Shown in pieces: positions 1-64,000 of a stretch of 64,000 nucleotides of DNA. The notes under the pieces were generated by a model. That model saw only the letters and a list, made by a program, of their open reading frames with translations, made no database searches and was not told where the DNA came from. The position numbers were made by a program, and so were the translations under genes. Positions within the stretch are counted from its first letter, which is position 1; every line of letters begins with the position of its first letter. Origin of the DNA: Flavobacteriaceae bacterium (GTDB lineage: Bacteria > Bacteroidota > Bacteroidia > Flavobacteriales > Flavobacteriaceae). The stretch is from contig JABDIV010000046.1 of the NCBI GenBank assembly GCA_013003555.1, positions 1 to 64,000 of the forward strand. The letters are read 5' to 3'.

Positions 1-1565
1 GTCTTGTCAATAATAAGTGTATCTACCTTATCCATTTTTTCAAGAGCTTCAGCATTTTTAATAAGCACCCCATTTTGAGCACCTTTTCCAACGCCGACCA
101 TTACCGACATGGGAGTAGCTAATCCCAGGGCACAAGGGCAGGCAATTATCAATACCGCAATACCGTTAACCAATGCGTAAACATAGGCCGGATCTGGTCC
201 CCAAATTGACCAAATGATAAACGTGAGAATAGAAATAATGACTACAACAGGCACAAAATAACCTGATACTTTATCTGCTAAATTTTGAATCGGCGCACGA
301 CTTCGGCTGGCATCGTTAACCATCTGAATAATTTGTGAAAGCAAGGTTTCATTCCCTACTTTTTCGGCTTTCATCAAAAACGTTTGATTTCCATTGATTG
401 TTCCGCTACTAACCATATCACCTTCAACTTTATTGACAGGAATTGGCTCACCTGTAATCATAGATTCATCAATACTTGTATTACCTCCAGATATGACCCC
501 ATCTACAGGAATTTTTTCACCCGGCTTAACCTTAAGAACATCATTTATTCTGATCTCTTCAATCCTAACGACAACTTCCTCACCATCAACCATTTTAACC
601 GCCTTGTTAGGGGCCAGCTTCAACAATTCTTTTACCGCTGAATTGGTTTTGCTATGTGCTCGCGCCTCTAACACTTGTCCTAAAAGCACAAGCGTTAGAA
701 TAACAGTAGCAGCTTCAAAATATACATGAACTACACCTGATTCGGTTTTAAACTGTGCAGGAAACAAATCAGGAAAAAGCAAACCAATGACACTAAACAA
801 CCATGCTACACCTGCACCTATACCGATTAGTGTAAACATGTTGAGATTCCACGTTTTAATACTTCGGTATGCACGTTCAAAGAACATCCATGTGGCGTAA
901 AACACCACTGGGAATGATAATACAAACTGGATCCAATTCCAATGATTTTGTTCCAATACCTTAAATAATGGGTTATTGCTGAGCATTTCACTCATCGCTA
1001 TTAAAAATATTGGCAGCGTGAATACAGCAGCTACCCAAAGCTTCTTCAAAAGGTGTTTGTATGTCTTTTCTTCGGCCGAAAGGTCTGGATGTTTTGGCAC
1101 TAAATCCATTCCGCAAATGGGACATGAACCTTCTTCGTCCGTTATGATTTCAGGATGCATAGGGCAAGTCCATTGTTCTGCTGACGATGCAGATAGATTT
1201 TGCTCTTCAACCAAATCCATTCCGCAAACAGGACAATCGCCTTGTTTTTTATAGGTTTTATCACCTTCGCAGTGCATAGGACAATAAAATGTACCGGTCC
1301 CTTTTTCTTTTGGTTTCGTTTCTTGCTTTGGTTTCGGGTCGTGATGATGCTCACCTTGATTGTGAATGGTATACCTGTTGCCATCATGTTTTAGGGCCTG
1401 CTGAAATTTCTCTAACGGAATATGCTTTTCCATTTCAATCGTTGCCTCCGACTTTTCCAGGTTGACAATTGCCTTTAAAACACCTTCAACATTTGAAAGC
1501 GTTTCTTCAACATGTTTGCGACAACCATCGCATGTCATGCCATGTATGTGATAGGTATGCTTCAT
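1..1565 (-). CDS. copA: Copper-translocating P1B-type ATPase, CopA-like (C-terminal part outside the window)
   Basis: Inner-membrane ATPase that exports Cu(I) (or Ag) from the cytoplasm. The start ATG at 1565 overlaps the stop of the upstream lipoprotein gene (ATGA), so the two are translationally coupled. About 521 codons are visible. Residues 1-70 form a heavy-metal-associated domain with the motif GMTCDGC (Cys12, Cys15). Two heavy-metal-binding modules of the YCPMH...CPVCGMDL type follow at about 93-118 and 131-157. Membrane helices come next, then the actuator loop (SMITGEP) and the CPC ion-binding motif at about 475-477. The window ends inside the DKTGT phosphorylation motif, so only DKT is seen. 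His-rich linker residues lie after the first domain. The neighbouring RND pump, channel and exported Cys protein support copper or silver rather than zinc. Cut by the window edge, not by mutation. Confidence 0.93.
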   Translation of the reverse strand, partial: MKHTYHIHGMTCDGCRKHVEETLSNVEGVLKAIVNLEKSEATIEMEKHIPLEKFQQALKHDGNRYTIHNQGEHHHDPKPKQETKPKEKGTGTFYCPMHCEGDKTYKKQGDCPVCGMDLVEEQNLSASSAEQWTCPMHPEIITDEEGSCPICGMDLVPKHPDLSAEEKTYKHLLKKLWVAAVFTLPIFLIAMSEMLSNNPLFKVLEQNHWNWIQFVLSFPVVFYATWMFFERAYRSIKTWNLNMFTLIGIGAGVAWLFSVIGLLFPDLFPAQFKTESGVVHVYFEAATVILTLVLLGQVLEARAHSKTNSAVKELLKLAPNKAVKMVDGEEVVVRIEEIRINDVLKVKPGEKIPVDGVISGGNTSIDESMITGEPIPVNKVEGDMVSSGTINGNQTFLMKAEKVGNETLLSQIIQMVNDASRSRAPIQNLADKVSGYFVPVVVIISILTFIIWSIWGPDPAYVYALVNGIAVLIIACPCALGLATPMSVMVGVGKGAQNGVLIKNAEALEKMDKVDTLIIDK

Positions 1566-2278
1566 TGTCTTGGTAATTTTAATCGTATGGTCTCCCCTAA
1601 TGACAAATCGTCTATATGCCCTGCAAGAGCATTATCTGCTGTTTTAAAATGCAAATGCATATTTGTAGTATGATGTGTAAATACAGCCTTATGCTTTGAG
1701 GAATAGAATCCTAAAATCTGTACTTCTCTATCCATTAGCTTTCCATTCAACCCAGATGCCCTGTGCTTATCGTGAGAATGATCGGTATCGCCTTCTTTCC
1801 AATCGATAACATGCCAATCTAATGTGGCCACCCGACCATCCAGTAAGAAGGGAAAGGGCTGATCTTCATTAAGTCCATTTCCTTTTGCCGTTTCAAAAAT
1901 GGCTTTCTCCAATTCATCTTTGTTGCCACCCTTTATTACAAATTCATTCCACTCTTTGACCTCTGCGTACACGAGTAAGGTGGCTTTTAGATCATAACCA
2001 TCTTTAATTTGCATGCTACCATCTACTACAAAACTGTTACTTGGTTTACCGTCAAATATTTGGATTTCCCCCTTTAAATTTTCTACGGCGCCAAGTGCAT
2101 ATAGATTTTTATAGTTTGAGAGGCTGTCTAAACTGAGCACAGGTTGAATATTTCCAGACATAATCGTTTTCAACGCACCACTATATTTTACTTCGTTTAC
2201 CTTCATGTTGTTTGATTGGCAAGAAGCAATAACGATCAAAAACATTACTACAAGTATTTTATATGCTGAATTGTTCAT
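1562..2278 (-). CDS. Acetolactate-decarboxylase-like (BudA fold) lipoprotein in the copper operon
   Basis: A 238-residue lipoprotein: hydrophobic signal ending in VIASC (lipid Cys20). The body resembles alpha-acetolactate decarboxylase: a GAVENLKGEIQIFDG segment at about 63-77 like the family's LxGE...DG, and near the C-terminus MHLHF followed by GH, giving His208, His210 and His221. These match the three zinc-binding histidines of BudA. The position where the family has an arginine in a GFRSP-like motif reads GFYS here, so decarboxylase activity is doubtful. Extra His residues (SHDKH, THH) could bind metal. Lies 3 bases after the TolC-like gene and overlaps copA by 4 bases. Inferred role: outer- or periplasm-facing metal-binding accessory of copper export; the fold call is moderately sure, the role is speculation. 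Confidence 0.7.
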   Translation of the reverse strand: MNNSAYKILVVMFLIVIASCQSNNMKVNEVKYSGALKTIMSGNIQPVLSLDSLSNYKNLYALGAVENLKGEIQIFDGKPSNSFVVDGSMQIKDGYDLKATLLVYAEVKEWNEFVIKGGNKDELEKAIFETAKGNGLNEDQPFPFLLDGRVATLDWHVIDWKEGDTDHSHDKHRASGLNGKLMDREVQILGFYSSKHKAVFTHHTTNMHLHFKTADNALAGHIDDLSLGETIRLKLPRQ

Positions 2279-2281
2279 CTT

Positions 2282-3499
2282 TTAGTTTGTCAAATAGTTA
2301 ATAACAGTTGACTGAATAAAATAATTCTTAACAGATTCTATTTGATTCAATTGAAATTTTAATTGCAACTCCCTGATGTCTAAGACATCATTAAAATCAA
2401 TCGTACCGGTTTCATAACTCCTGATTAATATGTCCTCAGCATCTTTAGCCTGCTTTAAATTTTTCGTTTGCGTTGTATGGCTGATTCTTGAAGAAATTCT
2501 ATCATTAATGGCTTTTTCTAAAAGTGTCTCCAAATTGTTTAACCGTTCTTGCTTCTGCACAATAATCTCCTGCTGTCGCAACTCATTTTGCCTGGTTTCT
2601 GACTTATATTTATTATTGAAAATCGGAATGGAAAGCGAAACCATTGGCATCACAATATCCTTCCCGTTATCACTGAAACTCATGTCCGGACGCTTTTCAA
2701 CACTGATATAATCCAACCCAAAACCAACCATTGGGCTACTTTCTTTCTGGTTCAATAATTCCGACTGTTCTACAGATTGAAAGAGTTTATCATATTTCAG
2801 TAATTCAGGGTGCAACACCAAATTCTCATCATTGATCTCAAAATCTTCAGAAGGCATACTTAATTCCTGAATAACATTAACCACGATGTCCTTATCCCGA
2901 TTCAAAAGCTTATTGAATGCTGCTTGTTCAGCCAAAAACTGCTGAATTAAAACTTGATTAAGCCGTTCTAAATCATTTTGTCGTATTTGCAACCGCAATA
3001 CATCAACTGCTGATGCCTTTCCTACTTCAACCGACGTTAGTGCCAGGGTTTCATAAGTTTCGAGCAATTTTACATTTTCGGTCAACACCTCTTGTTTGGC
3101 CTTATTTGCGTATAGATTGTAATAGGATCGAGAGACAGAGGCCACTAATTTCCTTTTTGCAATTACAATATCTTCATACCTGGCATCTGCCATGGAACTC
3201 ATATAGTTTTCCCTTGCAGTAATATTTCCAAACCAGGGCAACATTTGTTTCGCTGATACTTTAAAACGCTGTGCACCTGTTCGGGTTTCTGGTTCACTAA
3301 CAAAATAGCCAACGCCAAATTCAGTATTTGGAATGGTATTCACCTCATTCACTCGTTCTGAAGCAATGTTATATTGCAATTCAAATTTTTGAATTTCAGG
3401 ATTGTTTGCTAATGCTTCATCAATGAACTTTTCTAAATCTTGAGCATGTAACAGACCAAAGGCCAGTATGCCAATAATTGTAAAGATTATTCTTTTCAT
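2282..3499 (-). CDS. TolC-family outer-membrane efflux channel (CusC/CzcC-like)
   Basis: 405 residues with a signal peptide ending at about residue 20 (LLHAQ) and the two OEP repeats of long amphipathic helices typical of TolC/CusC channels. It would form the outer-membrane exit duct for the RND pump encoded just upstream; the two genes overlap by 4 bases (3496-3499). The C-terminal helix pair (about 330-400) is rich in coiled-coil heptads. The usual periplasmic adaptor (CusB) is not between these genes; it may lie beyond copA outside the window. Substrate follows from the partner pump: copper or silver. Confidence 0.9.
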   Translation of the reverse strand: MKRIIFTIIGILAFGLLHAQDLEKFIDEALANNPEIQKFELQYNIASERVNEVNTIPNTEFGVGYFVSEPETRTGAQRFKVSAKQMLPWFGNITARENYMSSMADARYEDIVIAKRKLVASVSRSYYNLYANKAKQEVLTENVKLLETYETLALTSVEVGKASAVDVLRLQIRQNDLERLNQVLIQQFLAEQAAFNKLLNRDKDIVVNVIQELSMPSEDFEINDENLVLHPELLKYDKLFQSVEQSELLNQKESSPMVGFGLDYISVEKRPDMSFSDNGKDIVMPMVSLSIPIFNNKYKSETRQNELRQQEIIVQKQERLNNLETLLEKAINDRISSRISHTTQTKNLKQAKDAEDILIRSYETGTIDFNDVLDIRELQLKFQLNQIESVKNYFIQSTVINYLTN

Positions 3500-6400
3500 T
3501 TTGTAGCTCTTTTTAGTTGAACTTCATTTCTCCAGCTGTATAATACCGGAACAACAAACAAGGTTATGAGTGCTATCAACATACCGCCAAAGCCCGGAAT
3601 AGCCATGGGGATCATAATATCACTTCCTCTACCCGTCGATGTTAATACAGGCAACAAGGCTAATAAGGTTGTTGCTGTGGTCATCAAACAAGGCCTGATT
3701 CGTTTTTCGCCTGCTTCTACAACCGAGGCTCTTATTTCTTTTTTATTTCCTGGTTTGTTTCTTTCGAATGTTTGAGTTAAATAGGTCGCCATTATAACAC
3801 CATCATCGGTTGCTATCCCGAATAAGGCAATAAACCCAACCCAAACGGCCACACTCAAATTAATGGGATGCATTTGGAATAGGTCTCGTAGGTTTTCTCC
3901 GAAGAAATTAAAGTTTAAGAACCAGTCCTGACCGTAAAGCCATATCAAGACAAAGCCTCCGGCGAATGCAACTGCTATTCCTGAAAATACCATAAAGGAC
4001 GTGGTCACCGAGCGGAATTGAAAGTAAAGAATCAGGAAAATAATGAGCAAGGCCAGGGGCACAACAACAGATAAGGTTTCTTCTGCCCTTAATTGATTTT
4101 CATATGTCCCTGTGAACTTATAATTAATCCCCTTTGGAACGATCAGTTCTCCCGAATCTATTTTTTGTTGAATCAGGGTTTGCGCATTTTCAACCACGTT
4201 TACCTCAGCGAAACCATCCAATTTATCAAATAGTACATAGCCCACCAAGAAGGTGTCTTCACTTTTGATGACTTGTGGTCCTTGTTCATATCGAATGCTT
4301 ACCAGTTCATTTAAAGGTATGGGATTTCCTGTCTCTACAGGAACATATATCTGTTCTAAATCTGATGGGTTTGCTCTCAATTCCCTTGGATATCTCACAC
4401 GCACGCCATAGCGCTCTCTTCCTTCAACGGTTTGAGTTAATACCATCCCACCCACGGCAACCATAAGTACATTTTGCACGTCATCTATGGTTAGGCCATA
4501 ACGCATTAATTTATCTCTGTCTATATCGATGAGCAAATATGGTTTGCCAACAATACGATCGGCAAATACAGCTTCTTGTTTAACACCTTCGGCTTGTTTT
4601 AGTAAGTTTTCCAATTGTATCCCAAAAGCCTCAATTTGCTCTAAATCCTGCCCTTTTACTTTGATTCCCATCGGTGCCCGCATTCCGGTTTGAAGCATGA
4701 CCAATCGTGTTTCAATCGGTTGTAATTTCGGGGCAGAGGTCACACCGGGCAATTTGGTGACTTTTACAATCTCATTCCATATGTCATCAGGAGATTTTAT
4801 TTCTGGGCGCCAATTACGGTAAAACTCACCTCTTCTGTCTTCAATTAATTGTGATCTGCTAATGTTAGCATTTATTTCTACTGCTTCTTCTGAATTGTTA
4901 GGGTTGGCGACATAACGACCATCCCTTAATTCAAACAGACCATCTTCATTTGTTTTATAGCGTTGACGCCCCCCATCGTCGTTCAGCATAAATTCAGGTT
5001 TGTACTGAATAACATTTTCATACATTGATAAGGGTGCCGGATCTAATGCAGATTCAGTACGGCCGGCTTTACCAACAACGGTTTGAATTTCTGGAATACC
5101 GGCTACCGCCATATCTAACTGCTGTAACACACGCTTATTCTCTTCTACACCCGAATGGGGCATTGAGGTTGGCATTAACAGGAAGGAGCCTTCATTTAAG
5201 GAAGGCATAAACTCCTTACCTGTGTTTTCCATAATGAAAAATCCGGCGACCACAATCAATGTTGGTACTGATAGAAACAACAACTTATTGTCTAAGCACC
5301 ATCTCAAAATGCGCGTGTAATACTTGATGAAAAGAGAAAATACAGCCAACAATCCGAAACATATCACGCCAACAAAAATAAGGTTCCAAAAAATACTTTT
5401 ATCCACTCCCAGCGGACGCCAGTAGGTGGCCAATAATAACACAATGGCCAATGCTGAGATAATAATATTGATCAGGTTGGCTTGTTTGCCGGTCACCTTA
5501 TCATTATGTTTCAATAGGCCGGTAACTCCAAAGGCCATCAGGATCAATCCCAGCCAATAACCACTAATTATTGCGCTTATTCCAAATACGACTAGCAGGC
5601 CATTTAAGGCATAGTTGAATTTATTTTTAATCCTTTTCTTCCTGAATAAAAAGGCCGCAAATGGCGGGATAAGAAAAAGGGCCACTATTATTGAAGCTGT
5701 CAAGGCAAACGTTTTTGTAAACGCTAAGGGCCTGAATAATTTCCCTTCTGCACCAATCAAAGTAAAGACCGGAATAAAACTAATTATCGTGGTCATCACT
5801 GCCGTTACAATTGCACCTGAAACCTCGGCTGTCGCTTTATATACGACTGCATTAACTGGTTGTTTTTCTTGATTATCCTCTAAATGCCGAAGGATGTTTT
5901 CTGAAAGTATGATCCCAACATCTACCATTGTACCAATGGCAATTGCGATACCTGATAGTGCCACAATATTGGCATCTACTCCAAACAGCTTCATGGCGAT
6001 GAATACCATTAACACAGCAACCGGTAATAATCCTGATATCAGGATAGAAGCACGAAGGTTAAATACCATTATAATAATGACCAGAATGGTGATTAATATT
6101 TCTAAGGACAAAGCCTCATTAAGTGTCCCAAGTGTTTCCTGAATGAGTTCGGTCCTGTCATAGAACGGAACTATTGTAACTTGGGAAGTTCGGCCATCAC
6201 TCAATACCTTAGATGGCAATCCCGGACTTAGCTCATTAATTTTATCTTTTACATTGTTGATGACTTCCATAGGATTAGCGCCATACCTTGCCACTACAAC
6301 TGCACCAACGACCTCTGCGCCCTCTTTGTCAAGAATGCCTCTTCGAGAAGACGGACCAATTGAAACCCTACCTATATCTTTAATCCTGATAGACGTAAAA

Positions 6401-7209
6401 TCTTCAGAGCTAACGACTGCATTTTCAATGTCTGAAATGGATTTCACATAGCCCAAGCCGCGTACCAAATATTCGGCTTGATTGATTTCTAAGGTTTGCG
6501 CACCTATGTCCTTATTGCTTTCCTTTACGGCTTTAACCACATGGTTCAATCCAATATTATATTGACGCATTAACTCTGGGTTGACATCAACCTGGTACTC
6601 CTGCACATAGCCACCAATAGAAGCTACTTCGGAAACACCGCTGGCCGATGACAGGGCATATTTCACATAATAATCCTGAATGCTTCGTAATTCATGCAGA
6701 TCCCAACCACCTGTTACATTTCCGTTTTCGTCACGACCTTCAAGGGTATACCAGAATATCTGACCTAATCCCGTGGCATCCGGTCCCAGGGAAGGACTTA
6801 CGCCTTCGGGTAATAATCCGCTTGGCAGGGAGTTTAACTTCTCGAGAATGCGACTTCTGCTCCAATAAAACTCTATATCTTCTTCAAAAATGATGTAGAT
6901 ACTTGAAAACCCAAACATTGAAGAACTTCGAATGGTCCTGACACCCGGGATACCCAATAACGAGGTAGTTAATGGATAGGTGATTTGGTCCTCAATGTCC
7001 TGTGGTGATCGACCATCCCATTTGGTAAAAACTATTTGCTGGTTCTCACCGATATCAGGAATGGCGTCGACCGCTACCGGATTACTGGGTAAAAACCCTG
7101 TATCCCAGTTAAATGGTGCATTTACTGTTCCCCATCCAATAAACAGAACGAGCAGTAGAACGGCAACGAGTTTATTTTCTATTAAATATTTTATGCTCTT
7201 ATTTAGCAT
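3496..7209 (-). CDS. cusA: CusA-type heavy-metal RND efflux pump
   Basis: 1237-residue proton-driven inner-membrane pump that expels Cu(I)/Ag(I) from periplasm and cytoplasm. N-terminal half has the family signatures VDAIPDIG and TKWDGRSPQDIEDQ. The transmembrane proton relay GIAIAIGTMVDVGI carries Asp430, with Glu437 following in LSEN. The three methionines that bind Cu(I) in E. coli CusA (573, 623, 672) align with Met679 (LLMPTSMP), Met729 (DPAPLSM) and Met838 (RLVMLQTGM), arguing for copper/silver rather than zinc/cobalt. It is about 190 residues longer than E. coli CusA: an insertion at about 524-625 adds roughly three membrane segments in the middle, and a second insertion lies near 740-800. 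Such length is common in Bacteroidota members. Followed by the channel, lipoprotein and copA. Confidence 0.93.
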   Translation of the reverse strand: MLNKSIKYLIENKLVAVLLLVLFIGWGTVNAPFNWDTGFLPSNPVAVDAIPDIGENQQIVFTKWDGRSPQDIEDQITYPLTTSLLGIPGVRTIRSSSMFGFSSIYIIFEEDIEFYWSRSRILEKLNSLPSGLLPEGVSPSLGPDATGLGQIFWYTLEGRDENGNVTGGWDLHELRSIQDYYVKYALSSASGVSEVASIGGYVQEYQVDVNPELMRQYNIGLNHVVKAVKESNKDIGAQTLEINQAEYLVRGLGYVKSISDIENAVVSSEDFTSIRIKDIGRVSIGPSSRRGILDKEGAEVVGAVVVARYGANPMEVINNVKDKINELSPGLPSKVLSDGRTSQVTIVPFYDRTELIQETLGTLNEALSLEILITILVIIIMVFNLRASILISGLLPVAVLMVFIAMKLFGVDANIVALSGIAIAIGTMVDVGIILSENILRHLEDNQEKQPVNAVVYKATAEVSGAIVTAVMTTIISFIPVFTLIGAEGKLFRPLAFTKTFALTASIIVALFLIPPFAAFLFRKKRIKNKFNYALNGLLVVFGISAIISGYWLGLILMAFGVTGLLKHNDKVTGKQANLINIIISALAIVLLLATYWRPLGVDKSIFWNLIFVGVICFGLLAVFSLFIKYYTRILRWCLDNKLLFLSVPTLIVVAGFFIMENTGKEFMPSLNEGSFLLMPTSMPHSGVEENKRVLQQLDMAVAGIPEIQTVVGKAGRTESALDPAPLSMYENVIQYKPEFMLNDDGGRQRYKTNEDGLFELRDGRYVANPNNSEEAVEINANISRSQLIEDRRGEFYRNWRPEIKSPDDIWNEIVKVTKLPGVTSAPKLQPIETRLVMLQTGMRAPMGIKVKGQDLEQIEAFGIQLENLLKQAEGVKQEAVFADRIVGKPYLLIDIDRDKLMRYGLTIDDVQNVLMVAVGGMVLTQTVEGRERYGVRVRYPRELRANPSDLEQIYVPVETGNPIPLNELVSIRYEQGPQVIKSEDTFLVGYVLFDKLDGFAEVNVVENAQTLIQQKIDSGELIVPKGINYKFTGTYENQLRAEETLSVVVPLALLIIFLILYFQFRSVTTSFMVFSGIAVAFAGGFVLIWLYGQDWFLNFNFFGENLRDLFQMHPINLSVAVWVGFIALFGIATDDGVIMATYLTQTFERNKPGNKKEIRASVVEAGEKRIRPCLMTTATTLLALLPVLTSTGRGSDIMIPMAIPGFGGMLIALITLFVVPVLYSWRNEVQLKRATK

Positions 7210-7317
7210 TGGCTATGATTGTTAAACAATTAGACATTGATGTTTGGAAACACCGAATACAACAAGATTCCATACGACCATAGGGTCACAGGATAACTAC
7301 TGTCTATTGTTTAAAAA

Positions 7318-7734
7318 TCAAATCAGGAAGACCTCATCAAGAACCTGTATGTCCCTGACCACCAGAGGCGGTGAATAGTCTTTTAAAGGAATAATCTGTT
7401 CCTCAAGACCTTCGAAGAGATCTACATAGGAAAGATAAAATGAAGTGACAAAAAATTGTTGTTCGAGATCAAGATCATTAAAAGAGAGTTTTAATTCATC
7501 TTGTCCTTCGATCAGGACCTGTTCATCTGTACAGCAGTTTATTTTCATTACCGAACATTCTGAATCTGAAGCTTTCATCATTAATTCCATACCGCAGGAA
7601 TCTGCTTTTTGGAACAAGGCTGTATCAACAAGAGTCTCGCCACAAAAATGCATACCAACGGCGAAGGACATGGTAGAAAGAACCACGACCAAAGCCATAA
7701 AAACAGACATTATTTTATGCAATACGTCTTTCAT
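7318..7734 (-). CDS. HYC_CC_PP family small exported protein
   Basis: 138 residues with an N-terminal hydrophobic segment (about 8-26) and the spaced motifs that name this Bacteroidota family: His-aromatic-Cys (HFC, 29-31), adjacent cysteines (CC, 67-68) and SPP near the C-terminus (121-123). Further cysteines at about 47 and 60 make it Cys- and Met-rich, fitting a periplasmic copper-binding or redox role. The family is often next to copper efflux genes and here it is the first gene of the operon, 108 bases before cusA on the same strand. Function is not established; the metal-binding role is inference from context and Cys content. Confidence 0.75.
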   Translation of the reverse strand: MKDVLHKIMSVFMALVVVLSTMSFAVGMHFCGETLVDTALFQKADSCGMELMMKASDSECSVMKINCCTDEQVLIEGQDELKLSFNDLDLEQQFFVTSFYLSYVDLFEGLEEQIIPLKDYSPPLVVRDIQVLDEVFLI

Positions 7735-7742
7735 TATTGTAA

Positions 7743-7750
7743 CAAAGTTA
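7743..7750 (-). promoter_or_regulatory. Candidate -7 element for the copper operon
   Basis: On the minus strand this reads TAACTTTG, matching the Bacteroidota TAnnTTTG element. It would start transcription at about 7736, practically at the ATG of the HYC_CC_PP gene (7734), so the message would be almost leaderless. No clear TTG at the -33 position, hence modest confidence. Confidence 0.4.
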
Positions 7751-7831
7751 ATAAAATGCTTTAAGATCGTATTTATTTAACTTGATTTTAGCTATTTATC
7801 GTTAATAAAGATTTCCGATTATTTATAATCC

Positions 7832-8032
7832 TTGCTCAATTTTCCTTTGTTACTAACTCGCCTTAACCGCTTCAGGAAATATCTGAATTTCCGGGCTAAT
7901 TATGTGAAAACCTCTGACGACGGGAACAAGATCGCTATCGAAGGCAAGCTCACGAACAGCTCCTATGAATCCAAAGAAAGGGAAACCCGTTATGTGACAG
8001 AAGTGGGCTGTCGTGAAATATTACTTCTCTGA
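7832..8032 (+). pseudogene. ssb: Internally deleted remnant of a single-stranded DNA-binding protein gene (ssb)
   Basis: A 66-codon open frame whose second half reads like the end of the OB fold of a Bacteroidota SSB: IAIEGKLTNSSYESKE, then RYVTEV and REILLL. Just before it, VKTSDDGNKIA resembles the start of the same fold (usually PEVKTTDSGKKVA). The roughly 60 residues that should lie between these two parts are missing, as is the N-terminal strand and the acidic C-terminal tail. I read this as an ssb copy that lost its middle by internal deletion and then decayed. It stands alone between divergent-facing genes with no mobile-element genes left beside it. Whether the short peptide is made is unknown. 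Confidence 0.6.
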
Positions 8033-8109
8033 TAGATGAATTCCACTAAAACGTGAATTACCGATCCGGTATGATTAACCCGAGGTTTCCCTGGGGATTT
8101 ATTGTTTTA

Positions 8110-8553
8110 TTATTCGCCAATGTATATTGTAAATCCTTCTGAAGCATATTCAGTACATAATTCAGGAATATCTTCTGTATACAACCATTCTTCATTTACT
8201 TCAGCCCATACCTCTACCATAAATCCGAAAGAACCAGATTCAGTTGGAGTCCCTTCAAAAATTACTCTTCGGCCTTCAACAAACCAGTTCATTCCATCCG
8301 GTAAACCATCAGAAACATTAAAATGGTAGTTATAATCACTATCATCTTGGGGATCATTTTTAATCTCTGCCCAAACATGATCTGAATAAAACACATTTAC
8401 TTTTCCATCTTTTAACTGTTTTTCAACTAAAACAGGATAATTGTACGAGTTACACCCTACTAAAATTTCCTCTACAATTTCTTCACAAGAGTTAAGTAAA
8501 ATCAACGCTGATAATAAACAACTTAACAGGTAAATATGTTGCCTTTTAAACAT
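8110..8553 (-). CDS. Lipoprotein with a putative Ig-like (He_PIG-type) domain
   Basis: 147 residues. Signal sequence with lipobox LLNSC (Cys23). The C-terminal part, LPDGMNWF then EGTPTESGSFGF, has the pattern of putative Ig domains (LPxGL...GTPTxxGxYxF) found in many surface proteins. Two other cysteines (about 34 and 132) could form a disulfide. It is 33 bases downstream of the DUF285 repeat protein gene on the same strand, so the two may be co-expressed surface components. No enzymatic motif is seen; function unknown. Confidence 0.65.
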   Translation of the reverse strand: MFKRQHIYLLSCLLSALILLNSCEEIVEEILVGCNSYNYPVLVEKQLKDGKVNVFYSDHVWAEIKNDPQDDSDYNYHFNVSDGLPDGMNWFVEGRRVIFEGTPTESGSFGFMVEVWAEVNEEWLYTEDIPELCTEYASEGFTIYIGE

Positions 8554-8586
8554 TATTTTGCGAATACTGTTTATTCAATTTCTTTT

Positions 8587-9900
8587 TTATTCCTTGATGA
8601 ACTTTCTGGTAATTGATGATGTCTCGTTTGACAATCTTAGGATATACAGACCTGCCGGTAAGGCTTTGACATCAATTTCACCCATCACTACGTTGGTCGA
8701 AAGCATTTGTTTTCCCAGGAGATCAAATATCATGGCATCTAACGCTTCGTTATATCCTTTGATAAAAAGCGTATGTCTTGCCGGATTGGGATAAAGAGAC
8801 AATTCTGAAATATCATAATCCTCAACGCCAACTGTACAATCTAAACCACCATCAGTGATGGTCCAACCATAGGTATTGATCAGCGTATTTCTTGCACTTT
8901 CAGAATTACAATAGGTTGACAAGCCACCACTAAATGTAATGTTTGGCGGAAGAGTCGGCAGGGCCGCCCATCCGGTAAGCGTGGCGTCATAGTTGGGTGT
9001 AGATAACTGAACGCCTTCAAACATTAAGGCCATACTGGCGACATTGGTGATGTTCCAGGCTCCTAAGTTTTGATCAAAGGCTGTCGCACCATCAAACATT
9101 TGACCCATTTGACCTACATTGCTAACATCCCATCCGCTGATATCCTGGTTAAAAGAAGTCGCCCGATAAAACATACCATACATTGAATCGACGCTACCCA
9201 CATTCCAGCTGCTGATATCCTGGTTGAATGAACCCGCTTCCCAAAACATCCCGGTCATCGAAGTGACGTTGCTCATATTCCAACCTCCGATATTCTGATT
9301 AAAGGGAGTTCCCGCAAACATGTAGGTCGTATTAGTTACGTTGCTCACGTTCCAACCACCGATGTCCTGATTGAATGGTGTACCCCAAAACATCAATCCA
9401 GTAGTGGTGTTATTACCCACATCCCAACTACTTATATCCTGGTTGAACATTGAAAAGCGAAACATTGAACTCATATCTGTAACATTGCTCACATCCCAGG
9501 AACCTATATCCTGGTTAAACGCGTTTGCCGGAAAACCTGGCCCCATACCATTGAACATCGCATTCATTGTGGTCACATTACTTACGTTCCAGGATCCGAT
9601 GTTTTGATTAAATGCCTCTGCTGAATTAAACATGCTATTCATATTGGTCACATTACTGACATTCCATCCGCTTATGTCACCATTAAACATTGAATAGAAA
9701 ATAAATGCTGAGGACATATCCGTTACATTACTGACATCCCAGTCGGGCATGGCACCCCATTGCGATGACGAGCACATGCCGTCTATCGGATTCATACTTA
9801 AACAAGACGCTATCGCGTCTTTAAAATTCGCATCTGTTATTGGAGTTTGAGAAAATCCAAAAAATATGCTAAATATCAATAAATAAGTATATTTGTTCAT
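8587..9900 (-). CDS. BspA-like DUF285 repeat surface protein with T9SS type A tail
   Basis: 437 residues. A signal peptide (1-18, ending FGFSQ) is followed by about ten repeats of roughly 30 residues with the core FNQDIGSWNVSNVTxMxxMF (DUF285, the mycoplasma-lipoprotein/BspA repeat). The last 75 residues (from about 365) form a T9SS sorting domain: LSLYPNP, a FDLLGK segment, LPAGLYILRL and a final RKFIKE. It should be exported by the type IX system and anchored or released at the surface, where such repeats usually act in adhesion. A close paralogue lies at 47608-48981 on the opposite strand with the same N-terminal module. 33 bases before the lipoprotein gene. Confidence 0.9.
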   Translation of the reverse strand: MNKYTYLLIFSIFFGFSQTPITDANFKDAIASCLSMNPIDGMCSSSQWGAMPDWDVSNVTDMSSAFIFYSMFNGDISGWNVSNVTNMNSMFNSAEAFNQNIGSWNVSNVTTMNAMFNGMGPGFPANAFNQDIGSWDVSNVTDMSSMFRFSMFNQDISSWDVGNNTTTGLMFWGTPFNQDIGGWNVSNVTNTTYMFAGTPFNQNIGGWNMSNVTSMTGMFWEAGSFNQDISSWNVGSVDSMYGMFYRATSFNQDISGWDVSNVGQMGQMFDGATAFDQNLGAWNITNVASMALMFEGVQLSTPNYDATLTGWAALPTLPPNITFSGGLSTYCNSESARNTLINTYGWTITDGGLDCTVGVEDYDISELSLYPNPARHTLFIKGYNEALDAMIFDLLGKQMLSTNVVMGEIDVKALPAGLYILRLSNETSSITRKFIKE

Positions 9901-10174
9901 TATTAATATATTTTAGATTAATTAATATTATTTTATTATATTTTTGAACTATAAAGGTCTTAATACTAATAAATTAAAACAATGATTTTTATCATTTCAT
10001 CGTAGAAAAGCTGATGAAATGAACAGAGAAAAATGTCTTATTAGTTGAAATGGGATAGTTCAGGCCAGAATGAATAATATTCCGGACAAGCGTTAAAAAA
10101 TGATCAAAAGTTTAATGAATTTGACTTATTCACAGGCGAGGAAACCGATTCGCTGAGTAAATTCACGAAATATT

Positions 10175-12238
10175 CTAGCTTATTTTAAGTCCGTTAACGA
10201 GGCCGTTCTTCTCATCCGGGTTCACAAATACAAGGCTGCCGTCTGTATCTTCGGCCAAAAGAATCATCCCCTGGCTCTCGACACCACGAAGTTCCCGCGG
10301 AGCCAGATTTACCAGAACAGTGACCCGTTTACCTATAAGTTCCTCAGCTGAAAAGTGTTCAGCGATTCCAGAAACTATGGTTCTGACATCCAGCCCGGTA
10401 TCAACCTTTAATACCATTAGTTTCTTGGTCTTTGGCATTTTGCTGGCTTCGATTACCGTACCCACGCGCATATCCAGTTTGGCGAAGTCATCCCAGCCGA
10501 TAGTTTCTTTTTGTGGCTCAACTGTAGCTTCTTCAGACTCATTTAGTGCTTTTGTTGCCTGAAGTTTTTCCAATTGCTGCTGAATTTCACTATCCTCGAT
10601 TCGGGCAAATAACAGTTCAGCTTTACCGATTGAATGACCCGCTTCTAAAAGCTCCCGACCTTCTAAAACAGCTCGCCAGGTCCAATCGGATTGCAGCTGA
10701 TCGGCATTCAGAATCTTTTTCAGTTTATTGGAAGTAAACGGTAAAAAGGGTTCAGAAAGAACAGCCAGGCCGGCAGCGATCTGAAGTGCGACATACATGA
10801 CCGTTTTTACTCGGGTCTGATCGGTTTTAATGAGTTTCCAGGGTTCTTCATCTGCCAGGTATTTATTCCCTAGACGAGCTAAATTCATCAATTCCTGGCT
10901 GGCTTCTCTGAACCTGTAGCGTTCAATGGAATTTGAAATGATCTTCGGATAGGCCTGCAATGCTCCCAGGGTATGCTCGTCCCGTTCATTTAAAAATTCG
11001 GCTTTGGGGATAATCCCATCGTAATACTTATGAGTAAGTACGACCACCCGATTGATAAAGTTCCCAAAAATGGCAACCAACTCGTTGTTATTTCTGGCCT
11101 GAAAATCCTTCCAGGTAAAATCATTATCCTTTGTTTCGGGAGCGTTAGCCGTAAGAACATAACGCAGCACATCCTGTTTGGCCGGAAAATCCTCTAAATA
11201 TTCATGGAGCCAAACCGCCCAGTTCTTTGATGTTGATAATTTATTGCCTTCCAGGTTGAGGAATTCATTCGCCGGAACGTTATCAGGCAAGATAAATTCA
11301 CCATGCGATTTAAGCATGGCCGGAAAAATAATGCAATGAAATACAATATTGTCCTTACCTATAAAATGCACCAATTTAGTGTCCTTATCTTTCCAGTAAG
11401 GCTCCCAATCTTTGCCTTCGCGCTCGGCCCATTCGATAGTGGAAGAAATGTAACCGATGGGCGCATCGAACCAAACATACAGAACTTTCCCCTCACCACC
11501 TTCAACAGGCACCGGAATACCCCAATCGAGATCGCGGGTAACTGCCCTGGGACGCAAACCGTCATCGATCCATGACTTCACCTGGCCATAAACATTCGGT
11601 TTCCAGTCGGCTTTATGCCCTTTCAGTATCCATTCTTTCAAAAAATCCTCATGGCGATCCAGAGGTAAAAACCAATGCTTCGTCTTTTTTAAAGAGGGTG
11701 TCGCACCACTGATGGCCGATTTTGGGTTGATCAAGTCGGTTGCGTTATGACTTGTCCCACAGTTCTCGCATTGATCTCCATAGCTTTCCTCATAGCCACA
11801 TTTCGGGCAGGTCCCTACAACAAATCGATCAGCGAGAAATTGACCGGCTTCCGCATCATAAAGTTGTTCTGTTTCCTCTTCGATAAATTCATGTTTATTA
11901 TGAAGTGTCAAAAAGAAATCGGATGCCGTTTTATGATGAATGGGAGCTGATGTACGGGAATAGTTATCAAAAGAAATACCGAATTCGGCAAATGCCGATT
12001 TAATGATCCCGTGATATTTATCTACAATATCTTGAGGGCTAACCCCTTCTTTCTTCGCCTTTATCGTAATTGGAACACCATGCTCATCACTTCCGCATAT
12101 AAAAGCGACATCATAGCCTTTTAATCGCAAATACCTGGCGTAAATATCTGCCGGTACATAAACACCGGCAAGATGGCCGATATGGATGGGACCATTTGTA
12201 TAGGGTAAGGCTGCAGTTATGGTAACACGTTTTGTCAT
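10175..12238 (-). CDS. metG: Methionine--tRNA ligase
   Basis: Charges tRNA-Met with methionine in the cytoplasm. The ATG at 12238 ([16 protein letters not shown]) is preferred over an upstream GTG at 12259. About 687 residues. Class I signature HIGH occurs early (IHIGHLAG); the KMSKS counterpart reads KLSTSKN. A zinc knuckle CPKCGYEE...CENCG lies near residue 140-165. After the anticodon-binding helices, the C-terminal 110 residues form the EMAPII/Trbp111-type tRNA-binding OB domain ([13 protein letters not shown]), as in the long MetG forms. Single gene, divergent from the carboxypeptidase gene. Confidence 0.98.
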
Positions 12239-12258
12239 ATGGTCCGGCTTATAAGCCA

Positions 12259-12266
12259 CAAAAGTA
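12259..12266 (-). promoter_or_regulatory. Candidate -7 element for metG
   Basis: Minus strand TACTTTTG, an exact TAnnTTTG match, 21 bases before the metG ATG at 12238. It supports the ATG start rather than the upstream GTG at 12259, which would fall inside this element. No clear -33 TTG. Confidence 0.45.
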
Positions 12267-12334
12267 CATATTTTGAGAACGATTCAGAAAACGAAATCAG
12301 GAGAAGTTCGTTATATTTACAAAAACAGCGAAGC

Positions 12335-13363
12335 ATGTGGGTAAGCCCAAAATCCTTGATCATCTTTTCCCTTTCTTTGATCTGTATTCAAAAGAGCTGT
12401 CAGCAACCCATTAGTCCAATTAAATCGACACCAGTCATGTCTACTGAACTCATTCAACCCGACTATCTCAAAGCAGGCGACACGGTAGCCATAGTAGCAC
12501 CATCCGGAATATTGAACGATAAAGAAGCGGAGATCGAACGCGCTAAAGCATTGCTTGAAGGATGGGGTCTGAAGGTGAAAATCGGTAATAATATTTTTAA
12601 TAAAGCAGGTCATTTTGCAGGATCGGATTCCGAGCGCAAATCCGATTTACAGCAGGCCATAAACGATCCCAATATCAGTGCAGTCTGGTCAGCACGTGGT
12701 GGCTATGGAACTGTTCGTGTCATCGATCAAATCGATTATTCGGCCTTAAAAACCAATCCGAAATGGATCATTGGATATTCCGACATCACCGCCTTGCATA
12801 ACGATTTGAACAATCAGGGAATAGAGAGCATTCATGCCATGATGTGTTCAAGCTTACCCGAAGATCTCACCGAGATCGATTCAACCATTCATTCCTTTAA
12901 AAAAGCTATTTTCGGTGAGCCGCTTTCCTACGTGATCCCGGGCTCAGAATACAACCGAAGCGGTGACGCTACCGGTGCCTTAGTAGGTGGAAACCTGACG
13001 CTCTTGCATACCATGCTCGGATCGAGAAGCACAATAAATACGAATGGCAAAATCGTCTTCTTTGAAGAGATTGGTGAGTATGCGTATCATATCGATCGCA
13101 TGCTGATGAGCTTAAAACGAGCCGGATTCTTTAACGGATGCAAAGGTGTAATTGTTGGTGATATTAGCAAGGTTCGTGAAAACACAACACCCTGGGGAAA
13201 ACCCATTGAGCAATTGGTTTTGGACGCACTCGTAGATTACGATTTCCCTATTGCCTTCGGATTTCCGGCCGGCCATGAAAAAGATAACCGGGCTCTGATA
13301 CTTGGTCGAAGAATATCACTTAAGGTCGATACCTTAAAAACCAAGGTGGTTTTTAGTGAATAA
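12335..13363 (+). CDS. LD-carboxypeptidase (peptidase family S66, LdcA-like)
   Basis: Removes the terminal D-Ala from cytoplasmic or recycled tetrapeptides of peptidoglycan (L,D-bond). The frame is open from 12239, but that would overlap metG; the start at 12335 gives 342 residues with a hydrophobic N-terminus (LIIFSLSLICI) and is chosen for that reason. An internal ATG at 12437 would give a cytoplasmic form. Motifs: VAPSG at the start of the S66 fold, ARGGYGTVR, the nucleophile serine in GYSD (Ser149), the Glu in FFEEIGEY and the His in GHEKDN, completing the Ser-Glu-His triad. The N-terminal hydrophobic stretch ends in KSC, a poor lipobox. Confidence 0.88.
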   Translation: MWVSPKSLIIFSLSLICIQKSCQQPISPIKSTPVMSTELIQPDYLKAGDTVAIVAPSGILNDKEAEIERAKALLEGWGLKVKIGNNIFNKAGHFAGSDSERKSDLQQAINDPNISAVWSARGGYGTVRVIDQIDYSALKTNPKWIIGYSDITALHNDLNNQGIESIHAMMCSSLPEDLTEIDSTIHSFKKAIFGEPLSYVIPGSEYNRSGDATGALVGGNLTLLHTMLGSRSTINTNGKIVFFEEIGEYAYHIDRMLMSLKRAGFFNGCKGVIVGDISKVRENTTPWGKPIEQLVLDALVDYDFPIAFGFPAGHEKDNRALILGRRISLKVDTLKTKVVFSE

Positions 13364-13383
13364 ATTATTGTCATCAACTTCAT

Positions 13384-13749
13384 TTGAATACGCATTCAAA
13401 ATACAAATTCGGGGAAAAGGGTGAACAACTGGCGGTTGATCATCTGCTTGATAAAGGCTATGAAATTCTGGAACGCAATTACCGTTTCCAGAAAGCCGAG
13501 GTAGATATTTTAGCTCGAATGAAGAATACGCTTGCGGTGATAGAGGTTAAAGCACGATCGTCGACGTCGTTTGGTGAACCCCAGGATTTCGTGAAGCCAA
13601 AACAAATAAAGAACCTTGTTAAAGCGGTTGATCAATATATCATGGAAAACGATCTGGATGTGGAGGTGCGATTCGACATCATTGCAATAATAAAGACCGC
13701 TGAAGGGAGCCGACTAGAGCATCTCAAGGATGCCTTCTATCACTTCTGA
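13384..13749 (+). CDS. YraN family protein (UPF0102)
   Basis: 121 residues from a TTG start; no in-frame ATG precedes the conserved region. The fold is of the PD-(D/E)xK nuclease type: Glu in GEKGEQLA, then KAEVDIL and VIEVKARSS, which together give the D, E and K of the catalytic core. Members are small nuclease-like proteins of unclear role, often near replication or repair genes. Lies 20 bases after the carboxypeptidase gene. Its last 10 bases overlap the convergent TlpA-like gene. Confidence 0.88.
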   Translation: MNTHSKYKFGEKGEQLAVDHLLDKGYEILERNYRFQKAEVDILARMKNTLAVIEVKARSSTSFGEPQDFVKPKQIKNLVKAVDQYIMENDLDVEVRFDIIAIIKTAEGSRLEHLKDAFYHF

Positions 13750-15074
13750 CTTTGAAAAAATTGCTTTACTGCCACGATATCTTCGGGCTTAGCGATGATC
13801 GATTTCGAACCGTCAAGGATGAAATACGTTGGTGTTGCAGAAATATTGTAAGACTTCCCAACAGCGTTCTCCCATTTATCAAGTCCGGCCACATGGATAA
13901 AGTCGGGATAATTGAATTTTTCACTTGTCCAAATACTGAGTTCATCTTCTAATGCGAACGCAATAACCTGTGTTTTATTCAATCCCGATGATTTCATGAA
14001 ATCCCGTAATTTGGGTAGCTCCTCCAGGCAATGAGAACAATTACTGCTCCAAAAAACAAGGATGTACTGATCAGCATCTTTTAAATCATGGAAATTGGTT
14101 TTGACGGGCTTGCCCTTCCAGTGGGAATCGATCTTAAAATTCGGAGCAATATGACCCAGAGAAACATTTTTAAACTGAACCAGCTCATTTACCAAATCCT
14201 GTTCCTGAAGTGATTTGGCAAGATCGATCAAATAATTATCAGCAAGGTAATTGGCCGTCGACTCATAGTTTGCCTCCGACAATTGTTGCCACAAGATCTC
14301 GAGTAACATTTTCTTGGTTTGATCGGTTGCCTTCTCCATGGCATTGACCACTTTATCTAAATTTTCTTCATAGCCCTTGCTTCGAAGGTTGTCTTTCGAG
14401 ACCATTCCGAAGACATAATTCAGAGATTGTTCAACGAGAAAATTGGAACTCTGTAAGATGGGATCCGTAAAATCAACGTGATCGAAATAATGATTTTTTA
14501 TATTGCTGAGATAGGTTTTTAAATCTTCATACGAATCCGGGATATAGGGCCGATTGGCTCTTACAAAATGGCCTGCTATCATGTCTTTTGACAATTTCTC
14601 AAATTCAGTTTGAGTTTCTCTCTGGGTTTTGAAAATTGTCATCAAGGCCGTGGTATCTGAACTCTGTTCTCTGAAATAGTTACCAAGGCTCTGGCTGATA
14701 AGCGACATGCTGTTGGTATAAGAGCTCATCAATTTGTTTTCAATGGAAGACTCAAATTCAATACCCTGATCGATATGAAAGGTAAATTCTACATTTTCAT
14801 TACCGTCATAGATGATGTCAAAATTATATTCTTCCTGAGGAACAGCATAAACGAGCCGGTACATGCCTTTGGTTTGAGTTGAATCAAGGACGAAGGTCAT
14901 CTTTCCGTTCTCATCGATTTTAGCATCACCAACATAACTGGAATTGGTCGGTGAAACTTTGTAAACTAAAACCCAATCGAATTCTTCCGGAGGTAGAAAA
15001 GTTCCATTTAAAGCTTGTTGCCCTGAAATGAGCAAGGGAAAAAGTAAGGCCAGATGAAGGAATTTCCTGATCAT
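13740..15074 (-). CDS. TlpA/thioredoxin-like exported protein
   Basis: About 444 residues from the ATG at 15074, which gives a clean signal peptide (FLHLALLFPLLISGQ); a longer frame to 15116 adds only hydrophilic residues. N-terminal region has a DUF4369-like beta domain (LNGTFLPP...). The middle (about 140-300) is helical. The C-terminal 130 residues are a thioredoxin/AhpC-TSA domain with the active pair in FWSSNCSHCLEEL (CxxC) and a cis-proline loop ISATPTYF. Probably a periplasmic or membrane-associated thiol-disulfide reductase. Convergent with yraN, overlapping by 10 bases. Confidence 0.85.
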   Translation of the reverse strand: MIRKFLHLALLFPLLISGQQALNGTFLPPEEFDWVLVYKVSPTNSSYVGDAKIDENGKMTFVLDSTQTKGMYRLVYAVPQEEYNFDIIYDGNENVEFTFHIDQGIEFESSIENKLMSSYTNSMSLISQSLGNYFREQSSDTTALMTIFKTQRETQTEFEKLSKDMIAGHFVRANRPYIPDSYEDLKTYLSNIKNHYFDHVDFTDPILQSSNFLVEQSLNYVFGMVSKDNLRSKGYEENLDKVVNAMEKATDQTKKMLLEILWQQLSEANYESTANYLADNYLIDLAKSLQEQDLVNELVQFKNVSLGHIAPNFKIDSHWKGKPVKTNFHDLKDADQYILVFWSSNCSHCLEELPKLRDFMKSSGLNKTQVIAFALEDELSIWTSEKFNYPDFIHVAGLDKWENAVGKSYNISATPTYFILDGSKSIIAKPEDIVAVKQFFQSQK

Positions 15075-15132
15075 AATTTCTTTATTTCTTTGACACAACA
15101 TCTTCAAAATCGTCACAATTAAATCGCAAGAA

Positions 15133-18100
15133 TCACGCCAGAATCGGTCTTAATGCAGATAAGGCGTCTTCAACCGATTTAATCCTTTCAAAGGTAAGCA
15201 ATAATCGTAAACCTTGACGTGTTTGCTTCTCCTTCATTTTGCATGCAGTAGGGTTTTTCTGAACGTATTTAAGGACTTTGGTAAAGACCGGGCCCTGATA
15301 AAACGGACTCTCCTGTTCCTTGATAAAATATCCGACCAATTTTTCATGTTTCATAACGATTTTTTCCAATCCCAATTCCGCAGCTAACCATTTCAACCGT
15401 ACACTATCCAGAAGGTCAACAACCTGAGCCGGTAATTCCCCAAATCGATCCGTCAATTGATCCTCATAGCGTTCAAGTTCCTCTGTGGTTTTCAATTCAT
15501 TTAACCGGGTATAGAGATTTAATCGTTCGGTAATATTATTGACATAATCATCGGGAAAAAGCAGCTCGAAGCTCGAGTCGATAGTTATGTCCTTAACATA
15601 AATCCGTTCTTTATCATCATCATGGTAAAGCGATTTGAATTCATTTTCCTTCAGCTCATCGATTGCTTCATTTAGGATCTTCTGATAGGTTTCAAAACCA
15701 ATCTCATTGATAAATCCACTCTGCTCTCCTCCCAAAAGGTCTCCGGCACCCCGGATTTCCAAATCCTTCATCGCTATGCTGAATCCGCTTCCCAATTCGG
15801 TAAATTGTTCCAGGGCTTGAATGCGTTTCCTGGCCACATCGGTCATTGCAGAATATTCGGGGGTAATAAAATAGCAGAATGCCCTTTTATTACTTCGTCC
15901 TACACGACCTCTCATTTGGTGCAAGTCGCTAAGTCCGAAATTATTCGCATTATTTATGAAAATTGTATTGGCATTAGGCACATCAAGTCCGCTTTCAATA
16001 ATGGTCGTACTTACAAGTACGTCAAATTCACCCTTCATAAAAGCGAGCATCAGTTGTTCGAGTTTACGCCCCTGCATTTGCCCGTGACCAATCCCTATTT
16101 TAGCATCAGGCAGCAATCGCTGAATCATACCGGCAACTTCTTTAATATTCTCGATCCGATTATGAACGAAGAATATCTGGCCGCCTCGTTGAATCTCATA
16201 ACTGATGGCATCACGAATCAGTTCCTCATTAAAACGTACCACCCGGCTTTCGATGGGATAACGATTAGGTGGAGCCGTGTTGATCACTGACAAGTCACGA
16301 GCAGCCATCAAACTGAATTGAAGTGTTCGCGGAATGGGTGTAGCCGTTAAGGTTAATACATCCACATCCTCCTTCATGGTCTTCAATTTATCCTTCACCG
16401 CAACCCCAAACTTCTGTTCTTCATCGACAATGAGCAGGCCCAAATCTTTGAATTTAATTTTTTGACTGACCAATTGATGCGTGCCAATAACGATATCGAG
16501 GGCTCCCGATTCCAGATTTTTAATAATTTCATTCCGTTGTTTGGTACTTCGAAAACGATTCATATAATCGACCGTTACCGGAAAATCAATCAATCGTTCT
16601 GTGAAGGTCTTGAAATGCTGAAAGGCCAATATCGTTGTGGGAACCAGGACGGCTACCTGCTTGCCATTGTCAACCGCCTTAAAAGCGGCTCGAATTGCAA
16701 CTTCGGTTTTGCCAAAACCCACATCCCCACACACCAGGCGGTCCATTGGCTGCGGACTTTCCATATCTCGTTTGATGTCATCGGTTGACGAACTCTGATC
16801 GGGTGTGTCTTCATATATAAAGGAAGCCTCCAATTCGTGCTGAAGGTAACTGTCTGGGTTATAAGCAAAACCTGTTTTCATCTTGCGTTTGGCATACAAC
16901 TGAATAAGGTTAAACGCGATCTCCTTGACCTTGGTTTTGGTTTTCTTTTTAAGGTTTTTCCATGCCTTACTTCCCAGTTTATATATCTTCGGCACCTTCC
17001 CGTCCTTCCCGGTAAATTTTGTGATCTTATGCAGGGAGTGAATGCTAAGATATAGTACATCCCGCTCACCATAGATTAGTTTAATGGCTTCTTGCCGCTT
17101 ACCCTGAACGTCTATTTTCTGCAAGCCGCCAAATTTGCCTATCCCGTGGTCAATATGAGTGACATAATCACCGATTTCCAGATTGGTCAGTTCCTTCAGG
17201 GTAATCGCCTGCTTTTTGGCGTATCCGTTTCGAAGGTGGAATTTGTGGTAACGCTCGAATATCTGATGGTCGGTATAACAAACCAGGCGGAGATCGTGGT
17301 CTATAAAACCCTGATGGATTGACAGCACAGTCGTTGCGTAGTGAATATCTTCTTCGACATCATCAAATATGTCATGAAATCGTTTGGCCTGTTGTTCACT
17401 TACACAGGCGATGATGTTTCTATAACCCTTAGCATGGGATTCCTGCAGGTCCTTGATCAACAGGTCGAAATGTTTATTAAAGGCCGGCTGGGGTGAACAG
17501 TTAAACCGAATGGCATCAGTCTTGCCGTCATGGTTTCCTCCTAGTTCTACAACATTGCGCCGGGTCATCAGATTTAATAACTCCGTACCATTGCAAAACA
17601 ATGCTTCGGGTTCCTGATGCCTGATTTCTCCCGACAGCGTTTCGAAAGCTTCAACAGCCTTTTCATAGAGCTTGTCCACCCGGTTCTGAAGGAACTCCCG
17701 GTTACTGACAAAGAGCACGGTTTTTGATGCTATATAATTCAAAAAACTCTGACGGCTCTCTTCGAGGAACTTATTGGCAACATTGGGAATAATGTTGATC
17801 TTTTTTACCTGTTCAATAGATAACTGGGTCTCGACATCGAAGGTTCTTACGCTATCAACCTCATCTCCAAAAAATTCAATACGGTAGGGTTCATCATGAG
17901 AAAATGAAAACACATCGAGAATTCCGCCACGTACAGAAAATTCACCTGGCTCAGTAACAAAATCGACCCGGTTAAACCGATAGGAGAACAAGATCTCATT
18001 TACAAAATCAACCGATAAAATATCACCAACCGAAATCTTCAGCGTATTCTTTTCCAGTTCTCGTCGTGTTACTACTTTCTCAAAGAGGGCATCAGGATAG

Positions 18101-18468
18101 GTTACAATTACGGCCGGTTTCCTTCTCGAATTAATTCGGTTTAATACTTCGGCTCTTAGCAGCACATTCGCGTTATCGGTTTCTTCGATCTGATACGGTC
18201 TCCGATAGCTTCCCGGATAGAACAATACGTCCTTTTCATTGATGAGTTGTTCGAGGTCATTCAATAAATATGCGGCCTCTTCTTTGTCATTTAAAATGAT
18301 AAGAAAAGGTTTATCGGCCCACCGAAATAGGTTGCTTAACATGAAGGACAAGGAGGATCCAACCCATCCTTGAACATGGGTTTTCCCATGGTTTTGAGCA
18401 ATATGATCCCGCAATTTCTGCAGTTGCAGAGATTGTGAATAGGCTTGCGAGATCAGGGTTTTACTCAC
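15133..18468 (-). CDS. mfd: Transcription-repair coupling factor
   Basis: 1111-residue ATP-dependent translocase that removes stalled RNA polymerase and recruits UvrA. Domains in order: UvrB-homology region (about 1-330; FLIILNDKEEA, GGILDVF), the RNA-polymerase-interacting CarD/RID domain (about 430-520, DYVTHIDHGIGKFGG), the translocase core with Walker A GDVGFGKTE, the DEEQ box (VDEEQKFGV) and TATPIPRT, motif VI MRGRVGRSNKRA, and a TRCF C-terminal domain (about 950-1100). Full length for Bacteroidota. Separated by 58 bases from the thioredoxin gene downstream. Confidence 0.97.
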   Translation of the reverse strand: MSKTLISQAYSQSLQLQKLRDHIAQNHGKTHVQGWVGSSLSFMLSNLFRWADKPFLIILNDKEEAAYLLNDLEQLINEKDVLFYPGSYRRPYQIEETDNANVLLRAEVLNRINSRRKPAVIVTYPDALFEKVVTRRELEKNTLKISVGDILSVDFVNEILFSYRFNRVDFVTEPGEFSVRGGILDVFSFSHDEPYRIEFFGDEVDSVRTFDVETQLSIEQVKKINIIPNVANKFLEESRQSFLNYIASKTVLFVSNREFLQNRVDKLYEKAVEAFETLSGEIRHQEPEALFCNGTELLNLMTRRNVVELGGNHDGKTDAIRFNCSPQPAFNKHFDLLIKDLQESHAKGYRNIIACVSEQQAKRFHDIFDDVEEDIHYATTVLSIHQGFIDHDLRLVCYTDHQIFERYHKFHLRNGYAKKQAITLKELTNLEIGDYVTHIDHGIGKFGGLQKIDVQGKRQEAIKLIYGERDVLYLSIHSLHKITKFTGKDGKVPKIYKLGSKAWKNLKKKTKTKVKEIAFNLIQLYAKRKMKTGFAYNPDSYLQHELEASFIYEDTPDQSSSTDDIKRDMESPQPMDRLVCGDVGFGKTEVAIRAAFKAVDNGKQVAVLVPTTILAFQHFKTFTERLIDFPVTVDYMNRFRSTKQRNEIIKNLESGALDIVIGTHQLVSQKIKFKDLGLLIVDEEQKFGVAVKDKLKTMKEDVDVLTLTATPIPRTLQFSLMAARDLSVINTAPPNRYPIESRVVRFNEELIRDAISYEIQRGGQIFFVHNRIENIKEVAGMIQRLLPDAKIGIGHGQMQGRKLEQLMLAFMKGEFDVLVSTTIIESGLDVPNANTIFINNANNFGLSDLHQMRGRVGRSNKRAFCYFITPEYSAMTDVARKRIQALEQFTELGSGFSIAMKDLEIRGAGDLLGGEQSGFINEIGFETYQKILNEAIDELKENEFKSLYHDDDKERIYVKDITIDSSFELLFPDDYVNNITERLNLYTRLNELKTTEELERYEDQLTDRFGELPAQVVDLLDSVRLKWLAAELGLEKIVMKHEKLVGYFIKEQESPFYQGPVFTKVLKYVQKNPTACKMKEKQTRQGLRLLLTFERIKSVEDALSALRPILA

Positions 18469-18484
18469 AGGTTTGGATTTCAGG

Positions 18485-18492
18485 CAAAGATA
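18485..18492 (-). promoter_or_regulatory. Candidate -7 element for mfd
   Basis: Minus strand TATCTTTG, an exact TAnnTTTG match, 17 bases before the mfd ATG at 18468. The -33 TTG is not at normal spacing, so the call is tentative. Confidence 0.4.
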
Positions 18493-18614
18493 CTTTTTTT
18501 TGTTTTTCCTGAAAGATTAAATCCAATCGGGCAAAACCGAGGAGAAGTCGGGCATTAAAAGATCGATTTCCAGTATAGTTCCGTGATTAAATCAGAGCAC
18601 TTTTAATGGTAATA

Positions 18615-18648
18615 TTGATAAAAAAATCGAAAAAAATATGTACGTTTG
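18615..18648 (+). promoter_or_regulatory. Promoter of the TerB-like gene
   Basis: TTG at 18615-18617 and TACGTTTG at 18641-18648, 23 bases apart: both halves of the Bacteroidota promoter. Transcription would start at about 18655, which places the start codon at 18673 rather than further upstream. Confidence 0.6.
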
Positions 18649-18672
18649 CATCACCAAAACTCATCTCCTAAT

Positions 18673-19104
18673 ATGTCAATTTCAGATTTATTTGATAGCG
18701 GTTTTAGACGACGAAATCAGGACCATTTCGCGGCCATTGTTCGTGTGGCAATGGAAGACGATGTTATTACAGAAAATGAAAAAGCCTTCCTTGACCGGTT
18801 GGCCGTCCACCTTGATATTTCCGACCCGGAATACAAGAAAATCCTTAAGGACTACAAATCACATCCCATCAATCCGCCTATTTCATTTAATTACCGGTTA
18901 GAGCGTTTGTATGACCTGGTACGTATGGTACGGGCTGACGAAATTGATAAGGATGATGAAATACGCTTACTTACCAAAATGGCGGTCGGTTTAGGATTTT
19001 CAACGGTGAATGTAGGATACATTATCGACAAAGCCATACGCCTTGTTAAGGAAGAAGTTGACCTTGACGGATTCATCGATGGCATACGAACCATGAATCA
19101 CTAA
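18673..19104 (+). CDS. TerB-like (tellurite-resistance fold) protein
   Basis: 143 residues from the ATG at 18673 (MSISDLF); the promoter just upstream rules out longer forms. All-helical, with the TerB pattern of paired acidic clusters: MEDDVITENEKAFL, and later RADEIDKDDEIRLL. The internal repeat (xxDDxIxxxE) is typical of TerB/DjlA-type metal-binding helix bundles. Cytoplasmic, no signal peptide. Stands alone, convergent with the hybrid kinase gene 15 bases away. Role unknown; the TerB fold is linked to stress and membrane-associated complexes in other bacteria. Confidence 0.75.
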   Translation: MSISDLFDSGFRRRNQDHFAAIVRVAMEDDVITENEKAFLDRLAVHLDISDPEYKKILKDYKSHPINPPISFNYRLERLYDLVRMVRADEIDKDDEIRLLTKMAVGLGFSTVNVGYIIDKAIRLVKEEVDLDGFIDGIRTMNH

Positions 19105-19119
19105 AACGAGTTTTTCTTT

Positions 19120-20613
19120 TTAAGCGCTGATCAGTTTGTTGATCTTCTTAATCAACTCCTCTTCTGCGAAGGGTTTCCCGATATAATCGTTCATACCACG
19201 TTCAAGGCACTTTTCACGTTCCTCAGGAGAGACATTGGCGGTAACGGCTAAAATCGGAATGTCGCGCATAGGTGCAGCAGCAGATTCTCGTATAAATCGC
19301 GTTGTATCGTAACCATCCATTTTGGGCATTTTCAAATCCATTAAGATGAGATCGTAATTATTTTGATGCAATCTTTGAATAACCTGATCACCGTCACTTG
19401 CAATGTCAAAATTGAATTTATGATCAACCATAATGCGCATGAGCAGAAGTTGATTTACTTCTAAATCCTCAGCGATCAATATGCTGTGTTTTTTATCAGA
19501 ATCATTTAAATCGACATTGTTTAAGATGTCTTGTTCCGGGCTTTGATCAGCAGATTTTTGAAATCTCAATTTGATATTAAAGGTCGTTCCTTCTCCGACC
19601 TCGCTTTTTACATCAATCTTGCCTTCCATAAGCCGAACAAGGTTTTTAACAATTGAAAGACCAAGACCGGTTCCTCGATGCGGCCGTTCTACTGAAAAGC
19701 GCGTGAAACTATCGAAGATTGACGGTAAGTCGTTCTTAGAAATCCCGATCCCGGTATCTGAAACTTCAAAATGGATACAAACCCTTTCATCAATCACCTC
19801 ACAATTTTTTGCGATAATGCTAATCACGCCCTCATTGGTATAATAGAATGCATTATTTAATAAGTTGACTAAAATTTGGTTCAATCGGAAACGATCCCCA
19901 ATTATATATTGCGGGATATCCTCTTCTATCGCGGCTTTGAATTCAATCCCGCTGGCCTCGCTTTTTTCAGAAAAGGTAGCTTTTAAGAGATTAAAAAGTT
20001 TTCGAAGGTCAAAACGATTATTATCAATTTTAACCTGACCCATTTCAATACTTGAGATGTCAAGAATATCATCAATTATATTTTTGAGATGTTCACTCGA
20101 CGATTTAATCACATTAAGGTTGTGAAGTTGATCTAAGGTCAAGCTGGAACGTTTCAATATGGTTGTAAATCCCATTATGGTGCTCAAGGGTGTGCGCAAT
20201 TCATGGCTGGTATTTGCCAAAAACCGATTTTGAAATTCCTCACGCTCTTTCATGACTTGCGCCTGGATGATCGATTCATTTTTTTCCTGTGAAAGGGTAT
20301 TCGAAACCTCGTAGTGAGAGGTGAAATCAAGGATGCATAAAACAAGCCTGTCATCCAGTACATGAAAATCGATATCATAGATCCCATTTACAGAACCTAT
20401 CTCAAGGTTTATACACGATAAATTATATTTCTTACCCGAATCGAGGTTGAAATAATAATGAATAGCCTCAAAAAATGGGTGAACCTTAAATATTGATGTG
20501 CCCACTTCAAAATTGAACAGATTGTTTTCGCTCTCCAGAATGATTCCGCTTCTGGAAATACTCACAAACTGAATTTTGTTTTGAATACTTTTTTTCTTAA
20601 TTGTTTCAAGCAT
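19120..20613 (-). CDS. Soluble hybrid histidine kinase/response regulator
   Basis: 497 residues without membrane segments. Residues 1-105 look like a degenerate PAS sensor (LDDRLVLCILDFTSHYE). A short coiled coil (105-130) leads to HisKA with the phospho-acceptor in NTSHELRTP (His137). HATPase: N-box ILVNLLNNAF, G1 DTGIGIS, G2 GTGLGLS. A receiver domain follows at about 375-497 with acidic AED, the phospho-acceptor Asp426 in LMDLKMPKMDG and Lys in GKPF. No output domain. It starts 3 bases after the small GTPase gene, so it is the last gene of that unit. Inferred: a cytoplasmic phospho-switch linked to GTPase state. Confidence 0.92.
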   Translation of the reverse strand: MLETIKKKSIQNKIQFVSISRSGIILESENNLFNFEVGTSIFKVHPFFEAIHYYFNLDSGKKYNLSCINLEIGSVNGIYDIDFHVLDDRLVLCILDFTSHYEVSNTLSQEKNESIIQAQVMKEREEFQNRFLANTSHELRTPLSTIMGFTTILKRSSLTLDQLHNLNVIKSSSEHLKNIIDDILDISSIEMGQVKIDNNRFDLRKLFNLLKATFSEKSEASGIEFKAAIEEDIPQYIIGDRFRLNQILVNLLNNAFYYTNEGVISIIAKNCEVIDERVCIHFEVSDTGIGISKNDLPSIFDSFTRFSVERPHRGTGLGLSIVKNLVRLMEGKIDVKSEVGEGTTFNIKLRFQKSADQSPEQDILNNVDLNDSDKKHSILIAEDLEVNQLLLMRIMVDHKFNFDIASDGDQVIQRLHQNNYDLILMDLKMPKMDGYDTTRFIRESAAAPMRDIPILAVTANVSPEEREKCLERGMNDYIGKPFAEEELIKKINKLISA

Positions 20614-20616
20614 AAG

Positions 20617-21105
20617 CTATAACATTAGTTCATGACCAAGATTATCGAACATCTTTTCGACATTTATTCCTTTTTTTGCACTGGTTAGAAAATCATATTC
20701 AATATTCTGCGACTTCAGAGAATCTTTTAATGACTCCTTATTTACGAGGTCGAGCTTATTGCCAATAACCTTAACCGAAGCACCGGGATATTTTTCTTTA
20801 AGAAAGCCGATCTCGTCTTTTAGTTCTAAATACGTTTCTGAACGTGTCGCATCGAATACATAAATAAAACCATTGGTTCCGAGCAGATAAGACTCCCTGG
20901 TTTTTCTTACGGTGGTATTTCCTTCGAGATCCCAAATGATCATAGACAGCGGTTGACCATCCGATAATTGCACATTCTTCTTTTTGATCTGAACGCCCAG
21001 TGTTACTTTATAATCTTCGGAAAAAGCATTATCTATAAAACGCCTCATCAAAGAGGTTTTTCCAACACCGAAATGGCCGACCAAAACTATTTTCTTACTT
21101 GGCAT
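20617..21105 (-). CDS. Rab/Ras-like small GTP-binding protein
   Basis: 162 residues, essentially a bare G domain. G1 P-loop GHFGVGKTS (10-18), G2 Thr35, G3 DLEGN (59-63), G4 NKLD (116-119), G5 TSAK (141-144). This is the Ras/Rab/Roc-like branch, not the Era/Obg branch. The switch II glutamine that helps hydrolysis in Ras (DTAGQ) is replaced by Asn63 (DLEGN), so intrinsic GTP hydrolysis may be slow and depend on a partner. No lipidation signal. 21 bases downstream of the Roadblock-like gene and 3 bases upstream of the kinase gene. Likely switch of a local signalling complex; target unknown. Confidence 0.88.
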   Translation of the reverse strand: MPSKKIVLVGHFGVGKTSLMRRFIDNAFSEDYKVTLGVQIKKKNVQLSDGQPLSMIIWDLEGNTTVRKTRESYLLGTNGFIYVFDATRSETYLELKDEIGFLKEKYPGASVKVIGNKLDLVNKESLKDSLKSQNIEYDFLTSAKKGINVEKMFDNLGHELML

Positions 21106-21126
21106 AAGGCTGGTATATATGGTTTT

Positions 21127-21954
21127 TTAAGAATCAATCAGTTTTATGTTCCTGAAATAGCCACTCAACTTGTCACTGAATATATCCGGATCTAACAGGT
21201 CTGATTTATTAATAACATGTTGAGCAAAATCAAGCAATTTATCTTCCAGCCTGTCACGATAGTACAGGTTAAATGGTCCTGAAAGTACAATTGCCATATA
21301 ATAGGACGAGAAATTTTGAATATGAATGGTAAACAAATCGTAATCGATTTGTTGTAATCGTTCTTCTTCTTTTGTGAAGGCATCCTCAGCAAAACTTTTA
21401 ATAGCGGTAAGCATACCGCCTATCATATCCTGATCGATATTTTGGGTTTTACTGAATTCTGAAATTACGATTCCCGATCCTTTTTCAATTACAAGAATTT
21501 GCTCAATAACTGGCTGCAATTGCTTGGTAATGAGATCATGCGCTTCATTTTTTCCGTTGAATTTCGCTTTAATAGATTTCTTTATATTCTTAAAAGAAAA
21601 CGTTTTTTTCAGGTTTGAATTGATGCGGTCAACGAGCATACTAATCTCATTCTGTATATAGCGCTTGATCATCTTACCCATGATAGGATATAAGGCCTCA
21701 ACGACCTCAGCCTGCGAATTCTTGATCTCAAAGCGCAATGTTTCGGTAATCTTTGGTCCGAGAGTTTCCGGAATTTCCTCGACAAAGTGTTCAAGTTTAT
21801 TATCGATGATCGGATCTACCTTCACCGACAAGCGACTCTTTCTATTCAGGGTGTTTTCCAATCGACGTATTTTTTTATCGATGGCACTAACCTGTTCACG
21901 TTCATCGTCGAGCAGAATATCCCGAAGAATATTTAATTTATCCCTTGTTGTCAT
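21127..21954 (-). CDS. Candidate Roadblock-like GTPase partner (cytosolic part of an OmpA-associated family)
   Basis: 275 residues, soluble. Residues 1-35 are coiled coil (LRDILLDDEREQVSAIDKKI). About 45-110 carries EALYPIMGKMIKRYI, which I recall as ALFPVMGPAIRKAI in the cytosolic N-terminal part of certain OmpA-family proteins. A basic helix follows (SFKNIKKSIKAKF). Residues 150-255 look like an alpha/beta sensory domain of the Roadblock/longin type: PVIEQILVIEKGSGIVI, then DQDMIGGMLTAIKSFAEDAF. The OmpA barrel and peptidoglycan domains of those relatives are absent. Placed between a coiled-coil gene and a Ras-like GTPase, it would suit a GTPase regulator, as MglB is for MglA. Family link is from memory; Roadblock assignment is inference. 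Confidence 0.6.
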   Translation of the reverse strand: MTTRDKLNILRDILLDDEREQVSAIDKKIRRLENTLNRKSRLSVKVDPIIDNKLEHFVEEIPETLGPKITETLRFEIKNSQAEVVEALYPIMGKMIKRYIQNEISMLVDRINSNLKKTFSFKNIKKSIKAKFNGKNEAHDLITKQLQPVIEQILVIEKGSGIVISEFSKTQNIDQDMIGGMLTAIKSFAEDAFTKEEERLQQIDYDLFTIHIQNFSSYYMAIVLSGPFNLYYRDRLEDKLLDFAQHVINKSDLLDPDIFSDKLSGYFRNIKLIDS

Positions 21955-21977
21955 TTGGAAAGATGTTGAAAAGTGGT

Positions 21978-22334
21978 TTACTGACCGATCTTTTCACCCA
22001 TTTTGATGAATAGATTGCCTAAGATCTTTTTGTCGATCTTCGCCGAATCAAGCTTATCGGTTCTTTGCTGAAGATCTTTTTCTAATCCGGATAGCTTGAC
22101 ATCTACATCAGACCCGAGGTCGTTAATAGCCTTGTCAAGATCGGCTTTTACCTTTTTAATAAGGGATTCAAGTTCTTTCTTTTTGCGTAGAAGATCCTTT
22201 TTTAAGGCTAGAAATTCGGAATCGTACTCATGGATAGTCTCACCGAAGATAAGCTCTTTAATCGCTTCAATCTTTGATGCATTGTCATTGTGAATTCCAA
22301 TAACTTTAGGTTCGGTTAACTTTGTTCGACTCAT
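21978..22334 (-). CDS. Coiled-coil protein of the GTPase unit
   Basis: 118 residues, highly charged, mostly helical with long heptads at about 38-95 (EFLALKKDLLRKKKELESL and following). The start region IEAIKELIFGETIHEYDSEF is like the N-terminal coil of the next gene's product (LRDILLDDEREQ), suggesting that the two share an oligomerisation element. No known catalytic motif. First gene of the unit, 23 bases before the Roadblock-like gene and 60 bases after fbp on the same strand. I do not recognise a named family; a scaffold or membrane-proximal adaptor is a guess. Confidence 0.7.
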   Translation of the reverse strand: MSRTKLTEPKVIGIHNDNASKIEAIKELIFGETIHEYDSEFLALKKDLLRKKKELESLIKKVKADLDKAINDLGSDVDVKLSGLEKDLQQRTDKLDSAKIDKKILGNLFIKMGEKIGQ

Positions 22335-22394
22335 AATTTGGGGGTTTAAAAGTTTAACGAATCCAAATTACATAATTCTGCAATAGTCTCACAA

Positions 22395-23402
22395 TCAGAC
22401 CGATGAACTCATGAAATTTTCGACCATCTGCACCATTTTGCTACTTCCGCAGAATAAAGGAACCCGCTGATGGAGCTCTTTTGGTTCGATTTCCATTACC
22501 CTTCCGAAGCCGTCACTGGCTGCTCCGTTTGCCTGTTCGGCAAGAAAGGCCATAGGATTGCATTCATATAATAAACGAAGCTTCCCCTGAGGGTATTTTG
22601 AGCTTTGTGGATACATATATATACCGCCCTTTATCATGTTGCGATGGAAATCTGACACCAGGGAGCCGATATACCTCGAGGTATACGGCCGATCACCTTC
22701 TTCCTGCTGGCAATATTTGATATAATCCTTCACACCTTGGGGGAAATGGATGTAATTACCCTCATTAACCGAATATATCGTTCCTGTTTCAGGGAAATGC
22801 ATTTCGGGATGGGACAAATAAAAAGTGCCGATAGCAGGATTTAAGGTGAAACCATTAACACCGTGACCCGTGGTATAGACCAACATGGTTGACGTTCCAT
22901 AGATTATATACCCGGCACCTACCTGCTCATCTCCTTTTTGAAGGAAATCCTCGATAGTTACTGGCGTTCCTACTGGGGTTATTCGTCTGTAAATCGAAAA
23001 AATGGTTCCAACAGAGACATTTACATCGATATTTGATGAGCCATCGAGAGGGTCGATAAGGACAACATACTTATTCTGGTTTTGCTCATCCTGGCTGTTG
23101 ATCGAGATGAAATCATCTTCTTCCTCGCTGGCGATTCCACAAACAATATTTCTTTTGGTCATGGTCTGGATGAATTTATTATTGGCGTAAACATCGAGTT
23201 TTTGCTGGTCCTCGCCCTGCGCATTAACATCACCGGCCGCTCCGATTATATCGACAAGACCCGCCTTGTTTACTTCGTGGTTAACAACCTTGGCGGCTAA
23301 CCTGATAGAGTTTATCAACCGCGATAATTCACCTGAAGAATACTTGAACTCGGCTTGATTTTCAATTATAAATTCACCTAAGGTTTGGTTTTTTTGCGAC
23401 AT
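22395..23402 (-). CDS. fbp: Fructose-1,6-bisphosphatase, class I
   Basis: Hydrolyses fructose 1,6-bisphosphate to fructose 6-phosphate in gluconeogenesis; cytoplasmic, Mg-dependent. 335 residues, the normal length. Metal and catalytic motifs: ASEEEDD, then [14 protein letters not shown]. Substrate contacts toward the C-terminus include [17 protein letters not shown]. The small-molecule inhibitor site cannot be judged from motifs. Divergent from the GNAT/aspartate kinase pair. Confidence 0.97.
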
Positions 23403-23496
23403 GGGATGGATGATTTAGACACTACAAAGATCGGATTTTTATACGAACTCCAACGTTTTCGTAAAATAAAAATAAAGGAGACAATAAACTTTCAAT

Positions 23497-23504
23497 TATA
23501 TTTG
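23497..23504 (+). promoter_or_regulatory. Candidate -7 element for the GNAT-lysC operon
   Basis: TATATTTG, an exact TAnnTTTG match, 17 bases before the ATG at 23522. It favours this ATG over the TTG at 23513. No obvious -33 TTG. Confidence 0.45.
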
Positions 23505-23521
23505 AATTCCTATTGAAAAAC

Positions 23522-24007
23522 ATGGCGATAAAAATTCGAAAAGCGACCTATAATGATATGCCTGATGTTCTTGAATTGATCAAGGAATTGGCCCATTTTG
23601 AGCGTGAACCAGATGCTGTTGAAGTAACCGTTAAGGAATTGCAGGCCGATGGCTTTGCCACGAATCCGGCATTTTTTTGTTTGGTTGCCGAAAAGAACAA
23701 TCAAATTCAGGGTATGGCGTTAATGTATATGCGCTATTCCACATGGAAAGGAAAAGTGTTGCACCTGGAGGATCTCATCGTAAAAAATGATGCACGGGGA
23801 GCCGGAATTGGTACACGACTGTTTGATGCCGTAGTTAAATACGGCTCTAAGCTTGGTGTTAAACGCATAAGTTGGGTAGTCCTTGACTGGAATCATACCG
23901 CAATCGAATTTTACAAGAAAAAGGGAGCCCGGGTATTGGACGATTGGGCTGTTGTTCAACTAGACGAACGGGGTATAAAAAACTATATAGATAACCTTTC
24001 ACAATGA
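23522..24007 (+). CDS. GNAT family N-acetyltransferase (diamine acetyltransferase-like)
   Basis: 161 residues from the ATG at 23522; a TTG three codons earlier is less likely. GNAT fold with acetyl-CoA loop in VKNDARGAGIGTRLF and the C-terminal NHTAIEFYKKKGA. The N-terminal pattern IRKATYNDMPDVLELIKELA and the ELQADGF region resemble spermidine/spermine (SSAT-type) acetyltransferases, so a small amine or thialysine is a plausible substrate. Its stop overlaps the aspartate kinase start by 4 bases (ATGA). Confidence 0.85.
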   Translation: MAIKIRKATYNDMPDVLELIKELAHFEREPDAVEVTVKELQADGFATNPAFFCLVAEKNNQIQGMALMYMRYSTWKGKVLHLEDLIVKNDARGAGIGTRLFDAVVKYGSKLGVKRISWVVLDWNHTAIEFYKKKGARVLDDWAVVQLDERGIKNYIDNLSQ

Positions 24008-25266
24008 GAATATTCAAGTTTGGTGGTGCATCGGTAAAAGATGCAGAAGGTGTGCGGAACCTACTCGATATTTTAAGACTTACGGGGCATGACGATACCC
24101 TGGTCGTGGTTTCTGCCATGGGGAAAACCACCAATGCGTTGGAAGTTGTTATAACCAATTACTTCAACAATAAGAAAGAATTAAAAAGTTCTTTGCAGGA
24201 TGTACGTAAATACCACAATGCTATTTTACTTGATCTTTTTGATTCAGAAAACGCCTTAAACACGCATCCTGTGTATAAAATAGTTTCCTCTCATTTTGAT
24301 GAACTTGATAATTTTTTCGAGCATAACCGATCGCCTGATTACAACTTTGTTTATGACCAGGTCGTCGGTTTTGGTGAATTGGTTTCAACATCAATTGTCA
24401 GTGCCTATCTCGAGCAGGAAGGCATCCCCAATAACTGGGTTGATGTTCGTGAATTCATTAAAACCGATAGCTACTATCGACATGCCAGGGTTGATTGGGA
24501 ACGTACGCAGGAGTTGATTTCCACAGGAATCGACACAAATAAACTCAATATTGTACAGGGCTTTTTAGGGAGTGATCATAACAACTTTACAACAACTTTG
24601 GGGCGGGAAGGGAGTGACTATACCGCGGCCATCTTTGCCTATGCCTTGAACGCAGGGGAAGTGACCATATGGAAAGATGTTCCCGGAGTGCTGAGTGCTG
24701 ATCCACGATTTTTTGAAAATGCTCAATTAATAAATCAAATTTCCTATCGTGAAGCTATAGAATTGGCTTTTTATGGAGCCTCCGTCATTCACCCAAAAAC
24801 CCTTCAACCACTTCAAAGGAAGGAGATTCCCTTGTATGTCCGGTCATTCATTAAACCATCCAACGAAGGAACACGGGTTGGCAAAGGCATTAAGATCAAG
24901 CCGGAAATACCATGTTATATCGTAAAGAAAGATCAGGTACTCATAGCGCTTTCCTCATTGGATTTCTCCTATATCATGGAAGACAATATCAGTTATATTT
25001 TTAAACTGCTCTCGGATTATAAAATGAAAGTCGACGTCATCCAGAATTCCGCTATCGGTTTTTCGGTATGCGTAGATGATCTCTATAACAACATGGAAGC
25101 TCTCTTACTGCAACTAAAGGCGAAGTTCAAGGTAGACTGTTTTAAAAACGTATCGCTATACACCATCCGTCATTATACCGATGAGGCCATTAAAAATATC
25201 GAACAAAATAAATCGGTTTTATTGAAACAATTAACTCAGGAAACTGTTCAAATAGTAACTAAATAA
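24004..25266 (+). CDS. lysC: Aspartate kinase (monofunctional)
   Basis: Phosphorylates aspartate, the first step to lysine, threonine, methionine and diaminopimelate. 420 residues. Amino-acid kinase domain: KFGGASVKDAEGVRNL at the N-terminus, VVSAMGKTTNAL, and TLGREGSDYTAAIFAYAL for substrate and ATP binding; IWKDVPGVLSADPR follows. Two ACT-like segments at about 305-400 (LIALSSLDFSYIMED, IGFSVCVDD) should give feedback control. No homoserine dehydrogenase fusion. Translationally coupled to the upstream GNAT gene. Confidence 0.94.
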   Translation: MRIFKFGGASVKDAEGVRNLLDILRLTGHDDTLVVVSAMGKTTNALEVVITNYFNNKKELKSSLQDVRKYHNAILLDLFDSENALNTHPVYKIVSSHFDELDNFFEHNRSPDYNFVYDQVVGFGELVSTSIVSAYLEQEGIPNNWVDVREFIKTDSYYRHARVDWERTQELISTGIDTNKLNIVQGFLGSDHNNFTTTLGREGSDYTAAIFAYALNAGEVTIWKDVPGVLSADPRFFENAQLINQISYREAIELAFYGASVIHPKTLQPLQRKEIPLYVRSFIKPSNEGTRVGKGIKIKPEIPCYIVKKDQVLIALSSLDFSYIMEDNISYIFKLLSDYKMKVDVIQNSAIGFSVCVDDLYNNMEALLLQLKAKFKVDCFKNVSLYTIRHYTDEAIKNIEQNKSVLLKQLTQETVQIVTK

Positions 25267-25307
25267 ACATTTATTACATTTACTAATCTCAAATACAGAA
25301 TTGATTA

Positions 25308-27116
25308 ATGGGCCTGGTAACAGCAAAAGAAGTAGCTAAAGTCATTCATGCCGACAAATATGGTTTCATCGGAACCTTTTTTGGCTGGTTGCTGATGAAG
25401 GTCTTGAATATTTCAACCCTGAATAAAATTTATGATCGAAATAAGCACCTCCATGATCTCGAATTTTTAAACGGTATCCTGGGTGAATTCCAGATTCGAT
25501 TTGAGATCCCCGATGAGGACCTTAAGCGTTTACCAAAAGATGGCGCTTATATTACGGTTTCAAATCATCCGCTTGGTGGCATCGACGGCATTTTGCTTTT
25601 GAAATTAATGCTCGAGCAGCGCGAGGATTTTAAGATAATTGCCAATTTCTTGTTGCACCGCATCGAACCGCTCCAACCCTACATCATGCCAGTTAACCCT
25701 TTTGAAGATCGAAAGGATGTCAAGTCAAGTATTTCTGGGTTTAAAACGGCCATTCGACACCTGAAAGAAGGCCATCCACTTGGTATTTTCCCGGCCGGTG
25801 AGGTTTCCACCTATCGTGACGGAAAGCTGGTGGTTGATAAACCCTGGGAAGAGGCCGCGATGAAGCTGGTTAAAAAAGCAGAAGTCCCCGTTGTTCCTAT
25901 ATATTTTCACGCCAAGAACAGCCGGCTTTTTTATCGTCTTTCCAAAATCAGTGATACGCTGAGGACTGCTAAATTACCATCTGAATTGCTAACTCAAAAA
26001 CACCGTGTTATTCGTGTCAGGATTGGCAGACCGATAAGCTTGAATGACCAGGCCGAACACGAATCGTTGGCCGAATTCTCAGAATTCATCAGGCGGAAGA
26101 CCTATATGCTTTCTAATTTCTTCGAGCCCAAGGATAAAATTCTCAAGAACATATCCGATAGCTTAAAGGTTCAAAAACCGCCTAAACGTATCGTTACTCC
26201 GGTACAAACTGATGTTATGGTTAAAGAAATCGAAACGATCAAGGCTTTGGATTTTCGATTGCTTAGGAGTAAGAATTATGAAGTCTACCTGAGTCCGGCT
26301 AAGGAAATTCCAAATATTCTACGGGAGATCGGCCGATTAAGGGAAATAACATTCCGCGAGGTCGGCGAAGGGACCAACCAGGCTATCGACCTGGATAAAT
26401 TCGATCGCTATTACCACCATATGTTCCTCTGGGATGACGACAAAAAAATTATCGCCGGAGCCTATCGCATGGGATTGGGATCGAAGATCTATGAACAATA
26501 CGGCATCGATGGATTTTACCTTCAGGACCTTTTCCGGTTTGAACCTGAATTGCATAAAATGATGAGCCAGTCAATCGAGATGGGCCGCGCTTTTATCATC
26601 AAGGAATACCAGCAGAAACCGATGCCACTATTCTTGCTTTGGAAGGGTATTGTGCATACAACATTGCGATTCCCGGAACATAAGTTTCTTATCGGTGGTG
26701 TTAGTATAAGCAACCAATTTTCGAACTTTTCGAAATCACTGATGATCGAATTCATGAAATCGCATTATTATGATCCATATGTGGCCCAGTACGTGCATCC
26801 GAAGAAAGAGTTCAAGGTTAAGTTAAAGGATGCCGACAAGGACTTTGTTTTCGATGAAGCTGAAGCTGACCTGAACAAATTTGATAAGATCATCGATGAG
26901 GTTGAACCGGGAGCGCTGCGGTTGCCGGTACTTCTGAAAAAATACATCAAACAGAATGCAAAATTAGTCGCTTTTAACGTTGATCCGCTTTTTAATAATT
27001 CTGTAGACGGCCTGATGTATATCAAAATTGCCGATCTTCCTGAGAGTACGGTTCGGCCGGTTATGGAAGAATTTCAGGCTGAACTTGAACGAAAATTCTC
27101 AAATCATAATTCCTGA
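25308..27116 (+). CDS. OlsF-like fused acyltransferase (PlsC/OlsA + GNAT/OlsB) for aminolipids
   Basis: 602 residues. N-terminal half (about 70-270) is a PlsC-type O-acyltransferase: NHPLGGIDG with His87 and Asp93 (HX5D instead of HX4D), and the FPAGE box at 161-165. The C-terminal half (about 300-500) is a GNAT-like N-acyltransferase of the OlsB/hemolysin type (REITFREVGEG, FLWDDDKKIIAGAYR). This order matches OlsF, the bifunctional ornithine-lipid synthase described in Serratia and Flavobacterium. It would make phosphorus-free N-acyloxyacyl amino-acid lipids at the inner membrane. The amino acid (ornithine, glycine, serine-glycine) cannot be told from the sequence. 41 bases after lysC. Confidence 0.82.
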   Translation: MGLVTAKEVAKVIHADKYGFIGTFFGWLLMKVLNISTLNKIYDRNKHLHDLEFLNGILGEFQIRFEIPDEDLKRLPKDGAYITVSNHPLGGIDGILLLKLMLEQREDFKIIANFLLHRIEPLQPYIMPVNPFEDRKDVKSSISGFKTAIRHLKEGHPLGIFPAGEVSTYRDGKLVVDKPWEEAAMKLVKKAEVPVVPIYFHAKNSRLFYRLSKISDTLRTAKLPSELLTQKHRVIRVRIGRPISLNDQAEHESLAEFSEFIRRKTYMLSNFFEPKDKILKNISDSLKVQKPPKRIVTPVQTDVMVKEIETIKALDFRLLRSKNYEVYLSPAKEIPNILREIGRLREITFREVGEGTNQAIDLDKFDRYYHHMFLWDDDKKIIAGAYRMGLGSKIYEQYGIDGFYLQDLFRFEPELHKMMSQSIEMGRAFIIKEYQQKPMPLFLLWKGIVHTTLRFPEHKFLIGGVSISNQFSNFSKSLMIEFMKSHYYDPYVAQYVHPKKEFKVKLKDADKDFVFDEAEADLNKFDKIIDEVEPGALRLPVLLKKYIKQNAKLVAFNVDPLFNNSVDGLMYIKIADLPESTVRPVMEEFQAELERKFSNHNS

Positions 27117-27139
27117 GTCATTAAAAAATCGCTTTTTCC

Positions 27140-27565
27140 TTAAGCCGTAAGGGTTGTTTCAGTAAAATCTTTAAAATAGGATTTAATCTCCTCACGAGCT
27201 TTTAAAAAGGCAGTATGCTTTTCAAGATCGGTCCCTTCAACTTTTGAAGGGTCAAAAAAGTTATGGTGCAAACGCTTTGCATTTTTACTGGGGATATAGG
27301 GGCAGTTTTCATTGGCATGGTCACAAACTGTGATAATATAATCGAAGCTGACATTCTGATATTCATCAACATGGTTGGAGGTATGTTTCGAAATATCGAT
27401 ACCATCTTCTTTCATGATAGCGACCGCCCCGGGATTGAGTCCGTGAGTTTCTATTCCGGCGCTGTAAACCTTAAACGACCTGTTATCCAGGAAGTGATTC
27501 AAATAGCCATGTGCCATCTGGCTGCGGCACGAGTTTCCCGTACAAAGAACTAGAATATTTATCAT
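27140..27565 (-). CDS. arsC: Arsenate reductase, thioredoxin-coupled low-molecular-weight phosphatase type
   Basis: Reduces arsenate to arsenite in the cytoplasm. 141 residues with the LMW-PTPase loop CTGNSCRS (CX5R, Cys8 to Arg14) at the N-terminus and the redox pair in VCDHANENCPYIP (two Cys 7 apart), as in the pI258 ArsC that passes electrons to thioredoxin. HxF(F)DPSK near 97-105 is the C-terminal Asp-Pro loop. Last gene of the ars operon; its start directly abuts the stop of the GNAT gene. Convergent with the OlsF-like gene. Confidence 0.92.
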   Translation of the reverse strand: MINILVLCTGNSCRSQMAHGYLNHFLDNRSFKVYSAGIETHGLNPGAVAIMKEDGIDISKHTSNHVDEYQNVSFDYIITVCDHANENCPYIPSKNAKRLHHNFFDPSKVEGTDLEKHTAFLKAREEIKSYFKDFTETTLTA

Positions 27566-28057
27566 TTAATTTCCTATTTTATTACTGCGTTTTTCCATTA
27601 GTATATTATCCTGCCACTTCCCGTCGCGTATGCCTATCCGTTCGCGTCGTCCAACGACTTTAAATCCACAGGATCGGTGCATCTCTAAACTGGGCTTATT
27701 ATTCGGAAATATGGCCGCCTGGAGCGTCCAGAATCCCAAATCTTCACTTAATGCGACAAGCCGTTTTAACAATTGTTTGCCGATACCCTGACCTCGGGAA
27801 GTATTTTTGACATATACGCTCACCTCGCCGACGCCTTTATATACCTCCCGCTCAGAAACAAGTGAAAGTACCGCAAAAGCAAGTATCTCATTATCAATTT
27901 CGGCAAGCAGGCGACCGTTCGGAATATATTTTTTATTCCATTCGTCCCAATCGGGCACCTCGGTTTCAAAGGTAGCTATTTTAGTCTGTAAACCTTCATC
28001 ATAAATACGGGAAACAAAAGGGTAATCAGCCCTGACAAGGGGGCGAATAGTTAGCAT
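27566..28057 (-). CDS. arsN: ArsN-like GNAT N-acetyltransferase
   Basis: 163 residues from the ATG at 28057 (MLTIRPLVRADYPFVSRIY); a frame upstream to 28090 would run into the DUF6428 gene. Strong similarity to the PAT/ArsN1 branch: YDEGLQTKIATFET, acetyl-CoA loop NTSRGQGIGKQLL, and the final SCGFKVVGRRERIG followed by GKWQDNILMEKR. This branch acetylates the amino group of phosphinothricin and of the arsenical antibiotic arsinothricin. Position inside the ars operon supports an organoarsenical substrate. The substrate is inferred. Confidence 0.78.
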   Translation of the reverse strand: MLTIRPLVRADYPFVSRIYDEGLQTKIATFETEVPDWDEWNKKYIPNGRLLAEIDNEILAFAVLSLVSEREVYKGVGEVSVYVKNTSRGQGIGKQLLKRLVALSEDLGFWTLQAAIFPNNKPSLEMHRSCGFKVVGRRERIGIRDGKWQDNILMEKRSNKIGN

Positions 28058-28062
28058 GAGAA

Positions 28063-28557
28063 TCAACAACAATTGCCATCCGGTGAGCAACAGGGTTCCT
28101 CATCTGCATTATGCTCAACCATTTCTACCACGCCACATTCCGTTTTCGCCTTGCAATCAGTTTGTTCAATACCGAGTTTAAAGATTAAATCAGGGCCATT
28201 GATTTCATAATCGTTTACAAAAAGTTGGGCTGTATGGAAGGACGGATTACTATACTCGAATTTTACTTCTGCCTCTACATCATAGGCTGCCATTTTACCC
28301 ACTTTCTTTAAGATGCCAAGTGCTTTATAGACTGACATAAAATCGGTTTTATCGATTTCACTCGGACTCTCCCACAACTGAATGATCGTTTCATTCCAAT
28401 TATCGGTTTGGCTGCCACAATCGACAGAATTAATTTTAATATGTTTTACCTCGGTGATGTGATAGTTTGCACCAACGAATTTTCCCGGACGGTATTCGAA
28501 GAGCAAGTTTTTCTCCGGATGATTTTGCAGGAGATTGAATAGAGTTTGTGTTTTCAT
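28063..28557 (-). CDS. DUF6428 family protein of ars operons
   Basis: 164 residues, cytoplasmic, no signal peptide. The start FNLLQNHPEKNLLFEY and HITEVKHIKINSVDCGS are those of a family that I recall next to arsR and arsC in Bacteroidota members. The C-terminus is cysteine-rich: CKAKTECG and a final EEPCCSPDGNCC, a plausible As(III) or soft-metal site. 24 bases after arsR. Biochemical function is not known to me; arsenite binding or chaperoning is inference. Confidence 0.75.
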   Translation of the reverse strand: MKTQTLFNLLQNHPEKNLLFEYRPGKFVGANYHITEVKHIKINSVDCGSQTDNWNETIIQLWESPSEIDKTDFMSVYKALGILKKVGKMAAYDVEAEVKFEYSNPSFHTAQLFVNDYEINGPDLIFKLGIEQTDCKAKTECGVVEMVEHNADEEPCCSPDGNCC

Positions 28558-28581
28558 GACTGAAGAATTGATATTATTAAT

Positions 28582-28905
28582 TTAACAACAGGATTGTGTT
28601 GTAGTTTTAAAATAGGTGATGAGCTCGTTTTGAAATTCCTCGAATCGATCGGTATTAAGGCAATAGCAAAGCCGTTTTCCTTCAAAGGACCCGTTGAGCA
28701 AGCCGGCCTCATTTATCACTTTCAGATGTTGAGAAATCGTTGGTTGTGCTAACCCGATTTCATCAACCAGATCATTACAAATACACGCATTTTGACTGGC
28801 TATATGCTGCAGTATCGCAACGCGTGCCGGATGAGCAAAGACCTTTGCAATTGCGGCAATACGGTTTGTTTGATCGGAATAAATTTCAACTTTTGATGCT
28901 CCCAT
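28582..28905 (-). CDS. arsR: ArsR-type arsenic-responsive repressor
   Basis: 107 residues from the ATG at 28905 (MGASKVEIYS); the promoter at 28923-28953 excludes the longer frame to 28935. Winged helix-turn-helix: FAHPARVAIL, then ACICNDLVDEIGLAQPTISQHLKV, with NDL...AQPTISQH the recognition part. Cys in ACIC close to the DNA-binding helix and the terminal QSCC give candidate As(III) ligands. First gene of the operon. Should repress its own promoter and release on arsenite. Confidence 0.92.
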   Translation of the reverse strand: MGASKVEIYSDQTNRIAAIAKVFAHPARVAILQHIASQNACICNDLVDEIGLAQPTISQHLKVINEAGLLNGSFEGKRLCYCLNTDRFEEFQNELITYFKTTTQSCC

Positions 28906-28922
28906 AATAATGTTTAATAGAT

Positions 28923-28953
28923 CAAAGGTATGCAAAATATTGTATTATTGCAA
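28923..28953 (-). promoter_or_regulatory. Promoter of the ars operon
   Basis: Minus strand TTG at 28953-28951 and TACCTTTG at 28930-28923, 20 bases apart: a full Bacteroidota promoter. Transcription would begin at about 28916, 11 bases before the arsR ATG at 28905. Confidence 0.7.
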
Positions 28954-28957
28954 TATT
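28936..28957. promoter_or_regulatory. Candidate ArsR operator (AATATTG-N8-CAATATT)
   Basis: Perfect 7-base inverted arms AATATTG (28936-28942) and CAATATT (28951-28957) around an 8-base spacer. It covers the -33 TTG and the start of the spacer of the ars promoter, the right place for a repressor to block RNA polymerase. Confidence 0.65.
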
Positions 28958-29035
28958 ACGATTATAAATATATTTAAAAAGGCCAAAAGCATATTATGCT
29001 CCTGGCGCTTTTACAAATTGAGGTTGGCTAATAGC

Positions 29036-29515
29036 CTATATTGATTTAAACCATTCCTGGAATTGTTTGCCCAGAAGAACAGTTTCTTTTTTCTCGCCGC
29101 CAATCGCGCCAACAAGACTGATTACCCAAAGGACAAAGATCAAAATGTTGGCGATCCATCCTACTACAGGAATAAAATACATAATGATCGACATCAACAT
29201 AAGTCCTAACATTTGCCGGATATAAAAGGATGCGAATTCATTTTTTTCAGTACTGTTCATGATCACAGCGATCACCCAGCCTATAACCGTGAGATGTGCA
29301 ATTATAGCCACATTCTTCCCATCGCTAAAAACTTCTTTCGCGTCGCCAGCGAATTCCTTCGCTTTTTCTTTTGCTTCTTCTGCAAACTCACTTGCTTTTT
29401 CTTTTGCTTCCTGGGCCAATTCCTCGGCTTTGTCGGCTGCTTTTCGAGCACCTTCTTTGGCGTCGCCAAGCATATCATTAAGATCGTCTCTTAAATCCTT
29501 ATTCTCGTCTGACAT
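29036..29515 (-). CDS. DUF4870-like membrane protein with an amphipathic Ala/Glu/Lys N-terminus
   Basis: 159 residues. The first 65 are a repetitive amphipathic helix of AKEKA/AEEA units, similar to LEA or YtxH-type stress proteins. The rest has about three membrane helices (NVAIIAHLTVIGWVIAVIM, then MLGLMLMSIIMYFIPVVGW and ILIFVLWVISLVGAI) in the Tic20/DUF4870 arrangement. A fusion of a cytoplasmic helix rod to a small membrane domain. Single gene followed by 50 bases to a VOC gene upstream. Function unknown; stress-linked membrane protein is a guess. Confidence 0.7.
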   Translation of the reverse strand: MSDENKDLRDDLNDMLGDAKEGARKAADKAEELAQEAKEKASEFAEEAKEKAKEFAGDAKEVFSDGKNVAIIAHLTVIGWVIAVIMNSTEKNEFASFYIRQMLGLMLMSIIMYFIPVVGWIANILIFVLWVISLVGAIGGEKKETVLLGKQFQEWFKSI

Positions 29516-29565
29516 GATTCGATAATTTTGGTTCTGTTATTAAATTTACTAAAATTTGAAAGCCT

Positions 29566-29952
29566 TTACAAAAAAGACGAATCTACGGGTTCCCATAATT
29601 CGATCTTGTTCCCTTCGGGATCGAGGATCCAACCGAACTTGCCATATTCATATGATTCAATTTCCCCGACAACAGTAACTCCTTCGTCCTTTAAAACACC
29701 CAATAGTTCTTCCAGGTTTTCAACCCTGAAATTCATCATGAACTGCTTTTTACTCGGTTCGAAATATTTGGTGTTTTCATTAAAAGGTGACCACTGTGTT
29801 GAACAGTCATTCCCTTCTTTGTCTTTCCACCAAAACGTACATCCGTAATCATCAACTGGAAGGCCAAGATGTTTACCATACCAGTCCTTCAGTGTTTTCG
29901 GGTCTTTGGTGCGAAAGAAAAATCCGCCCAATCCGGTTACTCGTTTCTTCAT
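29566..29952 (-). CDS. VOC family (glyoxalase/bleomycin-resistance fold) protein
   Basis: 128 residues with two beta-alpha-beta-beta-beta modules: GFFFRTKDPKTLKDWYGKHL, then MMNFRVENLEELLGVL and FGWILDPEGNKIELWEP. The C-terminal Glu of IELWEP is the usual metal ligand. Members bind a metal and act as lyases, dioxygenases or sequester drugs; the substrate cannot be read. Same strand as the small genes around it. Confidence 0.85.
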   Translation of the reverse strand: MKKRVTGLGGFFFRTKDPKTLKDWYGKHLGLPVDDYGCTFWWKDKEGNDCSTQWSPFNENTKYFEPSKKQFMMNFRVENLEELLGVLKDEGVTVVGEIESYEYGKFGWILDPEGNKIELWEPVDSSFL

Positions 29953-30007
29953 GCTTTCAAAATATTAGTGTAGTTCTTAAATGAAATGTTACATGCTTTA
30001 AGCAACA

Positions 30008-30466
30008 TTACTTTTTCTTGATTTGCGATTCATAGGTTTCAATCCATTCGGCTGGCGTAACCCTGGCCGATAAGGTTCCTATAAGTTCATATGGAATATC
30101 GTCAATCTTTTTAAACCGAATGCAACTTTTTCCCATATCGAGTTTTCGCGAGCAATATTTCGGATATTCCGAAGTAAACCATTTTAGCAATTCCTCATCA
30201 GCGTATATTCCCATATGATAAACGGCAACAAAATTCTTTTGAGATGCGATACTCATAAATGGCAGGGGTAGTTTAGGATCACAATGGTATCCGTCGGGAT
30301 AAATCCGATGTGGAACCACATAACCAATCATCCCATACCCCATCGTTTCTTCAAAACCATCGGGTAAATTGCCTTTGATAACCTGTCTCAATTTTTGCAT
30401 GACCGCTTGTCGTTCTTCGGGGATCTGATTGATATATTCGTCTGGTGTATTAGCCTTGTATTGCAT
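30008..30466 (-). CDS. DUF1801 domain protein
   Basis: 152 residues, cytoplasmic. Family pattern: EYINQIPEERQAVMQKL at the start, ETMGYGMIGY in the middle, and KSCIRFKKIDDIP followed by the last helix. The fold is a small alpha/beta domain also known as YdhG/YobT-like. No established activity. 8 bases downstream of the DUF4199 gene, so probably cotranscribed. Confidence 0.8.
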   Translation of the reverse strand: MQYKANTPDEYINQIPEERQAVMQKLRQVIKGNLPDGFEETMGYGMIGYVVPHRIYPDGYHCDPKLPLPFMSIASQKNFVAVYHMGIYADEELLKWFTSEYPKYCSRKLDMGKSCIRFKKIDDIPYELIGTLSARVTPAEWIETYESQIKKK

Positions 30467-30474
30467 GATCTGAA

Positions 30475-30933
30475 TTATTTACGTTGTAGAATTAAAGCTG
30501 AAATAAGTGAAATAATGAAGCCGATTACGATAACGGTTGCAAACATGAAGACAGCCGCGAGGCCGCTTCCAATATCAAAAACTTCGTCGCCACGACCCGC
30601 CTCCTCCAATGCCCGGGCGTACTCCTCGAAGAATTCAGGATTAATGCTCGTTGTATAAATGTAATCGACAATGGCAATACCAAGTCCGGCAAATACCGAA
30701 ATGATCACGCCTATACCCAGCGCCTTCCCAAAGGAAACCATACCGTCATTCTCCTGATCTCTGAAGTGTCTGATCCCAAAATAAATAAAGAGCAAGGATA
30801 ATACAATGGATGCATAGCCGAGGGCGGCACGCATGCCATAATCCATATCCTGATCAACTATGAGGCTTAACAGGAAGAGAATGCCGCCTGCAATTAATGC
30901 CCAAATACCGTACTTTAAAATTGTGCTTTTCAT
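30475..30933 (-). CDS. DUF4199 family membrane protein
   Basis: 152 residues from the ATG at 30933 (MKSTILKYGIW); the longer frame to 30993 is hydrophilic and crosses an inverted repeat likely to be regulatory. Four membrane helices (about 7-25, 36-54, 72-95, 125-148) with a DUF4199-type loop containing FGKALGIGV between the second and third, and an extracytoplasmic segment EEYARALEEAGR. Function unknown. Adjacent to a membrane-tethered LuxR regulator on the same strand. Confidence 0.8.
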   Translation of the reverse strand: MKSTILKYGIWALIAGGILFLLSLIVDQDMDYGMRAALGYASIVLSLLFIYFGIRHFRDQENDGMVSFGKALGIGVIISVFAGLGIAIVDYIYTTSINPEFFEEYARALEEAGRGDEVFDIGSGLAAVFMFATVIVIGFIISLISALILQRK

Positions 30934-30996
30934 TGATTTGTTTTTAAAAATATATAATTCAAAAATAAATCCGTCACGGCATTCAAGGCTCATACT

Positions 30997-31020
30997 AAAG
31001 TACCAATTGCACAGTACTTT
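30997..31020. promoter_or_regulatory. Inverted repeat AAAGTAC-N10-GTACTTT, candidate operator
   Basis: Perfect 7-base arms at 30997-31003 and 31014-31020, between the LuxR-type gene and the DUF4199 gene (ATG 30933). The spacing of about one and a half helical turns suits a LuxR/NarL-type dimer. Could let the adjacent regulator control DUF4199 separately. No protein binding is known. Confidence 0.45.
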
Positions 31021-31038
31021 CGTCTAAAATTACATATT

Positions 31039-31449
31039 TTAAAGGATATTCTCGGCTTTTGCCATTTGAATGGCCTGGGTTCTTCTTTTAGCACCTAATT
31101 TCAAAAGGAGGTTAGAGACATGTGTCTTAATAGTGCTTTCGGTAAGAAATAAACGATCGGCGATCTCACGATTTGACAACCCTTCTGCAATCAGTATTAA
31201 AACTTCATATTCCCGGTCGCTTATGTCGAGCGCCTTGATCTTAGAATGATCAATATCTGTGATTTCGTTAGTTCTTTTGGCTAAGGTTCGCTTATTGATG
31301 TAAATCCCGATTAAAAAGAAAACGATAGCAATGGTTGAAATGATAAATTCTAAGGTGATATCACCGCTCATCATCCCGTACTTTCCCAGTTGAAAAAGGA
31401 CCAGGAGAGAGAGGATCAAGGCTGAAAAAATTAGTATTGTCCGTTTCAC
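31039..31449 (-). CDS. Membrane-anchored LuxR-family regulator
   Basis: 136 residues: two membrane helices (about 4-22 and 34-50) joined by a short outside loop, then a linker and a C-terminal LuxR/GerE DNA-binding domain (about 75-135; ISDREYEVLILIAEGLSNRE, ESTIKTHVSNLLLKLG). No receiver or ligand domain, so the sensed signal must act through the membrane part or a partner. This layout recurs in Flavobacteriia. One base after the dehydrogenase gene; upstream of DUF4199. Likely controls nearby membrane protein genes. Confidence 0.85.
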   Translation of the reverse strand: MKRTILIFSALILSLLVLFQLGKYGMMSGDITLEFIISTIAIVFFLIGIYINKRTLAKRTNEITDIDHSKIKALDISDREYEVLILIAEGLSNREIADRLFLTESTIKTHVSNLLLKLGAKRRTQAIQMAKAENIL

Positions 31450-31450
31450 A

Positions 31451-32395
31451 TTAATTACCGACGAATGCTGCTTTTATTTTATCCACTATTACCTGGGCCA
31501 GTTTCTGTTTGCTCTCAACCGTCCAACCCGCCACATGAGGCGTAAGAATTACATTCTCGGCCCGGATTAAATATTGAAAGGGTTCTGGAAAATCCGATTT
31601 GTTGTTTAGCGTTTCAAAGGAAGACTTTTCATATTCCAATACATCAAGTCCGGCCCCCCTCACCTTTCCAGATTTAAGTCCGTTAACCAAATCGGCAGTA
31701 ATAACATTTTTTCCCCTTGCCGTATTGATCAGCCAAAAGGATTTTGAACAATTAGCGATGAATTCGGCGTTTATCATTCCCAAGGTAAGGTCTGTTAAGG
31801 GAACATGTAAACTTATGATATCAGCCTGCTGCTGTAATTCCTGCAAAGTGACTTGCTCGGCATATTTATCGCCCATATCGGGCTTGATATCATTGCAGAT
31901 GATCCGGGCATCGAAGCCACTTAATTTCCTTGCAAATGCCTTTCCTGTGTGCCCGTAACCGATAAGTCCTATGGTTTTTCCTTGCAGTTCATGGCCCCGG
32001 TTCGCTTCCCGATACCATAGGCCATGTCGCACTTCGGAATCAGATCGTTTGATGTGATTCATGAGATTTAACAGCAACCCGACAGCATGTTCGCCAACGG
32101 CATTACAATTGCCTTCAGGGGCACCGAAAACTAAAATCCCATTTTCCTCAGCGGTCTTCAGGTCGATATTCTCTAAACCGGAACCCACACGGGCAATGAA
32201 CTTCAGGTTCCTGCCTGCCTGGATAAAAGATCGGTCAATTTTAAAGCGACTCCTAATAACAATCCCTTCGAATTGATCTAATTTCTTTTGAACATCCTCC
32301 TTCGAAGCTTGATAATCTTCGTAATTCTCATATCCCAGTTGGTTCAACTGCTCAATTAATAAAGGATGATTTGTATCGAGATGAAGAATTCTCAT
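31451..32395 (-). CDS. D-2-hydroxyacid dehydrogenase family (SerA-like)
   Basis: 314 residues. NAD-binding Rossmann motif TIGLIGYGHTGKAFARKL at about 142-160, the catalytic Arg in INTARGKN and His in TPHVAGWT; the Glu lies near LDVLEYE. The ACT regulatory domain of full-length phosphoglycerate dehydrogenases is absent. Could oxidise 3-phosphoglycerate for serine synthesis or reduce another 2-keto acid. 23 bases downstream of mgtE; immediately followed by the LuxR-type gene. Confidence 0.87.
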   Translation of the reverse strand: MRILHLDTNHPLLIEQLNQLGYENYEDYQASKEDVQKKLDQFEGIVIRSRFKIDRSFIQAGRNLKFIARVGSGLENIDLKTAEENGILVFGAPEGNCNAVGEHAVGLLLNLMNHIKRSDSEVRHGLWYREANRGHELQGKTIGLIGYGHTGKAFARKLSGFDARIICNDIKPDMGDKYAEQVTLQELQQQADIISLHVPLTDLTLGMINAEFIANCSKSFWLINTARGKNVITADLVNGLKSGKVRGAGLDVLEYEKSSFETLNNKSDFPEPFQYLIRAENVILTPHVAGWTVESKQKLAQVIVDKIKAAFVGN

Positions 32396-32418
32396 GACGA
32401 CTAATGTGATGCGGTTTA

Positions 32419-33798
32419 TTATATCTGAAGAACTAATTTGGCAATCCAGAAATAGATAAGAATACCAAATATATCATTGCTGGTCGTTATAAACGGACCG
32501 GTTGCAATCGCCGGATCAATACCTCTTTTATCAAGGAATAAGGGAACGAATGTCCCGATAATGCCCGCCACGATAATCACAACGATGAGTGAAATTGATA
32601 TCGCCAGAGCGGTATATACATTCTTTTCCCAGAACCAAACAAATAACAATAAAAACATAGCCAGAATCAGCCCGTTCAGAGCTGCCAGAAGCATTTCCTT
32701 AAACAACCGATTGTTGATACTGCCTTTTACATCGTCATTAGCCAGACCCTGAACGATTATCGCACTCGATTGCACACCAACATTACCGGCCATAGCAGCT
32801 ATTAGAGGTGTGAAAAAGAAAAGAACCGCATGATTCTGAAGCATGGCTTCGAAATCGCCCATGATAAGCGCCGCACCTATTCCCCCCATCAACCCGAGAA
32901 ACAGCCACGGCAATCTCGCCCGTGTGAGCTCAAGGATACCATCATCTGCTTCCACATCATGTGTGATACCGGCTGCCAACTGATAATCCTTTTCAGCCTC
33001 TTCCTTGATAACATCAACGATATCATCAATGGTAATACGTCCTTGTAAAATTTTATCGTCATCGATAACCGGAATAGCTTCAAGGTCATATTTCTGCATC
33101 AACCGGGCAACATCTTCTGCGTCTTCACTCACGTGAACCGAATCAACCCGTGGGATATATACATTCGAAATTTTTTCTCTATCCGGTGCGATTAACAGAT
33201 CTTTTAACGAAAGTCGTCCGATGAGTCTTCCTTCATTGTCAACAACATAAATAGAATGAACACGGGTTACGTTAGCGGCTTGGCTTCGCATTTCCCTCAC
33301 ACATTCTGTCACGGTCCAGTTTTCATTGACCTTGACTAATTCTTTCGCCATTAAACCCCCTGCTGAATTTTCGTCATACGTCAATAATTCCTGAATATCA
33401 GCTTTCAGATCCTCGTCCTTAATTTTATCGATTACCTTTTTCTGACGATCTTCAGGCAGTTCAGAAATTATATCAACGGCATCATCCGTATCGAGTTCGG
33501 TAACTTCCTTGGCGATCTCCCTGGCTGATAAATTCTCAAGAATTTTTTCACGGATGTCTTCATCGAGTTCCGATAAAATATCGGATGTTTTATCACTATC
33601 CAGTAATTTTATGACATAAACGGCCATCTCGAAATTGATCTCTTCAAGAATCTCAGCCACATCGGCGTAGTGGTATGTACTTAGCAATTCAAGAACCTCC
33701 GATTTGTTATCTTCTTCAATAAGGATCCTGACCTGCTCTACCAGCTCATCGCTAATTTTAAAGGTGATATGTTCTTTGTTTTCCTCTTCCAAGATCAA
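32419..33798 (-). CDS. mgtE: Magnesium transporter MgtE
   Basis: 459 residues. Cytoplasmic MgtE_N superhelix (about 30-135; repeated [28 protein letters not shown]), a pair of CBS domains (about 140-260; [38 protein letters not shown]), a connecting helix, then five membrane helices (about 290-455) with the pore region [14 protein letters not shown]. The N and CBS domains sense intracellular Mg and gate the channel. Its start overlaps the ksgA stop by 4 bases. Confidence 0.96.
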
Positions 33799-34577
33799 TC
33801 TTGTTTTATATCGGTTTGAATCAGGTTGGTAAGTCTCTTAAATTCAGCCACGCTTAATTGTTCCGGGCGCTGGCCAAAGATAGCATTTGCTTTTAAATTA
33901 TCTGATAATTGCAGGACTTTTAAACTATTCCTGAGGGTTTTTCTTCGCTGATTGAAGGCTGTTTTAACCACCTTGAAAAAAAGGGCTTCAGCACAGTCAA
34001 ACGCCTTTTCATTTTTCCGAATTAACCGAATAACACCCGACTCTACCTTTGGCGGTGGATTGAATACATGAGGTGGCACACTAAAAAGATATTCCGCTTC
34101 ATAAAAAGCCTGGACCAGGACCGAGATAATACCATAGACTTTTGAGCCTTCCTTTTCGCAGATACGTGCGGCAACTTCTTTTTGAAACATACCACAAAAT
34201 TCAGGAATCATCGCCCTGTTTTCTAATACTTTGAAAACGATCTGTGATGAAATATTATAGGGGTAGTTCCCGATTATTGCCAATTGAATTGCCTTAAAAT
34301 AGCCTGCCAAATCGAACTTGAGAAAATCATGCTCGATTATCCTGCCCTTCAATTTAGGATAATGATCCAGAAGATAATCAACCGACTCGCGATCGATTTC
34401 AACAACATATGTTTCAGCCGGTTTTTTTAAGAGATATTTTGTAAGTACTCCCATTCCAGGGCCGATTTCCAAAATCGTGTCATAGCCTTTTAGCGTTAAT
34501 GCATCCGAAATTTTTTGTGCAATGGCCTCATCTTTTAAAAAATGCTGACCCAGGTATTTTTTTGCTCGAACTCTCAT
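33795..34577 (-). CDS. rsmA: 16S rRNA adenine(1518/1519) dimethyltransferase
   Basis: Dimethylates two adenines in the 3' hairpin of 16S rRNA during 30S assembly. 260 residues. SAM motif [15 protein letters not shown] near 38-52, and the adenine-pocket motif [12 protein letters not shown] (motif IV). N-terminal [12 protein letters not shown] is the family opening. One base after the DUF4286 gene and coupled to mgtE by a 4-base overlap. Confidence 0.97.
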
Positions 34578-34578
34578 C

Positions 34579-34902
34579 CTAATTAAAATTGACCTTGTAT
34601 TCGTCTATAATCTCTAACTCGGTTCTAAAGGCGAGCATTTTATCGGCAAAGCGCCGCATTCCGTCTTGCCTTAACTGATCTGCATACTTCTCATAATATT
34701 CATCAAGGTGTTTCCTTGACCTGGCTTTATATTGTACAGAATAAATTGTCCCTCCCATTTCTTCATCAACAAGAACGCGTGTGAGCTTGGCTTCGACAAA
34801 ACGTCCTGTTGAAAGCACTTGTGGGATGTGTTCTTTTATCCACTCAAGCCAGGCCTCATGGATACTGTCATCGACCTGAATTGTTACGTTATAAATGATC
34901 AT
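34579..34902 (-). CDS. DUF4286 family protein
   Basis: 107 residues, small alpha/beta (ferredoxin-like) protein. Opening [19 protein letters not shown] and [17 protein letters not shown] are the family marks. Found next to rsmA in many Bacteroidota genomes. No catalytic motif and no known activity. Overlaps the upstream acetyltransferase gene by 4 bases. Confidence 0.82.
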
Positions 34903-35411
34903 AATTGTTTTTTAAATAACATCAACTTCTCCTCATCATCGTAAGGTCGGATTATTTTTGCGAAATCGAAACCTAACTTCTTGATTAAATGTATGGATTT
35001 TGCATTAGCCGGATCGATCATGGCGCTAATTCTTTTTAAGCCAAAGTCGTGAGCCGCTATTTTTAAGATGGCCGCCGATGATTCGAATCCATAGCCCTGA
35101 CCTTCATATTCCGGTAAAAAAGCAAATCCCATATCAATGTCATCCAGAAAATCCCGTCTTACAAGTCCGGCAATACCAATAGGTTTTAATCCTTCAGTTG
35201 TTAATAGCGCCTTATAAAATCCAAAGCCATCACATTTATAACTCTTTAAGATCGTATTATTTAAATGGGTTCTGGCTTTATCCAAATCTGAAACTCCTCT
35301 ATCACCTATATATTTGATCCAACTCGGAGAATTCATCAGTTCATAGAAAAATGGGGCATCGTCGAGACTTACCTTCCATAATTCAAGTCGTTCAGTAATG
35401 GCGATTTTCAT
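34899..35411 (-). CDS. GNAT N-acetyltransferase (RimJ/RimL-like)
   Basis: 170 residues. The pattern ERLELWKVSLDDAPFFYEL, FLPEYEGQGYGFESSAA and SIHLIKKLGFDF is that of the RimJ/RimL branch, acting on ribosomal proteins, small molecules or antibiotics; this member's substrate is unknown. First gene of a unit with DUF4286, rsmA, mgtE and the dehydrogenase (overlaps or gaps below 25 bases). Confidence 0.85.
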   Translation of the reverse strand: MKIAITERLELWKVSLDDAPFFYELMNSPSWIKYIGDRGVSDLDKARTHLNNTILKSYKCDGFGFYKALLTTEGLKPIGIAGLVRRDFLDDIDMGFAFLPEYEGQGYGFESSAAILKIAAHDFGLKRISAMIDPANAKSIHLIKKLGFDFAKIIRPYDDEEKLMLFKKQL

Positions 35412-35427
35412 ATAACAGAATAATGGT

Positions 35428-38400
35428 TTATCGAACCAAACTAAAGTGTCCTTTTAAAACCCGGTTTGTGCCGTCCTGTTTAATGAGATTTGCAACAAAC
35501 CAGTAATCTGAAGCCCGCAAATTCTGACCATTAAACTGACCATTCCAGCCATCTGTGGCTGGTGAAATTTCTTTTATTAGTTTCCCATATCTATCGAAGA
35601 TCTTAATTTGCGACCGCGAAGAATAGGTTTGATTCCAGCCTTTAAGATTCCACTTATCATTATAGCCGTCATTGTTTGGTGTGAAGAATTTCGGAAAGCC
35701 CAGCACAAAAACTTCAATCGTGACAATTCCACATCCGTTTTTATCGCGTATAAACAAAAGATGATCTCCCGCACTGACATTCGAAAAATAAGGATCATCC
35801 TGGTAAGGACCATCTGCATCATCAAGGGCAAATTCATAATCGCCGATACCGAGGTTGTTTCCGTTAATCGAAATCGAATTGTTGTTTGAGAAATCCTCTA
35901 CAATAATATCGCCGGGTTGAATATTGGCAACTCCCGATTCCACGACTGTAAAACTTAATGGAAATGACGAGCATCCTTCCGCTGAATAGGCGATGACTGA
36001 ATAAACACCACCCGATTCGATCAATGCGGTTGGTTCCTCACTAATCAACATTCCTGATTCATCCCGCCATTCATATAAATAGTCACCATTCGCATTTATA
36101 GCTTCAAACTGAATCGGTTGCCCATTCAGACAATAAAACTCCTCCTGATCGACATCGAATTCAGGTCTTGGATGAACAGTCAATAAAAGATGGGGGCCGA
36201 TGCCAAAGCACTCACCATTATCATCGCTTTCCACACGCACATACAGAACCTGAGAAAAGGGGGTTTCGTTTATATAAGTTGTTATTTGAGTGATCTCATT
36301 TTGTTCTAATTGAGCATCTTCAAGCGTCCTGAAATAATGTACGGATAAATTTTGCCCGGTCGGAAATTGGTCGATAAAATCCTGAGATGACTCTGAAAGA
36401 TCAAACACGCGCAATCCATCAATCAATGCATCATCATCGCATCCTTCAAGCGTTTGAACATAACCTTCATTGAAGGAAGTGGTCGATACCTGCAATTCCA
36501 AATTTGAAATTCTGTAACAGCCCTGCACATTTTCAACTCGTAAAAAAACCTGATTCCCACTGGAATTGTTATAAGGAGCCGGATCCAGGGTCGATACATT
36601 TTGCTCTGCATCCGCCAGGCTTGCATGATATGTCAAACTCATTTGAGCCAGGTCACCGCTTACAATTAAGGGAACAGCTTCATTTAAATTGAAATCGGTG
36701 AATCCATCCGGATTTCCGTCTTCATCACAATTCTTAAGCACAAACGATGGCATTACGAATGGCAAGTCATCTACGATGATATTAAACATTCCGTCAGAAA
36801 AACAACTGCTTTTTAGGATGTTCTCAATCCTAAAATAAACGACCTGCCCTCCGGGCACGGTATTTAAAAAGTTATCCGGGTTGGAAATTTCGATCAAATA
36901 GCCGGGATCGGAAAAATAACGAAACGAAAAATCAGATGAAGTTGCACCGTTTAACAGCAATGTTTCATTAATTCTAAGATCGAATGCAACTAATCCGTTT
37001 GTATCGTCACCGTCCTCGGCGGTATCACAACTGCGAATGTCTGGAATGTCTTCCGGAATTGAAACAGTATCATATACAATAACTTCAACTTCCAATCGGT
37101 CGAGACTTTCACAACCATTCAAGGTTTGTGTAGCATAATAGGCCCCGTCCATCAATTCATCCGATTCATTCAACGCGGTATTGCTATCGATCGAATCGTA
37201 CCATTGTATTTCGTCTCCGACTGCTGCCAGGTCAGAAACAGTGGCAGTATCCAGATCACAAAAAGATTGCATGGGAGATCCTGATGGTTGACTGGTTTGA
37301 ATGATGGTCAAGGTCACTGGTTCACGGTTTAAACTGATACATCCGTCAAATTCAACCTCGGCATAGTAAGTGGTTGTTATATTGTGCACAGGTGTTGTAA
37401 AGCTATCACCGCTTCCAACAATATTGCCCCCAACCGCGGAATCGTACCAAGTTATTGAGCCCGGGTTTGCTGAAGCTGTAAGAACACCGCTGCCCTCATT
37501 ACAAACCTGGTCGCCAACTGTGCCTGTGACTGAAGGAATGGTCTTTATAGTTGCATAAACAGGAATTCGAAGCCCTGTTTCACATCCATTTACAGAGGCT
37601 AGCGCATAATAGGTCGCTGAGTCGTTTAATACCGGGGTCACAAAACTCGTTCCAGTACCAAGCGGCACACCTCCAACAGTCGTATCGAACCAAAGTACCT
37701 CAGCTGTTGATGCCACAGCCTCTAGGGTTACTGATCCGGGGCCACAACGATCGGCATCGGTTGATTCGACTATACCCGGAACGCTGATCTGTGTGCTCGC
37801 GGAAATATCCACATCAGGATCACCGGGCATTCCGCCAAATTCAATGATAAATCCCTGCGGATAATATGGGTCTGACGGATTGGTAAGCAAATTCGGAAGG
37901 TCATTCCAGGAACCTGGAATTCCAATACCGGGAGCGGTAACATGTGCATAGTCCTCTCCATTCAGATCGTTGGGCTCGCCATTATTCCAGAAGGCGTAAT
38001 TCGGACTTGTACCGGTTATACCTCCTGTCCAAAAAACCGTTCCCGCTTCGGGTCCGGTCATCCATTTCCAGACACCCTCTGTTTCCTGATCACTTCCTCC
38101 AATCCATCCTGTTCCCGGTGCCTGTTCACCAACCATCTGTGCTTCTTCAGCCGAAGATATCGTCACCAAATATCCCTGGAGTCCGAAATAGGTATAGGAT
38201 TCAGCAGCGGTTCTCGCATCGGTCCATGTAATTCCAAGATCTTCAACAAATTGATAATAATGATCGGTCGAAGGCAGGTAATTCGCATCACCAACGGTAA
38301 ATGAAAATTCGCGATCTCCCGTCATAAAGGGTGAGCTATTAGTATATACGACATCGTAAACCGCCGCAATTAGATCAGGGTAACTCACATCGGTACCTCC

Positions 38401-38715
38401 TAAACCTCTTAAGGTCAACTTTCCTTCAACCGGGCTCCAGGTTGATACAATATTAGGATGCGACCCGTTTAGGATAAGCAGGTCTTCGAAGCCATTATAT
38501 CCCGAGGTAATTTGTATATGAAGCGACTCGATTCCCATATCGTCAGGATCGATAATATCAAATGCAGAAACCACATTAATCTGTGTAAGGGGACAATAAA
38601 ACTGGTTACCTTCTGCCTGAATATTAGGGGGAATGTTGACTTGAGCATCAATCCAATTCACAAAGGAAAGTGACAAAATCAATAAGAGGAATCTGTAATA
38701 TTGTTGTACTACCAA
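35428..38715 (-). CDS. Large surface protein with C-type lectin domain, Ig-like repeats and T9SS type B (gliding-associated) tail
   Basis: 1095 residues. Signal peptide to about residue 24 (IDAQ). After a cadherin-like N-terminal region, a C-type lectin domain (about 150-300): HYYQFVEDLGITWTDARTAA, WIGGSDQETEGVWKWM, WNNGEPND, GSWNDLPN. Three Ig-like repeats (about 315-545) share the motif WFDTTVGG...GTGTSFVTPVL...YYA. Several beta repeats follow. The last 90 residues are the CHU_C/T9SS type B domain: KFFTPNNDGYNDKW, IFDRYGKLIKEI, and GHFSLVR at the end. Should be exported by the type IX machinery to the surface; carbohydrate binding is suggested by the lectin fold, with its WND calcium-site residues. 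A terminator-like hairpin lies just upstream. Confidence 0.93.
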   Translation of the reverse strand: MVVQQYYRFLLLILSLSFVNWIDAQVNIPPNIQAEGNQFYCPLTQINVVSAFDIIDPDDMGIESLHIQITSGYNGFEDLLILNGSHPNIVSTWSPVEGKLTLRGLGGTDVSYPDLIAAVYDVVYTNSSPFMTGDREFSFTVGDANYLPSTDHYYQFVEDLGITWTDARTAAESYTYFGLQGYLVTISSAEEAQMVGEQAPGTGWIGGSDQETEGVWKWMTGPEAGTVFWTGGITGTSPNYAFWNNGEPNDLNGEDYAHVTAPGIGIPGSWNDLPNLLTNPSDPYYPQGFIIEFGGMPGDPDVDISASTQISVPGIVESTDADRCGPGSVTLEAVASTAEVLWFDTTVGGVPLGTGTSFVTPVLNDSATYYALASVNGCETGLRIPVYATIKTIPSVTGTVGDQVCNEGSGVLTASANPGSITWYDSAVGGNIVGSGDSFTTPVHNITTTYYAEVEFDGCISLNREPVTLTIIQTSQPSGSPMQSFCDLDTATVSDLAAVGDEIQWYDSIDSNTALNESDELMDGAYYATQTLNGCESLDRLEVEVIVYDTVSIPEDIPDIRSCDTAEDGDDTNGLVAFDLRINETLLLNGATSSDFSFRYFSDPGYLIEISNPDNFLNTVPGGQVVYFRIENILKSSCFSDGMFNIIVDDLPFVMPSFVLKNCDEDGNPDGFTDFNLNEAVPLIVSGDLAQMSLTYHASLADAEQNVSTLDPAPYNNSSGNQVFLRVENVQGCYRISNLELQVSTTSFNEGYVQTLEGCDDDALIDGLRVFDLSESSQDFIDQFPTGQNLSVHYFRTLEDAQLEQNEITQITTYINETPFSQVLYVRVESDDNGECFGIGPHLLLTVHPRPEFDVDQEEFYCLNGQPIQFEAINANGDYLYEWRDESGMLISEEPTALIESGGVYSVIAYSAEGCSSFPLSFTVVESGVANIQPGDIIVEDFSNNNSISINGNNLGIGDYEFALDDADGPYQDDPYFSNVSAGDHLLFIRDKNGCGIVTIEVFVLGFPKFFTPNNDGYNDKWNLKGWNQTYSSRSQIKIFDRYGKLIKEISPATDGWNGQFNGQNLRASDYWFVANLIKQDGTNRVLKGHFSLVR

Positions 38716-38720
38716 GATGG

Positions 38721-38751
38721 AAAAAAATAAGCCCCGGTTTAAATAACGGGG
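38721..38751 (-). terminator. Terminator-like hairpin after the TPR gene
   Basis: On the minus strand CCCCG, AT-rich loop, CGGGG and then CTTATTTTTTT. It lies between the stop of the TPR gene (38788) and the ATG of the lectin gene (38715), so it may end or attenuate transcription into the lectin gene. Confidence 0.5.
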
Positions 38752-38787
38752 AAGGATGAAAATAATAAAAAACGAGCTATTAAAAAA

Positions 38788-40566
38788 CTAGTTGATCGAA
38801 TCTCCTCTTAAAGTTCTGTACTTTTTCCTGGCCTCGACAAAAAAGATACTGTCAGCATGATCGAAAATGATTCGTTCATAATACTGCTGGGCCTTCTCAG
38901 GGATATTAAGTTCATTGACATATAATTCAGCCAACGCATAATAGGCGTCATCGGCCAGAATATCATCTTTATAGTCGGTGATGATTCGCAAATAATTAGC
39001 TTCGGCGCGACTGTAGTCTTTCTTTTTTTCATACAGCTTGGCTTGCATGAGTAAAGCCTGATCGACAATGGTCTCGGTTTTATGAGCATTAAGAATTTGA
39101 TCCAGTAATTGTATGGCCTGTTCGGTTTTGTTTTGATAGGCAAACAGATCGGCTTTGGCATAAAGTTTTAAAGCCGTTTGGGTTGAATCTTCATATTTGT
39201 TATCTGAAATAAGCAGCTTTAAATCAAGGGCATCATTCGCGATGAGTTGTGACGTTGACCCCTTTAATATCTTTAACTGTGATTCGGCCCATTTAAAATC
39301 ACCCTTGTAATAACTGGCCTTGGCGACTTTAAATCGCGCTTCTTGCGAAAGTGTGCTATTTTTCAGGCTTTGCTGAATCTGTGAATAATAGATCAGGGCT
39401 TCGTTGAATTTTTCCCGAAATACAAGAATATCACCTAATTTCATTTTAATCTTGGCCTCCTGGAATTTCGAAAGATTATTGAGTAATGACTCCTTCAGAA
39501 ACAATATGGCTTCAACAGGTTTATTCAACTCGAAGGCGATAAAATTAGCATAGGATAATTGTAAATCCACGGTTTGGGAAACTCGTCCGAATTCTCTAAA
39601 TAAAGTCTGATAGTCATTATCGATTTCATTCAGATCACCGGGATCTGCTTCCTGGGTTCTTAATTCCAGTTTGTTTTTGTGTGCTTCAACTATTGTTTCG
39701 AGGTCAGATGCCTTTTCGATGATGTAATCAAGAATCTCATAAGCGATTTCAGATTCACCATCTTCGATGACGATCAAGGCCAAATCGATAACACCCCTGA
39801 GTGATTCCTGCTGACGATTGAATATTGCTTTTTCCTGGGCAAAGGCTTTGCGATATTCCTTTTGTTGAATAAAAAGCCAGCTCAGAAGTTCATTCCACAT
39901 GATATTGGGCTGCTCCTGTATCTTTTTAAGCAAAACCGTTCGCAGCAATTTGTTATTATCTCCCTGTCCGTCTTCCGAAATATATTCGCTAAAGGAACGC
40001 TTGGCAAAATTTAGATATGTTGTATTCACCTCAATAAAATCGATGTAACTTCTGAACATTTTATCGAGTTTTCCCTGTTCGCCATAAATGCGGGCCAATT
40101 GCATATTGTAGTTGCTTTCTGGTCGCAACTCCATGGCCCGTTCATACACAAGGGCTGCATATCCTATTAATGCTTTATCTTCAAATCTCCTGGCCACATA
40201 ATAGGCATAAATCGGCTTTTGTTCTATGCCTGATCGCGCTTTTTCATAATTCTCCTTTGCGAGGATTTCATTTCCCTTGAGTTGATAATTATAGCCCAGT
40301 TCAACATAATATTGCGGATTGCCGCTTCTTTCGATGATTTCGAATAGCAGTTTTTCCGATTCGTCGAGTTGTTCCAATTGCTGATAAATCTCAACAATCT
40401 TGAAAAAGTAATTGACGTTGCCGAGGTTAGCCTTATACAATTTGTCGTAGGCGATCAAGGCCTTTTCAAATTGCCCATCATCATAATAACTTTTGGCCAC
40501 TTGTTCAGATTGAGCAAAAAGAGCATGCCCGATCAACAGAAGAAAAATAAGTAGTGACGTTCTCAT
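38788..40566 (-). CDS. Exported tetratricopeptide-repeat protein
   Basis: 592 residues. Signal peptide MRTSLLIFLLLIGHALFAQ, then a superhelix of many TPR units (for example YDDGQFEKALIAYDKLYKAN at the start, YSRAEANYLRII and IPEKAQQYYERII near the end). Periplasmic scaffolding is likely. TPR proteins next to T9SS cargo genes are often part of outer-membrane assembly, but nothing here names a partner. Same strand and just upstream of the lectin protein gene. Confidence 0.88.
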   Translation of the reverse strand: MRTSLLIFLLLIGHALFAQSEQVAKSYYDDGQFEKALIAYDKLYKANLGNVNYFFKIVEIYQQLEQLDESEKLLFEIIERSGNPQYYVELGYNYQLKGNEILAKENYEKARSGIEQKPIYAYYVARRFEDKALIGYAALVYERAMELRPESNYNMQLARIYGEQGKLDKMFRSYIDFIEVNTTYLNFAKRSFSEYISEDGQGDNNKLLRTVLLKKIQEQPNIMWNELLSWLFIQQKEYRKAFAQEKAIFNRQQESLRGVIDLALIVIEDGESEIAYEILDYIIEKASDLETIVEAHKNKLELRTQEADPGDLNEIDNDYQTLFREFGRVSQTVDLQLSYANFIAFELNKPVEAILFLKESLLNNLSKFQEAKIKMKLGDILVFREKFNEALIYYSQIQQSLKNSTLSQEARFKVAKASYYKGDFKWAESQLKILKGSTSQLIANDALDLKLLISDNKYEDSTQTALKLYAKADLFAYQNKTEQAIQLLDQILNAHKTETIVDQALLMQAKLYEKKKDYSRAEANYLRIITDYKDDILADDAYYALAELYVNELNIPEKAQQYYERIIFDHADSIFFVEARKKYRTLRGDSIN

Positions 40567-40660
40567 TTCAAGGCTTTTGTTGCATGAATGACTAACGGCA
40601 CTGCATGCGTGATATTGTAAATATACTAAATGCCCGGCATTGCAAATGTGAATGTTTTAA

Positions 40661-40690
40661 TAAAAAAAGCCTGAACGCTTGGTCCAGGCT
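40661..40690 (-). terminator. Rho-independent terminator (minus strand)
   Basis: Minus strand AGCCTG (40690-40685), an 11-base loop, CAGGCT (40673-40668), then a run of seven T. It would end transcripts from the small peptide frame at 40798-40863 and from serS. Confidence 0.65.
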
Positions 40691-40797
40691 TCACCATCCA
40701 AAATAAATGTGCTATTAATCATATTTTAAAAAATGATCCAATTATCCTGTTTGGGTGTTCTTACATATGTTATAAAATCTTGATCCGGGGCAAACGT

Positions 40798-40863
40798 TCA
40801 CAAGACTTCTATCATTACCACAACAAGCGCTATCAATAAAGCAAGTCGTAAAACATTCTTCAT
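40798..40863 (-). CDS. Possible 21-residue single-helix membrane peptide
   Basis: An ATG at 40863 opens a 21-codon frame ending with TGA at 40798. After MKNVLR the peptide is almost wholly hydrophobic (LALLIALVVVMIEVL), one membrane span with a positive N-terminus. It sits alone, with a terminator about 105 bases downstream on the same strand, as expected for a short transcript of its own. No ribosome-binding signal is readable in this phylum. Could be chance; a homologue search in related genomes would decide. Confidence 0.35.
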   Translation of the reverse strand: MKNVLRLALLIALVVVMIEVL

Positions 40864-41019
40864 TTTTTAGTAGGTTAAGAGCGTTTATAAAACGAACTTC
40901 AATAAATTTTTTAACAAATCAAAGAAAAAAAGCAAAAATTCGTTAAACAGCGTATTTTTTTTACACTTTGTCGATAAATACTCGATGATTTACTCTATAA
41001 ATAAAGAATTTACCTACAC

Positions 41020-42291
41020 TTAATTTATGAATTCAAACCCGGTATAGGGGACTAAAACCGACGGGACTTTAATCCCCTTTTCGGTTTGATTATTTTCAAG
41101 AAGTCCTGCAACTACTCTTGGCAAAGCAAGTGAGCTGCCATTCAAGGTATGAACAAGCTGGGATTTACCGTCTGTATTTTTAAAGCGTAGTTTTAAACGG
41201 TTCGCCTGGAAGGTTTCAAAATTTGAGATCGATGATATTTCGAGCCAGCGTTTCTGCGCAGTAGAATAGACTTCAAAGTCATAGGTCAGGGCTGATGTAA
41301 ACCCGAGATCTCCGCCACATAATCGGATAATGCGATAAGGCAGTTCCAATTCATCCATTATTCCCTTGACATGATCAACCATTTCATCCAGGGCTTTGTA
41401 TGAACGATCGGGATGTTCAATTCTCAGGATCTCTACCTTATCGAATTGATGCAGTCGGTTCAAGCCGCGCACATGAGCCCCATAGCTTCCCGCTTCACGA
41501 CGAAAACAAGGTGTATATCCTGTCAATGCCTTAGGGAGTTCGTCCTCCTTTAAAAGATCACCCCTGTAAATATTTGTAGCAGGCACTTCGGCCGTTGGAA
41601 TGAGATATAAATCATCGGCTGTTACATGATACATCTGCCCTTCTTTATCGGGTAATTGACCTGTGCCAAATCCTGAATCACTGTTAACTAAAAGCGGTAC
41701 AAGAACCTCCTGATAACCTGCAGCCGTATTTTTATCGAGGAAATAGCTTATCAGGGCTCGTTGCAATTTAGCACCTTTCCCTTTATAGACAGGAAAGCCT
41801 GCACCCGTAATTTTATTCCCGAGTTCAAAATCGATGATATCGTATTCCTTGGCAAGTTCCCAATGGGGTTTCGCATTGTCACCCAAATCGGGTACATCTC
41901 CAGCTCGGTGAACCTCGAGGTTATCTTCTTCATCTTGTCCATCAGGAACCAGATCATTTGGTACGTTAGGAATATTGTGCAGAAGTTCATTTAAGGTGGT
42001 TGAAGCCTCGTTAAGTTGATCATTAAGCTGTTTACTCTCTTCTTTTAACTGGGTCGTCCTGACTTTTAGGGCATTGGCCTCATCGCCCTTTCCACTTTTG
42101 TACAGTACCCCTATTTCTTTTGATAGACTATTCGACTCAGCCAGCACATTATCGAGTTTAGTCTGCAATTTTCGTCGCTCTTCATCAAAACGTAACACAT
42201 CATCTATCATGGATTTGGCGTCTAGATTTCGCTTGGCCAACCCTTTTATTACTGCTTCGGTGTTTTCACGTATAAATGGAACTTGCAACAT
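41020..42291 (-). CDS. serS: Serine--tRNA ligase
   Basis: 423 residues. Long antiparallel coiled-coil arm (about 25-110) that grips the tRNA variable arm, then the class II catalytic core: motif 2 TPCFRREAGSYG (about 265-276) and motif 3 NGSSLALPRVVAGLLEN near the C-terminus. Loads tRNA-Ser and tRNA-Sec. 23 bases after the HTTM gene; last of the pth-ribF-HTTM-serS run. Confidence 0.98.
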   Translation of the reverse strand: MLQVPFIRENTEAVIKGLAKRNLDAKSMIDDVLRFDEERRKLQTKLDNVLAESNSLSKEIGVLYKSGKGDEANALKVRTTQLKEESKQLNDQLNEASTTLNELLHNIPNVPNDLVPDGQDEEDNLEVHRAGDVPDLGDNAKPHWELAKEYDIIDFELGNKITGAGFPVYKGKGAKLQRALISYFLDKNTAAGYQEVLVPLLVNSDSGFGTGQLPDKEGQMYHVTADDLYLIPTAEVPATNIYRGDLLKEDELPKALTGYTPCFRREAGSYGAHVRGLNRLHQFDKVEILRIEHPDRSYKALDEMVDHVKGIMDELELPYRIIRLCGGDLGFTSALTYDFEVYSTAQKRWLEISSISNFETFQANRLKLRFKNTDGKSQLVHTLNGSSLALPRVVAGLLENNQTEKGIKVPSVLVPYTGFEFIN

Positions 42292-42314
42292 AACTTCAAA
42301 ATTAAGGCGTAAAG

Positions 42315-43652
42315 TTAAGGATTTGAAGCATTATTTTTATCCAAATTCGACGGTAAAATCCAGTCGCTATGTCGAAACGGATCCCATTTTACCGAAGCAA
42401 GATCAACATTAGGATCAATGAGTTTCTGGTATGGTCGTCCGTTTACGCTGACACTACAATTCACATACACGCTCACATCCTGACCTTTCGTCTTATAATC
42501 TGCCTTAAGATGTTGCGCAAACTGCCAAATTATATCGGGTCTTGTGCTGGCTAAGTTTTTTTGTTTCTCGGAAAGGTACTTGGTCATGTTAATATGGGTA
42601 ACCGTATTGGTTTTCGAATCAACCACTCTATAAGAAGCTGTTCCGGAACGTGATCGCAACATCATCCGCCATGATAGCCGGTGGCCTTCCTCAGTCCATA
42701 AAACATTATCCCGAATAAACCAATGTCGCAATGGCAAGGCTATTTGAATCATGAAATAAACAGCGGCCGCTATATAGGCTACATTTCGCAGGGATGGTAA
42801 TTGCATCTTTTGCTCATTAAAAGCCGGTTTTTTCTTCAGAAAAATGGATCTTATCACAGCAGGTGGAAAAAAGAACATACATAGGGCAAGAGACATATAT
42901 GGAAATATCCCAACCTGGAAAACTATAGAATTGAAAAGGTGAAAAAAGATGGATGCCAAAAACGCGAATTTCCGTGTGGGTTTTAAAAGCAGCAGCGGAA
43001 TCACGAGAAGGTCAAATAATAATCCCGAATAGGCGATAAAATAGTGAAACCATTTTTGCTGCATTAAATCACCTATGATATAGTAATGGGCCTTTCCCCG
43101 AAGCAATAATTCAACAACAGAGGTGTCGAGCCAGTCAGGGTACATTTTGGCTATTGATGCATAGGTGTATACGATCCACATCTGCAAAATAAGAATCCAC
43201 GAACACCAATTGGGCATGCTGATCTCTTTGATTTTTGGATTGAATTTTGCATCCAGCGATGCCCATCGATTCGCGGGTAGGATGGCCATGATCATACAAA
43301 GCAAAACCAACAGATAATAGTGGTTGTTATAGGACGACTTTTGCATAAAATATGTACCGGCCCATAAAATAGTATAGGCGATTATACTGAAGCGATACTT
43401 ATAGCCCAGCATTACAAACAGTCCGAACACGCCCATTATAACATAATACACATACATGCCATAGCCCGGCAGCGGTTGCAGCCAATCAAAGCCAATAAAT
43501 GAAAACGTAAATTGCGGATCGATCATGGTACGTTTGACCCATCCTGTTAGTATGGCACCAATAGCTTCAAGGAAGATCAGTAATCCGAAAGCAATTCTAA
43601 AAACTATTAGTGCACTGTTGTCGATATGCCTGAACAAATACCGGTCAATCAT
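42315..43652 (-). CDS. HTTM domain membrane protein (vitamin-K-dependent gamma-carboxylase-like)
   Basis: 445 residues. Horizontally transferred transmembrane (HTTM) domain: about seven membrane spans in residues 15-290, with IAKMYPDWL and FHLFNSIVFQVGIFPY, signatures shared with gamma-glutamyl carboxylase. The C-terminal 130 residues are a soluble domain (SWRMMLRSRSGTASYRVVD). Bacterial members have unknown substrates. It overlaps ribF by 8 bases and precedes serS by 23 bases. Confidence 0.87.
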   Translation of the reverse strand: MIDRYLFRHIDNSALIVFRIAFGLLIFLEAIGAILTGWVKRTMIDPQFTFSFIGFDWLQPLPGYGMYVYYVIMGVFGLFVMLGYKYRFSIIAYTILWAGTYFMQKSSYNNHYYLLVLLCMIMAILPANRWASLDAKFNPKIKEISMPNWCSWILILQMWIVYTYASIAKMYPDWLDTSVVELLLRGKAHYYIIGDLMQQKWFHYFIAYSGLLFDLLVIPLLLLKPTRKFAFLASIFFHLFNSIVFQVGIFPYMSLALCMFFFPPAVIRSIFLKKKPAFNEQKMQLPSLRNVAYIAAAVYFMIQIALPLRHWFIRDNVLWTEEGHRLSWRMMLRSRSGTASYRVVDSKTNTVTHINMTKYLSEKQKNLASTRPDIIWQFAQHLKADYKTKGQDVSVYVNCSVSVNGRPYQKLIDPNVDLASVKWDPFRHSDWILPSNLDKNNASNP

Positions 43653-44580
43653 GGTGCTTTTTGATATACGATCTGGCCATTTTCCGGTCTTTTTTTAATT
43701 GAAGCTTCAAAGCCTCTACCGATTCGAATTTTTGTTCACTACGAATCCAGTTAAGGACTTCAATACGCAGGTCTTCACCATAAATATCGCGATTGAAATC
43801 AAAAAGGTGAATCTCGATATATTGGTCTCCATCAACGTTTACCGTCGGTTTGGTTCCGATATTCATCATACCGTAAACCCTTTTGCCATCAATTTGCGAC
43901 CGGACGACATACACGCCTGGTTTGGGTATCAGTTTGTAATTCTCGGCGATCTGTAGGTTGGCCGTTGGAAATTTTAGTTCTTTGCCCAGTCCCTGACCGT
44001 GAACCACCCGTCCGCTTAACATATAAGGGTGTCCCAGATATCGATTTGCCATTTTCACATTACCCTCTTGAAGGGCATGTCGAATCTTGGTTGAACTCAC
44101 GGCGACTTCATTGATCTCCTGAGCCGAAATTTCAATGACTTCAAAATCAAAATTTTTACCAAATTCCCTGAGATCATCAATGTTCGCAGCTCTATTTCTT
44201 CCAAATCGATGATCATAACCGATGATGAGATGTTTGGTTTTGAGTTTATTTACAAGTAAGTCCTCTACAAATTCAAGCGCCGTTGAGCGAGAGAATTCCG
44301 GTGTGAATTTTTTGATTACAAGATGATCGAGACCCAATGCTTCAAGGCGTTGTGATTTTTCCTCTATGGTATTCAACAATTTGATTTGGGAGTCTTGATG
44401 CAAGACCATTCTGGGATGTGGAAAAAAGGTAAGAACAACCGACTGCAATTGCTCCTCTTTAGCCTTAGCCACAAGTCGTTCGATTATTTTTTTATGTCCG
44501 ATATGAACCCCATCAAATGTTCCGATAGTTACAACTGTACCAGACTCAAAAGCGGACTCTAATGCGCTTGTTATTTTCAA
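43645..44580 (-). CDS. ribF: Bifunctional riboflavin kinase/FAD synthetase
   Basis: 311 residues. N-terminal FAD synthetase with the nucleotidyl-transferase motif GTFDGVHIGHKK (about 20-31). C-terminal flavokinase (about 180-305): GRVVHGQGLGKELKFPTANL at the ATP/Mg site. Makes FMN and then FAD in the cytoplasm. 7 bases after pth; overlaps the HTTM gene by 8. Confidence 0.97.
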   Translation of the reverse strand: MKITSALESAFESGTVVTIGTFDGVHIGHKKIIERLVAKAKEEQLQSVVLTFFPHPRMVLHQDSQIKLLNTIEEKSQRLEALGLDHLVIKKFTPEFSRSTALEFVEDLLVNKLKTKHLIIGYDHRFGRNRAANIDDLREFGKNFDFEVIEISAQEINEVAVSSTKIRHALQEGNVKMANRYLGHPYMLSGRVVHGQGLGKELKFPTANLQIAENYKLIPKPGVYVVRSQIDGKRVYGMMNIGTKPTVNVDGDQYIEIHLFDFNRDIYGEDLRIEVLNWIRSEQKFESVEALKLQLKKDRKMARSYIKKHHD

Positions 44581-44587
44581 TAATTGA

Positions 44588-45211
44588 TTATTTACCGTTA
44601 AATGAATTCATGGTTTCTTTTACGCCCGACAATACAAAGGATCGAATGAGAGCGCAGGATTTATCGAGTCGTTCGGGAAGCTGTTTTTGTTCCTCCTCTG
44701 ACCATGGACTCAGGACATAGTCCACTTGACGACCTTTATTAAACTCATCCGAAATTCCGAAGCGAAACCGGTTATAATTTGTCGTGTTCAACTTGTTTTG
44801 TATATCACTCAGGCCATTATGACCACCATCGCTGCCCTTGGTTTTCAAACGTAAAGAGCCGAACGGAAGATTGAGATCATCGGTAATGATCAAAAGGTTT
44901 TCCAAGGGGATTTTTTCTTTATCGAGCCAATATTTAACAGCTTTACCGCTCAGATTCATATAGGTGCTCGGCTTGAGTAATAGCAACGACCTGCCTTTTA
45001 TCTTTAAGACAGTTTGATCACCCAATTTTTTGGTTTCAAAGATGTTTTCACTGTCTTTAACCAGGTGATCAAGGATTTGAAAACCGATATTATGTCTGGT
45101 TCGGCTATATTCTTCTCCAATATTCCCCAAACCTACGATTAGAAATTTTTTCATTTCTTCTTCTTCATTCGCTTTTTCAAAACCAAATAATTTACTCAAA
45201 AACCTGAACAT
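44588..45211 (-). CDS. pth: Peptidyl-tRNA hydrolase
   Basis: Releases peptides from tRNAs dropped by stalled ribosomes. 207 residues if started at 45211; an internal ATG at 45154 (MKKFLIVGLGNIG) would give the standard 188. Many flavobacterial members carry a short extra N-terminus like this one (FLSKLFGFEKAN), so both are possible. Catalytic region: GNIGEEYSRTRHNIGF with His, PSTYMNLSG with Asn, and DDLNLPFGSLRLK. Operon with ribF. Confidence 0.95.
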   Translation of the reverse strand: MFRFLSKLFGFEKANEEEEMKKFLIVGLGNIGEEYSRTRHNIGFQILDHLVKDSENIFETKKLGDQTVLKIKGRSLLLLKPSTYMNLSGKAVKYWLDKEKIPLENLLIITDDLNLPFGSLRLKTKGSDGGHNGLSDIQNKLNTTNYNRFRFGISDEFNKGRQVDYVLSPWSEEEQKQLPERLDKSCALIRSFVLSGVKETMNSFNGK

Positions 45212-45229
45212 CGCTATGCCGCTTTTGGT

Positions 45230-45281
45230 AAAAATAAAAAAGCATCCTGAAATTCCGAAATGAATCGGAACAAGGATGCTC
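45230..45281 (-). terminator. Rho-independent terminator after rplY
   Basis: Minus strand: AGCATCCT (45280-45273), a 24-base internal part with its own small stem, AGGATGCT (45248-45241), then TTTTTTATTTTT. It closes the prs-rplY operon and separates it from pth. Confidence 0.85.
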
Positions 45282-45303
45282 TTTAATGCAATTCAATACC
45301 TAT

Positions 45304-45993
45304 TTATTCTTGTCCTTCTGCAGGCGCTTTATCCGCAGATGCATCTCCGCCTTCTGCCGGTGCTGCTCCTTCTGCTCCTTCTGCAGTTTCTACTCCTTCT
45401 TCACCTTCTTCACCTTCAAGATCTTCATCAACCTCAGTGACAATAGCTGCACGTGCTGTTTTAACCTGGCAAACCACGGTATTATCCGGGTGCAGGAAAT
45501 TATAATCTTCGTTTTCCAGTTCGGTGACGTAAATCTTACCTCCTATTGTAAGAGGTGAAATATCTGCCTCGATAAAGTCGGGAAGATTTGCGGGAAGTGC
45601 TTTAACGCGTAATTTTCGATTGTTACGTTGCAATACCCCACCATTTCGGACGCCGATGGAATTTCCAATTAAATGCACCGGGATGTCCATCGCAATTTCC
45701 TTGTCTTCATAAAGACGATAAAAATCGATATGTAATATTTTATCGGAAACTGGATGAAACTGAATGTCTTGCATGACAGCATTAAAGGTTTCACCATTTT
45801 CCAGAGCAATCACAACGGTATGCGCATTGGGCGTGTATACCAGTTTAGAGAATGCCAGTTCTTCTGCTGAGAAATGTACTGTAGCGTCTCCTCCGTATAA
45901 TACGCAAGGAATCCGTCCAGCATTACGCAGGGCCTTCGTTGCCTTTTTGCCCACGCTTTCTCTTTGAGATCCATTGATTGTAATTGATTTCAT
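45304..45993 (-). CDS. rplY: 50S ribosomal protein L25/general stress protein Ctc
   Basis: 229 residues. L25 domain that binds 5S rRNA at 1-90 ([20 protein letters not shown]...CVLYGG), then the TL5/CTC domain (to about 185; [20 protein letters not shown]...[12 protein letters not shown]). An acidic, Ala/Glu/Gly-rich low-complexity tail closes the protein, as in other Bacteroidota members. 20 bases after prs. Confidence 0.97.
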
Positions 45994-46013
45994 TTCGAAT
46001 TATTTAAATTAAT

Positions 46014-46952
46014 TTACATTATAAATTTTGTACTGATCGATTCATTATGATGTACATTATACATAACCTCAGCAAAAAGATCGGCACAACTCAATACTTT
46101 TAATTTTTCATGTGGTTTCGACGGAATCGTATCGGTAACGATTAGTTCTTCCAGCTTTGAGTTGGACAGACGCTCATAGGCACTCCCCGACAACACGGCA
46201 TGTGTACATATCGCCCTTACGCTTAAGGCACCGCGCTCCATCATCAGATCGGCCGCCTTTGTTAAGGTACCGGCTGTATCCACCATATCGTCAACCAGGA
46301 TGACATGCCTACCGGTTACATCACCGATCAATTCCATATGGGAAATAACATTGGCCTTGGCCCGCTGTTTATAACAGATAACGACATCACTTTCTAGTGC
46401 TTTTGAATAGGCATAGGCCCGTTTTGAACCGCCCATGTCGGGTGAAGCTATTGTAAGATTATCCAATCCAAGATTTCGAACATAGGGTAAAAATATGGTT
46501 GATGCATAGAGATGATCGACCGGTTTTTCAAAGAATCCCTGGATTTGGTCTGCGTGCAGATCCATGGTTATTATTCGTGTTGCTCCCGCGGCTTCCAGCA
46601 TTTTTGCTACCAATTTCGCAGCGATCGGAACCCTGGGTTGATCCTTTCGGTCTTGTCGAGCCCATCCAAAGTAGGGCATAACAGCAGTTATGTGTCTTGC
46701 GGAAGCCCGTTTCGCTGCATCGATCATCAACAACATTTCCATTAGATGTTCGGGTCCTGGGTGTGTAGATCCGATAATAAAAATACGAGCACCTCGAATA
46801 CTTTCCTGGTAACATGTTTGAAACTCGCCATCGCTATAGGTTGAAATATCAACTTTGCCCAGTGGTTCACCATAGGATTTAGCGATACGTTCAGCCAGTT
46901 CATGACTTTGTCGACACGGAAATATTTTTGCTTTGGTTTTAATTTTAGCCAC
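46014..46952 (-). CDS. prs: Ribose-phosphate pyrophosphokinase
   Basis: Makes PRPP from ribose 5-phosphate and ATP for nucleotides, histidine and tryptophan. 312 residues. Regulatory flexible loop region YFGWARQDRKDQPR (about 98-111) and PRPP-binding loop ILVDDMVDTAGTLTKAA (about 217-233) are intact; GGSKRAYAYSKAL lies between. First gene of an operon with rplY. Confidence 0.97.
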   Translation of the reverse strand: MAKIKTKAKIFPCRQSHELAERIAKSYGEPLGKVDISTYSDGEFQTCYQESIRGARIFIIGSTHPGPEHLMEMLLMIDAAKRASARHITAVMPYFGWARQDRKDQPRVPIAAKLVAKMLEAAGATRIITMDLHADQIQGFFEKPVDHLYASTIFLPYVRNLGLDNLTIASPDMGGSKRAYAYSKALESDVVICYKQRAKANVISHMELIGDVTGRHVILVDDMVDTAGTLTKAADLMMERGALSVRAICTHAVLSGSAYERLSNSKLEELIVTDTIPSKPHEKLKVLSCADLFAEVMYNVHHNESISTKFIM

Positions 46953-47003
46953 TTGTTTCCAGGGTTATAGCAAACTAAAAACACACTGATTTTTAGTGAG
47001 GTG

Positions 47004-47011
47004 CAAATTTA
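47004..47011 (-). promoter_or_regulatory. Candidate -7 element for prs-rplY
   Basis: Minus strand TAAATTTG, an exact TAnnTTTG match, 51 bases before the prs ATG at 46952. No convincing -33 TTG. Confidence 0.4.
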
Positions 47012-47054
47012 TGAATTTATTTGAAGCTGAAAAGCATAAAAGCCTCTAATTTGG

Positions 47055-47084
47055 TTGTAAACAGGGATTATTTTTTTAATTTTG
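47055..47084 (+). promoter_or_regulatory. Promoter of tRNA-Leu
   Basis: TTG at 47055-47057 and TAATTTTG at 47077-47084, 19 bases apart: both elements of the Bacteroidota promoter at ideal spacing. Transcription would begin about 6 bases before the mature tRNA. Confidence 0.75.
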
Positions 47085-47096
47085 CCTTCCCGTAAT

Positions 47097-47180
47097 GCTC
47101 AAGTGGCGGAATTGGTAGACGCGCTGGATTCAAAATCCAGTTCTGGCAACAGAGTGTGGGTTCGATTCCCACCTTGAGTA
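47097..47180 (+). tRNA. tRNA-Leu (anticodon CAA)
   Basis: 84-base type II tRNA without encoded CCA. Acceptor stem GCTCAAG pairs with CTTGAGT (first pair G-T), discriminator A at 47180. The D-arm has GGAATTGGTAGAC, the anticodon arm CTGGA-TTCAAAA-TCCAG with CAA at 47131-47133, a long variable arm (TTCTGGCAACAGAGT) and the T-arm GGGTTCGATTCCC. Reads UUG. Its 3' end is the likely target of past integrations (see the repeats). Confidence 0.96.
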
Positions 47181-47245
47181 CAGATAAATAAAAGCCGAAT
47201 GGAAACATTTGGCTTTATTGTTTTCTGAAACGAACCGAGCTTGCT
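47168..47245 (+). repeat. Direct repeat copy 1: 3' end of tRNA-Leu plus terminator (78 bases)
   Basis: The 78 bases from the last 13 bases of tRNA-Leu onward recur at 47394-47471 with a single difference (G at 47220, A at 47446). A repeat that includes the 3' end of a tRNA is the form left by site-specific integration or by a local tandem duplication. Confidence 0.85.
47191..47225 (+). terminator. Terminator of tRNA-Leu
   Basis: Stem AAAGCCGAATG (47191-47201), GAAA tetraloop, CATTTGGCTTT (47206-47216), then a T-rich stretch. A duplicate of the same hairpin lies at 47417-47442. Confidence 0.8.
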
Positions 47246-47607
47246 CGAGTTTGTACAGGGAAGCAATAAAACAGGGCTGCGAAAGCAGCCATATGGCTTT
47301 TATTTTCAAAATGACGCAACCGGGAACAACGACCATTATCGAGAAACAAAATATATTTTGTTGCGAAGATACCTAGCGAAGCTACGAGTTAACCCCACCT
47401 TGAGTACAGATAAATAAAAGCCGAATGGAAACATTTGGCTTTATTATTTTCTGAAACGAACCGAGCTTGCTTCCATAAACATCAAGAAAACGCCCATCAT
47501 TTCTACAAGAAAAATTTTCATTGTTTAAATTTGTTCCTTCGATTTATGATTTCAATCATATTTGAATGTTCAATAGATTAATATCTTTGGATATCAAACT
47601 ATTAATC
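47246..47607. other. Intergenic stretch between tRNA-Leu and the DUF285 gene
   Basis: No gene. It holds a GC hairpin GGCTGC-GAAA-GCAGCC (47275-47290) followed by a T-rich stretch, a small hairpin TAGCGAAGCTA near 47374-47384, the second copy of the tRNA-end repeat, and a 136-base AT-rich leader to the DUF285 gene. The bases just before the second copy (GAGTTAACCCCACC) look like a worn T-arm, suggesting a former second tRNA. Confidence 0.55.
47394..47471 (+). repeat. Direct repeat copy 2: tRNA-Leu 3' end plus terminator
   Basis: 77 of 78 bases match 47168-47245, offset by 226 bases. It holds the last 13 bases of the tRNA (CCCACCTTGAGTA) and a full copy of the terminator hairpin (47417-47442), but no tRNA body. 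Confidence 0.85.
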
Positions 47608-48981
47608 ATGAAATATATTCTATTTTCAACTTTGTTAATTTGTTTTGAAAGTTTTGGACAAACCCCCATAACAGACACTAACTTTCATGCAGCTATACAA
47701 AACTGTTTAACCACTCATCCAGTCGACGGGTTATGCTCTTCTTCTGAATATGGTGCAATGCCGGACTGGGATGTTAGTCAAGTTACTGATATGTCTTATG
47801 CATTTTCGGGAAGACTGGAATTCAATGCCGACATAAGTGCATGGAATGTCGGCCAGGTAACCGACATGGGCGAGATGTTCGCATATACAGATTTTAACCA
47901 GGACATCGGAAGTTGGAACGTTAGCAAGGTTACCGATATGTTCAGTATGTTTTATCAAACTCCATTTAACCAGATTATCAATGACTGGGATGTAAGTAAG
48001 GTTATCGATATGTATAGAATGTTTTCCAATACTCCGTTCAACAAGAACATTGGAAATTGGGATGTCGGTCTGGTCATTGATATGGGAAAGATGTTTGAGA
48101 ATACCCCTTTTAATCAGGACATTGGGAATTGGAATGTCAGTAGTGTTTTAGACATGAACAGCACGTTTTATGAAGCTTATTTGTTTAATCAGGATATTGG
48201 GAATTGGGATGTCAGCCAGGTTACCGATATGGGAAGTTTATTCTCCCAAGGTTATTCTTTTAATCAAGATATCGGGGCTTGGGATGTGGGTAATGTTACT
48301 AATATGAGGAACATGTTTTTCAATGATTATTACCATCCGTTTAATAAAGATATCGGTAATTGGAATGTTAGCAGTGTAACAAATATGTCTGGCATGTTTT
48401 ACAATGCGATTAATTTTAATCAGGACATCAATAGCTGGGATGTGAGTAGCGTTACAAATATGAGTTTCATGTTTAATGGTGCCACTGATTTTCAGCAAAA
48501 TATTGGCAACTGGGATGTGGGGAATGTTAGTTTCATGCAAGGCATGTTTGGCACAAATGCATTAGTAACAGAATACTATGATGCCCTACTCAACGGTTGG
48601 TCATCAAATCCAAACTTGCAGACTAATGTCGGTTTTAACGCGGGGTCTGCAACATATTGCAACGGCGTAAACGGCAGAGCTATTTTGACTGATACGTTCA
48701 ACTGGAACGTCCTTGATGGTGGTTACGATTGTTCAACCCTTGGACTAAGTCATGCTGAAAATTTTGATTTAAAAATTTATCCCAATCCAGCCAATGAATT
48801 GCTAACTGTAGCTGGACTTAATAGTAGTATGGATTTATGTGTGTATGACTTGACTGGAAAACTGTTATTAAAGGTATTTGATACAGATCATATTGATGTG
48901 AAGGATTTGTCTTCCGGGATCTATCTGTTAAAACTTAGTAGTGGAACCGATGTTTTAATCAAGCGATTTATTAGAAAATAG
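47608..48981 (+). CDS. BspA-like DUF285 repeat surface protein with T9SS type A tail (second copy)
   Basis: 457 residues from the ATG at 47608, which opens a signal peptide (MKYILFSTLLICFESFGQ); the frame is open from 47566. About eleven DUF285 repeats of FNQDIGNWDVSxVTxMxxMF type, then a T9SS domain from about residue 385: LKIYPNP, CVYDLTGKLLL, LSSGIYLLKL and a final KRFIRK. Closest paralogue is 8587-9900; both open with QTPITDxNF, a CSSS motif and AMPDWDVS. Unlike most genes here its codons are A+T-rich. Probable adhesion or surface-interaction protein, inside the region bounded by tRNA-Leu copies. Confidence 0.9.
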   Translation: MKYILFSTLLICFESFGQTPITDTNFHAAIQNCLTTHPVDGLCSSSEYGAMPDWDVSQVTDMSYAFSGRLEFNADISAWNVGQVTDMGEMFAYTDFNQDIGSWNVSKVTDMFSMFYQTPFNQIINDWDVSKVIDMYRMFSNTPFNKNIGNWDVGLVIDMGKMFENTPFNQDIGNWNVSSVLDMNSTFYEAYLFNQDIGNWDVSQVTDMGSLFSQGYSFNQDIGAWDVGNVTNMRNMFFNDYYHPFNKDIGNWNVSSVTNMSGMFYNAINFNQDINSWDVSSVTNMSFMFNGATDFQQNIGNWDVGNVSFMQGMFGTNALVTEYYDALLNGWSSNPNLQTNVGFNAGSATYCNGVNGRAILTDTFNWNVLDGGYDCSTLGLSHAENFDLKIYPNPANELLTVAGLNSSMDLCVYDLTGKLLLKVFDTDHIDVKDLSSGIYLLKLSSGTDVLIKRFIRK

Positions 48982-49105
48982 CCCAACATAAGCCATATGT
49001 TAATCCTTGACTTTCGTTAACTCACATTTTCATTACGTGTTAGTGTATTCTGATCTCTTTTAGATAGTTTAGATCAATTTTTTTTTTCGCCTTGAGCACG
49101 AATCT

Positions 49106-51301
49106 TTAGGCAGCTAAAATCGCTTTTACTTTGGCCGGTGTAAATGGAATATGTTTTAATCGTTTTCCTGTTAAGTTTGCAAAGGCATTACCTATAGCAC
49201 CACCAATTATCGGTACTCCCGATTCGCCTATTCCTGTTGGTCTTTCGGTTGATGAAATAATTTTAACTTCTAAGGTATCGGGTATTTCATCCATTCTCAA
49301 AATATTATAATCATGAAAATTAGATTGTTCTACTTTCCCATTTCTAAACGTCACACTTTCTTTCAATATGCTGCTCATTCCCATCAAGATCGCTCCCTCC
49401 ATTTGTGCAATGGCATTATCGGGCTGAACAACGACGCCGGCATCAAGGGCTGCCCAGATTTTATGAACTCTTATTATGCCGCTAGAGTCATCAACAGAAA
49501 GTTCACATACGCATGCTGAAAGTGAATTGCTGCGTTCAGCAAAGGCAATTCCCTTCGCCCTTCCAGAAGGACTCGGTGTTTTCCAATCGGCCATTTCAGC
49601 AACAGTTTTTAATACATTTTGTGCTCTTGGAAAGTCTTTCATTAAGTTCAGCCTGAAATCTAAAGGATCGATCTTTAAATCCGTTGCTATTTCATCAACA
49701 AATGATTCAATGGCGAATTTGTTCGGGCCATGACCGACGGCACGCCAATGCTTTGTCCGCACACCATGATTTACATTACGCGATTCGATATGTTGATTTG
49801 GTATCGAGTAGTATTGCGTTTCTGCTCCTGATCCCATTAAACGATTTCCCGTTCCAACAATTATATGTTTCCAGGCAATGACCTTATTTGAATTATCAAT
49901 ACTCGCTTCCATATGTTGTAAAGATTGGGGTCTAAACATCCCATATTGCAGGTCATCTTCTCTCGTCCAAATCAATTTAACCGGTCTTTTAGCCACCTTG
50001 GCTAGTTGAGTTGCTTCCACTGCGAAATCGGATGCAGATCGTCTTCCAAATCCTCCACCTAAATATGCTCGATGAAAATTCACTTTTGAAGGATCTATCC
50101 CTAATTCTTGAGCAATGTTATTTCTACAGCTTCCGGGGGCCTGAGTACCAACCCATGCTTCAGCACTTTGACCATCTTCCGCAACAGCAACAACTGCATT
50201 TAATGGTTCTTGTTGTGCATGGTATACAAAGTCATTTTTATAATTACTGGAATAGTTCTTCACACCTGAATTCAATGCATTAGTAATATTCCCTCTCTCC
50301 GAAATTACACTTCCGGAAGAAAGTGGCTGTCCTGCTATTTCCGGATACAAATCATAGGCTTCCTCACTATTGAATTCATCGGCTGTATTTCCTTTGCTCC
50401 ATTCAATTCGTAGTCTTGGTTTGGTTTTAAGCGCTAATTCTAAGGTTTCTGTTAAGAGGCCTATTCCATGATCCAACTCTACAACATCAAGCACCCCAGG
50501 GGTATTTATTATATCAGATCTATTAAGCAACGCAGGCCTAGCGCCATAAACCGGTGATCTTGAAATAACCCCGTATATCATATTTGGCACTTGAATATCT
50601 ATCGCATATTCTGCGCTTCCATTACATTTTGATGGAATATCGAACCTGGGCCCAACCTTTCCGATCAATCGAAAATTCGCCGGGTTTTTTAGTTTGGCTT
50701 CAGCCACTTCAGGAACTTCATCTATCGGTTTTACAATATTTGCTAACTCTCCATAAGACATTTGTCTATTAGAAGCTTTGTGAATTACCTTATTAGGCTC
50801 GGTTGTTAACTCATCAATCGAAACTCCCAAACTTGTAGCTGCAGTAGCCAATAAAACATATCTGGCCTGAGCTCCGGCCTGCCTTAGATTATTATAATAA
50901 CTCATTACAGTTCTACTTCCCACAGTGATCATACTCCCTGGTCCTCGTCCGCCCCAGCCAATTCCGTAAATATCAGGATCTGCAGGAGATTGCTCAACGG
51001 TTACTTTTGACCAATCGGCATCTAATTCTTCGGCAATAATGACTGCTAAGGCTGTCATACTGCCTTGTCCCATTTCCGAAGATGGATTATAAATTGTAAT
51101 AAAGTCGTCCTCATGAATTTGCACCCAAACAGTTACTTTCTGACCTTGGAAATCTGAATATGATTTTATTGGTAAGCCTTCTTCATTTAACAGGAAATCT
51201 GGAGCAAGTTTCCAGGCAGCCACCAGGAAAACAACTCCTCCGCCAATTACGCCAACAAATTTTCTTCTCGATAATCCTTTTGATTTTATTTGCTCCTCCA
51301 T
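49106..51301 (-). CDS. iorB: Isoquinoline 1-oxidoreductase-type molybdoenzyme, large (beta) subunit
   Basis: 731 residues from the ATG at 51301; a longer frame to 51376 would cover the small-subunit end. A twin-arginine (Tat) signal SRRKFVGVIGGG with a hydrophobic span follows at about 11-35. Family: xanthine-oxidase type with molybdopterin cytosine dinucleotide; segments GQGSMTALAVIIAEEL, GWGGRGPGSM, AYLGGGFGRRSASDF and, near the end, GIGESGVP with the catalytic Glu693. Hydroxylates N-heterocycles or oxidises aldehydes in the periplasm; the substrate cannot be read. Stop-start distance to the small subunit is one base. Confidence 0.9.
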   Translation of the reverse strand: MEEQIKSKGLSRRKFVGVIGGGVVFLVAAWKLAPDFLLNEEGLPIKSYSDFQGQKVTVWVQIHEDDFITIYNPSSEMGQGSMTALAVIIAEELDADWSKVTVEQSPADPDIYGIGWGGRGPGSMITVGSRTVMSYYNNLRQAGAQARYVLLATAATSLGVSIDELTTEPNKVIHKASNRQMSYGELANIVKPIDEVPEVAEAKLKNPANFRLIGKVGPRFDIPSKCNGSAEYAIDIQVPNMIYGVISRSPVYGARPALLNRSDIINTPGVLDVVELDHGIGLLTETLELALKTKPRLRIEWSKGNTADEFNSEEAYDLYPEIAGQPLSSGSVISERGNITNALNSGVKNYSSNYKNDFVYHAQQEPLNAVVAVAEDGQSAEAWVGTQAPGSCRNNIAQELGIDPSKVNFHRAYLGGGFGRRSASDFAVEATQLAKVAKRPVKLIWTREDDLQYGMFRPQSLQHMEASIDNSNKVIAWKHIIVGTGNRLMGSGAETQYYSIPNQHIESRNVNHGVRTKHWRAVGHGPNKFAIESFVDEIATDLKIDPLDFRLNLMKDFPRAQNVLKTVAEMADWKTPSPSGRAKGIAFAERSNSLSACVCELSVDDSSGIIRVHKIWAALDAGVVVQPDNAIAQMEGAILMGMSSILKESVTFRNGKVEQSNFHDYNILRMDEIPDTLEVKIISSTERPTGIGESGVPIIGGAIGNAFANLTGKRLKHIPFTPAKVKAILAA

Positions 51302-51302
51302 T

Positions 51303-51761
51303 TTATGATGTTTTAGATGCAATTTCAACGGCTTTGATAATTCGCATATAGGCAGCACATCTGCACAGATTCCCACTCATATGAGATTTAATATCTTCTT
51401 TACTAGGGTTCGCGTTATTGTCTAATAATGAAACTGCTTGCATGATCTGCCCGGATTGACAGTATCCACATTGAGGCACTTGCGCTTCAACCCATGCTTT
51501 CTGGACTGGATGATCGCTATTTTCTGAAAGTCCTTCAATAGTTGTTATCTCGCCACCCATGCATGCTGATACCGGCGTTACACACGATCTAATTGGAGTT
51601 CCATTTAAGTGAATGGTGCAGCTACCACAAAGTGCTTTACCACAACCATACTTTGTGCCAGTGAGCCCTAAATGTTCTCTCAACACCCATAAAACCGGAG
51701 TCATTGCGTCAACATTTACACTTTGACTCTGGCCATTAACCCGAATTGTTATTCCCTGCAT
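51303..51761 (-). CDS. iorA: Isoquinoline 1-oxidoreductase-type small (alpha) subunit, two [2Fe-2S]
   Basis: 152 residues. Plant-type ferredoxin cluster: KYGCGKALCGSCTIHLNG (first three Cys) and the fourth further on, then the second cluster CGYCQSGQ and NLCRCAAYMRI. Carries electrons from the molybdenum centre to an acceptor, probably a membrane cytochrome not present here. No signal of its own; exported with the Tat-bearing partner. Directly upstream of iorB. Confidence 0.93.
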   Translation of the reverse strand: MQGITIRVNGQSQSVNVDAMTPVLWVLREHLGLTGTKYGCGKALCGSCTIHLNGTPIRSCVTPVSACMGGEITTIEGLSENSDHPVQKAWVEAQVPQCGYCQSGQIMQAVSLLDNNANPSKEDIKSHMSGNLCRCAAYMRIIKAVEIASKTS

Positions 51762-51890
51762 AATTTCATTTGTTTTAGTTAAATAACTAATTACTTTTTT
51801 AATGCCTTAAACATCGAAATATTCATATGCCTTAATTTAAGGATTTTATTCCATTGCAAAAATTAACAATCACAAATAGATAATATAATT

Positions 51891-51950
51891 GACTCTAGTT
51901 TCAAAATTCAGTTCTGGTATCATCACAGGAATTGATTCTCGTCTTAAGTA
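51891..51950 (+). pseudogene. Decayed copy of the tRNA-Leu 3' two-thirds
   Basis: Aligned with tRNA-Leu(CAA) from the D-arm end to the last base: CAAAAT and TTCTGG are identical, the anticodon position still reads CAA (51902-51904), and the end CTTAAGTA matches CTTGAGTA. One base is missing in the variable arm and the T-arm stem is broken (GGAATTGATTCTCG), so it cannot fold as a tRNA. It ends at 51950, 4.7 kb after the intact gene and in the same orientation. Confidence 0.65.
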
Positions 51951-52013
51951 CAAATGAAAACCATTACAAAATAATTCATAATTTGATCCTTTAATGAAAT
52001 TAGAATAATTCAT

Positions 52014-53213
52014 ATGGACGACTTTCTAATAATCGGAGGTGGCATTTTCGGAATGACTACAGCCATTGAATTAAAAAATCGTGGTTATAAGGTTTCTCTT
52101 ATAAATCCGGGTAGTATTCCGCATCCTTTAGCGGCTTCCACTGATATCACCAAATTGGTACGAATGGAATATGGTTCTGATATGGAGTATTTCAGAATGG
52201 CCGAAATAAGTATTGAAAGATGGCATGAGTGGAATGGCTTGTTTGGTGAGGAACTATATCATGAGATCGGACTTTTAATGCTGACAAGAAAAAAGATCGA
52301 TTCTGAACATAATCCCTATGAACTCCACTGTATTGAAAATTTATCAAAAGCCGGATATGCCCTTAATCGTCTAAATGCTGAAATCATCAAAGAACAGTTT
52401 CCAATGGTAAACAGCCTCGAATATACCGACGGAAATTTTAACCCAAAAGCAGGCTATGTAGAATCTGGCCGTGTCATTGAAAAATTAAAAGAACATGCTC
52501 AATCACTTGGTGTGGCCATTTATGAAGGTCAAACTGCTCAATCATTTGTTGTAGTGAATAGCCGGCTGAATGCCGTAAAAACCGACGAGGGAAGTACTTT
52601 TAAATGTGGTCATGCCATAGCTGCTGCCGGTGCGCATACGCCCTACCTCCTGCCTGAATTACAGCCTTTTATGCGATCGACCGGACATTCGGTCTTTTGG
52701 CTCAAACCAAAGGACCCAAAATTGTTTTCACCACCTCATTTACCAAATTTTACCGCTGATACATCCAACACAGGTTGGTACGGATTTCCTTATAGTTCCC
52801 CTCATAATGTTGTTAAATTAGGTCGGCACACAATTGGATATCCCGTTCATCCAATACATGATAAGAGGGAACTGCCTGCATCAGAAATCGAAGACATGTG
52901 GGATTTTGTGAATCAAACTTTCCCTATTCTTAATAATGCCGAGCTGGTCTATACACGCCAATGTCTTTATACCGATACGCTCGACGGACATTTCTGGATC
53001 GATCATCATCCTGAGATAAGAGGCTTATCGGTGAGTACCGGGGGCAGTGGACATGGTTTTAAAATGGGCCCTGTTCTTGGTGAAATGACAGCCGATATGG
53101 CTGAAGGTAAGGCTCATCGATTTTCAAAACGGTATCGATGGCGTGACTTGAAACCATCAACAAAGCAAGTTGAAGAATCGCGGTTTATTAAGAATAGAAA
53201 AGTTCGAAATTAG
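52014..53213 (+). CDS. FAD-dependent oxidoreductase of the amino acid oxidase (DAO) family
   Basis: 399 residues, cytoplasmic. FAD dinucleotide motif DFLIIGGGIFGMTTAIEL at residues 3-20, then SINPGSIPHP-like loop, middle AAAGAHTPYLLPEL, and the C-terminal GGSGHGFKMGPVLGE, all typical of sarcosine/N-methyltryptophan oxidase relatives (SoxA/SolA-type). Oxidises a secondary or primary amine; the substrate is not readable. Stands alone about 60 bases after the decayed tRNA copy. Confidence 0.88.
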   Translation: MDDFLIIGGGIFGMTTAIELKNRGYKVSLINPGSIPHPLAASTDITKLVRMEYGSDMEYFRMAEISIERWHEWNGLFGEELYHEIGLLMLTRKKIDSEHNPYELHCIENLSKAGYALNRLNAEIIKEQFPMVNSLEYTDGNFNPKAGYVESGRVIEKLKEHAQSLGVAIYEGQTAQSFVVVNSRLNAVKTDEGSTFKCGHAIAAAGAHTPYLLPELQPFMRSTGHSVFWLKPKDPKLFSPPHLPNFTADTSNTGWYGFPYSSPHNVVKLGRHTIGYPVHPIHDKRELPASEIEDMWDFVNQTFPILNNAELVYTRQCLYTDTLDGHFWIDHHPEIRGLSVSTGGSGHGFKMGPVLGEMTADMAEGKAHRFSKRYRWRDLKPSTKQVEESRFIKNRKVRN

Positions 53214-53678
53214 TGTCTGGCCATCCTGCCCCTTGTGCAGGGTATTATATATTTGCTTTTGTATAATTATTGGTAAGTGCCCAACCCTCTCCTTGAATTC
53301 AAATACGAAACTCAATCATTTTGATCCTCTCAAAGATTTGATGGGGCGTGTTGTTGGTGAGTAAATTTAATAGCCCCATGGTTGGTATTTCATTAAATCA
53401 CGCCAATTTTGTCCCTGCAAAAAATGATTTACTATAAGGTATATCCCTTCAAATTAATTTCCATTTAATTAGAATTTAATATTCATAATTCGCCTGAAAC
53501 TGTATTCAGATAAGAATTACAAACCCATTTACAGCCAAAATCGGCAGAAATATGAATTAATTATCTAATTCCTAAAAAAGTTGATAAATAATATAACAAT
53601 ATGATATATATCATAGTATTTATAATTACATATTATTACTATTGCGCAACATTTAGCTAACGTTTAAAATCTAATCAT
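53214..53678. other. 465-base A+T-rich intergenic region
   Basis: No gene I can support; a frame at 53170-53364 has no protein-like features. It contains the 16-base palindrome at 53600-53615 and a very A+T-rich leader for the orphan gene at 53679. Confidence 0.6.
53600..53615. promoter_or_regulatory. 16-base perfect palindrome, candidate operator
   Basis: TATGATATATATCATA is its own reverse complement and lies 64 bases before the orphan gene at 53679. The place and symmetry suit a dimeric repressor, but in such A+T-rich DNA a chance palindrome is also possible. Confidence 0.3.
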
Positions 53679-54047
53679 ATGAATTACAAAAAATTTAAAG
53701 CCAACAAATTTTCCATTAGCATGAATGGTGGATGGTATCTCAATGCACCCGGATATTCAGAAATGGTGATCGGATGTTATGATGACACAAAATTGACCTT
53801 TAGCCTTCATTTTGTAGAAGGTGAAATTCCAAGCAATCACTTATTCAGAGAGCCTGAAAGACTTATGATATATTTCCCTAAGTCTGATTTCAATCGAATT
53901 CATAATTTGTTGAAAGAAAACAAATGGATGTATGCATGGTTCGAAACCGAACATAAATATGCCGGAATTACAACAAGGGATATTTCCAAAATTAAATTGG
54001 AAGAGGAATTCAAAGAGTTATTCAGAGTTCCTGAATATATCGAATAA
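53679..54047 (+). CDS. Orphan protein of unknown family
   Basis: 122 residues, no signal peptide or membrane span. Aromatic-rich N-terminal half (GGWYLNAPGY), a beta-looking middle and a Lys/Glu-rich end (KIKLEEEFKELFR). No motif I recognise. Framed by a long A+T-rich leader with a palindrome and by a strong terminator right after it, so it is expressed as a single-gene unit. Could be a small stress or regulatory protein; I do not know. Confidence 0.6.
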   Translation: MNYKKFKANKFSISMNGGWYLNAPGYSEMVIGCYDDTKLTFSLHFVEGEIPSNHLFREPERLMIYFPKSDFNRIHNLLKENKWMYAWFETEHKYAGITTRDISKIKLEEEFKELFRVPEYIE

Positions 54048-54078
54048 CTGAATAAAGTTTGCTCGGTTTAATTTACTC

Positions 54079-54102
54079 GCCCACTCAAAAGTGGGCGTTT
54101 TT
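54079..54102 (+). terminator. Rho-independent terminator after the orphan gene
   Basis: CGCCCAC (54079-54085), TCAAAA loop, GTGGGCG (54091-54097), then TTTTTCT. Perfect 7-pair GC stem; separates the orphan gene from the arsenosugar operon. Confidence 0.9.
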
Positions 54103-54185
54103 CTGTTGTCATTTTACAACTTTTCTAACAAAATTTTGTAAACTTTTATCTACTTTGCCGTCTACAACTTTTGAAACTATACAAG

Positions 54186-54521
54186 ATGGCTAAGACATAC
54201 TATGATCCTTCCGACCTAAGAAAATTTGGTGACATTACCGAATGGAGCGAAGAGCTTGGCACTAAATTCTTTGACTATTACAATAAGGTTTTTGAAGAAG
54301 GGGTTCTTTCTGCCAGGGAAAAATCACTCATCGCATTAGCGGTCTCCCATGTTGTTAAATGCCCCTATTGCATCGATGCCTATTCGAAGGATGGCCTGCA
54401 ACGCGGCATAACTAAAGAAGAAATGATGGAAGCTGTGCATGTGGGTGCAGCAATCGAAAGCGGAGCAACACTTGTTCATGCCGTGCAAATGATGAACAAA
54501 GTAAATAAACTGGAAATGTAA
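54186..54521 (+). CDS. Arsenosugar-associated peroxidase-like (AhpD/CMD fold) protein
   Basis: 111 residues from the ATG at 54186 (MAKTYYDPSD); the frame to 54171 adds five residues. CMD/AhpD helix bundle with the redox pair in KCPYCIDAY (Cys59, Cys62) and HVGAAIESGATLVHA. AhpD-like proteins reduce peroxides or disulfides; in this family the gene is the usual first member of arsenosugar clusters. May keep the arsenic in its trivalent, reduced form; that role is inference. One base before arsS. Confidence 0.85.
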   Translation: MAKTYYDPSDLRKFGDITEWSEELGTKFFDYYNKVFEEGVLSAREKSLIALAVSHVVKCPYCIDAYSKDGLQRGITKEEMMEAVHVGAAIESGATLVHAVQMMNKVNKLEM

Positions 54522-55577
54522 ATGATCGCAAAATCACTACATAAGCGGCATAGTGACCTGGCCGAGGCTCAAAAGCAACTGGAGATCCTTTCCAATGGTA
54601 TTTTCCAGGATGGATCTCTGCCGAAATTCAAGGATAAAATAGCGCAGATCGATCAATTTCCGTTAAGGCCAAAACCATTGGAAATACTTCAGATTAATGT
54701 CGGATATATGTGTAACCAGGTCTGTGCTCACTGCCATGTGGATGCCGGCCCTGATCGAAAAGAGATCATGACCCGCGAGACTATGAAACAATGTCTGGAA
54801 GTGATCAGGAAAACCGGGGCCCATACCTTAGACCTTACTGGAGGAGCACCAGAAATGAACCCTGATTTCAAGTGGTTCGTCAATGAGGCTTCAACGGCTG
54901 GCATCAAAGATTTTATTGTCCGCTCTAACCTGACAATCATAAAGGCGAATAAAAAATATGCAGACCTGCCGAAATTCTTCAAATCGCATAACATCCATGT
55001 CGTATCTTCTATGCCGCATTGGACACGCGGAAAAACCGACAAGCAACGCGGTGAAGGAGTATTTGACAAGTCCATTGAAGCTCTGAAAGACCTCAATGCT
55101 GTTGGCTATGGGATGCCCGGTTCAAATCTTCGATTAGACCTGGTTTACAACCCATCGGGGGCTTTCCTCCCGGGTGACCAGACCGCATTAGAGCATGACT
55201 TCAAACAAGCATTGCTTGACGATTTTGGTATTCATTTTCACAATCTTTTTGCCTTGACCAATTTACCGATTAGTCGTTTTTTAGATTATCTTATTGCTTC
55301 TGACAATTATGAAGATTATATGTATAACCTTGTTGAAGCCTTTAATCCATCGGCAGTAACAAACGTGATGTGCACCAATACCATTTCTGTAAGTTGGGAT
55401 GGCTGGCTGTATGATTGCGACTTCAACCAAATGCTTGATCTCAAGGTGGCAAGCAAAGTCAAACATATCAGTGACTATAACGAAGCATTACTTCAAAACA
55501 GGTTAATAACAATCTCTCAGCATTGTTACGGCTGTACCGCCGGAGCAGGCAGCAGCTGTCAGGGAAGTGTCGCTTAG
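54522..55577 (+). CDS. arsS: Arsenosugar biosynthesis radical SAM protein ArsS
   Basis: 351 residues. Radical SAM motif CNQVCAHC (CX3CX2C: Cys64, Cys68, Cys71) near the N-terminus, LDLTGGAPEMNP as the GGE-like SAM contact, and a C-terminal DUF3641 part with WDGWLYDCDFNQ and CYGCTAGAGSSCQG, probably a second cluster. ArsS attaches the 5'-deoxyadenosyl group to dimethylarsenite, giving the dimethylarsinoyl adenosine precursor of arsenosugars. Coupled to the peroxidase-like gene (stop and start adjoin). Confidence 0.93.
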   Translation: MIAKSLHKRHSDLAEAQKQLEILSNGIFQDGSLPKFKDKIAQIDQFPLRPKPLEILQINVGYMCNQVCAHCHVDAGPDRKEIMTRETMKQCLEVIRKTGAHTLDLTGGAPEMNPDFKWFVNEASTAGIKDFIVRSNLTIIKANKKYADLPKFFKSHNIHVVSSMPHWTRGKTDKQRGEGVFDKSIEALKDLNAVGYGMPGSNLRLDLVYNPSGAFLPGDQTALEHDFKQALLDDFGIHFHNLFALTNLPISRFLDYLIASDNYEDYMYNLVEAFNPSAVTNVMCTNTISVSWDGWLYDCDFNQMLDLKVASKVKHISDYNEALLQNRLITISQHCYGCTAGAGSSCQGSVA

Positions 55578-55578
55578 C

Positions 55579-56073
55579 ATGAAAAAACAAATTCTGTTCA
55601 TATTAATCGTTCTGTTCGTATTGCCAGTCTGCGGCCAACGATCACTTAACAGGGTTATCGAAAAGCATAATGATGGCAGCGTCCCTTACATTTCGGTTGA
55701 AGACCTGAACAAGTTGTCGGATGTAATTCTTTTCGACACAAGAGAAAAACGAGAATTTGATGTAAGTCATATAAAGAACGCGGTATTTGTCGGATATGAA
55801 ACATTCGATATTAATGCAGTAATTCGCCATCATCCCGAAAAAAATAAGACTATTGTTGTTTATTGTTCTATTGGAATTCGTTCAGAGGACATCGGTAAAA
55901 AACTCCTTTCTGCGGGTTACACTAATGTTTTTAATTTGTACGGAGGCCTTTTTAATTGGTTTGAGCAGGATCTGCCTTTATATGAGAACAGTAACGAACA
56001 AACCAACAGAATTCATGGGTTCACTCCATATTGGGGGAAATGGCTGAATAAAGGTCAAAAAATTTATGACTGA
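55579..56073 (+). CDS. Exported rhodanese-like protein of the arsenosugar operon
   Basis: 164 residues from the ATG at 55579 (MKKQILFILIVLF), one base after the arsS stop; this start gives a clear signal peptide (to VCGQ). Single rhodanese domain with LFDTREKREFD and the active loop VVYCSIGIRSED (Cys in YCSIGIR). It ends with ENSNEQTNRIHGFTPYWGKW. Could move sulfur to make thio-arsenosugars, or be a binding domain; the role is inference. Overlaps the next gene by 8 bases. Confidence 0.8.
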   Translation: MKKQILFILIVLFVLPVCGQRSLNRVIEKHNDGSVPYISVEDLNKLSDVILFDTREKREFDVSHIKNAVFVGYETFDINAVIRHHPEKNKTIVVYCSIGIRSEDIGKKLLSAGYTNVFNLYGGLFNWFEQDLPLYENSNEQTNRIHGFTPYWGKWLNKGQKIYD

Positions 56074-56677
56074 CGACTTGCTTATTGTTTTCATAAAAAA
56101 TCCGGAAGCCGGAAAGGTCAAAACCAGGCTTGCCAAAACAATCGGTAACGCATCTGCACTTAAAGTCTACAGAGCCTTACTTAAGCACACCAATGATATA
56201 ACAAAACAACTTTCATGCAACAAAATCCTGTACTATTCTGAAGCTATTAATCAGACTGATATCTGGTCGAATCAGACCTATCAAAAAGATGTTCAAATTG
56301 GCAGTAATCTTGGAGAGCGTATGCAGCATGCAATTAAAAGTGGATTTCAATCAGGTTACAAAAAAATTGTTTTAATCGGTAGCGATTGTTATGAATTACA
56401 ATCAGGTCATATTCAAGAGGCATTTGACGCTTTAAATGATCATAACATTACAATTGGTCCGGCCCGAGATGGCGGTTATTATCTGATAGGCTTGACACGT
56501 GAATATCCTCAAATTTTTAATAATAAACCTTGGGGAACATCCACCGTTTTGAAGGAAACATTAAAGGACTTAAACGGTGAAGCTGTATTTTTACTGAAGT
56601 CATTAAATGATGTAGACACATTTAACGATTTGAAATCACACAACAACTTGCTTAAACTGATCAAGAAACATGATTAA
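56066..56677 (+). CDS. Arsenosugar biosynthesis glycosyltransferase, TIGR04282 family
   Basis: 203 residues. Nucleotide-sugar transferase fold of the MobA/GT-A type: PEAGKVKTRLAKTIG at 12-26, VLIGSDCYELQSGHIQEA (catalytic Asp region), IGPARDGGYYLIGL. This DUF2064 family is found in arsenosugar clusters and related ones. Would attach or activate a sugar or glycerol group; the exact donor is unknown. Overlaps both neighbours by 8 bases. Confidence 0.88.
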   Translation: MTDDLLIVFIKNPEAGKVKTRLAKTIGNASALKVYRALLKHTNDITKQLSCNKILYYSEAINQTDIWSNQTYQKDVQIGSNLGERMQHAIKSGFQSGYKKIVLIGSDCYELQSGHIQEAFDALNDHNITIGPARDGGYYLIGLTREYPQIFNNKPWGTSTVLKETLKDLNGEAVFLLKSLNDVDTFNDLKSHNNLLKLIKKHD

Positions 56678-57482
56678 ATTTATTAATGAAACTGTTGACT
56701 ATCTTAAGGAAAGGGAAATAGGCCCTGCCGATGTTGGCATCATTTTAGGAACCGGTCTCGGACAATTGGTCGATCATATCGATATCGAAAAGCAGATCAG
56801 CTATAACCACATCCCGAATTTCCCCACGGCAACAGTCGAGTTTCATAAAGGCAAATTACTCTACGGTACCCTATCAGGTAAAAAAGTAATCGTCATGCAA
56901 GGACGATTTCATGTTTATGAAGGATATTCATTATATGCGGTGACATATCCTGTAAGGATTATGGAGAAATTAGGCATAAAGACACTTCTTGTTTCGAATG
57001 CGGCCGGTGCGATAAACCTCAACTTTAAAAAAGGCGAATTGATGCTGATCGACGATCACATCAATTTACAGGGCAGTTCACCACTCGCCTTTAAGGGTGT
57101 TGAGCAACTCGGTGAGCGATTTACCGATATGAGCGCTCCTTATAATCCGGAACTGAATAAACGGTTCGAAGCGATCGCCAAATCAAACGATATTACCTTA
57201 CATAAGGGCGTGTATGCGAGTGTGGTCGGACCTCAGCTTGAAACTCGTGCCGAGTATAGAATGATTAAATTACTTGGAGCTGATGCTGTTGGTATGAGCA
57301 CGGTGCCTGAAGTTATTGTGGCCAATCATCTGAATTTAAAGGTAGCAGCCGTGTCAGTTTTAACCGATGAATGCGACCCAAATAACTTAAAGCCTATAAA
57401 CATAAACGAAATCATAGCCATGGCAGAAAAAGCAGAACCACAAATGATCACTTTATTCACCGAATTAATAAAGACCTTATAA
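56670..57482 (+). CDS. Purine-nucleoside phosphorylase of the arsenosugar operon
   Basis: 270 residues, trimeric PNP/MTAP superfamily. Phosphate loop GTGLGQLVDH (27-36), GRFHVYEGYS, SNAAGAIN, and VGPQLETRAE with the conserved Glu191, then GMSTVPEVIVANH. At the place of the base-contact Asn (Asn243 in human PNP) stands Asp233 (LTDECD), as in methylthioadenosine phosphorylase, which takes 6-amino purines. In this operon it would split adenine from the arsenic-bearing adenosine. Both the alignment and the role are my inference. Followed by arsM after one base. Confidence 0.88.
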   Translation: MIKFINETVDYLKEREIGPADVGIILGTGLGQLVDHIDIEKQISYNHIPNFPTATVEFHKGKLLYGTLSGKKVIVMQGRFHVYEGYSLYAVTYPVRIMEKLGIKTLLVSNAAGAINLNFKKGELMLIDDHINLQGSSPLAFKGVEQLGERFTDMSAPYNPELNKRFEAIAKSNDITLHKGVYASVVGPQLETRAEYRMIKLLGADAVGMSTVPEVIVANHLNLKVAAVSVLTDECDPNNLKPININEIIAMAEKAEPQMITLFTELIKTL

Positions 57483-57483
57483 A

Positions 57484-58452
57484 ATGAGTTACCTGAATGC
57501 CACCCATGACTTGTATAAAGAAGCGGCCTTAAGTCCGGATGTGGGACTCTGTTGCACCACCAACCCGATATGGGAATTACCCGGTTTAAAGATTCCCAGG
57601 ATCATGCAGGAAATGAATTACGGCTGCGGCAGCACTGTCCATGCCCGGGATCTCGTTAACAATCCTAAAATGCTCTATGTTGGTGTTGGAGGCGGCATGG
57701 AATTGCTTCAATTTGCGTACTTCAACCGTCAGAAAGGTGGTGTGATTGGGGTTGATGTTGTGAATGAAATGCTCAAAGCTTCAAAAAAGAATTTAAAAGA
57801 AGCCGAACAATTAAATCCATGGTTTAATAGTTCGTTCGTCGAATTGATGAAAGGCGACGCCCTCAACTTACCGGTTGAAGATAATTCTATCGATGTAGCC
57901 GCCCAAAACTGCCTGTTTAATATTTTCAAGGAAGACGATTTAAAAAAGGCTATTGCTGAAATGTATCGTGTACTTAGGCCACATGGCCGATTAGTGATGA
58001 GCGATCCTACCTGCGAGCAGCACATGAATGAGAACCTAAGAAATGACGACCGATTAAGGGCGCTTTGCTTAAGTGGCAGTTTGCCAATTGCCGATTATGT
58101 TAAAATGTTAACCGATGCGGGATTCGGAACCATCGAAATACGAGCCAGGAAGCCCTATCGCGTTCTTGATCCGAAACATTACGATACAGATGAATTGATA
58201 TACATCGAATCGATTGAAGTGGCCGCTATAAAAGACCCAATGCCATCTGACGGAGCTTGTGTGTTTTCGGGAAAAGCTGCGATCTATTACGGAGATGACG
58301 ATTATATCGATGACAAAAAGGGCCATATCCTGTTAAAAAATCAACCGTTGGCTGTTTGTGATAAAACGGCCGCTGCCTTGTCGGCCTTAAACAGAGATGA
58401 TATCTTTATAAGTGAGTCGACCTATCATTACGACGGGGGCGGATGCTGCTAA
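57484..58452 (+). CDS. arsM: Arsenosugar biosynthesis arsenite methyltransferase ArsM
   Basis: 322 residues. SAM domain with YVGVGGGMELLQ (about 61-72), MKGDALNLPVEDNSIDVA and MYRVLRPHGRLVMSD. Cysteines for As(III): Cys23-Cys24 in GLCCTTNP, Cys48 in NYGCGST, further Cys in the middle and the final Cys321-Cys322 (GGGCC). Methylates arsenite to the dimethyl form used by ArsS. The CC start and CC end are those of the arsenosugar-type ArsM. Start is one base after the PNP stop. Confidence 0.93.
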   Translation: MSYLNATHDLYKEAALSPDVGLCCTTNPIWELPGLKIPRIMQEMNYGCGSTVHARDLVNNPKMLYVGVGGGMELLQFAYFNRQKGGVIGVDVVNEMLKASKKNLKEAEQLNPWFNSSFVELMKGDALNLPVEDNSIDVAAQNCLFNIFKEDDLKKAIAEMYRVLRPHGRLVMSDPTCEQHMNENLRNDDRLRALCLSGSLPIADYVKMLTDAGFGTIEIRARKPYRVLDPKHYDTDELIYIESIEVAAIKDPMPSDGACVFSGKAAIYYGDDDYIDDKKGHILLKNQPLAVCDKTAAALSALNRDDIFISESTYHYDGGGCC

Positions 58453-58473
58453 TCTTCTCATAGAAAGATCGGG

Positions 58474-59358
58474 ATGGAAAAATATTGGGACATCATCAAA
58501 AACTCGTATTCGGGTTATTGGAATTATCTGAAACAAGAACTTTTTTTTCAGAATTACTGGGATAACTATTTTTATGGCTTAATCGCCATTTCACTTGTTG
58601 TTTGGTTGTTGGAAATTCGTTTTCCCTGGCGAAAAAATCAATCCGTGTTCAGACGTGACTTCTGGCTGGATACCTTTTATATGTTCTTTAACTTTTTCCT
58701 GCTGAATCTTATTGTTTTAATTGCACTATCGAATACAGCTTCCCAGTTTTTTAACGATTTGCTGAACGTTGTTAATCTTCAATTAACCGACCTTCAGTTA
58801 TTTGATGTTGATGATTTACCACGTTGGGCCGGGTTATTTATTTTCTTTATCATCTCAGATTTTGTTCAATGGAATACCCACCGGCTCCTGCATCGTGTTT
58901 CATGGCTATGGAATTTTCATAAGGTTCATCACAGCGTGAAACAGATGGGCTTTGCCGCCCACTTACGCTACCATTGGATGGAACCGGTGGTGTATAAATC
59001 GCTGCTTTATATTCCAATAGCAATAATTGGCGGATTTGACGCTCAGGATGTGGCGATCGTTCATTTTTTCGCATTGTCTGTCGGCCATCTCAATCATGCC
59101 AATCTCGGTTGGAATTATGGTCCGCTGCGTTACATCCTCAATAATCCCAAAATGCATATCTGGCATCACGCCAAAGAACTACCGAAGAATGTAAGGTATG
59201 GGGTAAACTTCGGACTGACCTTAAGTATTTGGGATTATATTTTTAAAACCGATTACATCCCTGAAGACGGAAGGGACATCGAATTGGGTTTTCCCGGTGA
59301 TGAAAGCTTTCCACAGGATTTTTTAAATCAAGAATTATATCCTTTTGGTAAATCATGA
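58474..59358 (+). CDS. Sterol desaturase/fatty acid hydroxylase superfamily protein
   Basis: 294 residues, about four membrane helices. Diiron His motifs NTHRLLHR, HKVHHS and HIWHHAK, plus GHLNHANLG between. Family enzymes hydroxylate or desaturate lipids with O2. In this operon it might act on an arsenic-bearing lipid or on the membrane lipid it joins; not known. Overlaps the DUF547 gene by 4 bases. Confidence 0.87.
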   Translation: MEKYWDIIKNSYSGYWNYLKQELFFQNYWDNYFYGLIAISLVVWLLEIRFPWRKNQSVFRRDFWLDTFYMFFNFFLLNLIVLIALSNTASQFFNDLLNVVNLQLTDLQLFDVDDLPRWAGLFIFFIISDFVQWNTHRLLHRVSWLWNFHKVHHSVKQMGFAAHLRYHWMEPVVYKSLLYIPIAIIGGFDAQDVAIVHFFALSVGHLNHANLGWNYGPLRYILNNPKMHIWHHAKELPKNVRYGVNFGLTLSIWDYIFKTDYIPEDGRDIELGFPGDESFPQDFLNQELYPFGKS

Positions 59359-60173
59359 AAATTCTAATCTTTCTTTTTGTGTTATTGTTTCATAATGGTA
59401 GTTGTGAACGCCATGGTGAGCGTGCCACGCCATCAAATATTTCGGAAAACCCTAGCACACAAACGGCAGAAGAACCTTCCGGAAACATTCAACACGACAC
59501 GTTCGAATCTGATCCTGCGACAAGTCAATCCAGCTTTGATCATTCGGTTTGGAATCAATTATTAAATCAATATGTAACGGTAGATGGTCAGGTTGATTAT
59601 AACGCTATTAAATTGGAACGGAATAAGCTTCAAAAATACATTTCACAATTAGCAAAAAACACCCCTGATAAAAACTGGTCAAAAGCAGATAAGCTGGCCT
59701 ACTGGATTAATGCTTATAATGCGTTAACCGTTGACCTCATCCTGAGAAACTATCCCGTTAAAAGCATCAAGGATATCGATGATCCCTGGGAGCAACGCTT
59801 GTGGAATCTGGGATCAAAACAGTATAATCTCGACGAGGTTGAACATCAGATCTTAAGAAAAATGGATGAACCACGCATGCACTTCGCCATTGTTTGCGCC
59901 TCCTATTCCTGTCCGAAATTACGAAATGAAGCATATGTTGCCGAACGACTCGATCAACAACTAACCGAAGCTACCCGTTTATTTTTATCTGATACAAAAC
60001 GAAACTCAATTGCAGCCGATGCTATTGAGATCTCCAAAATATTTCAATGGTTCGCCAAGGATTTTAAGTCTGATGGGAGCGTTATCGACTTTATAAACCG
60101 GTATACCGATGTTGACATTTCACCCAATGCCAGAAAACGTTATAAGACCTACAACTGGGCCTTAAATGAATAA
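59355..60173 (+). CDS. DUF547 domain protein of the arsenosugar operon
   Basis: 272 residues. Signal peptide region 1-17 ending in GSC (HNGSCERHG), a possible lipoprotein. DUF547 hallmark: KLAYWINAYNALTVDLIL (about 115-132), IKDIDDPWEQ, and MHFAIVCASYSCPKL (Cys and Ser at about 180-186). The Cys-His-Asp-like layout has been compared with papain-type enzymes but no activity is known. Overlaps both neighbours (4 and 8 bases). Confidence 0.85.
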   Translation: MKILIFLFVLLFHNGSCERHGERATPSNISENPSTQTAEEPSGNIQHDTFESDPATSQSSFDHSVWNQLLNQYVTVDGQVDYNAIKLERNKLQKYISQLAKNTPDKNWSKADKLAYWINAYNALTVDLILRNYPVKSIKDIDDPWEQRLWNLGSKQYNLDEVEHQILRKMDEPRMHFAIVCASYSCPKLRNEAYVAERLDQQLTEATRLFLSDTKRNSIAADAIEISKIFQWFAKDFKSDGSVIDFINRYTDVDISPNARKRYKTYNWALNE

Positions 60174-60858
60174 AATCTCAATTATCATCCCTGTTTTAAA
60201 TGAGGCCGATAATATTGGACCTTTAATTCGACATTTACAACAGATAAGCAATCCCGAAAATATCGCAGATATTCTGGTTATAGATGGCGGAAGTTCAGAT
60301 GACAGTGTGGCGATTGCTTCAGCTTTTAATAATGTTACTGTTTTGCAGGAGGATTGCGGTAGGGCCAGGCAAATGAATACCGGTGCCAGGTCGGCGACCG
60401 GGGATATACTTTACTTCCTTCATGCAGATTCGTTTCCCCCTAAACTATTTGACGAACTCGTGTTAACTGAAATCGAAAGAGATAATTTAGCAGGTTGTTT
60501 TCGACTGAAATTTGATGACAACCACTGGTGGCTAAATTTAGCGGGATGGTTCACACAATTCAATTGGCGAATTTGCAGAGGAGGCGATCAAAGCCTTTTT
60601 ATAACCCGGGATTTATTTAGTTCTTTAAACGGCTTTGATGAGAACTATATAATCTATGAGGACAATGTATTGATATCTCAACTTTATGCCAGAAAGGAAT
60701 TTGTTGTTGTTAACAAACCAATTATCACGTCTTCACGTCGGTATCGGAAGCATGGCATTTGGAAAACTCAATTTCATTTCTGGTCAATTCATCTTAAGAA
60801 AAAACTTGGCGTACCAGCCGACTCTCTTTATCGCTATTATAAAAGAAATTTATCTTAA
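60166..60858 (+). CDS. Arsenosugar biosynthesis glycosyltransferase, TIGR04283 family
   Basis: 230 residues, family 2 GT-A fold. IIIPVLNEADNIGPLI, VIDGGSSDDSV, GRARQMNTGA, and FLHADSFPP with the DxD-like HAD; the later segment RICRGGDQSLF is common to this family. The last gene of the operon, overlapping DUF547 by 8 bases. Probably adds the glycerol- or sugar-derived part of the arsenosugar; donor unknown. Confidence 0.9.
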   Translation: MNKISIIIPVLNEADNIGPLIRHLQQISNPENIADILVIDGGSSDDSVAIASAFNNVTVLQEDCGRARQMNTGARSATGDILYFLHADSFPPKLFDELVLTEIERDNLAGCFRLKFDDNHWWLNLAGWFTQFNWRICRGGDQSLFITRDLFSSLNGFDENYIIYEDNVLISQLYARKEFVVVNKPIITSSRRYRKHGIWKTQFHFWSIHLKKKLGVPADSLYRYYKRNLS

Positions 60859-60918
60859 AAAGCTCACTGCCGATTGGTTAATCTCAAACGATTAAATAAG
60901 AAGGAGTTGATTATAAAC

Positions 60919-60947
60919 AACAAAAAGCCACTGATCAGATCAGTGGC
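60919..60947 (-). terminator. Terminator (minus strand), possibly two-way
   Basis: Inverted repeat GCCACTGATC (60927-60936) and GATCAGTGGC (60938-60947); on the minus strand a T-run follows. It is the outer of two terminators for the response regulator operon, and the stem could also slow plus-strand transcripts. Confidence 0.6.
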
Positions 60948-61062
60948 CGTCACATCAGTCCTTAGGTAAAATAGGTCTTTTTCCTTTAAAAGAAAAAATT
61001 TCCTGGTAACCAATGCCCTTGAAAAATTCCTACAAACCAATTTTTAAAAATTCAATTGATTC

Positions 61063-61114
61063 TAAAAAAATAGAGCCATCGATAAGGTTAATGTTATTAA
61101 ACTTATGATGGCTC
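61063..61114 (-). terminator. Terminator of the two-component operon (minus strand)
   Basis: GAGCCATC (61073-61080) pairs with GATGGCTC (61107-61114), extended by ATAAG/CTTAT with one bulge; minus-strand T-run follows. About 235 bases after the response regulator stop. Confidence 0.6.
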
Positions 61115-61348
61115 AGTGTGCAATTAGATTAACCGCTCTAAATTGCGCAACAAATTAATAGTTTCAATATGTCCCTAGAGATCATATTGATTACCAACCG
61201 CACAAATCAACTTAAATATCATTGAATAGCAAGTAGAACTAATTGGATTTCATTTGTAGTTATTTCAACTACAAATTCAAAATTATAGGAGATAATACGC
61301 GTGTTTAACCGTAAATCATCAAAGGGAAACAATCATAATCTCTCGTCT

Positions 61349-61978
61349 TCAAATGATATTATTGTCAATGGCATATCTAATTATGGCGGCATTGTTTTTT
61401 AATGAAAGTTTATTCATTATACGGCTCCTGTATGTACTGATGGTATTGACACTTAAACCAATATTTTTTGCTATTTCCGAAATTGACTGACCTTCAGCCA
61501 TATGCTGCATGACCTGAATTTCACGATCTGAGAGAAGATCAATCTCCTTTCCTTCTTTTTTTAGTCTTATGTTATTAATCAATAAATCTGAAACTGTTTC
61601 AGTAATATACTTCTTCCCTGACAATACCTTTTTTATGGCCGTTAATAATTCCTCAGGGGCGGTGTCTTTGTTTAAAAATCCTTGAGCTCCGGCTTTTAAG
61701 ACCCTGATCGCATATTGATCCTCAGCCTGCACTGTTAGCATTATCACAGGTGTTTCAAAACGCATGGCACGTATTTGTTTCAAGGCATCAATTCCGTTCA
61801 ATTCCGGCATTGATATATCCAGTAAGATCAGTTCAAATTTATCCTTACGAACCAAACTTATTACCTCGATGCCGTTCGAGGCTTCCACAAATTGATAATC
61901 CTCGAGGTCCTCCTTTAATAATTGGATGATTCCTTTCCTTAGAATTGCATGATCATCGGCTATAAGAATTTTTTTCAT
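61349..61978 (-). CDS. NarL/LuxR-type response regulator
   Basis: 209 residues from the ATG at 61978 (MKKILIADDHAILRKG); the frame to 62050 is inside the kinase gene. Receiver with acidic DD (8-9), phospho-acceptor Asp54 in LLDISMPELNG, Lys in LNKD; GerE-type HTH at the C-terminus (LSDREIQVMQHMAEGQSISE, NTISTYRSRIMNKL). Pairs with the kinase gene, which it overlaps by 26 bases. Confidence 0.95.
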   Translation of the reverse strand: MKKILIADDHAILRKGIIQLLKEDLEDYQFVEASNGIEVISLVRKDKFELILLDISMPELNGIDALKQIRAMRFETPVIMLTVQAEDQYAIRVLKAGAQGFLNKDTAPEELLTAIKKVLSGKKYITETVSDLLINNIRLKKEGKEIDLLSDREIQVMQHMAEGQSISEIAKNIGLSVNTISTYRSRIMNKLSLKNNAAIIRYAIDNNII

Positions 61979-64000
61979 TTTGAATTGGAATAATTGCTCT
62001 AATTGTGGTGCCGGAAGGATTTTGATTCTTAATCTCAAAAGTCCCCTCAAGAATAATAATCCTTTCCTTCATGCCTAAAACTCCGAGTCTATTAGAATTT
62101 TCAAGTTTCTCATGATCAATACCCACGCCATCATCAGAAACTCTCAGTTCAACATTTTCATCATTTCTAATATAATCAACTTTCACATTCTTAGCTTTCG
62201 CATGTCTAATAATATTCGTTAGAGATTCTTCAAATACCCTATAAACAGCAGTTACAATTTCTGGAGGTAACGATTCATCCCCATCCTGAATGTTGAGATC
62301 AGTACTAATCTTCGTTACTTTTTCAAACATGTTAAGCCGCCATTCAATCGCATTAGCTAAACCAAGATCATCAAGAATACTTGGCCTTAAGTCTGTTGAG
62401 ATCTTTCGAACAGAGCCAATGGTATCGTTTATGACGTCGATCATTGAATTGGTTTTGTCAACAACCTGGGTGTCAGTTTGCTTATATTTTTTATTCAATA
62501 GTGATGCCTCCAATTTCAATAATGTCAGTTTCTGGCCAAGGACATCATGGACTTCTCTTGAAATTTTAGTTCTCTCATCCTCTATCATATTCTGGAGTCC
62601 TGAAGATAAATTTCGTAATTCAAGATTACTAGTGTTTAATTTTTGTTCGGTTATTTTATAATTCTCCAGTAATAATTCTAATTCATGCTGTTGTTCCAAT
62701 AACCTCGTCTCGGCTCGTTTTTTATTGTCAATCTCAATTTGTAATTCCTGGTATTTCTGAACCAACTCTCTGTTTCTTGAAGCGGAGTTAAACCACCTAT
62801 CAAACCGATTCTTAGCAGAATTATAAACCGGGAACAGAATAGGGAACCACCATGGTGTAGTGACCTGGATTTCCATGATTTCCGTTTCCTCACCATATCC
62901 CGTGAATGGTGTAAATCCTCGCACTTTCAATTTGTATTTGCCCGGCGGAAGCGAATTGTACCTAATGTTTCCGGTTTGATCCCGATCAGACCAGTTATTA
63001 TCAAAACCTATCATTTTGTATTCGTAATACAGCTGTTCCTCATCTACAAACCAGGGTATAAATACCTGCACACCAAGAGTCCATTTACCATCTTTGATAA
63101 TAAATTTCACACCATCGTGATCAGGTTCACCGTTTTCCCATTTTATGTCATAAACAATTAATTCGGGCAGAACTCTGTACGATTGAAGCAATTTTAGGTT
63201 TACTTCATACAACCCGCCGTTTAACCCGCACAATAACACCCCTTGGGCGAGAGTTTGCAGCGACCTCGAGCAAGTGAATTGCCAGTCTTTGGGACCAAAG
63301 AGCAAATTCACTTTGTAACCCGATTGTTTGTCTTTTCGGTCGATAATGTTCAGACCGTAATTTGATCCTATTACCAATTGCTCATTATTTATCCATAACA
63401 ATGACCAGCCAGCCATCGGATCCTCTGAATAAATTATTTCTAGATTTGAATCTGTTGAAAGTATTAACTCAGAATTCTGAAGAATGGCAATTTCACCAAG
63501 AGAATTTTCCGCCAGAGCATAGGTATTCCCCGAGTTCGATAATGGATAAGTATCTAACCCCTTAACCACACCATTATCAAGGGTAAATAAGCCCTGACCC
63601 AATGTGCCGATATACAGTACGTTATTTGAAGCCTTTAAAAGGGTATAAACGTACCCGAATGACTCATTATTAGGCCGTTTTATTTCAATTACGCGATCAG
63701 ATTCAATTTTATACAGCCCACTTATCGTACCTAGAAATAAGGTTCCATCAATTACCTCAAAAGATCTGTTAGGATTATTTGTGTACCCTTCTTCACTGCT
63801 GTATTTTGAAAATCCTTCATCAGCTTCAAGCAAGAATGTACCATTTTGACCAGCTAGCCAGGTTTTATCATTATTTATATAATCCTCCTGAGCATCCCAT
63901 AAAATCCCTGCAGGATCAATGGGTATCGCATGCGTGGTCCAGTTTAAATCATCCCCCTGAACCAGATTAGTAACCATATTTTCGCTACAAATCGTTATTG
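61953..64000 (-). CDS. Two-component sensor histidine kinase with propeller and Y_Y_Y sensor (N-terminal part outside the window)
   Basis: The frame stays open to the window edge, so the true start is likely outside; 674 residues follow an internal ATG at 63977. Beta-propeller repeats (about 40-270), a Y_Y_Y domain (about 290-375; YYEYKMIGFDNNWSD, LPPGKYKLKVRG), then, where relatives have a membrane span right after TPWWF, the sequence reads TPWWFPILFPVYNSAKN with no clear hydrophobic helix. A coiled coil (about 400-460) leads to HisKA_3 with REVHDVLGQ (His about 477) and an HATPase (SDDGVGID, NRLGVLGMKERI). Drives the next gene's regulator. Absent span is noted as a finding. Confidence 0.88.
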   Translation of the reverse strand, partial: ITICSENMVTNLVQGDDLNWTTHAIPIDPAGILWDAQEDYINNDKTWLAGQNGTFLLEADEGFSKYSSEEGYTNNPNRSFEVIDGTLFLGTISGLYKIESDRVIEIKRPNNESFGYVYTLLKASNNVLYIGTLGQGLFTLDNGVVKGLDTYPLSNSGNTYALAENSLGEIAILQNSELILSTDSNLEIIYSEDPMAGWSLLWINNEQLVIGSNYGLNIIDRKDKQSGYKVNLLFGPKDWQFTCSRSLQTLAQGVLLCGLNGGLYEVNLKLLQSYRVLPELIVYDIKWENGEPDHDGVKFIIKDGKWTLGVQVFIPWFVDEEQLYYEYKMIGFDNNWSDRDQTGNIRYNSLPPGKYKLKVRGFTPFTGYGEETEIMEIQVTTPWWFPILFPVYNSAKNRFDRWFNSASRNRELVQKYQELQIEIDNKKRAETRLLEQQHELELLLENYKITEQKLNTSNLELRNLSSGLQNMIEDERTKISREVHDVLGQKLTLLKLEASLLNKKYKQTDTQVVDKTNSMIDVINDTIGSVRKISTDLRPSILDDLGLANAIEWRLNMFEKVTKISTDLNIQDGDESLPPEIVTAVYRVFEESLTNIIRHAKAKNVKVDYIRNDENVELRVSDDGVGIDHEKLENSNRLGVLGMKERIIILEGTFEIKNQNPSGTTIRAIIPIQNEKNSYSR

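Follow-up and report, generated by a model that had tools for sequence, protein, structure and literature searches.

The window, that is, the whole stretch of 64,000 nucleotides of Flavobacteriaceae DNA that was analysed, encodes a purine nucleoside phosphorylase (PNP) that was probably recruited to the arsenosugar operon in an ancestor of the Flavobacteriaceae. From its sequence and its gene neighbourhood, the enzyme is predicted to remove adenine from the product of the radical SAM enzyme ArsS. The operon comprises nine genes on the same strand, separated by gaps of −11 to +21 bases, and the PNP is the fifth of them, situated between DUF2064 and ArsM. The known arsenosugar cluster is ArsM-ArsS-AhpD-TIGR04282-TIGR04283, and all of these families are present in the window; ArsS, the arsenosugar ArsM, TIGR04169, TIGR04282, and TIGR04283 all score above their NCBIfam cut-offs. 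NCBIfam names no PNP among the arsenosugar families, in contrast to the operon of the window, and a literature search that covered few subscription papers found no paper linking a nucleoside phosphorylase to the arsenosugar pathway. The genes of the operon and the PNP residues discussed below are collected in the table.

Table. Genes of the arsenosugar operon and selected codons of the PNP gene, in positions of the window
Feature	Position	Strand	Basis or remark
AhpD-like protein, TIGR04169 (arsenosugar-associated)	54171..54521	+	profile
ArsS radical SAM, TIGR04167	54522..55577	+	434 bits (cut-off 300)
Rhodanese, NF045521	55567..56073	+	profile
TIGR04282/DUF2064, related to nucleotidyltransferase CofC	56066..56677	+	8-base overlap with PNP start
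PNP (PunA/TIGR01700-type), type B, 270 aa, ATG start	56670..57482	+	ORF and profile
PNP Leu190 = human Phe200 (stacks on purine)	57237..57239	+	
PNP Glu191 = human PNP Glu201	57240..57242	+	alignment
PNP Asp233 (codon GAT) = human PNP Asn243 = MTAP Asp220	57366..57368	+	alignment
PNP Ile245 = human His257 (5'-OH side) = MTAP Val233	57402..57404	+	first residue of C-terminal helix
Arsenosugar ArsM, NF038099	57484..58452	+	572 bits (cut-off 400); start 1 base past PNP stop
Fatty-acid hydroxylase family (PF04116)	58474..59358	+	
DUF547	59355..60173	+	
TIGR04283 GT2-like arsenosugar glycosyltransferase	60166..60858	+	profile

By profile, the protein is a trimeric-type PNP (PRK08202, 345 bits; cut-off 218). 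It passes the TIGR01700 cut-off, with 299.6 against 293.35 bits, and the profile for methylthioadenosine (MTA) phosphorylase (MTAP), TIGR01694, scores 94.5 bits, below its cut-off of 274.85. With the trimeric PNP-I/PunA enzymes it shares the fold, Glu201 (human numbering), and the active-site residues His86, Tyr88, and Met219. The nearest structure is that of Spirosoma linguale PNP (Protein Data Bank code 4LNA; Z 41.2 over 267 residues, rmsd 1.2, 53% identity). The genome from which the window comes has three PF01048 proteins, namely this PNP, a DeoD-like protein, and a uridine phosphorylase-like protein, the latter two named from a reading of their sequences. The window PNP is the sole PunA-type PNP of its genome, in which neither MTAP nor MTAN was found.

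The PNPs of the Bacteroidota fall into two types, which were assigned from residues read from the sequences, because at the level of the phylum the two types cannot be told apart by their BLAST identity to a type-A query. In human numbering, type A has Phe200, Gly245, His257, and Val260. Type B, to which the window PNP belongs, has Leu200, mostly Cys245, Ile, Val, or Leu at 257, and mostly Ile260. Positions 200 and 257 covary almost without exception, and Leu200 is paired with an aliphatic residue at 257 in nearly all sequences. Ile245 of the window PNP is taken as the equivalent of His257 because the spacing is equal to that in type A and because the C-terminal helix in the AlphaFold model (pLDDT 89.7) begins at residue 245, just as the corresponding human helix spans residues 257–284 (PMC4308819). 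In the crystal structure of human PNP, His257 forms a hydrogen bond with the 5'-OH, a bond that does not persist in simulation (PMC4308819), and this histidine is described as important, yet dispensable (PMC7338719).

Human-type PNPs differ from the window PNP in that both Asn243 and His257 are replaced in the latter, which is also located in an arsenosugar operon. Like human MTAP, the window PNP has an Asp at the base site and an aliphatic residue facing the 5' group, but it has Glu191 where MTAP has Ser, and Leu190 where MTAP has Phe. Given Asp233 and Ile245, the site is MTAP-like at both ends of the substrate, whereas the overall sequence and fold are those of a PNP. The pocket suits an adenosine with a 5' substituent, of which the ArsS product is an example, and for such a nucleoside the change of His257 to Ile is to be expected. 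The pocket is not specific to ars clusters, since an aliphatic residue at 257 is also found in 43 of the 77 Bacteroidota PNPs that do not belong to the ars clade (defined by the tree below); the S. linguale enzyme resembles the window PNP in Asp243, Cys245, and an aliphatic residue 257. The type-A PNP of Bacteroides fragilis (8SWT) belongs to the same family and shares Asp243 and Glu201 but differs in Phe200, Gly245, and His257. Seven further residues (Phe58, Ala114, Gln134, Ser137, Ala140, Phe141, and Gln189) are almost invariant within the ars clade and uncommon among the remaining type-B enzymes; several of the seven adjoin known active-site residues (human His64 and Phe200) or lie within the loop preceding human Phe159.

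An earlier, sequence-only reading of this DNA had placed Asp233 at the site of human Asn243, with the Glu191 of the PNP type kept, and the alignment with the human PNP and MTAP reference sequences, both verified against PDB sequences, agrees with this. The same reading held that an Asp at this site selects 6-amino purines, and this argument fails. The N243D variant of calf/human PNP, in which Glu201 is kept, cleaves guanosine and inosine and adenosine as well (PMC6274182), an adenosine-directed human PNP was engineered with E201Q in addition (PMC2799393), and the B. fragilis PNP, which carries this Asp, has a structure with bound Immucillin-H, an inosine-type analogue. Moreover, 202 Bacteroidota PNPs were read, drawn from samples of the phylum, of the family, and of one genus as well as from named Flavobacteriaceae loci. 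Asp occupies human position 243 in 201 of them (125 of 125 in the ars clade and 76 of 77 outside it), and Glu occupies position 201 in all 202. An Asp in the housekeeping PNPs of the phylum had been named as evidence against the reading; outside the ars clade, 76 of the 77 PNPs carry it. Because the Asp is phylum-wide, it is not a feature of the window gene or of ars clusters, and it was rejected as an ars-specific mark. The proposed removal of adenine after ArsS therefore loses the reasoning from Asp, but it retains the co-occurrence with ArsS, the tight operon, and the change of His257 to Ile. The lone Asn243 belongs to the second copy of a tandem pair (locus L250, genome G273), in which one PNP has Asn243 and His257, and the other Asp243 and Ile257.

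The linkage of type-B PNP to ArsS was assessed in a family sample of 120 Flavobacteriaceae genomes, about one per genus. All 88 genomes with ArsS have a type-B PNP, compared with 12 of the 32 without ArsS (Fisher p 8e-15). ArsS and the PNP lie within 12 kb of each other in 74 of the 88 genomes, with a median distance of 2.1 kb. The PNP is unlinked to ArsS in the remaining 14, but it is found there beside DUF2064, and in most cases also beside ArsM or a TIGR04283 glycosyltransferase. At named Flavobacteriaceae loci, 58 of the 59 PNPs no more than 10 kb from ArsS directly follow DUF2064, and 41 directly precede ArsM.

In a PNP tree of 108 sequences, with SH-aLRT support calculated by a quick method, the ars-linked Flavobacteriaceae PNPs group together in a single clade, which comprises 59 rows and has a support of 100 and a stem of 0.37. 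Non-ars members of the family are nested inside this clade, so the simplest reading of the tree is a single recruitment followed by loss.

A second sample consisted of 111 genomes of the genus of genome G218, which is probably Flavobacterium because the PNPs of F. kayseriense and F. cellulosilyticum (L196 and L203) group with its members. ArsS occurs in 6 of the 111 genomes, and exactly those six carry a PNP that is 57–70% identical to that of the window, at 1–10 kb from ArsS. The other genomes have a PNP that is 43–50% identical to that of the window, or none. The six ars PNPs have Leu/Cys/Ile at positions 200, 245, and 257; the 16 other PNPs read in this genus are type A, with Phe200 (Tyr in one), Gly245, and His257, and five of these 16 are second PNP genes of ArsS genomes. 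The six ArsS genomes fall into two lineages of the tree, and they are therefore not six independent events.

This genus sample bears on two other explanations. The PNP could be a housekeeping inosine/guanosine phosphorylase that lies in the operon by chance, as its TIGR01700 score, the binding of Immucillin-H by the Asp-bearing B. fragilis enzyme, the retention of type B in the 12 family genomes without ArsS, and the lack of a second PunA-type PNP in the genome of the window would allow. However, the G218 genus has a separate His-type housekeeping PNP and carries type B only together with ArsS, and DeoD can serve purine nucleoside salvage in the genome of the window. Alternatively, the enzyme could reduce arsenate by arsenolysis, with arsenate taking the place of phosphate, thiols reducing the ribose-1-arsenate, and the arsenite feeding ArsM. 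The PNP indeed adjoins ArsM and is near a rhodanese, and mammalian PNP is cited in the review PMC12608789 (for work by Gregus and Nemeti and by Radabaugh) as reducing arsenate with thiols in vitro, but the same review calls its occurrence in vivo unknown. Any PNP should suffice for this reaction, yet the genomes of the G218 genus with a His-type PNP add a type-B enzyme, and only when they have ArsS. Because the second PNP in this genus appears only with ArsS, both explanations lose weight; we consider a housekeeping role quite unlikely and arsenolysis very improbable.

The main rival to a dedicated role in the arsenosugar pathway is a general 5'-deoxynucleoside phosphorylase. Type B would then clear 5'-deoxyadenosine and MTA, both by-products of SAM, its place in the operon would be due to the radical SAM chemistry of ArsS, and it might take the arsenic nucleoside as well. 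Cleavage of 5'-deoxyadenosine is known for the MtnP of Synechococcus (PMC8102628), and type B is widespread without ArsS. The genome of the window, lacking MTAP and MTAN, has only the PNP, DeoD, and the uridine phosphorylase-like protein, and MTAP is above its cut-off in none of the 120 family genomes. In the family sample, MTAN is present in 7 of the 8 genera with a His-type PNP versus 2 of the 99 with type B only (p 1e-8). As a demonstration that the MTA/5'-deoxyadenosine enzyme of the phylum is type B, this anticorrelation was rejected. It is kept only as a hint, because it does not hold in the phylum sample, where just 10 of 296 genomes have MTAN, or in the G218 genus, where genomes with a His-type PNP or without a PNP also lack MTAN. 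Nor does a general role explain the fixed position between DUF2064 and ArsM, and we regard it as unlikely. Several genomes of 5–6 Mb in the G218 genus (e.g. G021, G025, and G222) have neither a PunA-type PNP nor MTAN.

The PNP is not a constant partner of ArsS. A search of genome contigs with an ArsS alignment gave matches almost only in Flavobacteriaceae or Flavobacteriales. Of 20 ArsS loci in Bacteroidota families other than the Flavobacteriaceae, 19 have AhpD, and DUF2064 or GT2 is often present, but none of the 20 has a nucleoside phosphorylase within about 9 kb of ArsS; within the Flavobacteriaceae, the PNP is located elsewhere in the 14 of 88 genomes mentioned above. The adenine step outside the Flavobacteriaceae must therefore fall to another gene. 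Conversely, four genomes (G182, G312, G330, and G397, with loci L109, L110, L116, and L118, respectively) retain a rhodanese-DUF2064-PNP module and have no ArsS and no arsenosugar-type ArsM above the cut-off. Because the module is kept without these two genes, it either has another substrate there or is a leftover.

In one subclade of the Flavobacteriaceae, S-methyl-5-thioribose-kinase-like and ADP-ribosylglycohydrolase family proteins often adjoin PNP-DUF2064-rhodanese (L097, L099–L103, L109, L110, and L116). The kinase-like neighbour matches TIGR01767 with an E-value of 1.6e-37, but its 129.5 bits are below the cut-off of 275. S-Methyl-5-thioribose kinase is an enzyme related to 5-modified ribose-1-phosphates, and these neighbours are compatible with a module for 5-modified ribose phosphates.

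The papers searched on arsenosugar biosynthesis give neither the removal of adenine from the ArsS product nor the form in which the arsenoribose is passed on. In the account of oxo-arsenosugar biosynthesis that PMC12159101 gives in citing the ArsS study, a radical SAM enzyme adenosylates arsenic. The most likely next step is phosphorolysis by the window PNP, which would split the N-glycosidic bond of the ArsS product, 5'-deoxy-5'-dimethylarsinoyl-adenosine, and release adenine together with 5-deoxy-5-dimethylarsinoyl-ribose 1-phosphate. In this reaction, Asp233 could accept the 6-amino group, which is possible but not diagnostic, and Ile245 in place of the His at the 5'-OH would create a greasy 5' pocket with room for a group other than a hydroxyl.

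The use of a phosphorylase would leave C1 activated. A sugar 1-phosphate is the expected substrate for a CofC-like enzyme, and DUF2064 is for this reason the candidate for the next step. Although annotated as glycosyltransferase, this family has relatives in the guanylyltransferase CofC (24.5 bits with PF01983, whose cut-off is 22) and in 3CGX, a putative nucleotide-sugar enzyme. From the sugar 1-phosphate, the DUF2064 protein could make a nucleotide sugar, which the TIGR04283 glycosyltransferase would then use. We put forward only tentatively the complete route, in which a dedicated arsenonucleoside phosphorylase would yield arsenoribose 1-phosphate, DUF2064 would turn this into an NDP-arsenoribose, and the latter would be the donor for TIGR04283. 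If it is correct, arsenosugars are built via a nucleotide-sugar route.

The step assigned to the PNP is directly testable, with a named gene, a contrasting pair of His-type and Ile-type PNPs in one genus, and two residues that can be mutated. The annotation "inosine and guanosine-specific" has been transferred to many Bacteroidota PNPs without the His of the 5' site, and it should be read with caution. Two open reading frames on the minus strand at 49106–51761, which lie upstream of the operon, resemble by eye the large subunit of a molybdenum hydroxylase and its 2Fe-2S subunit.
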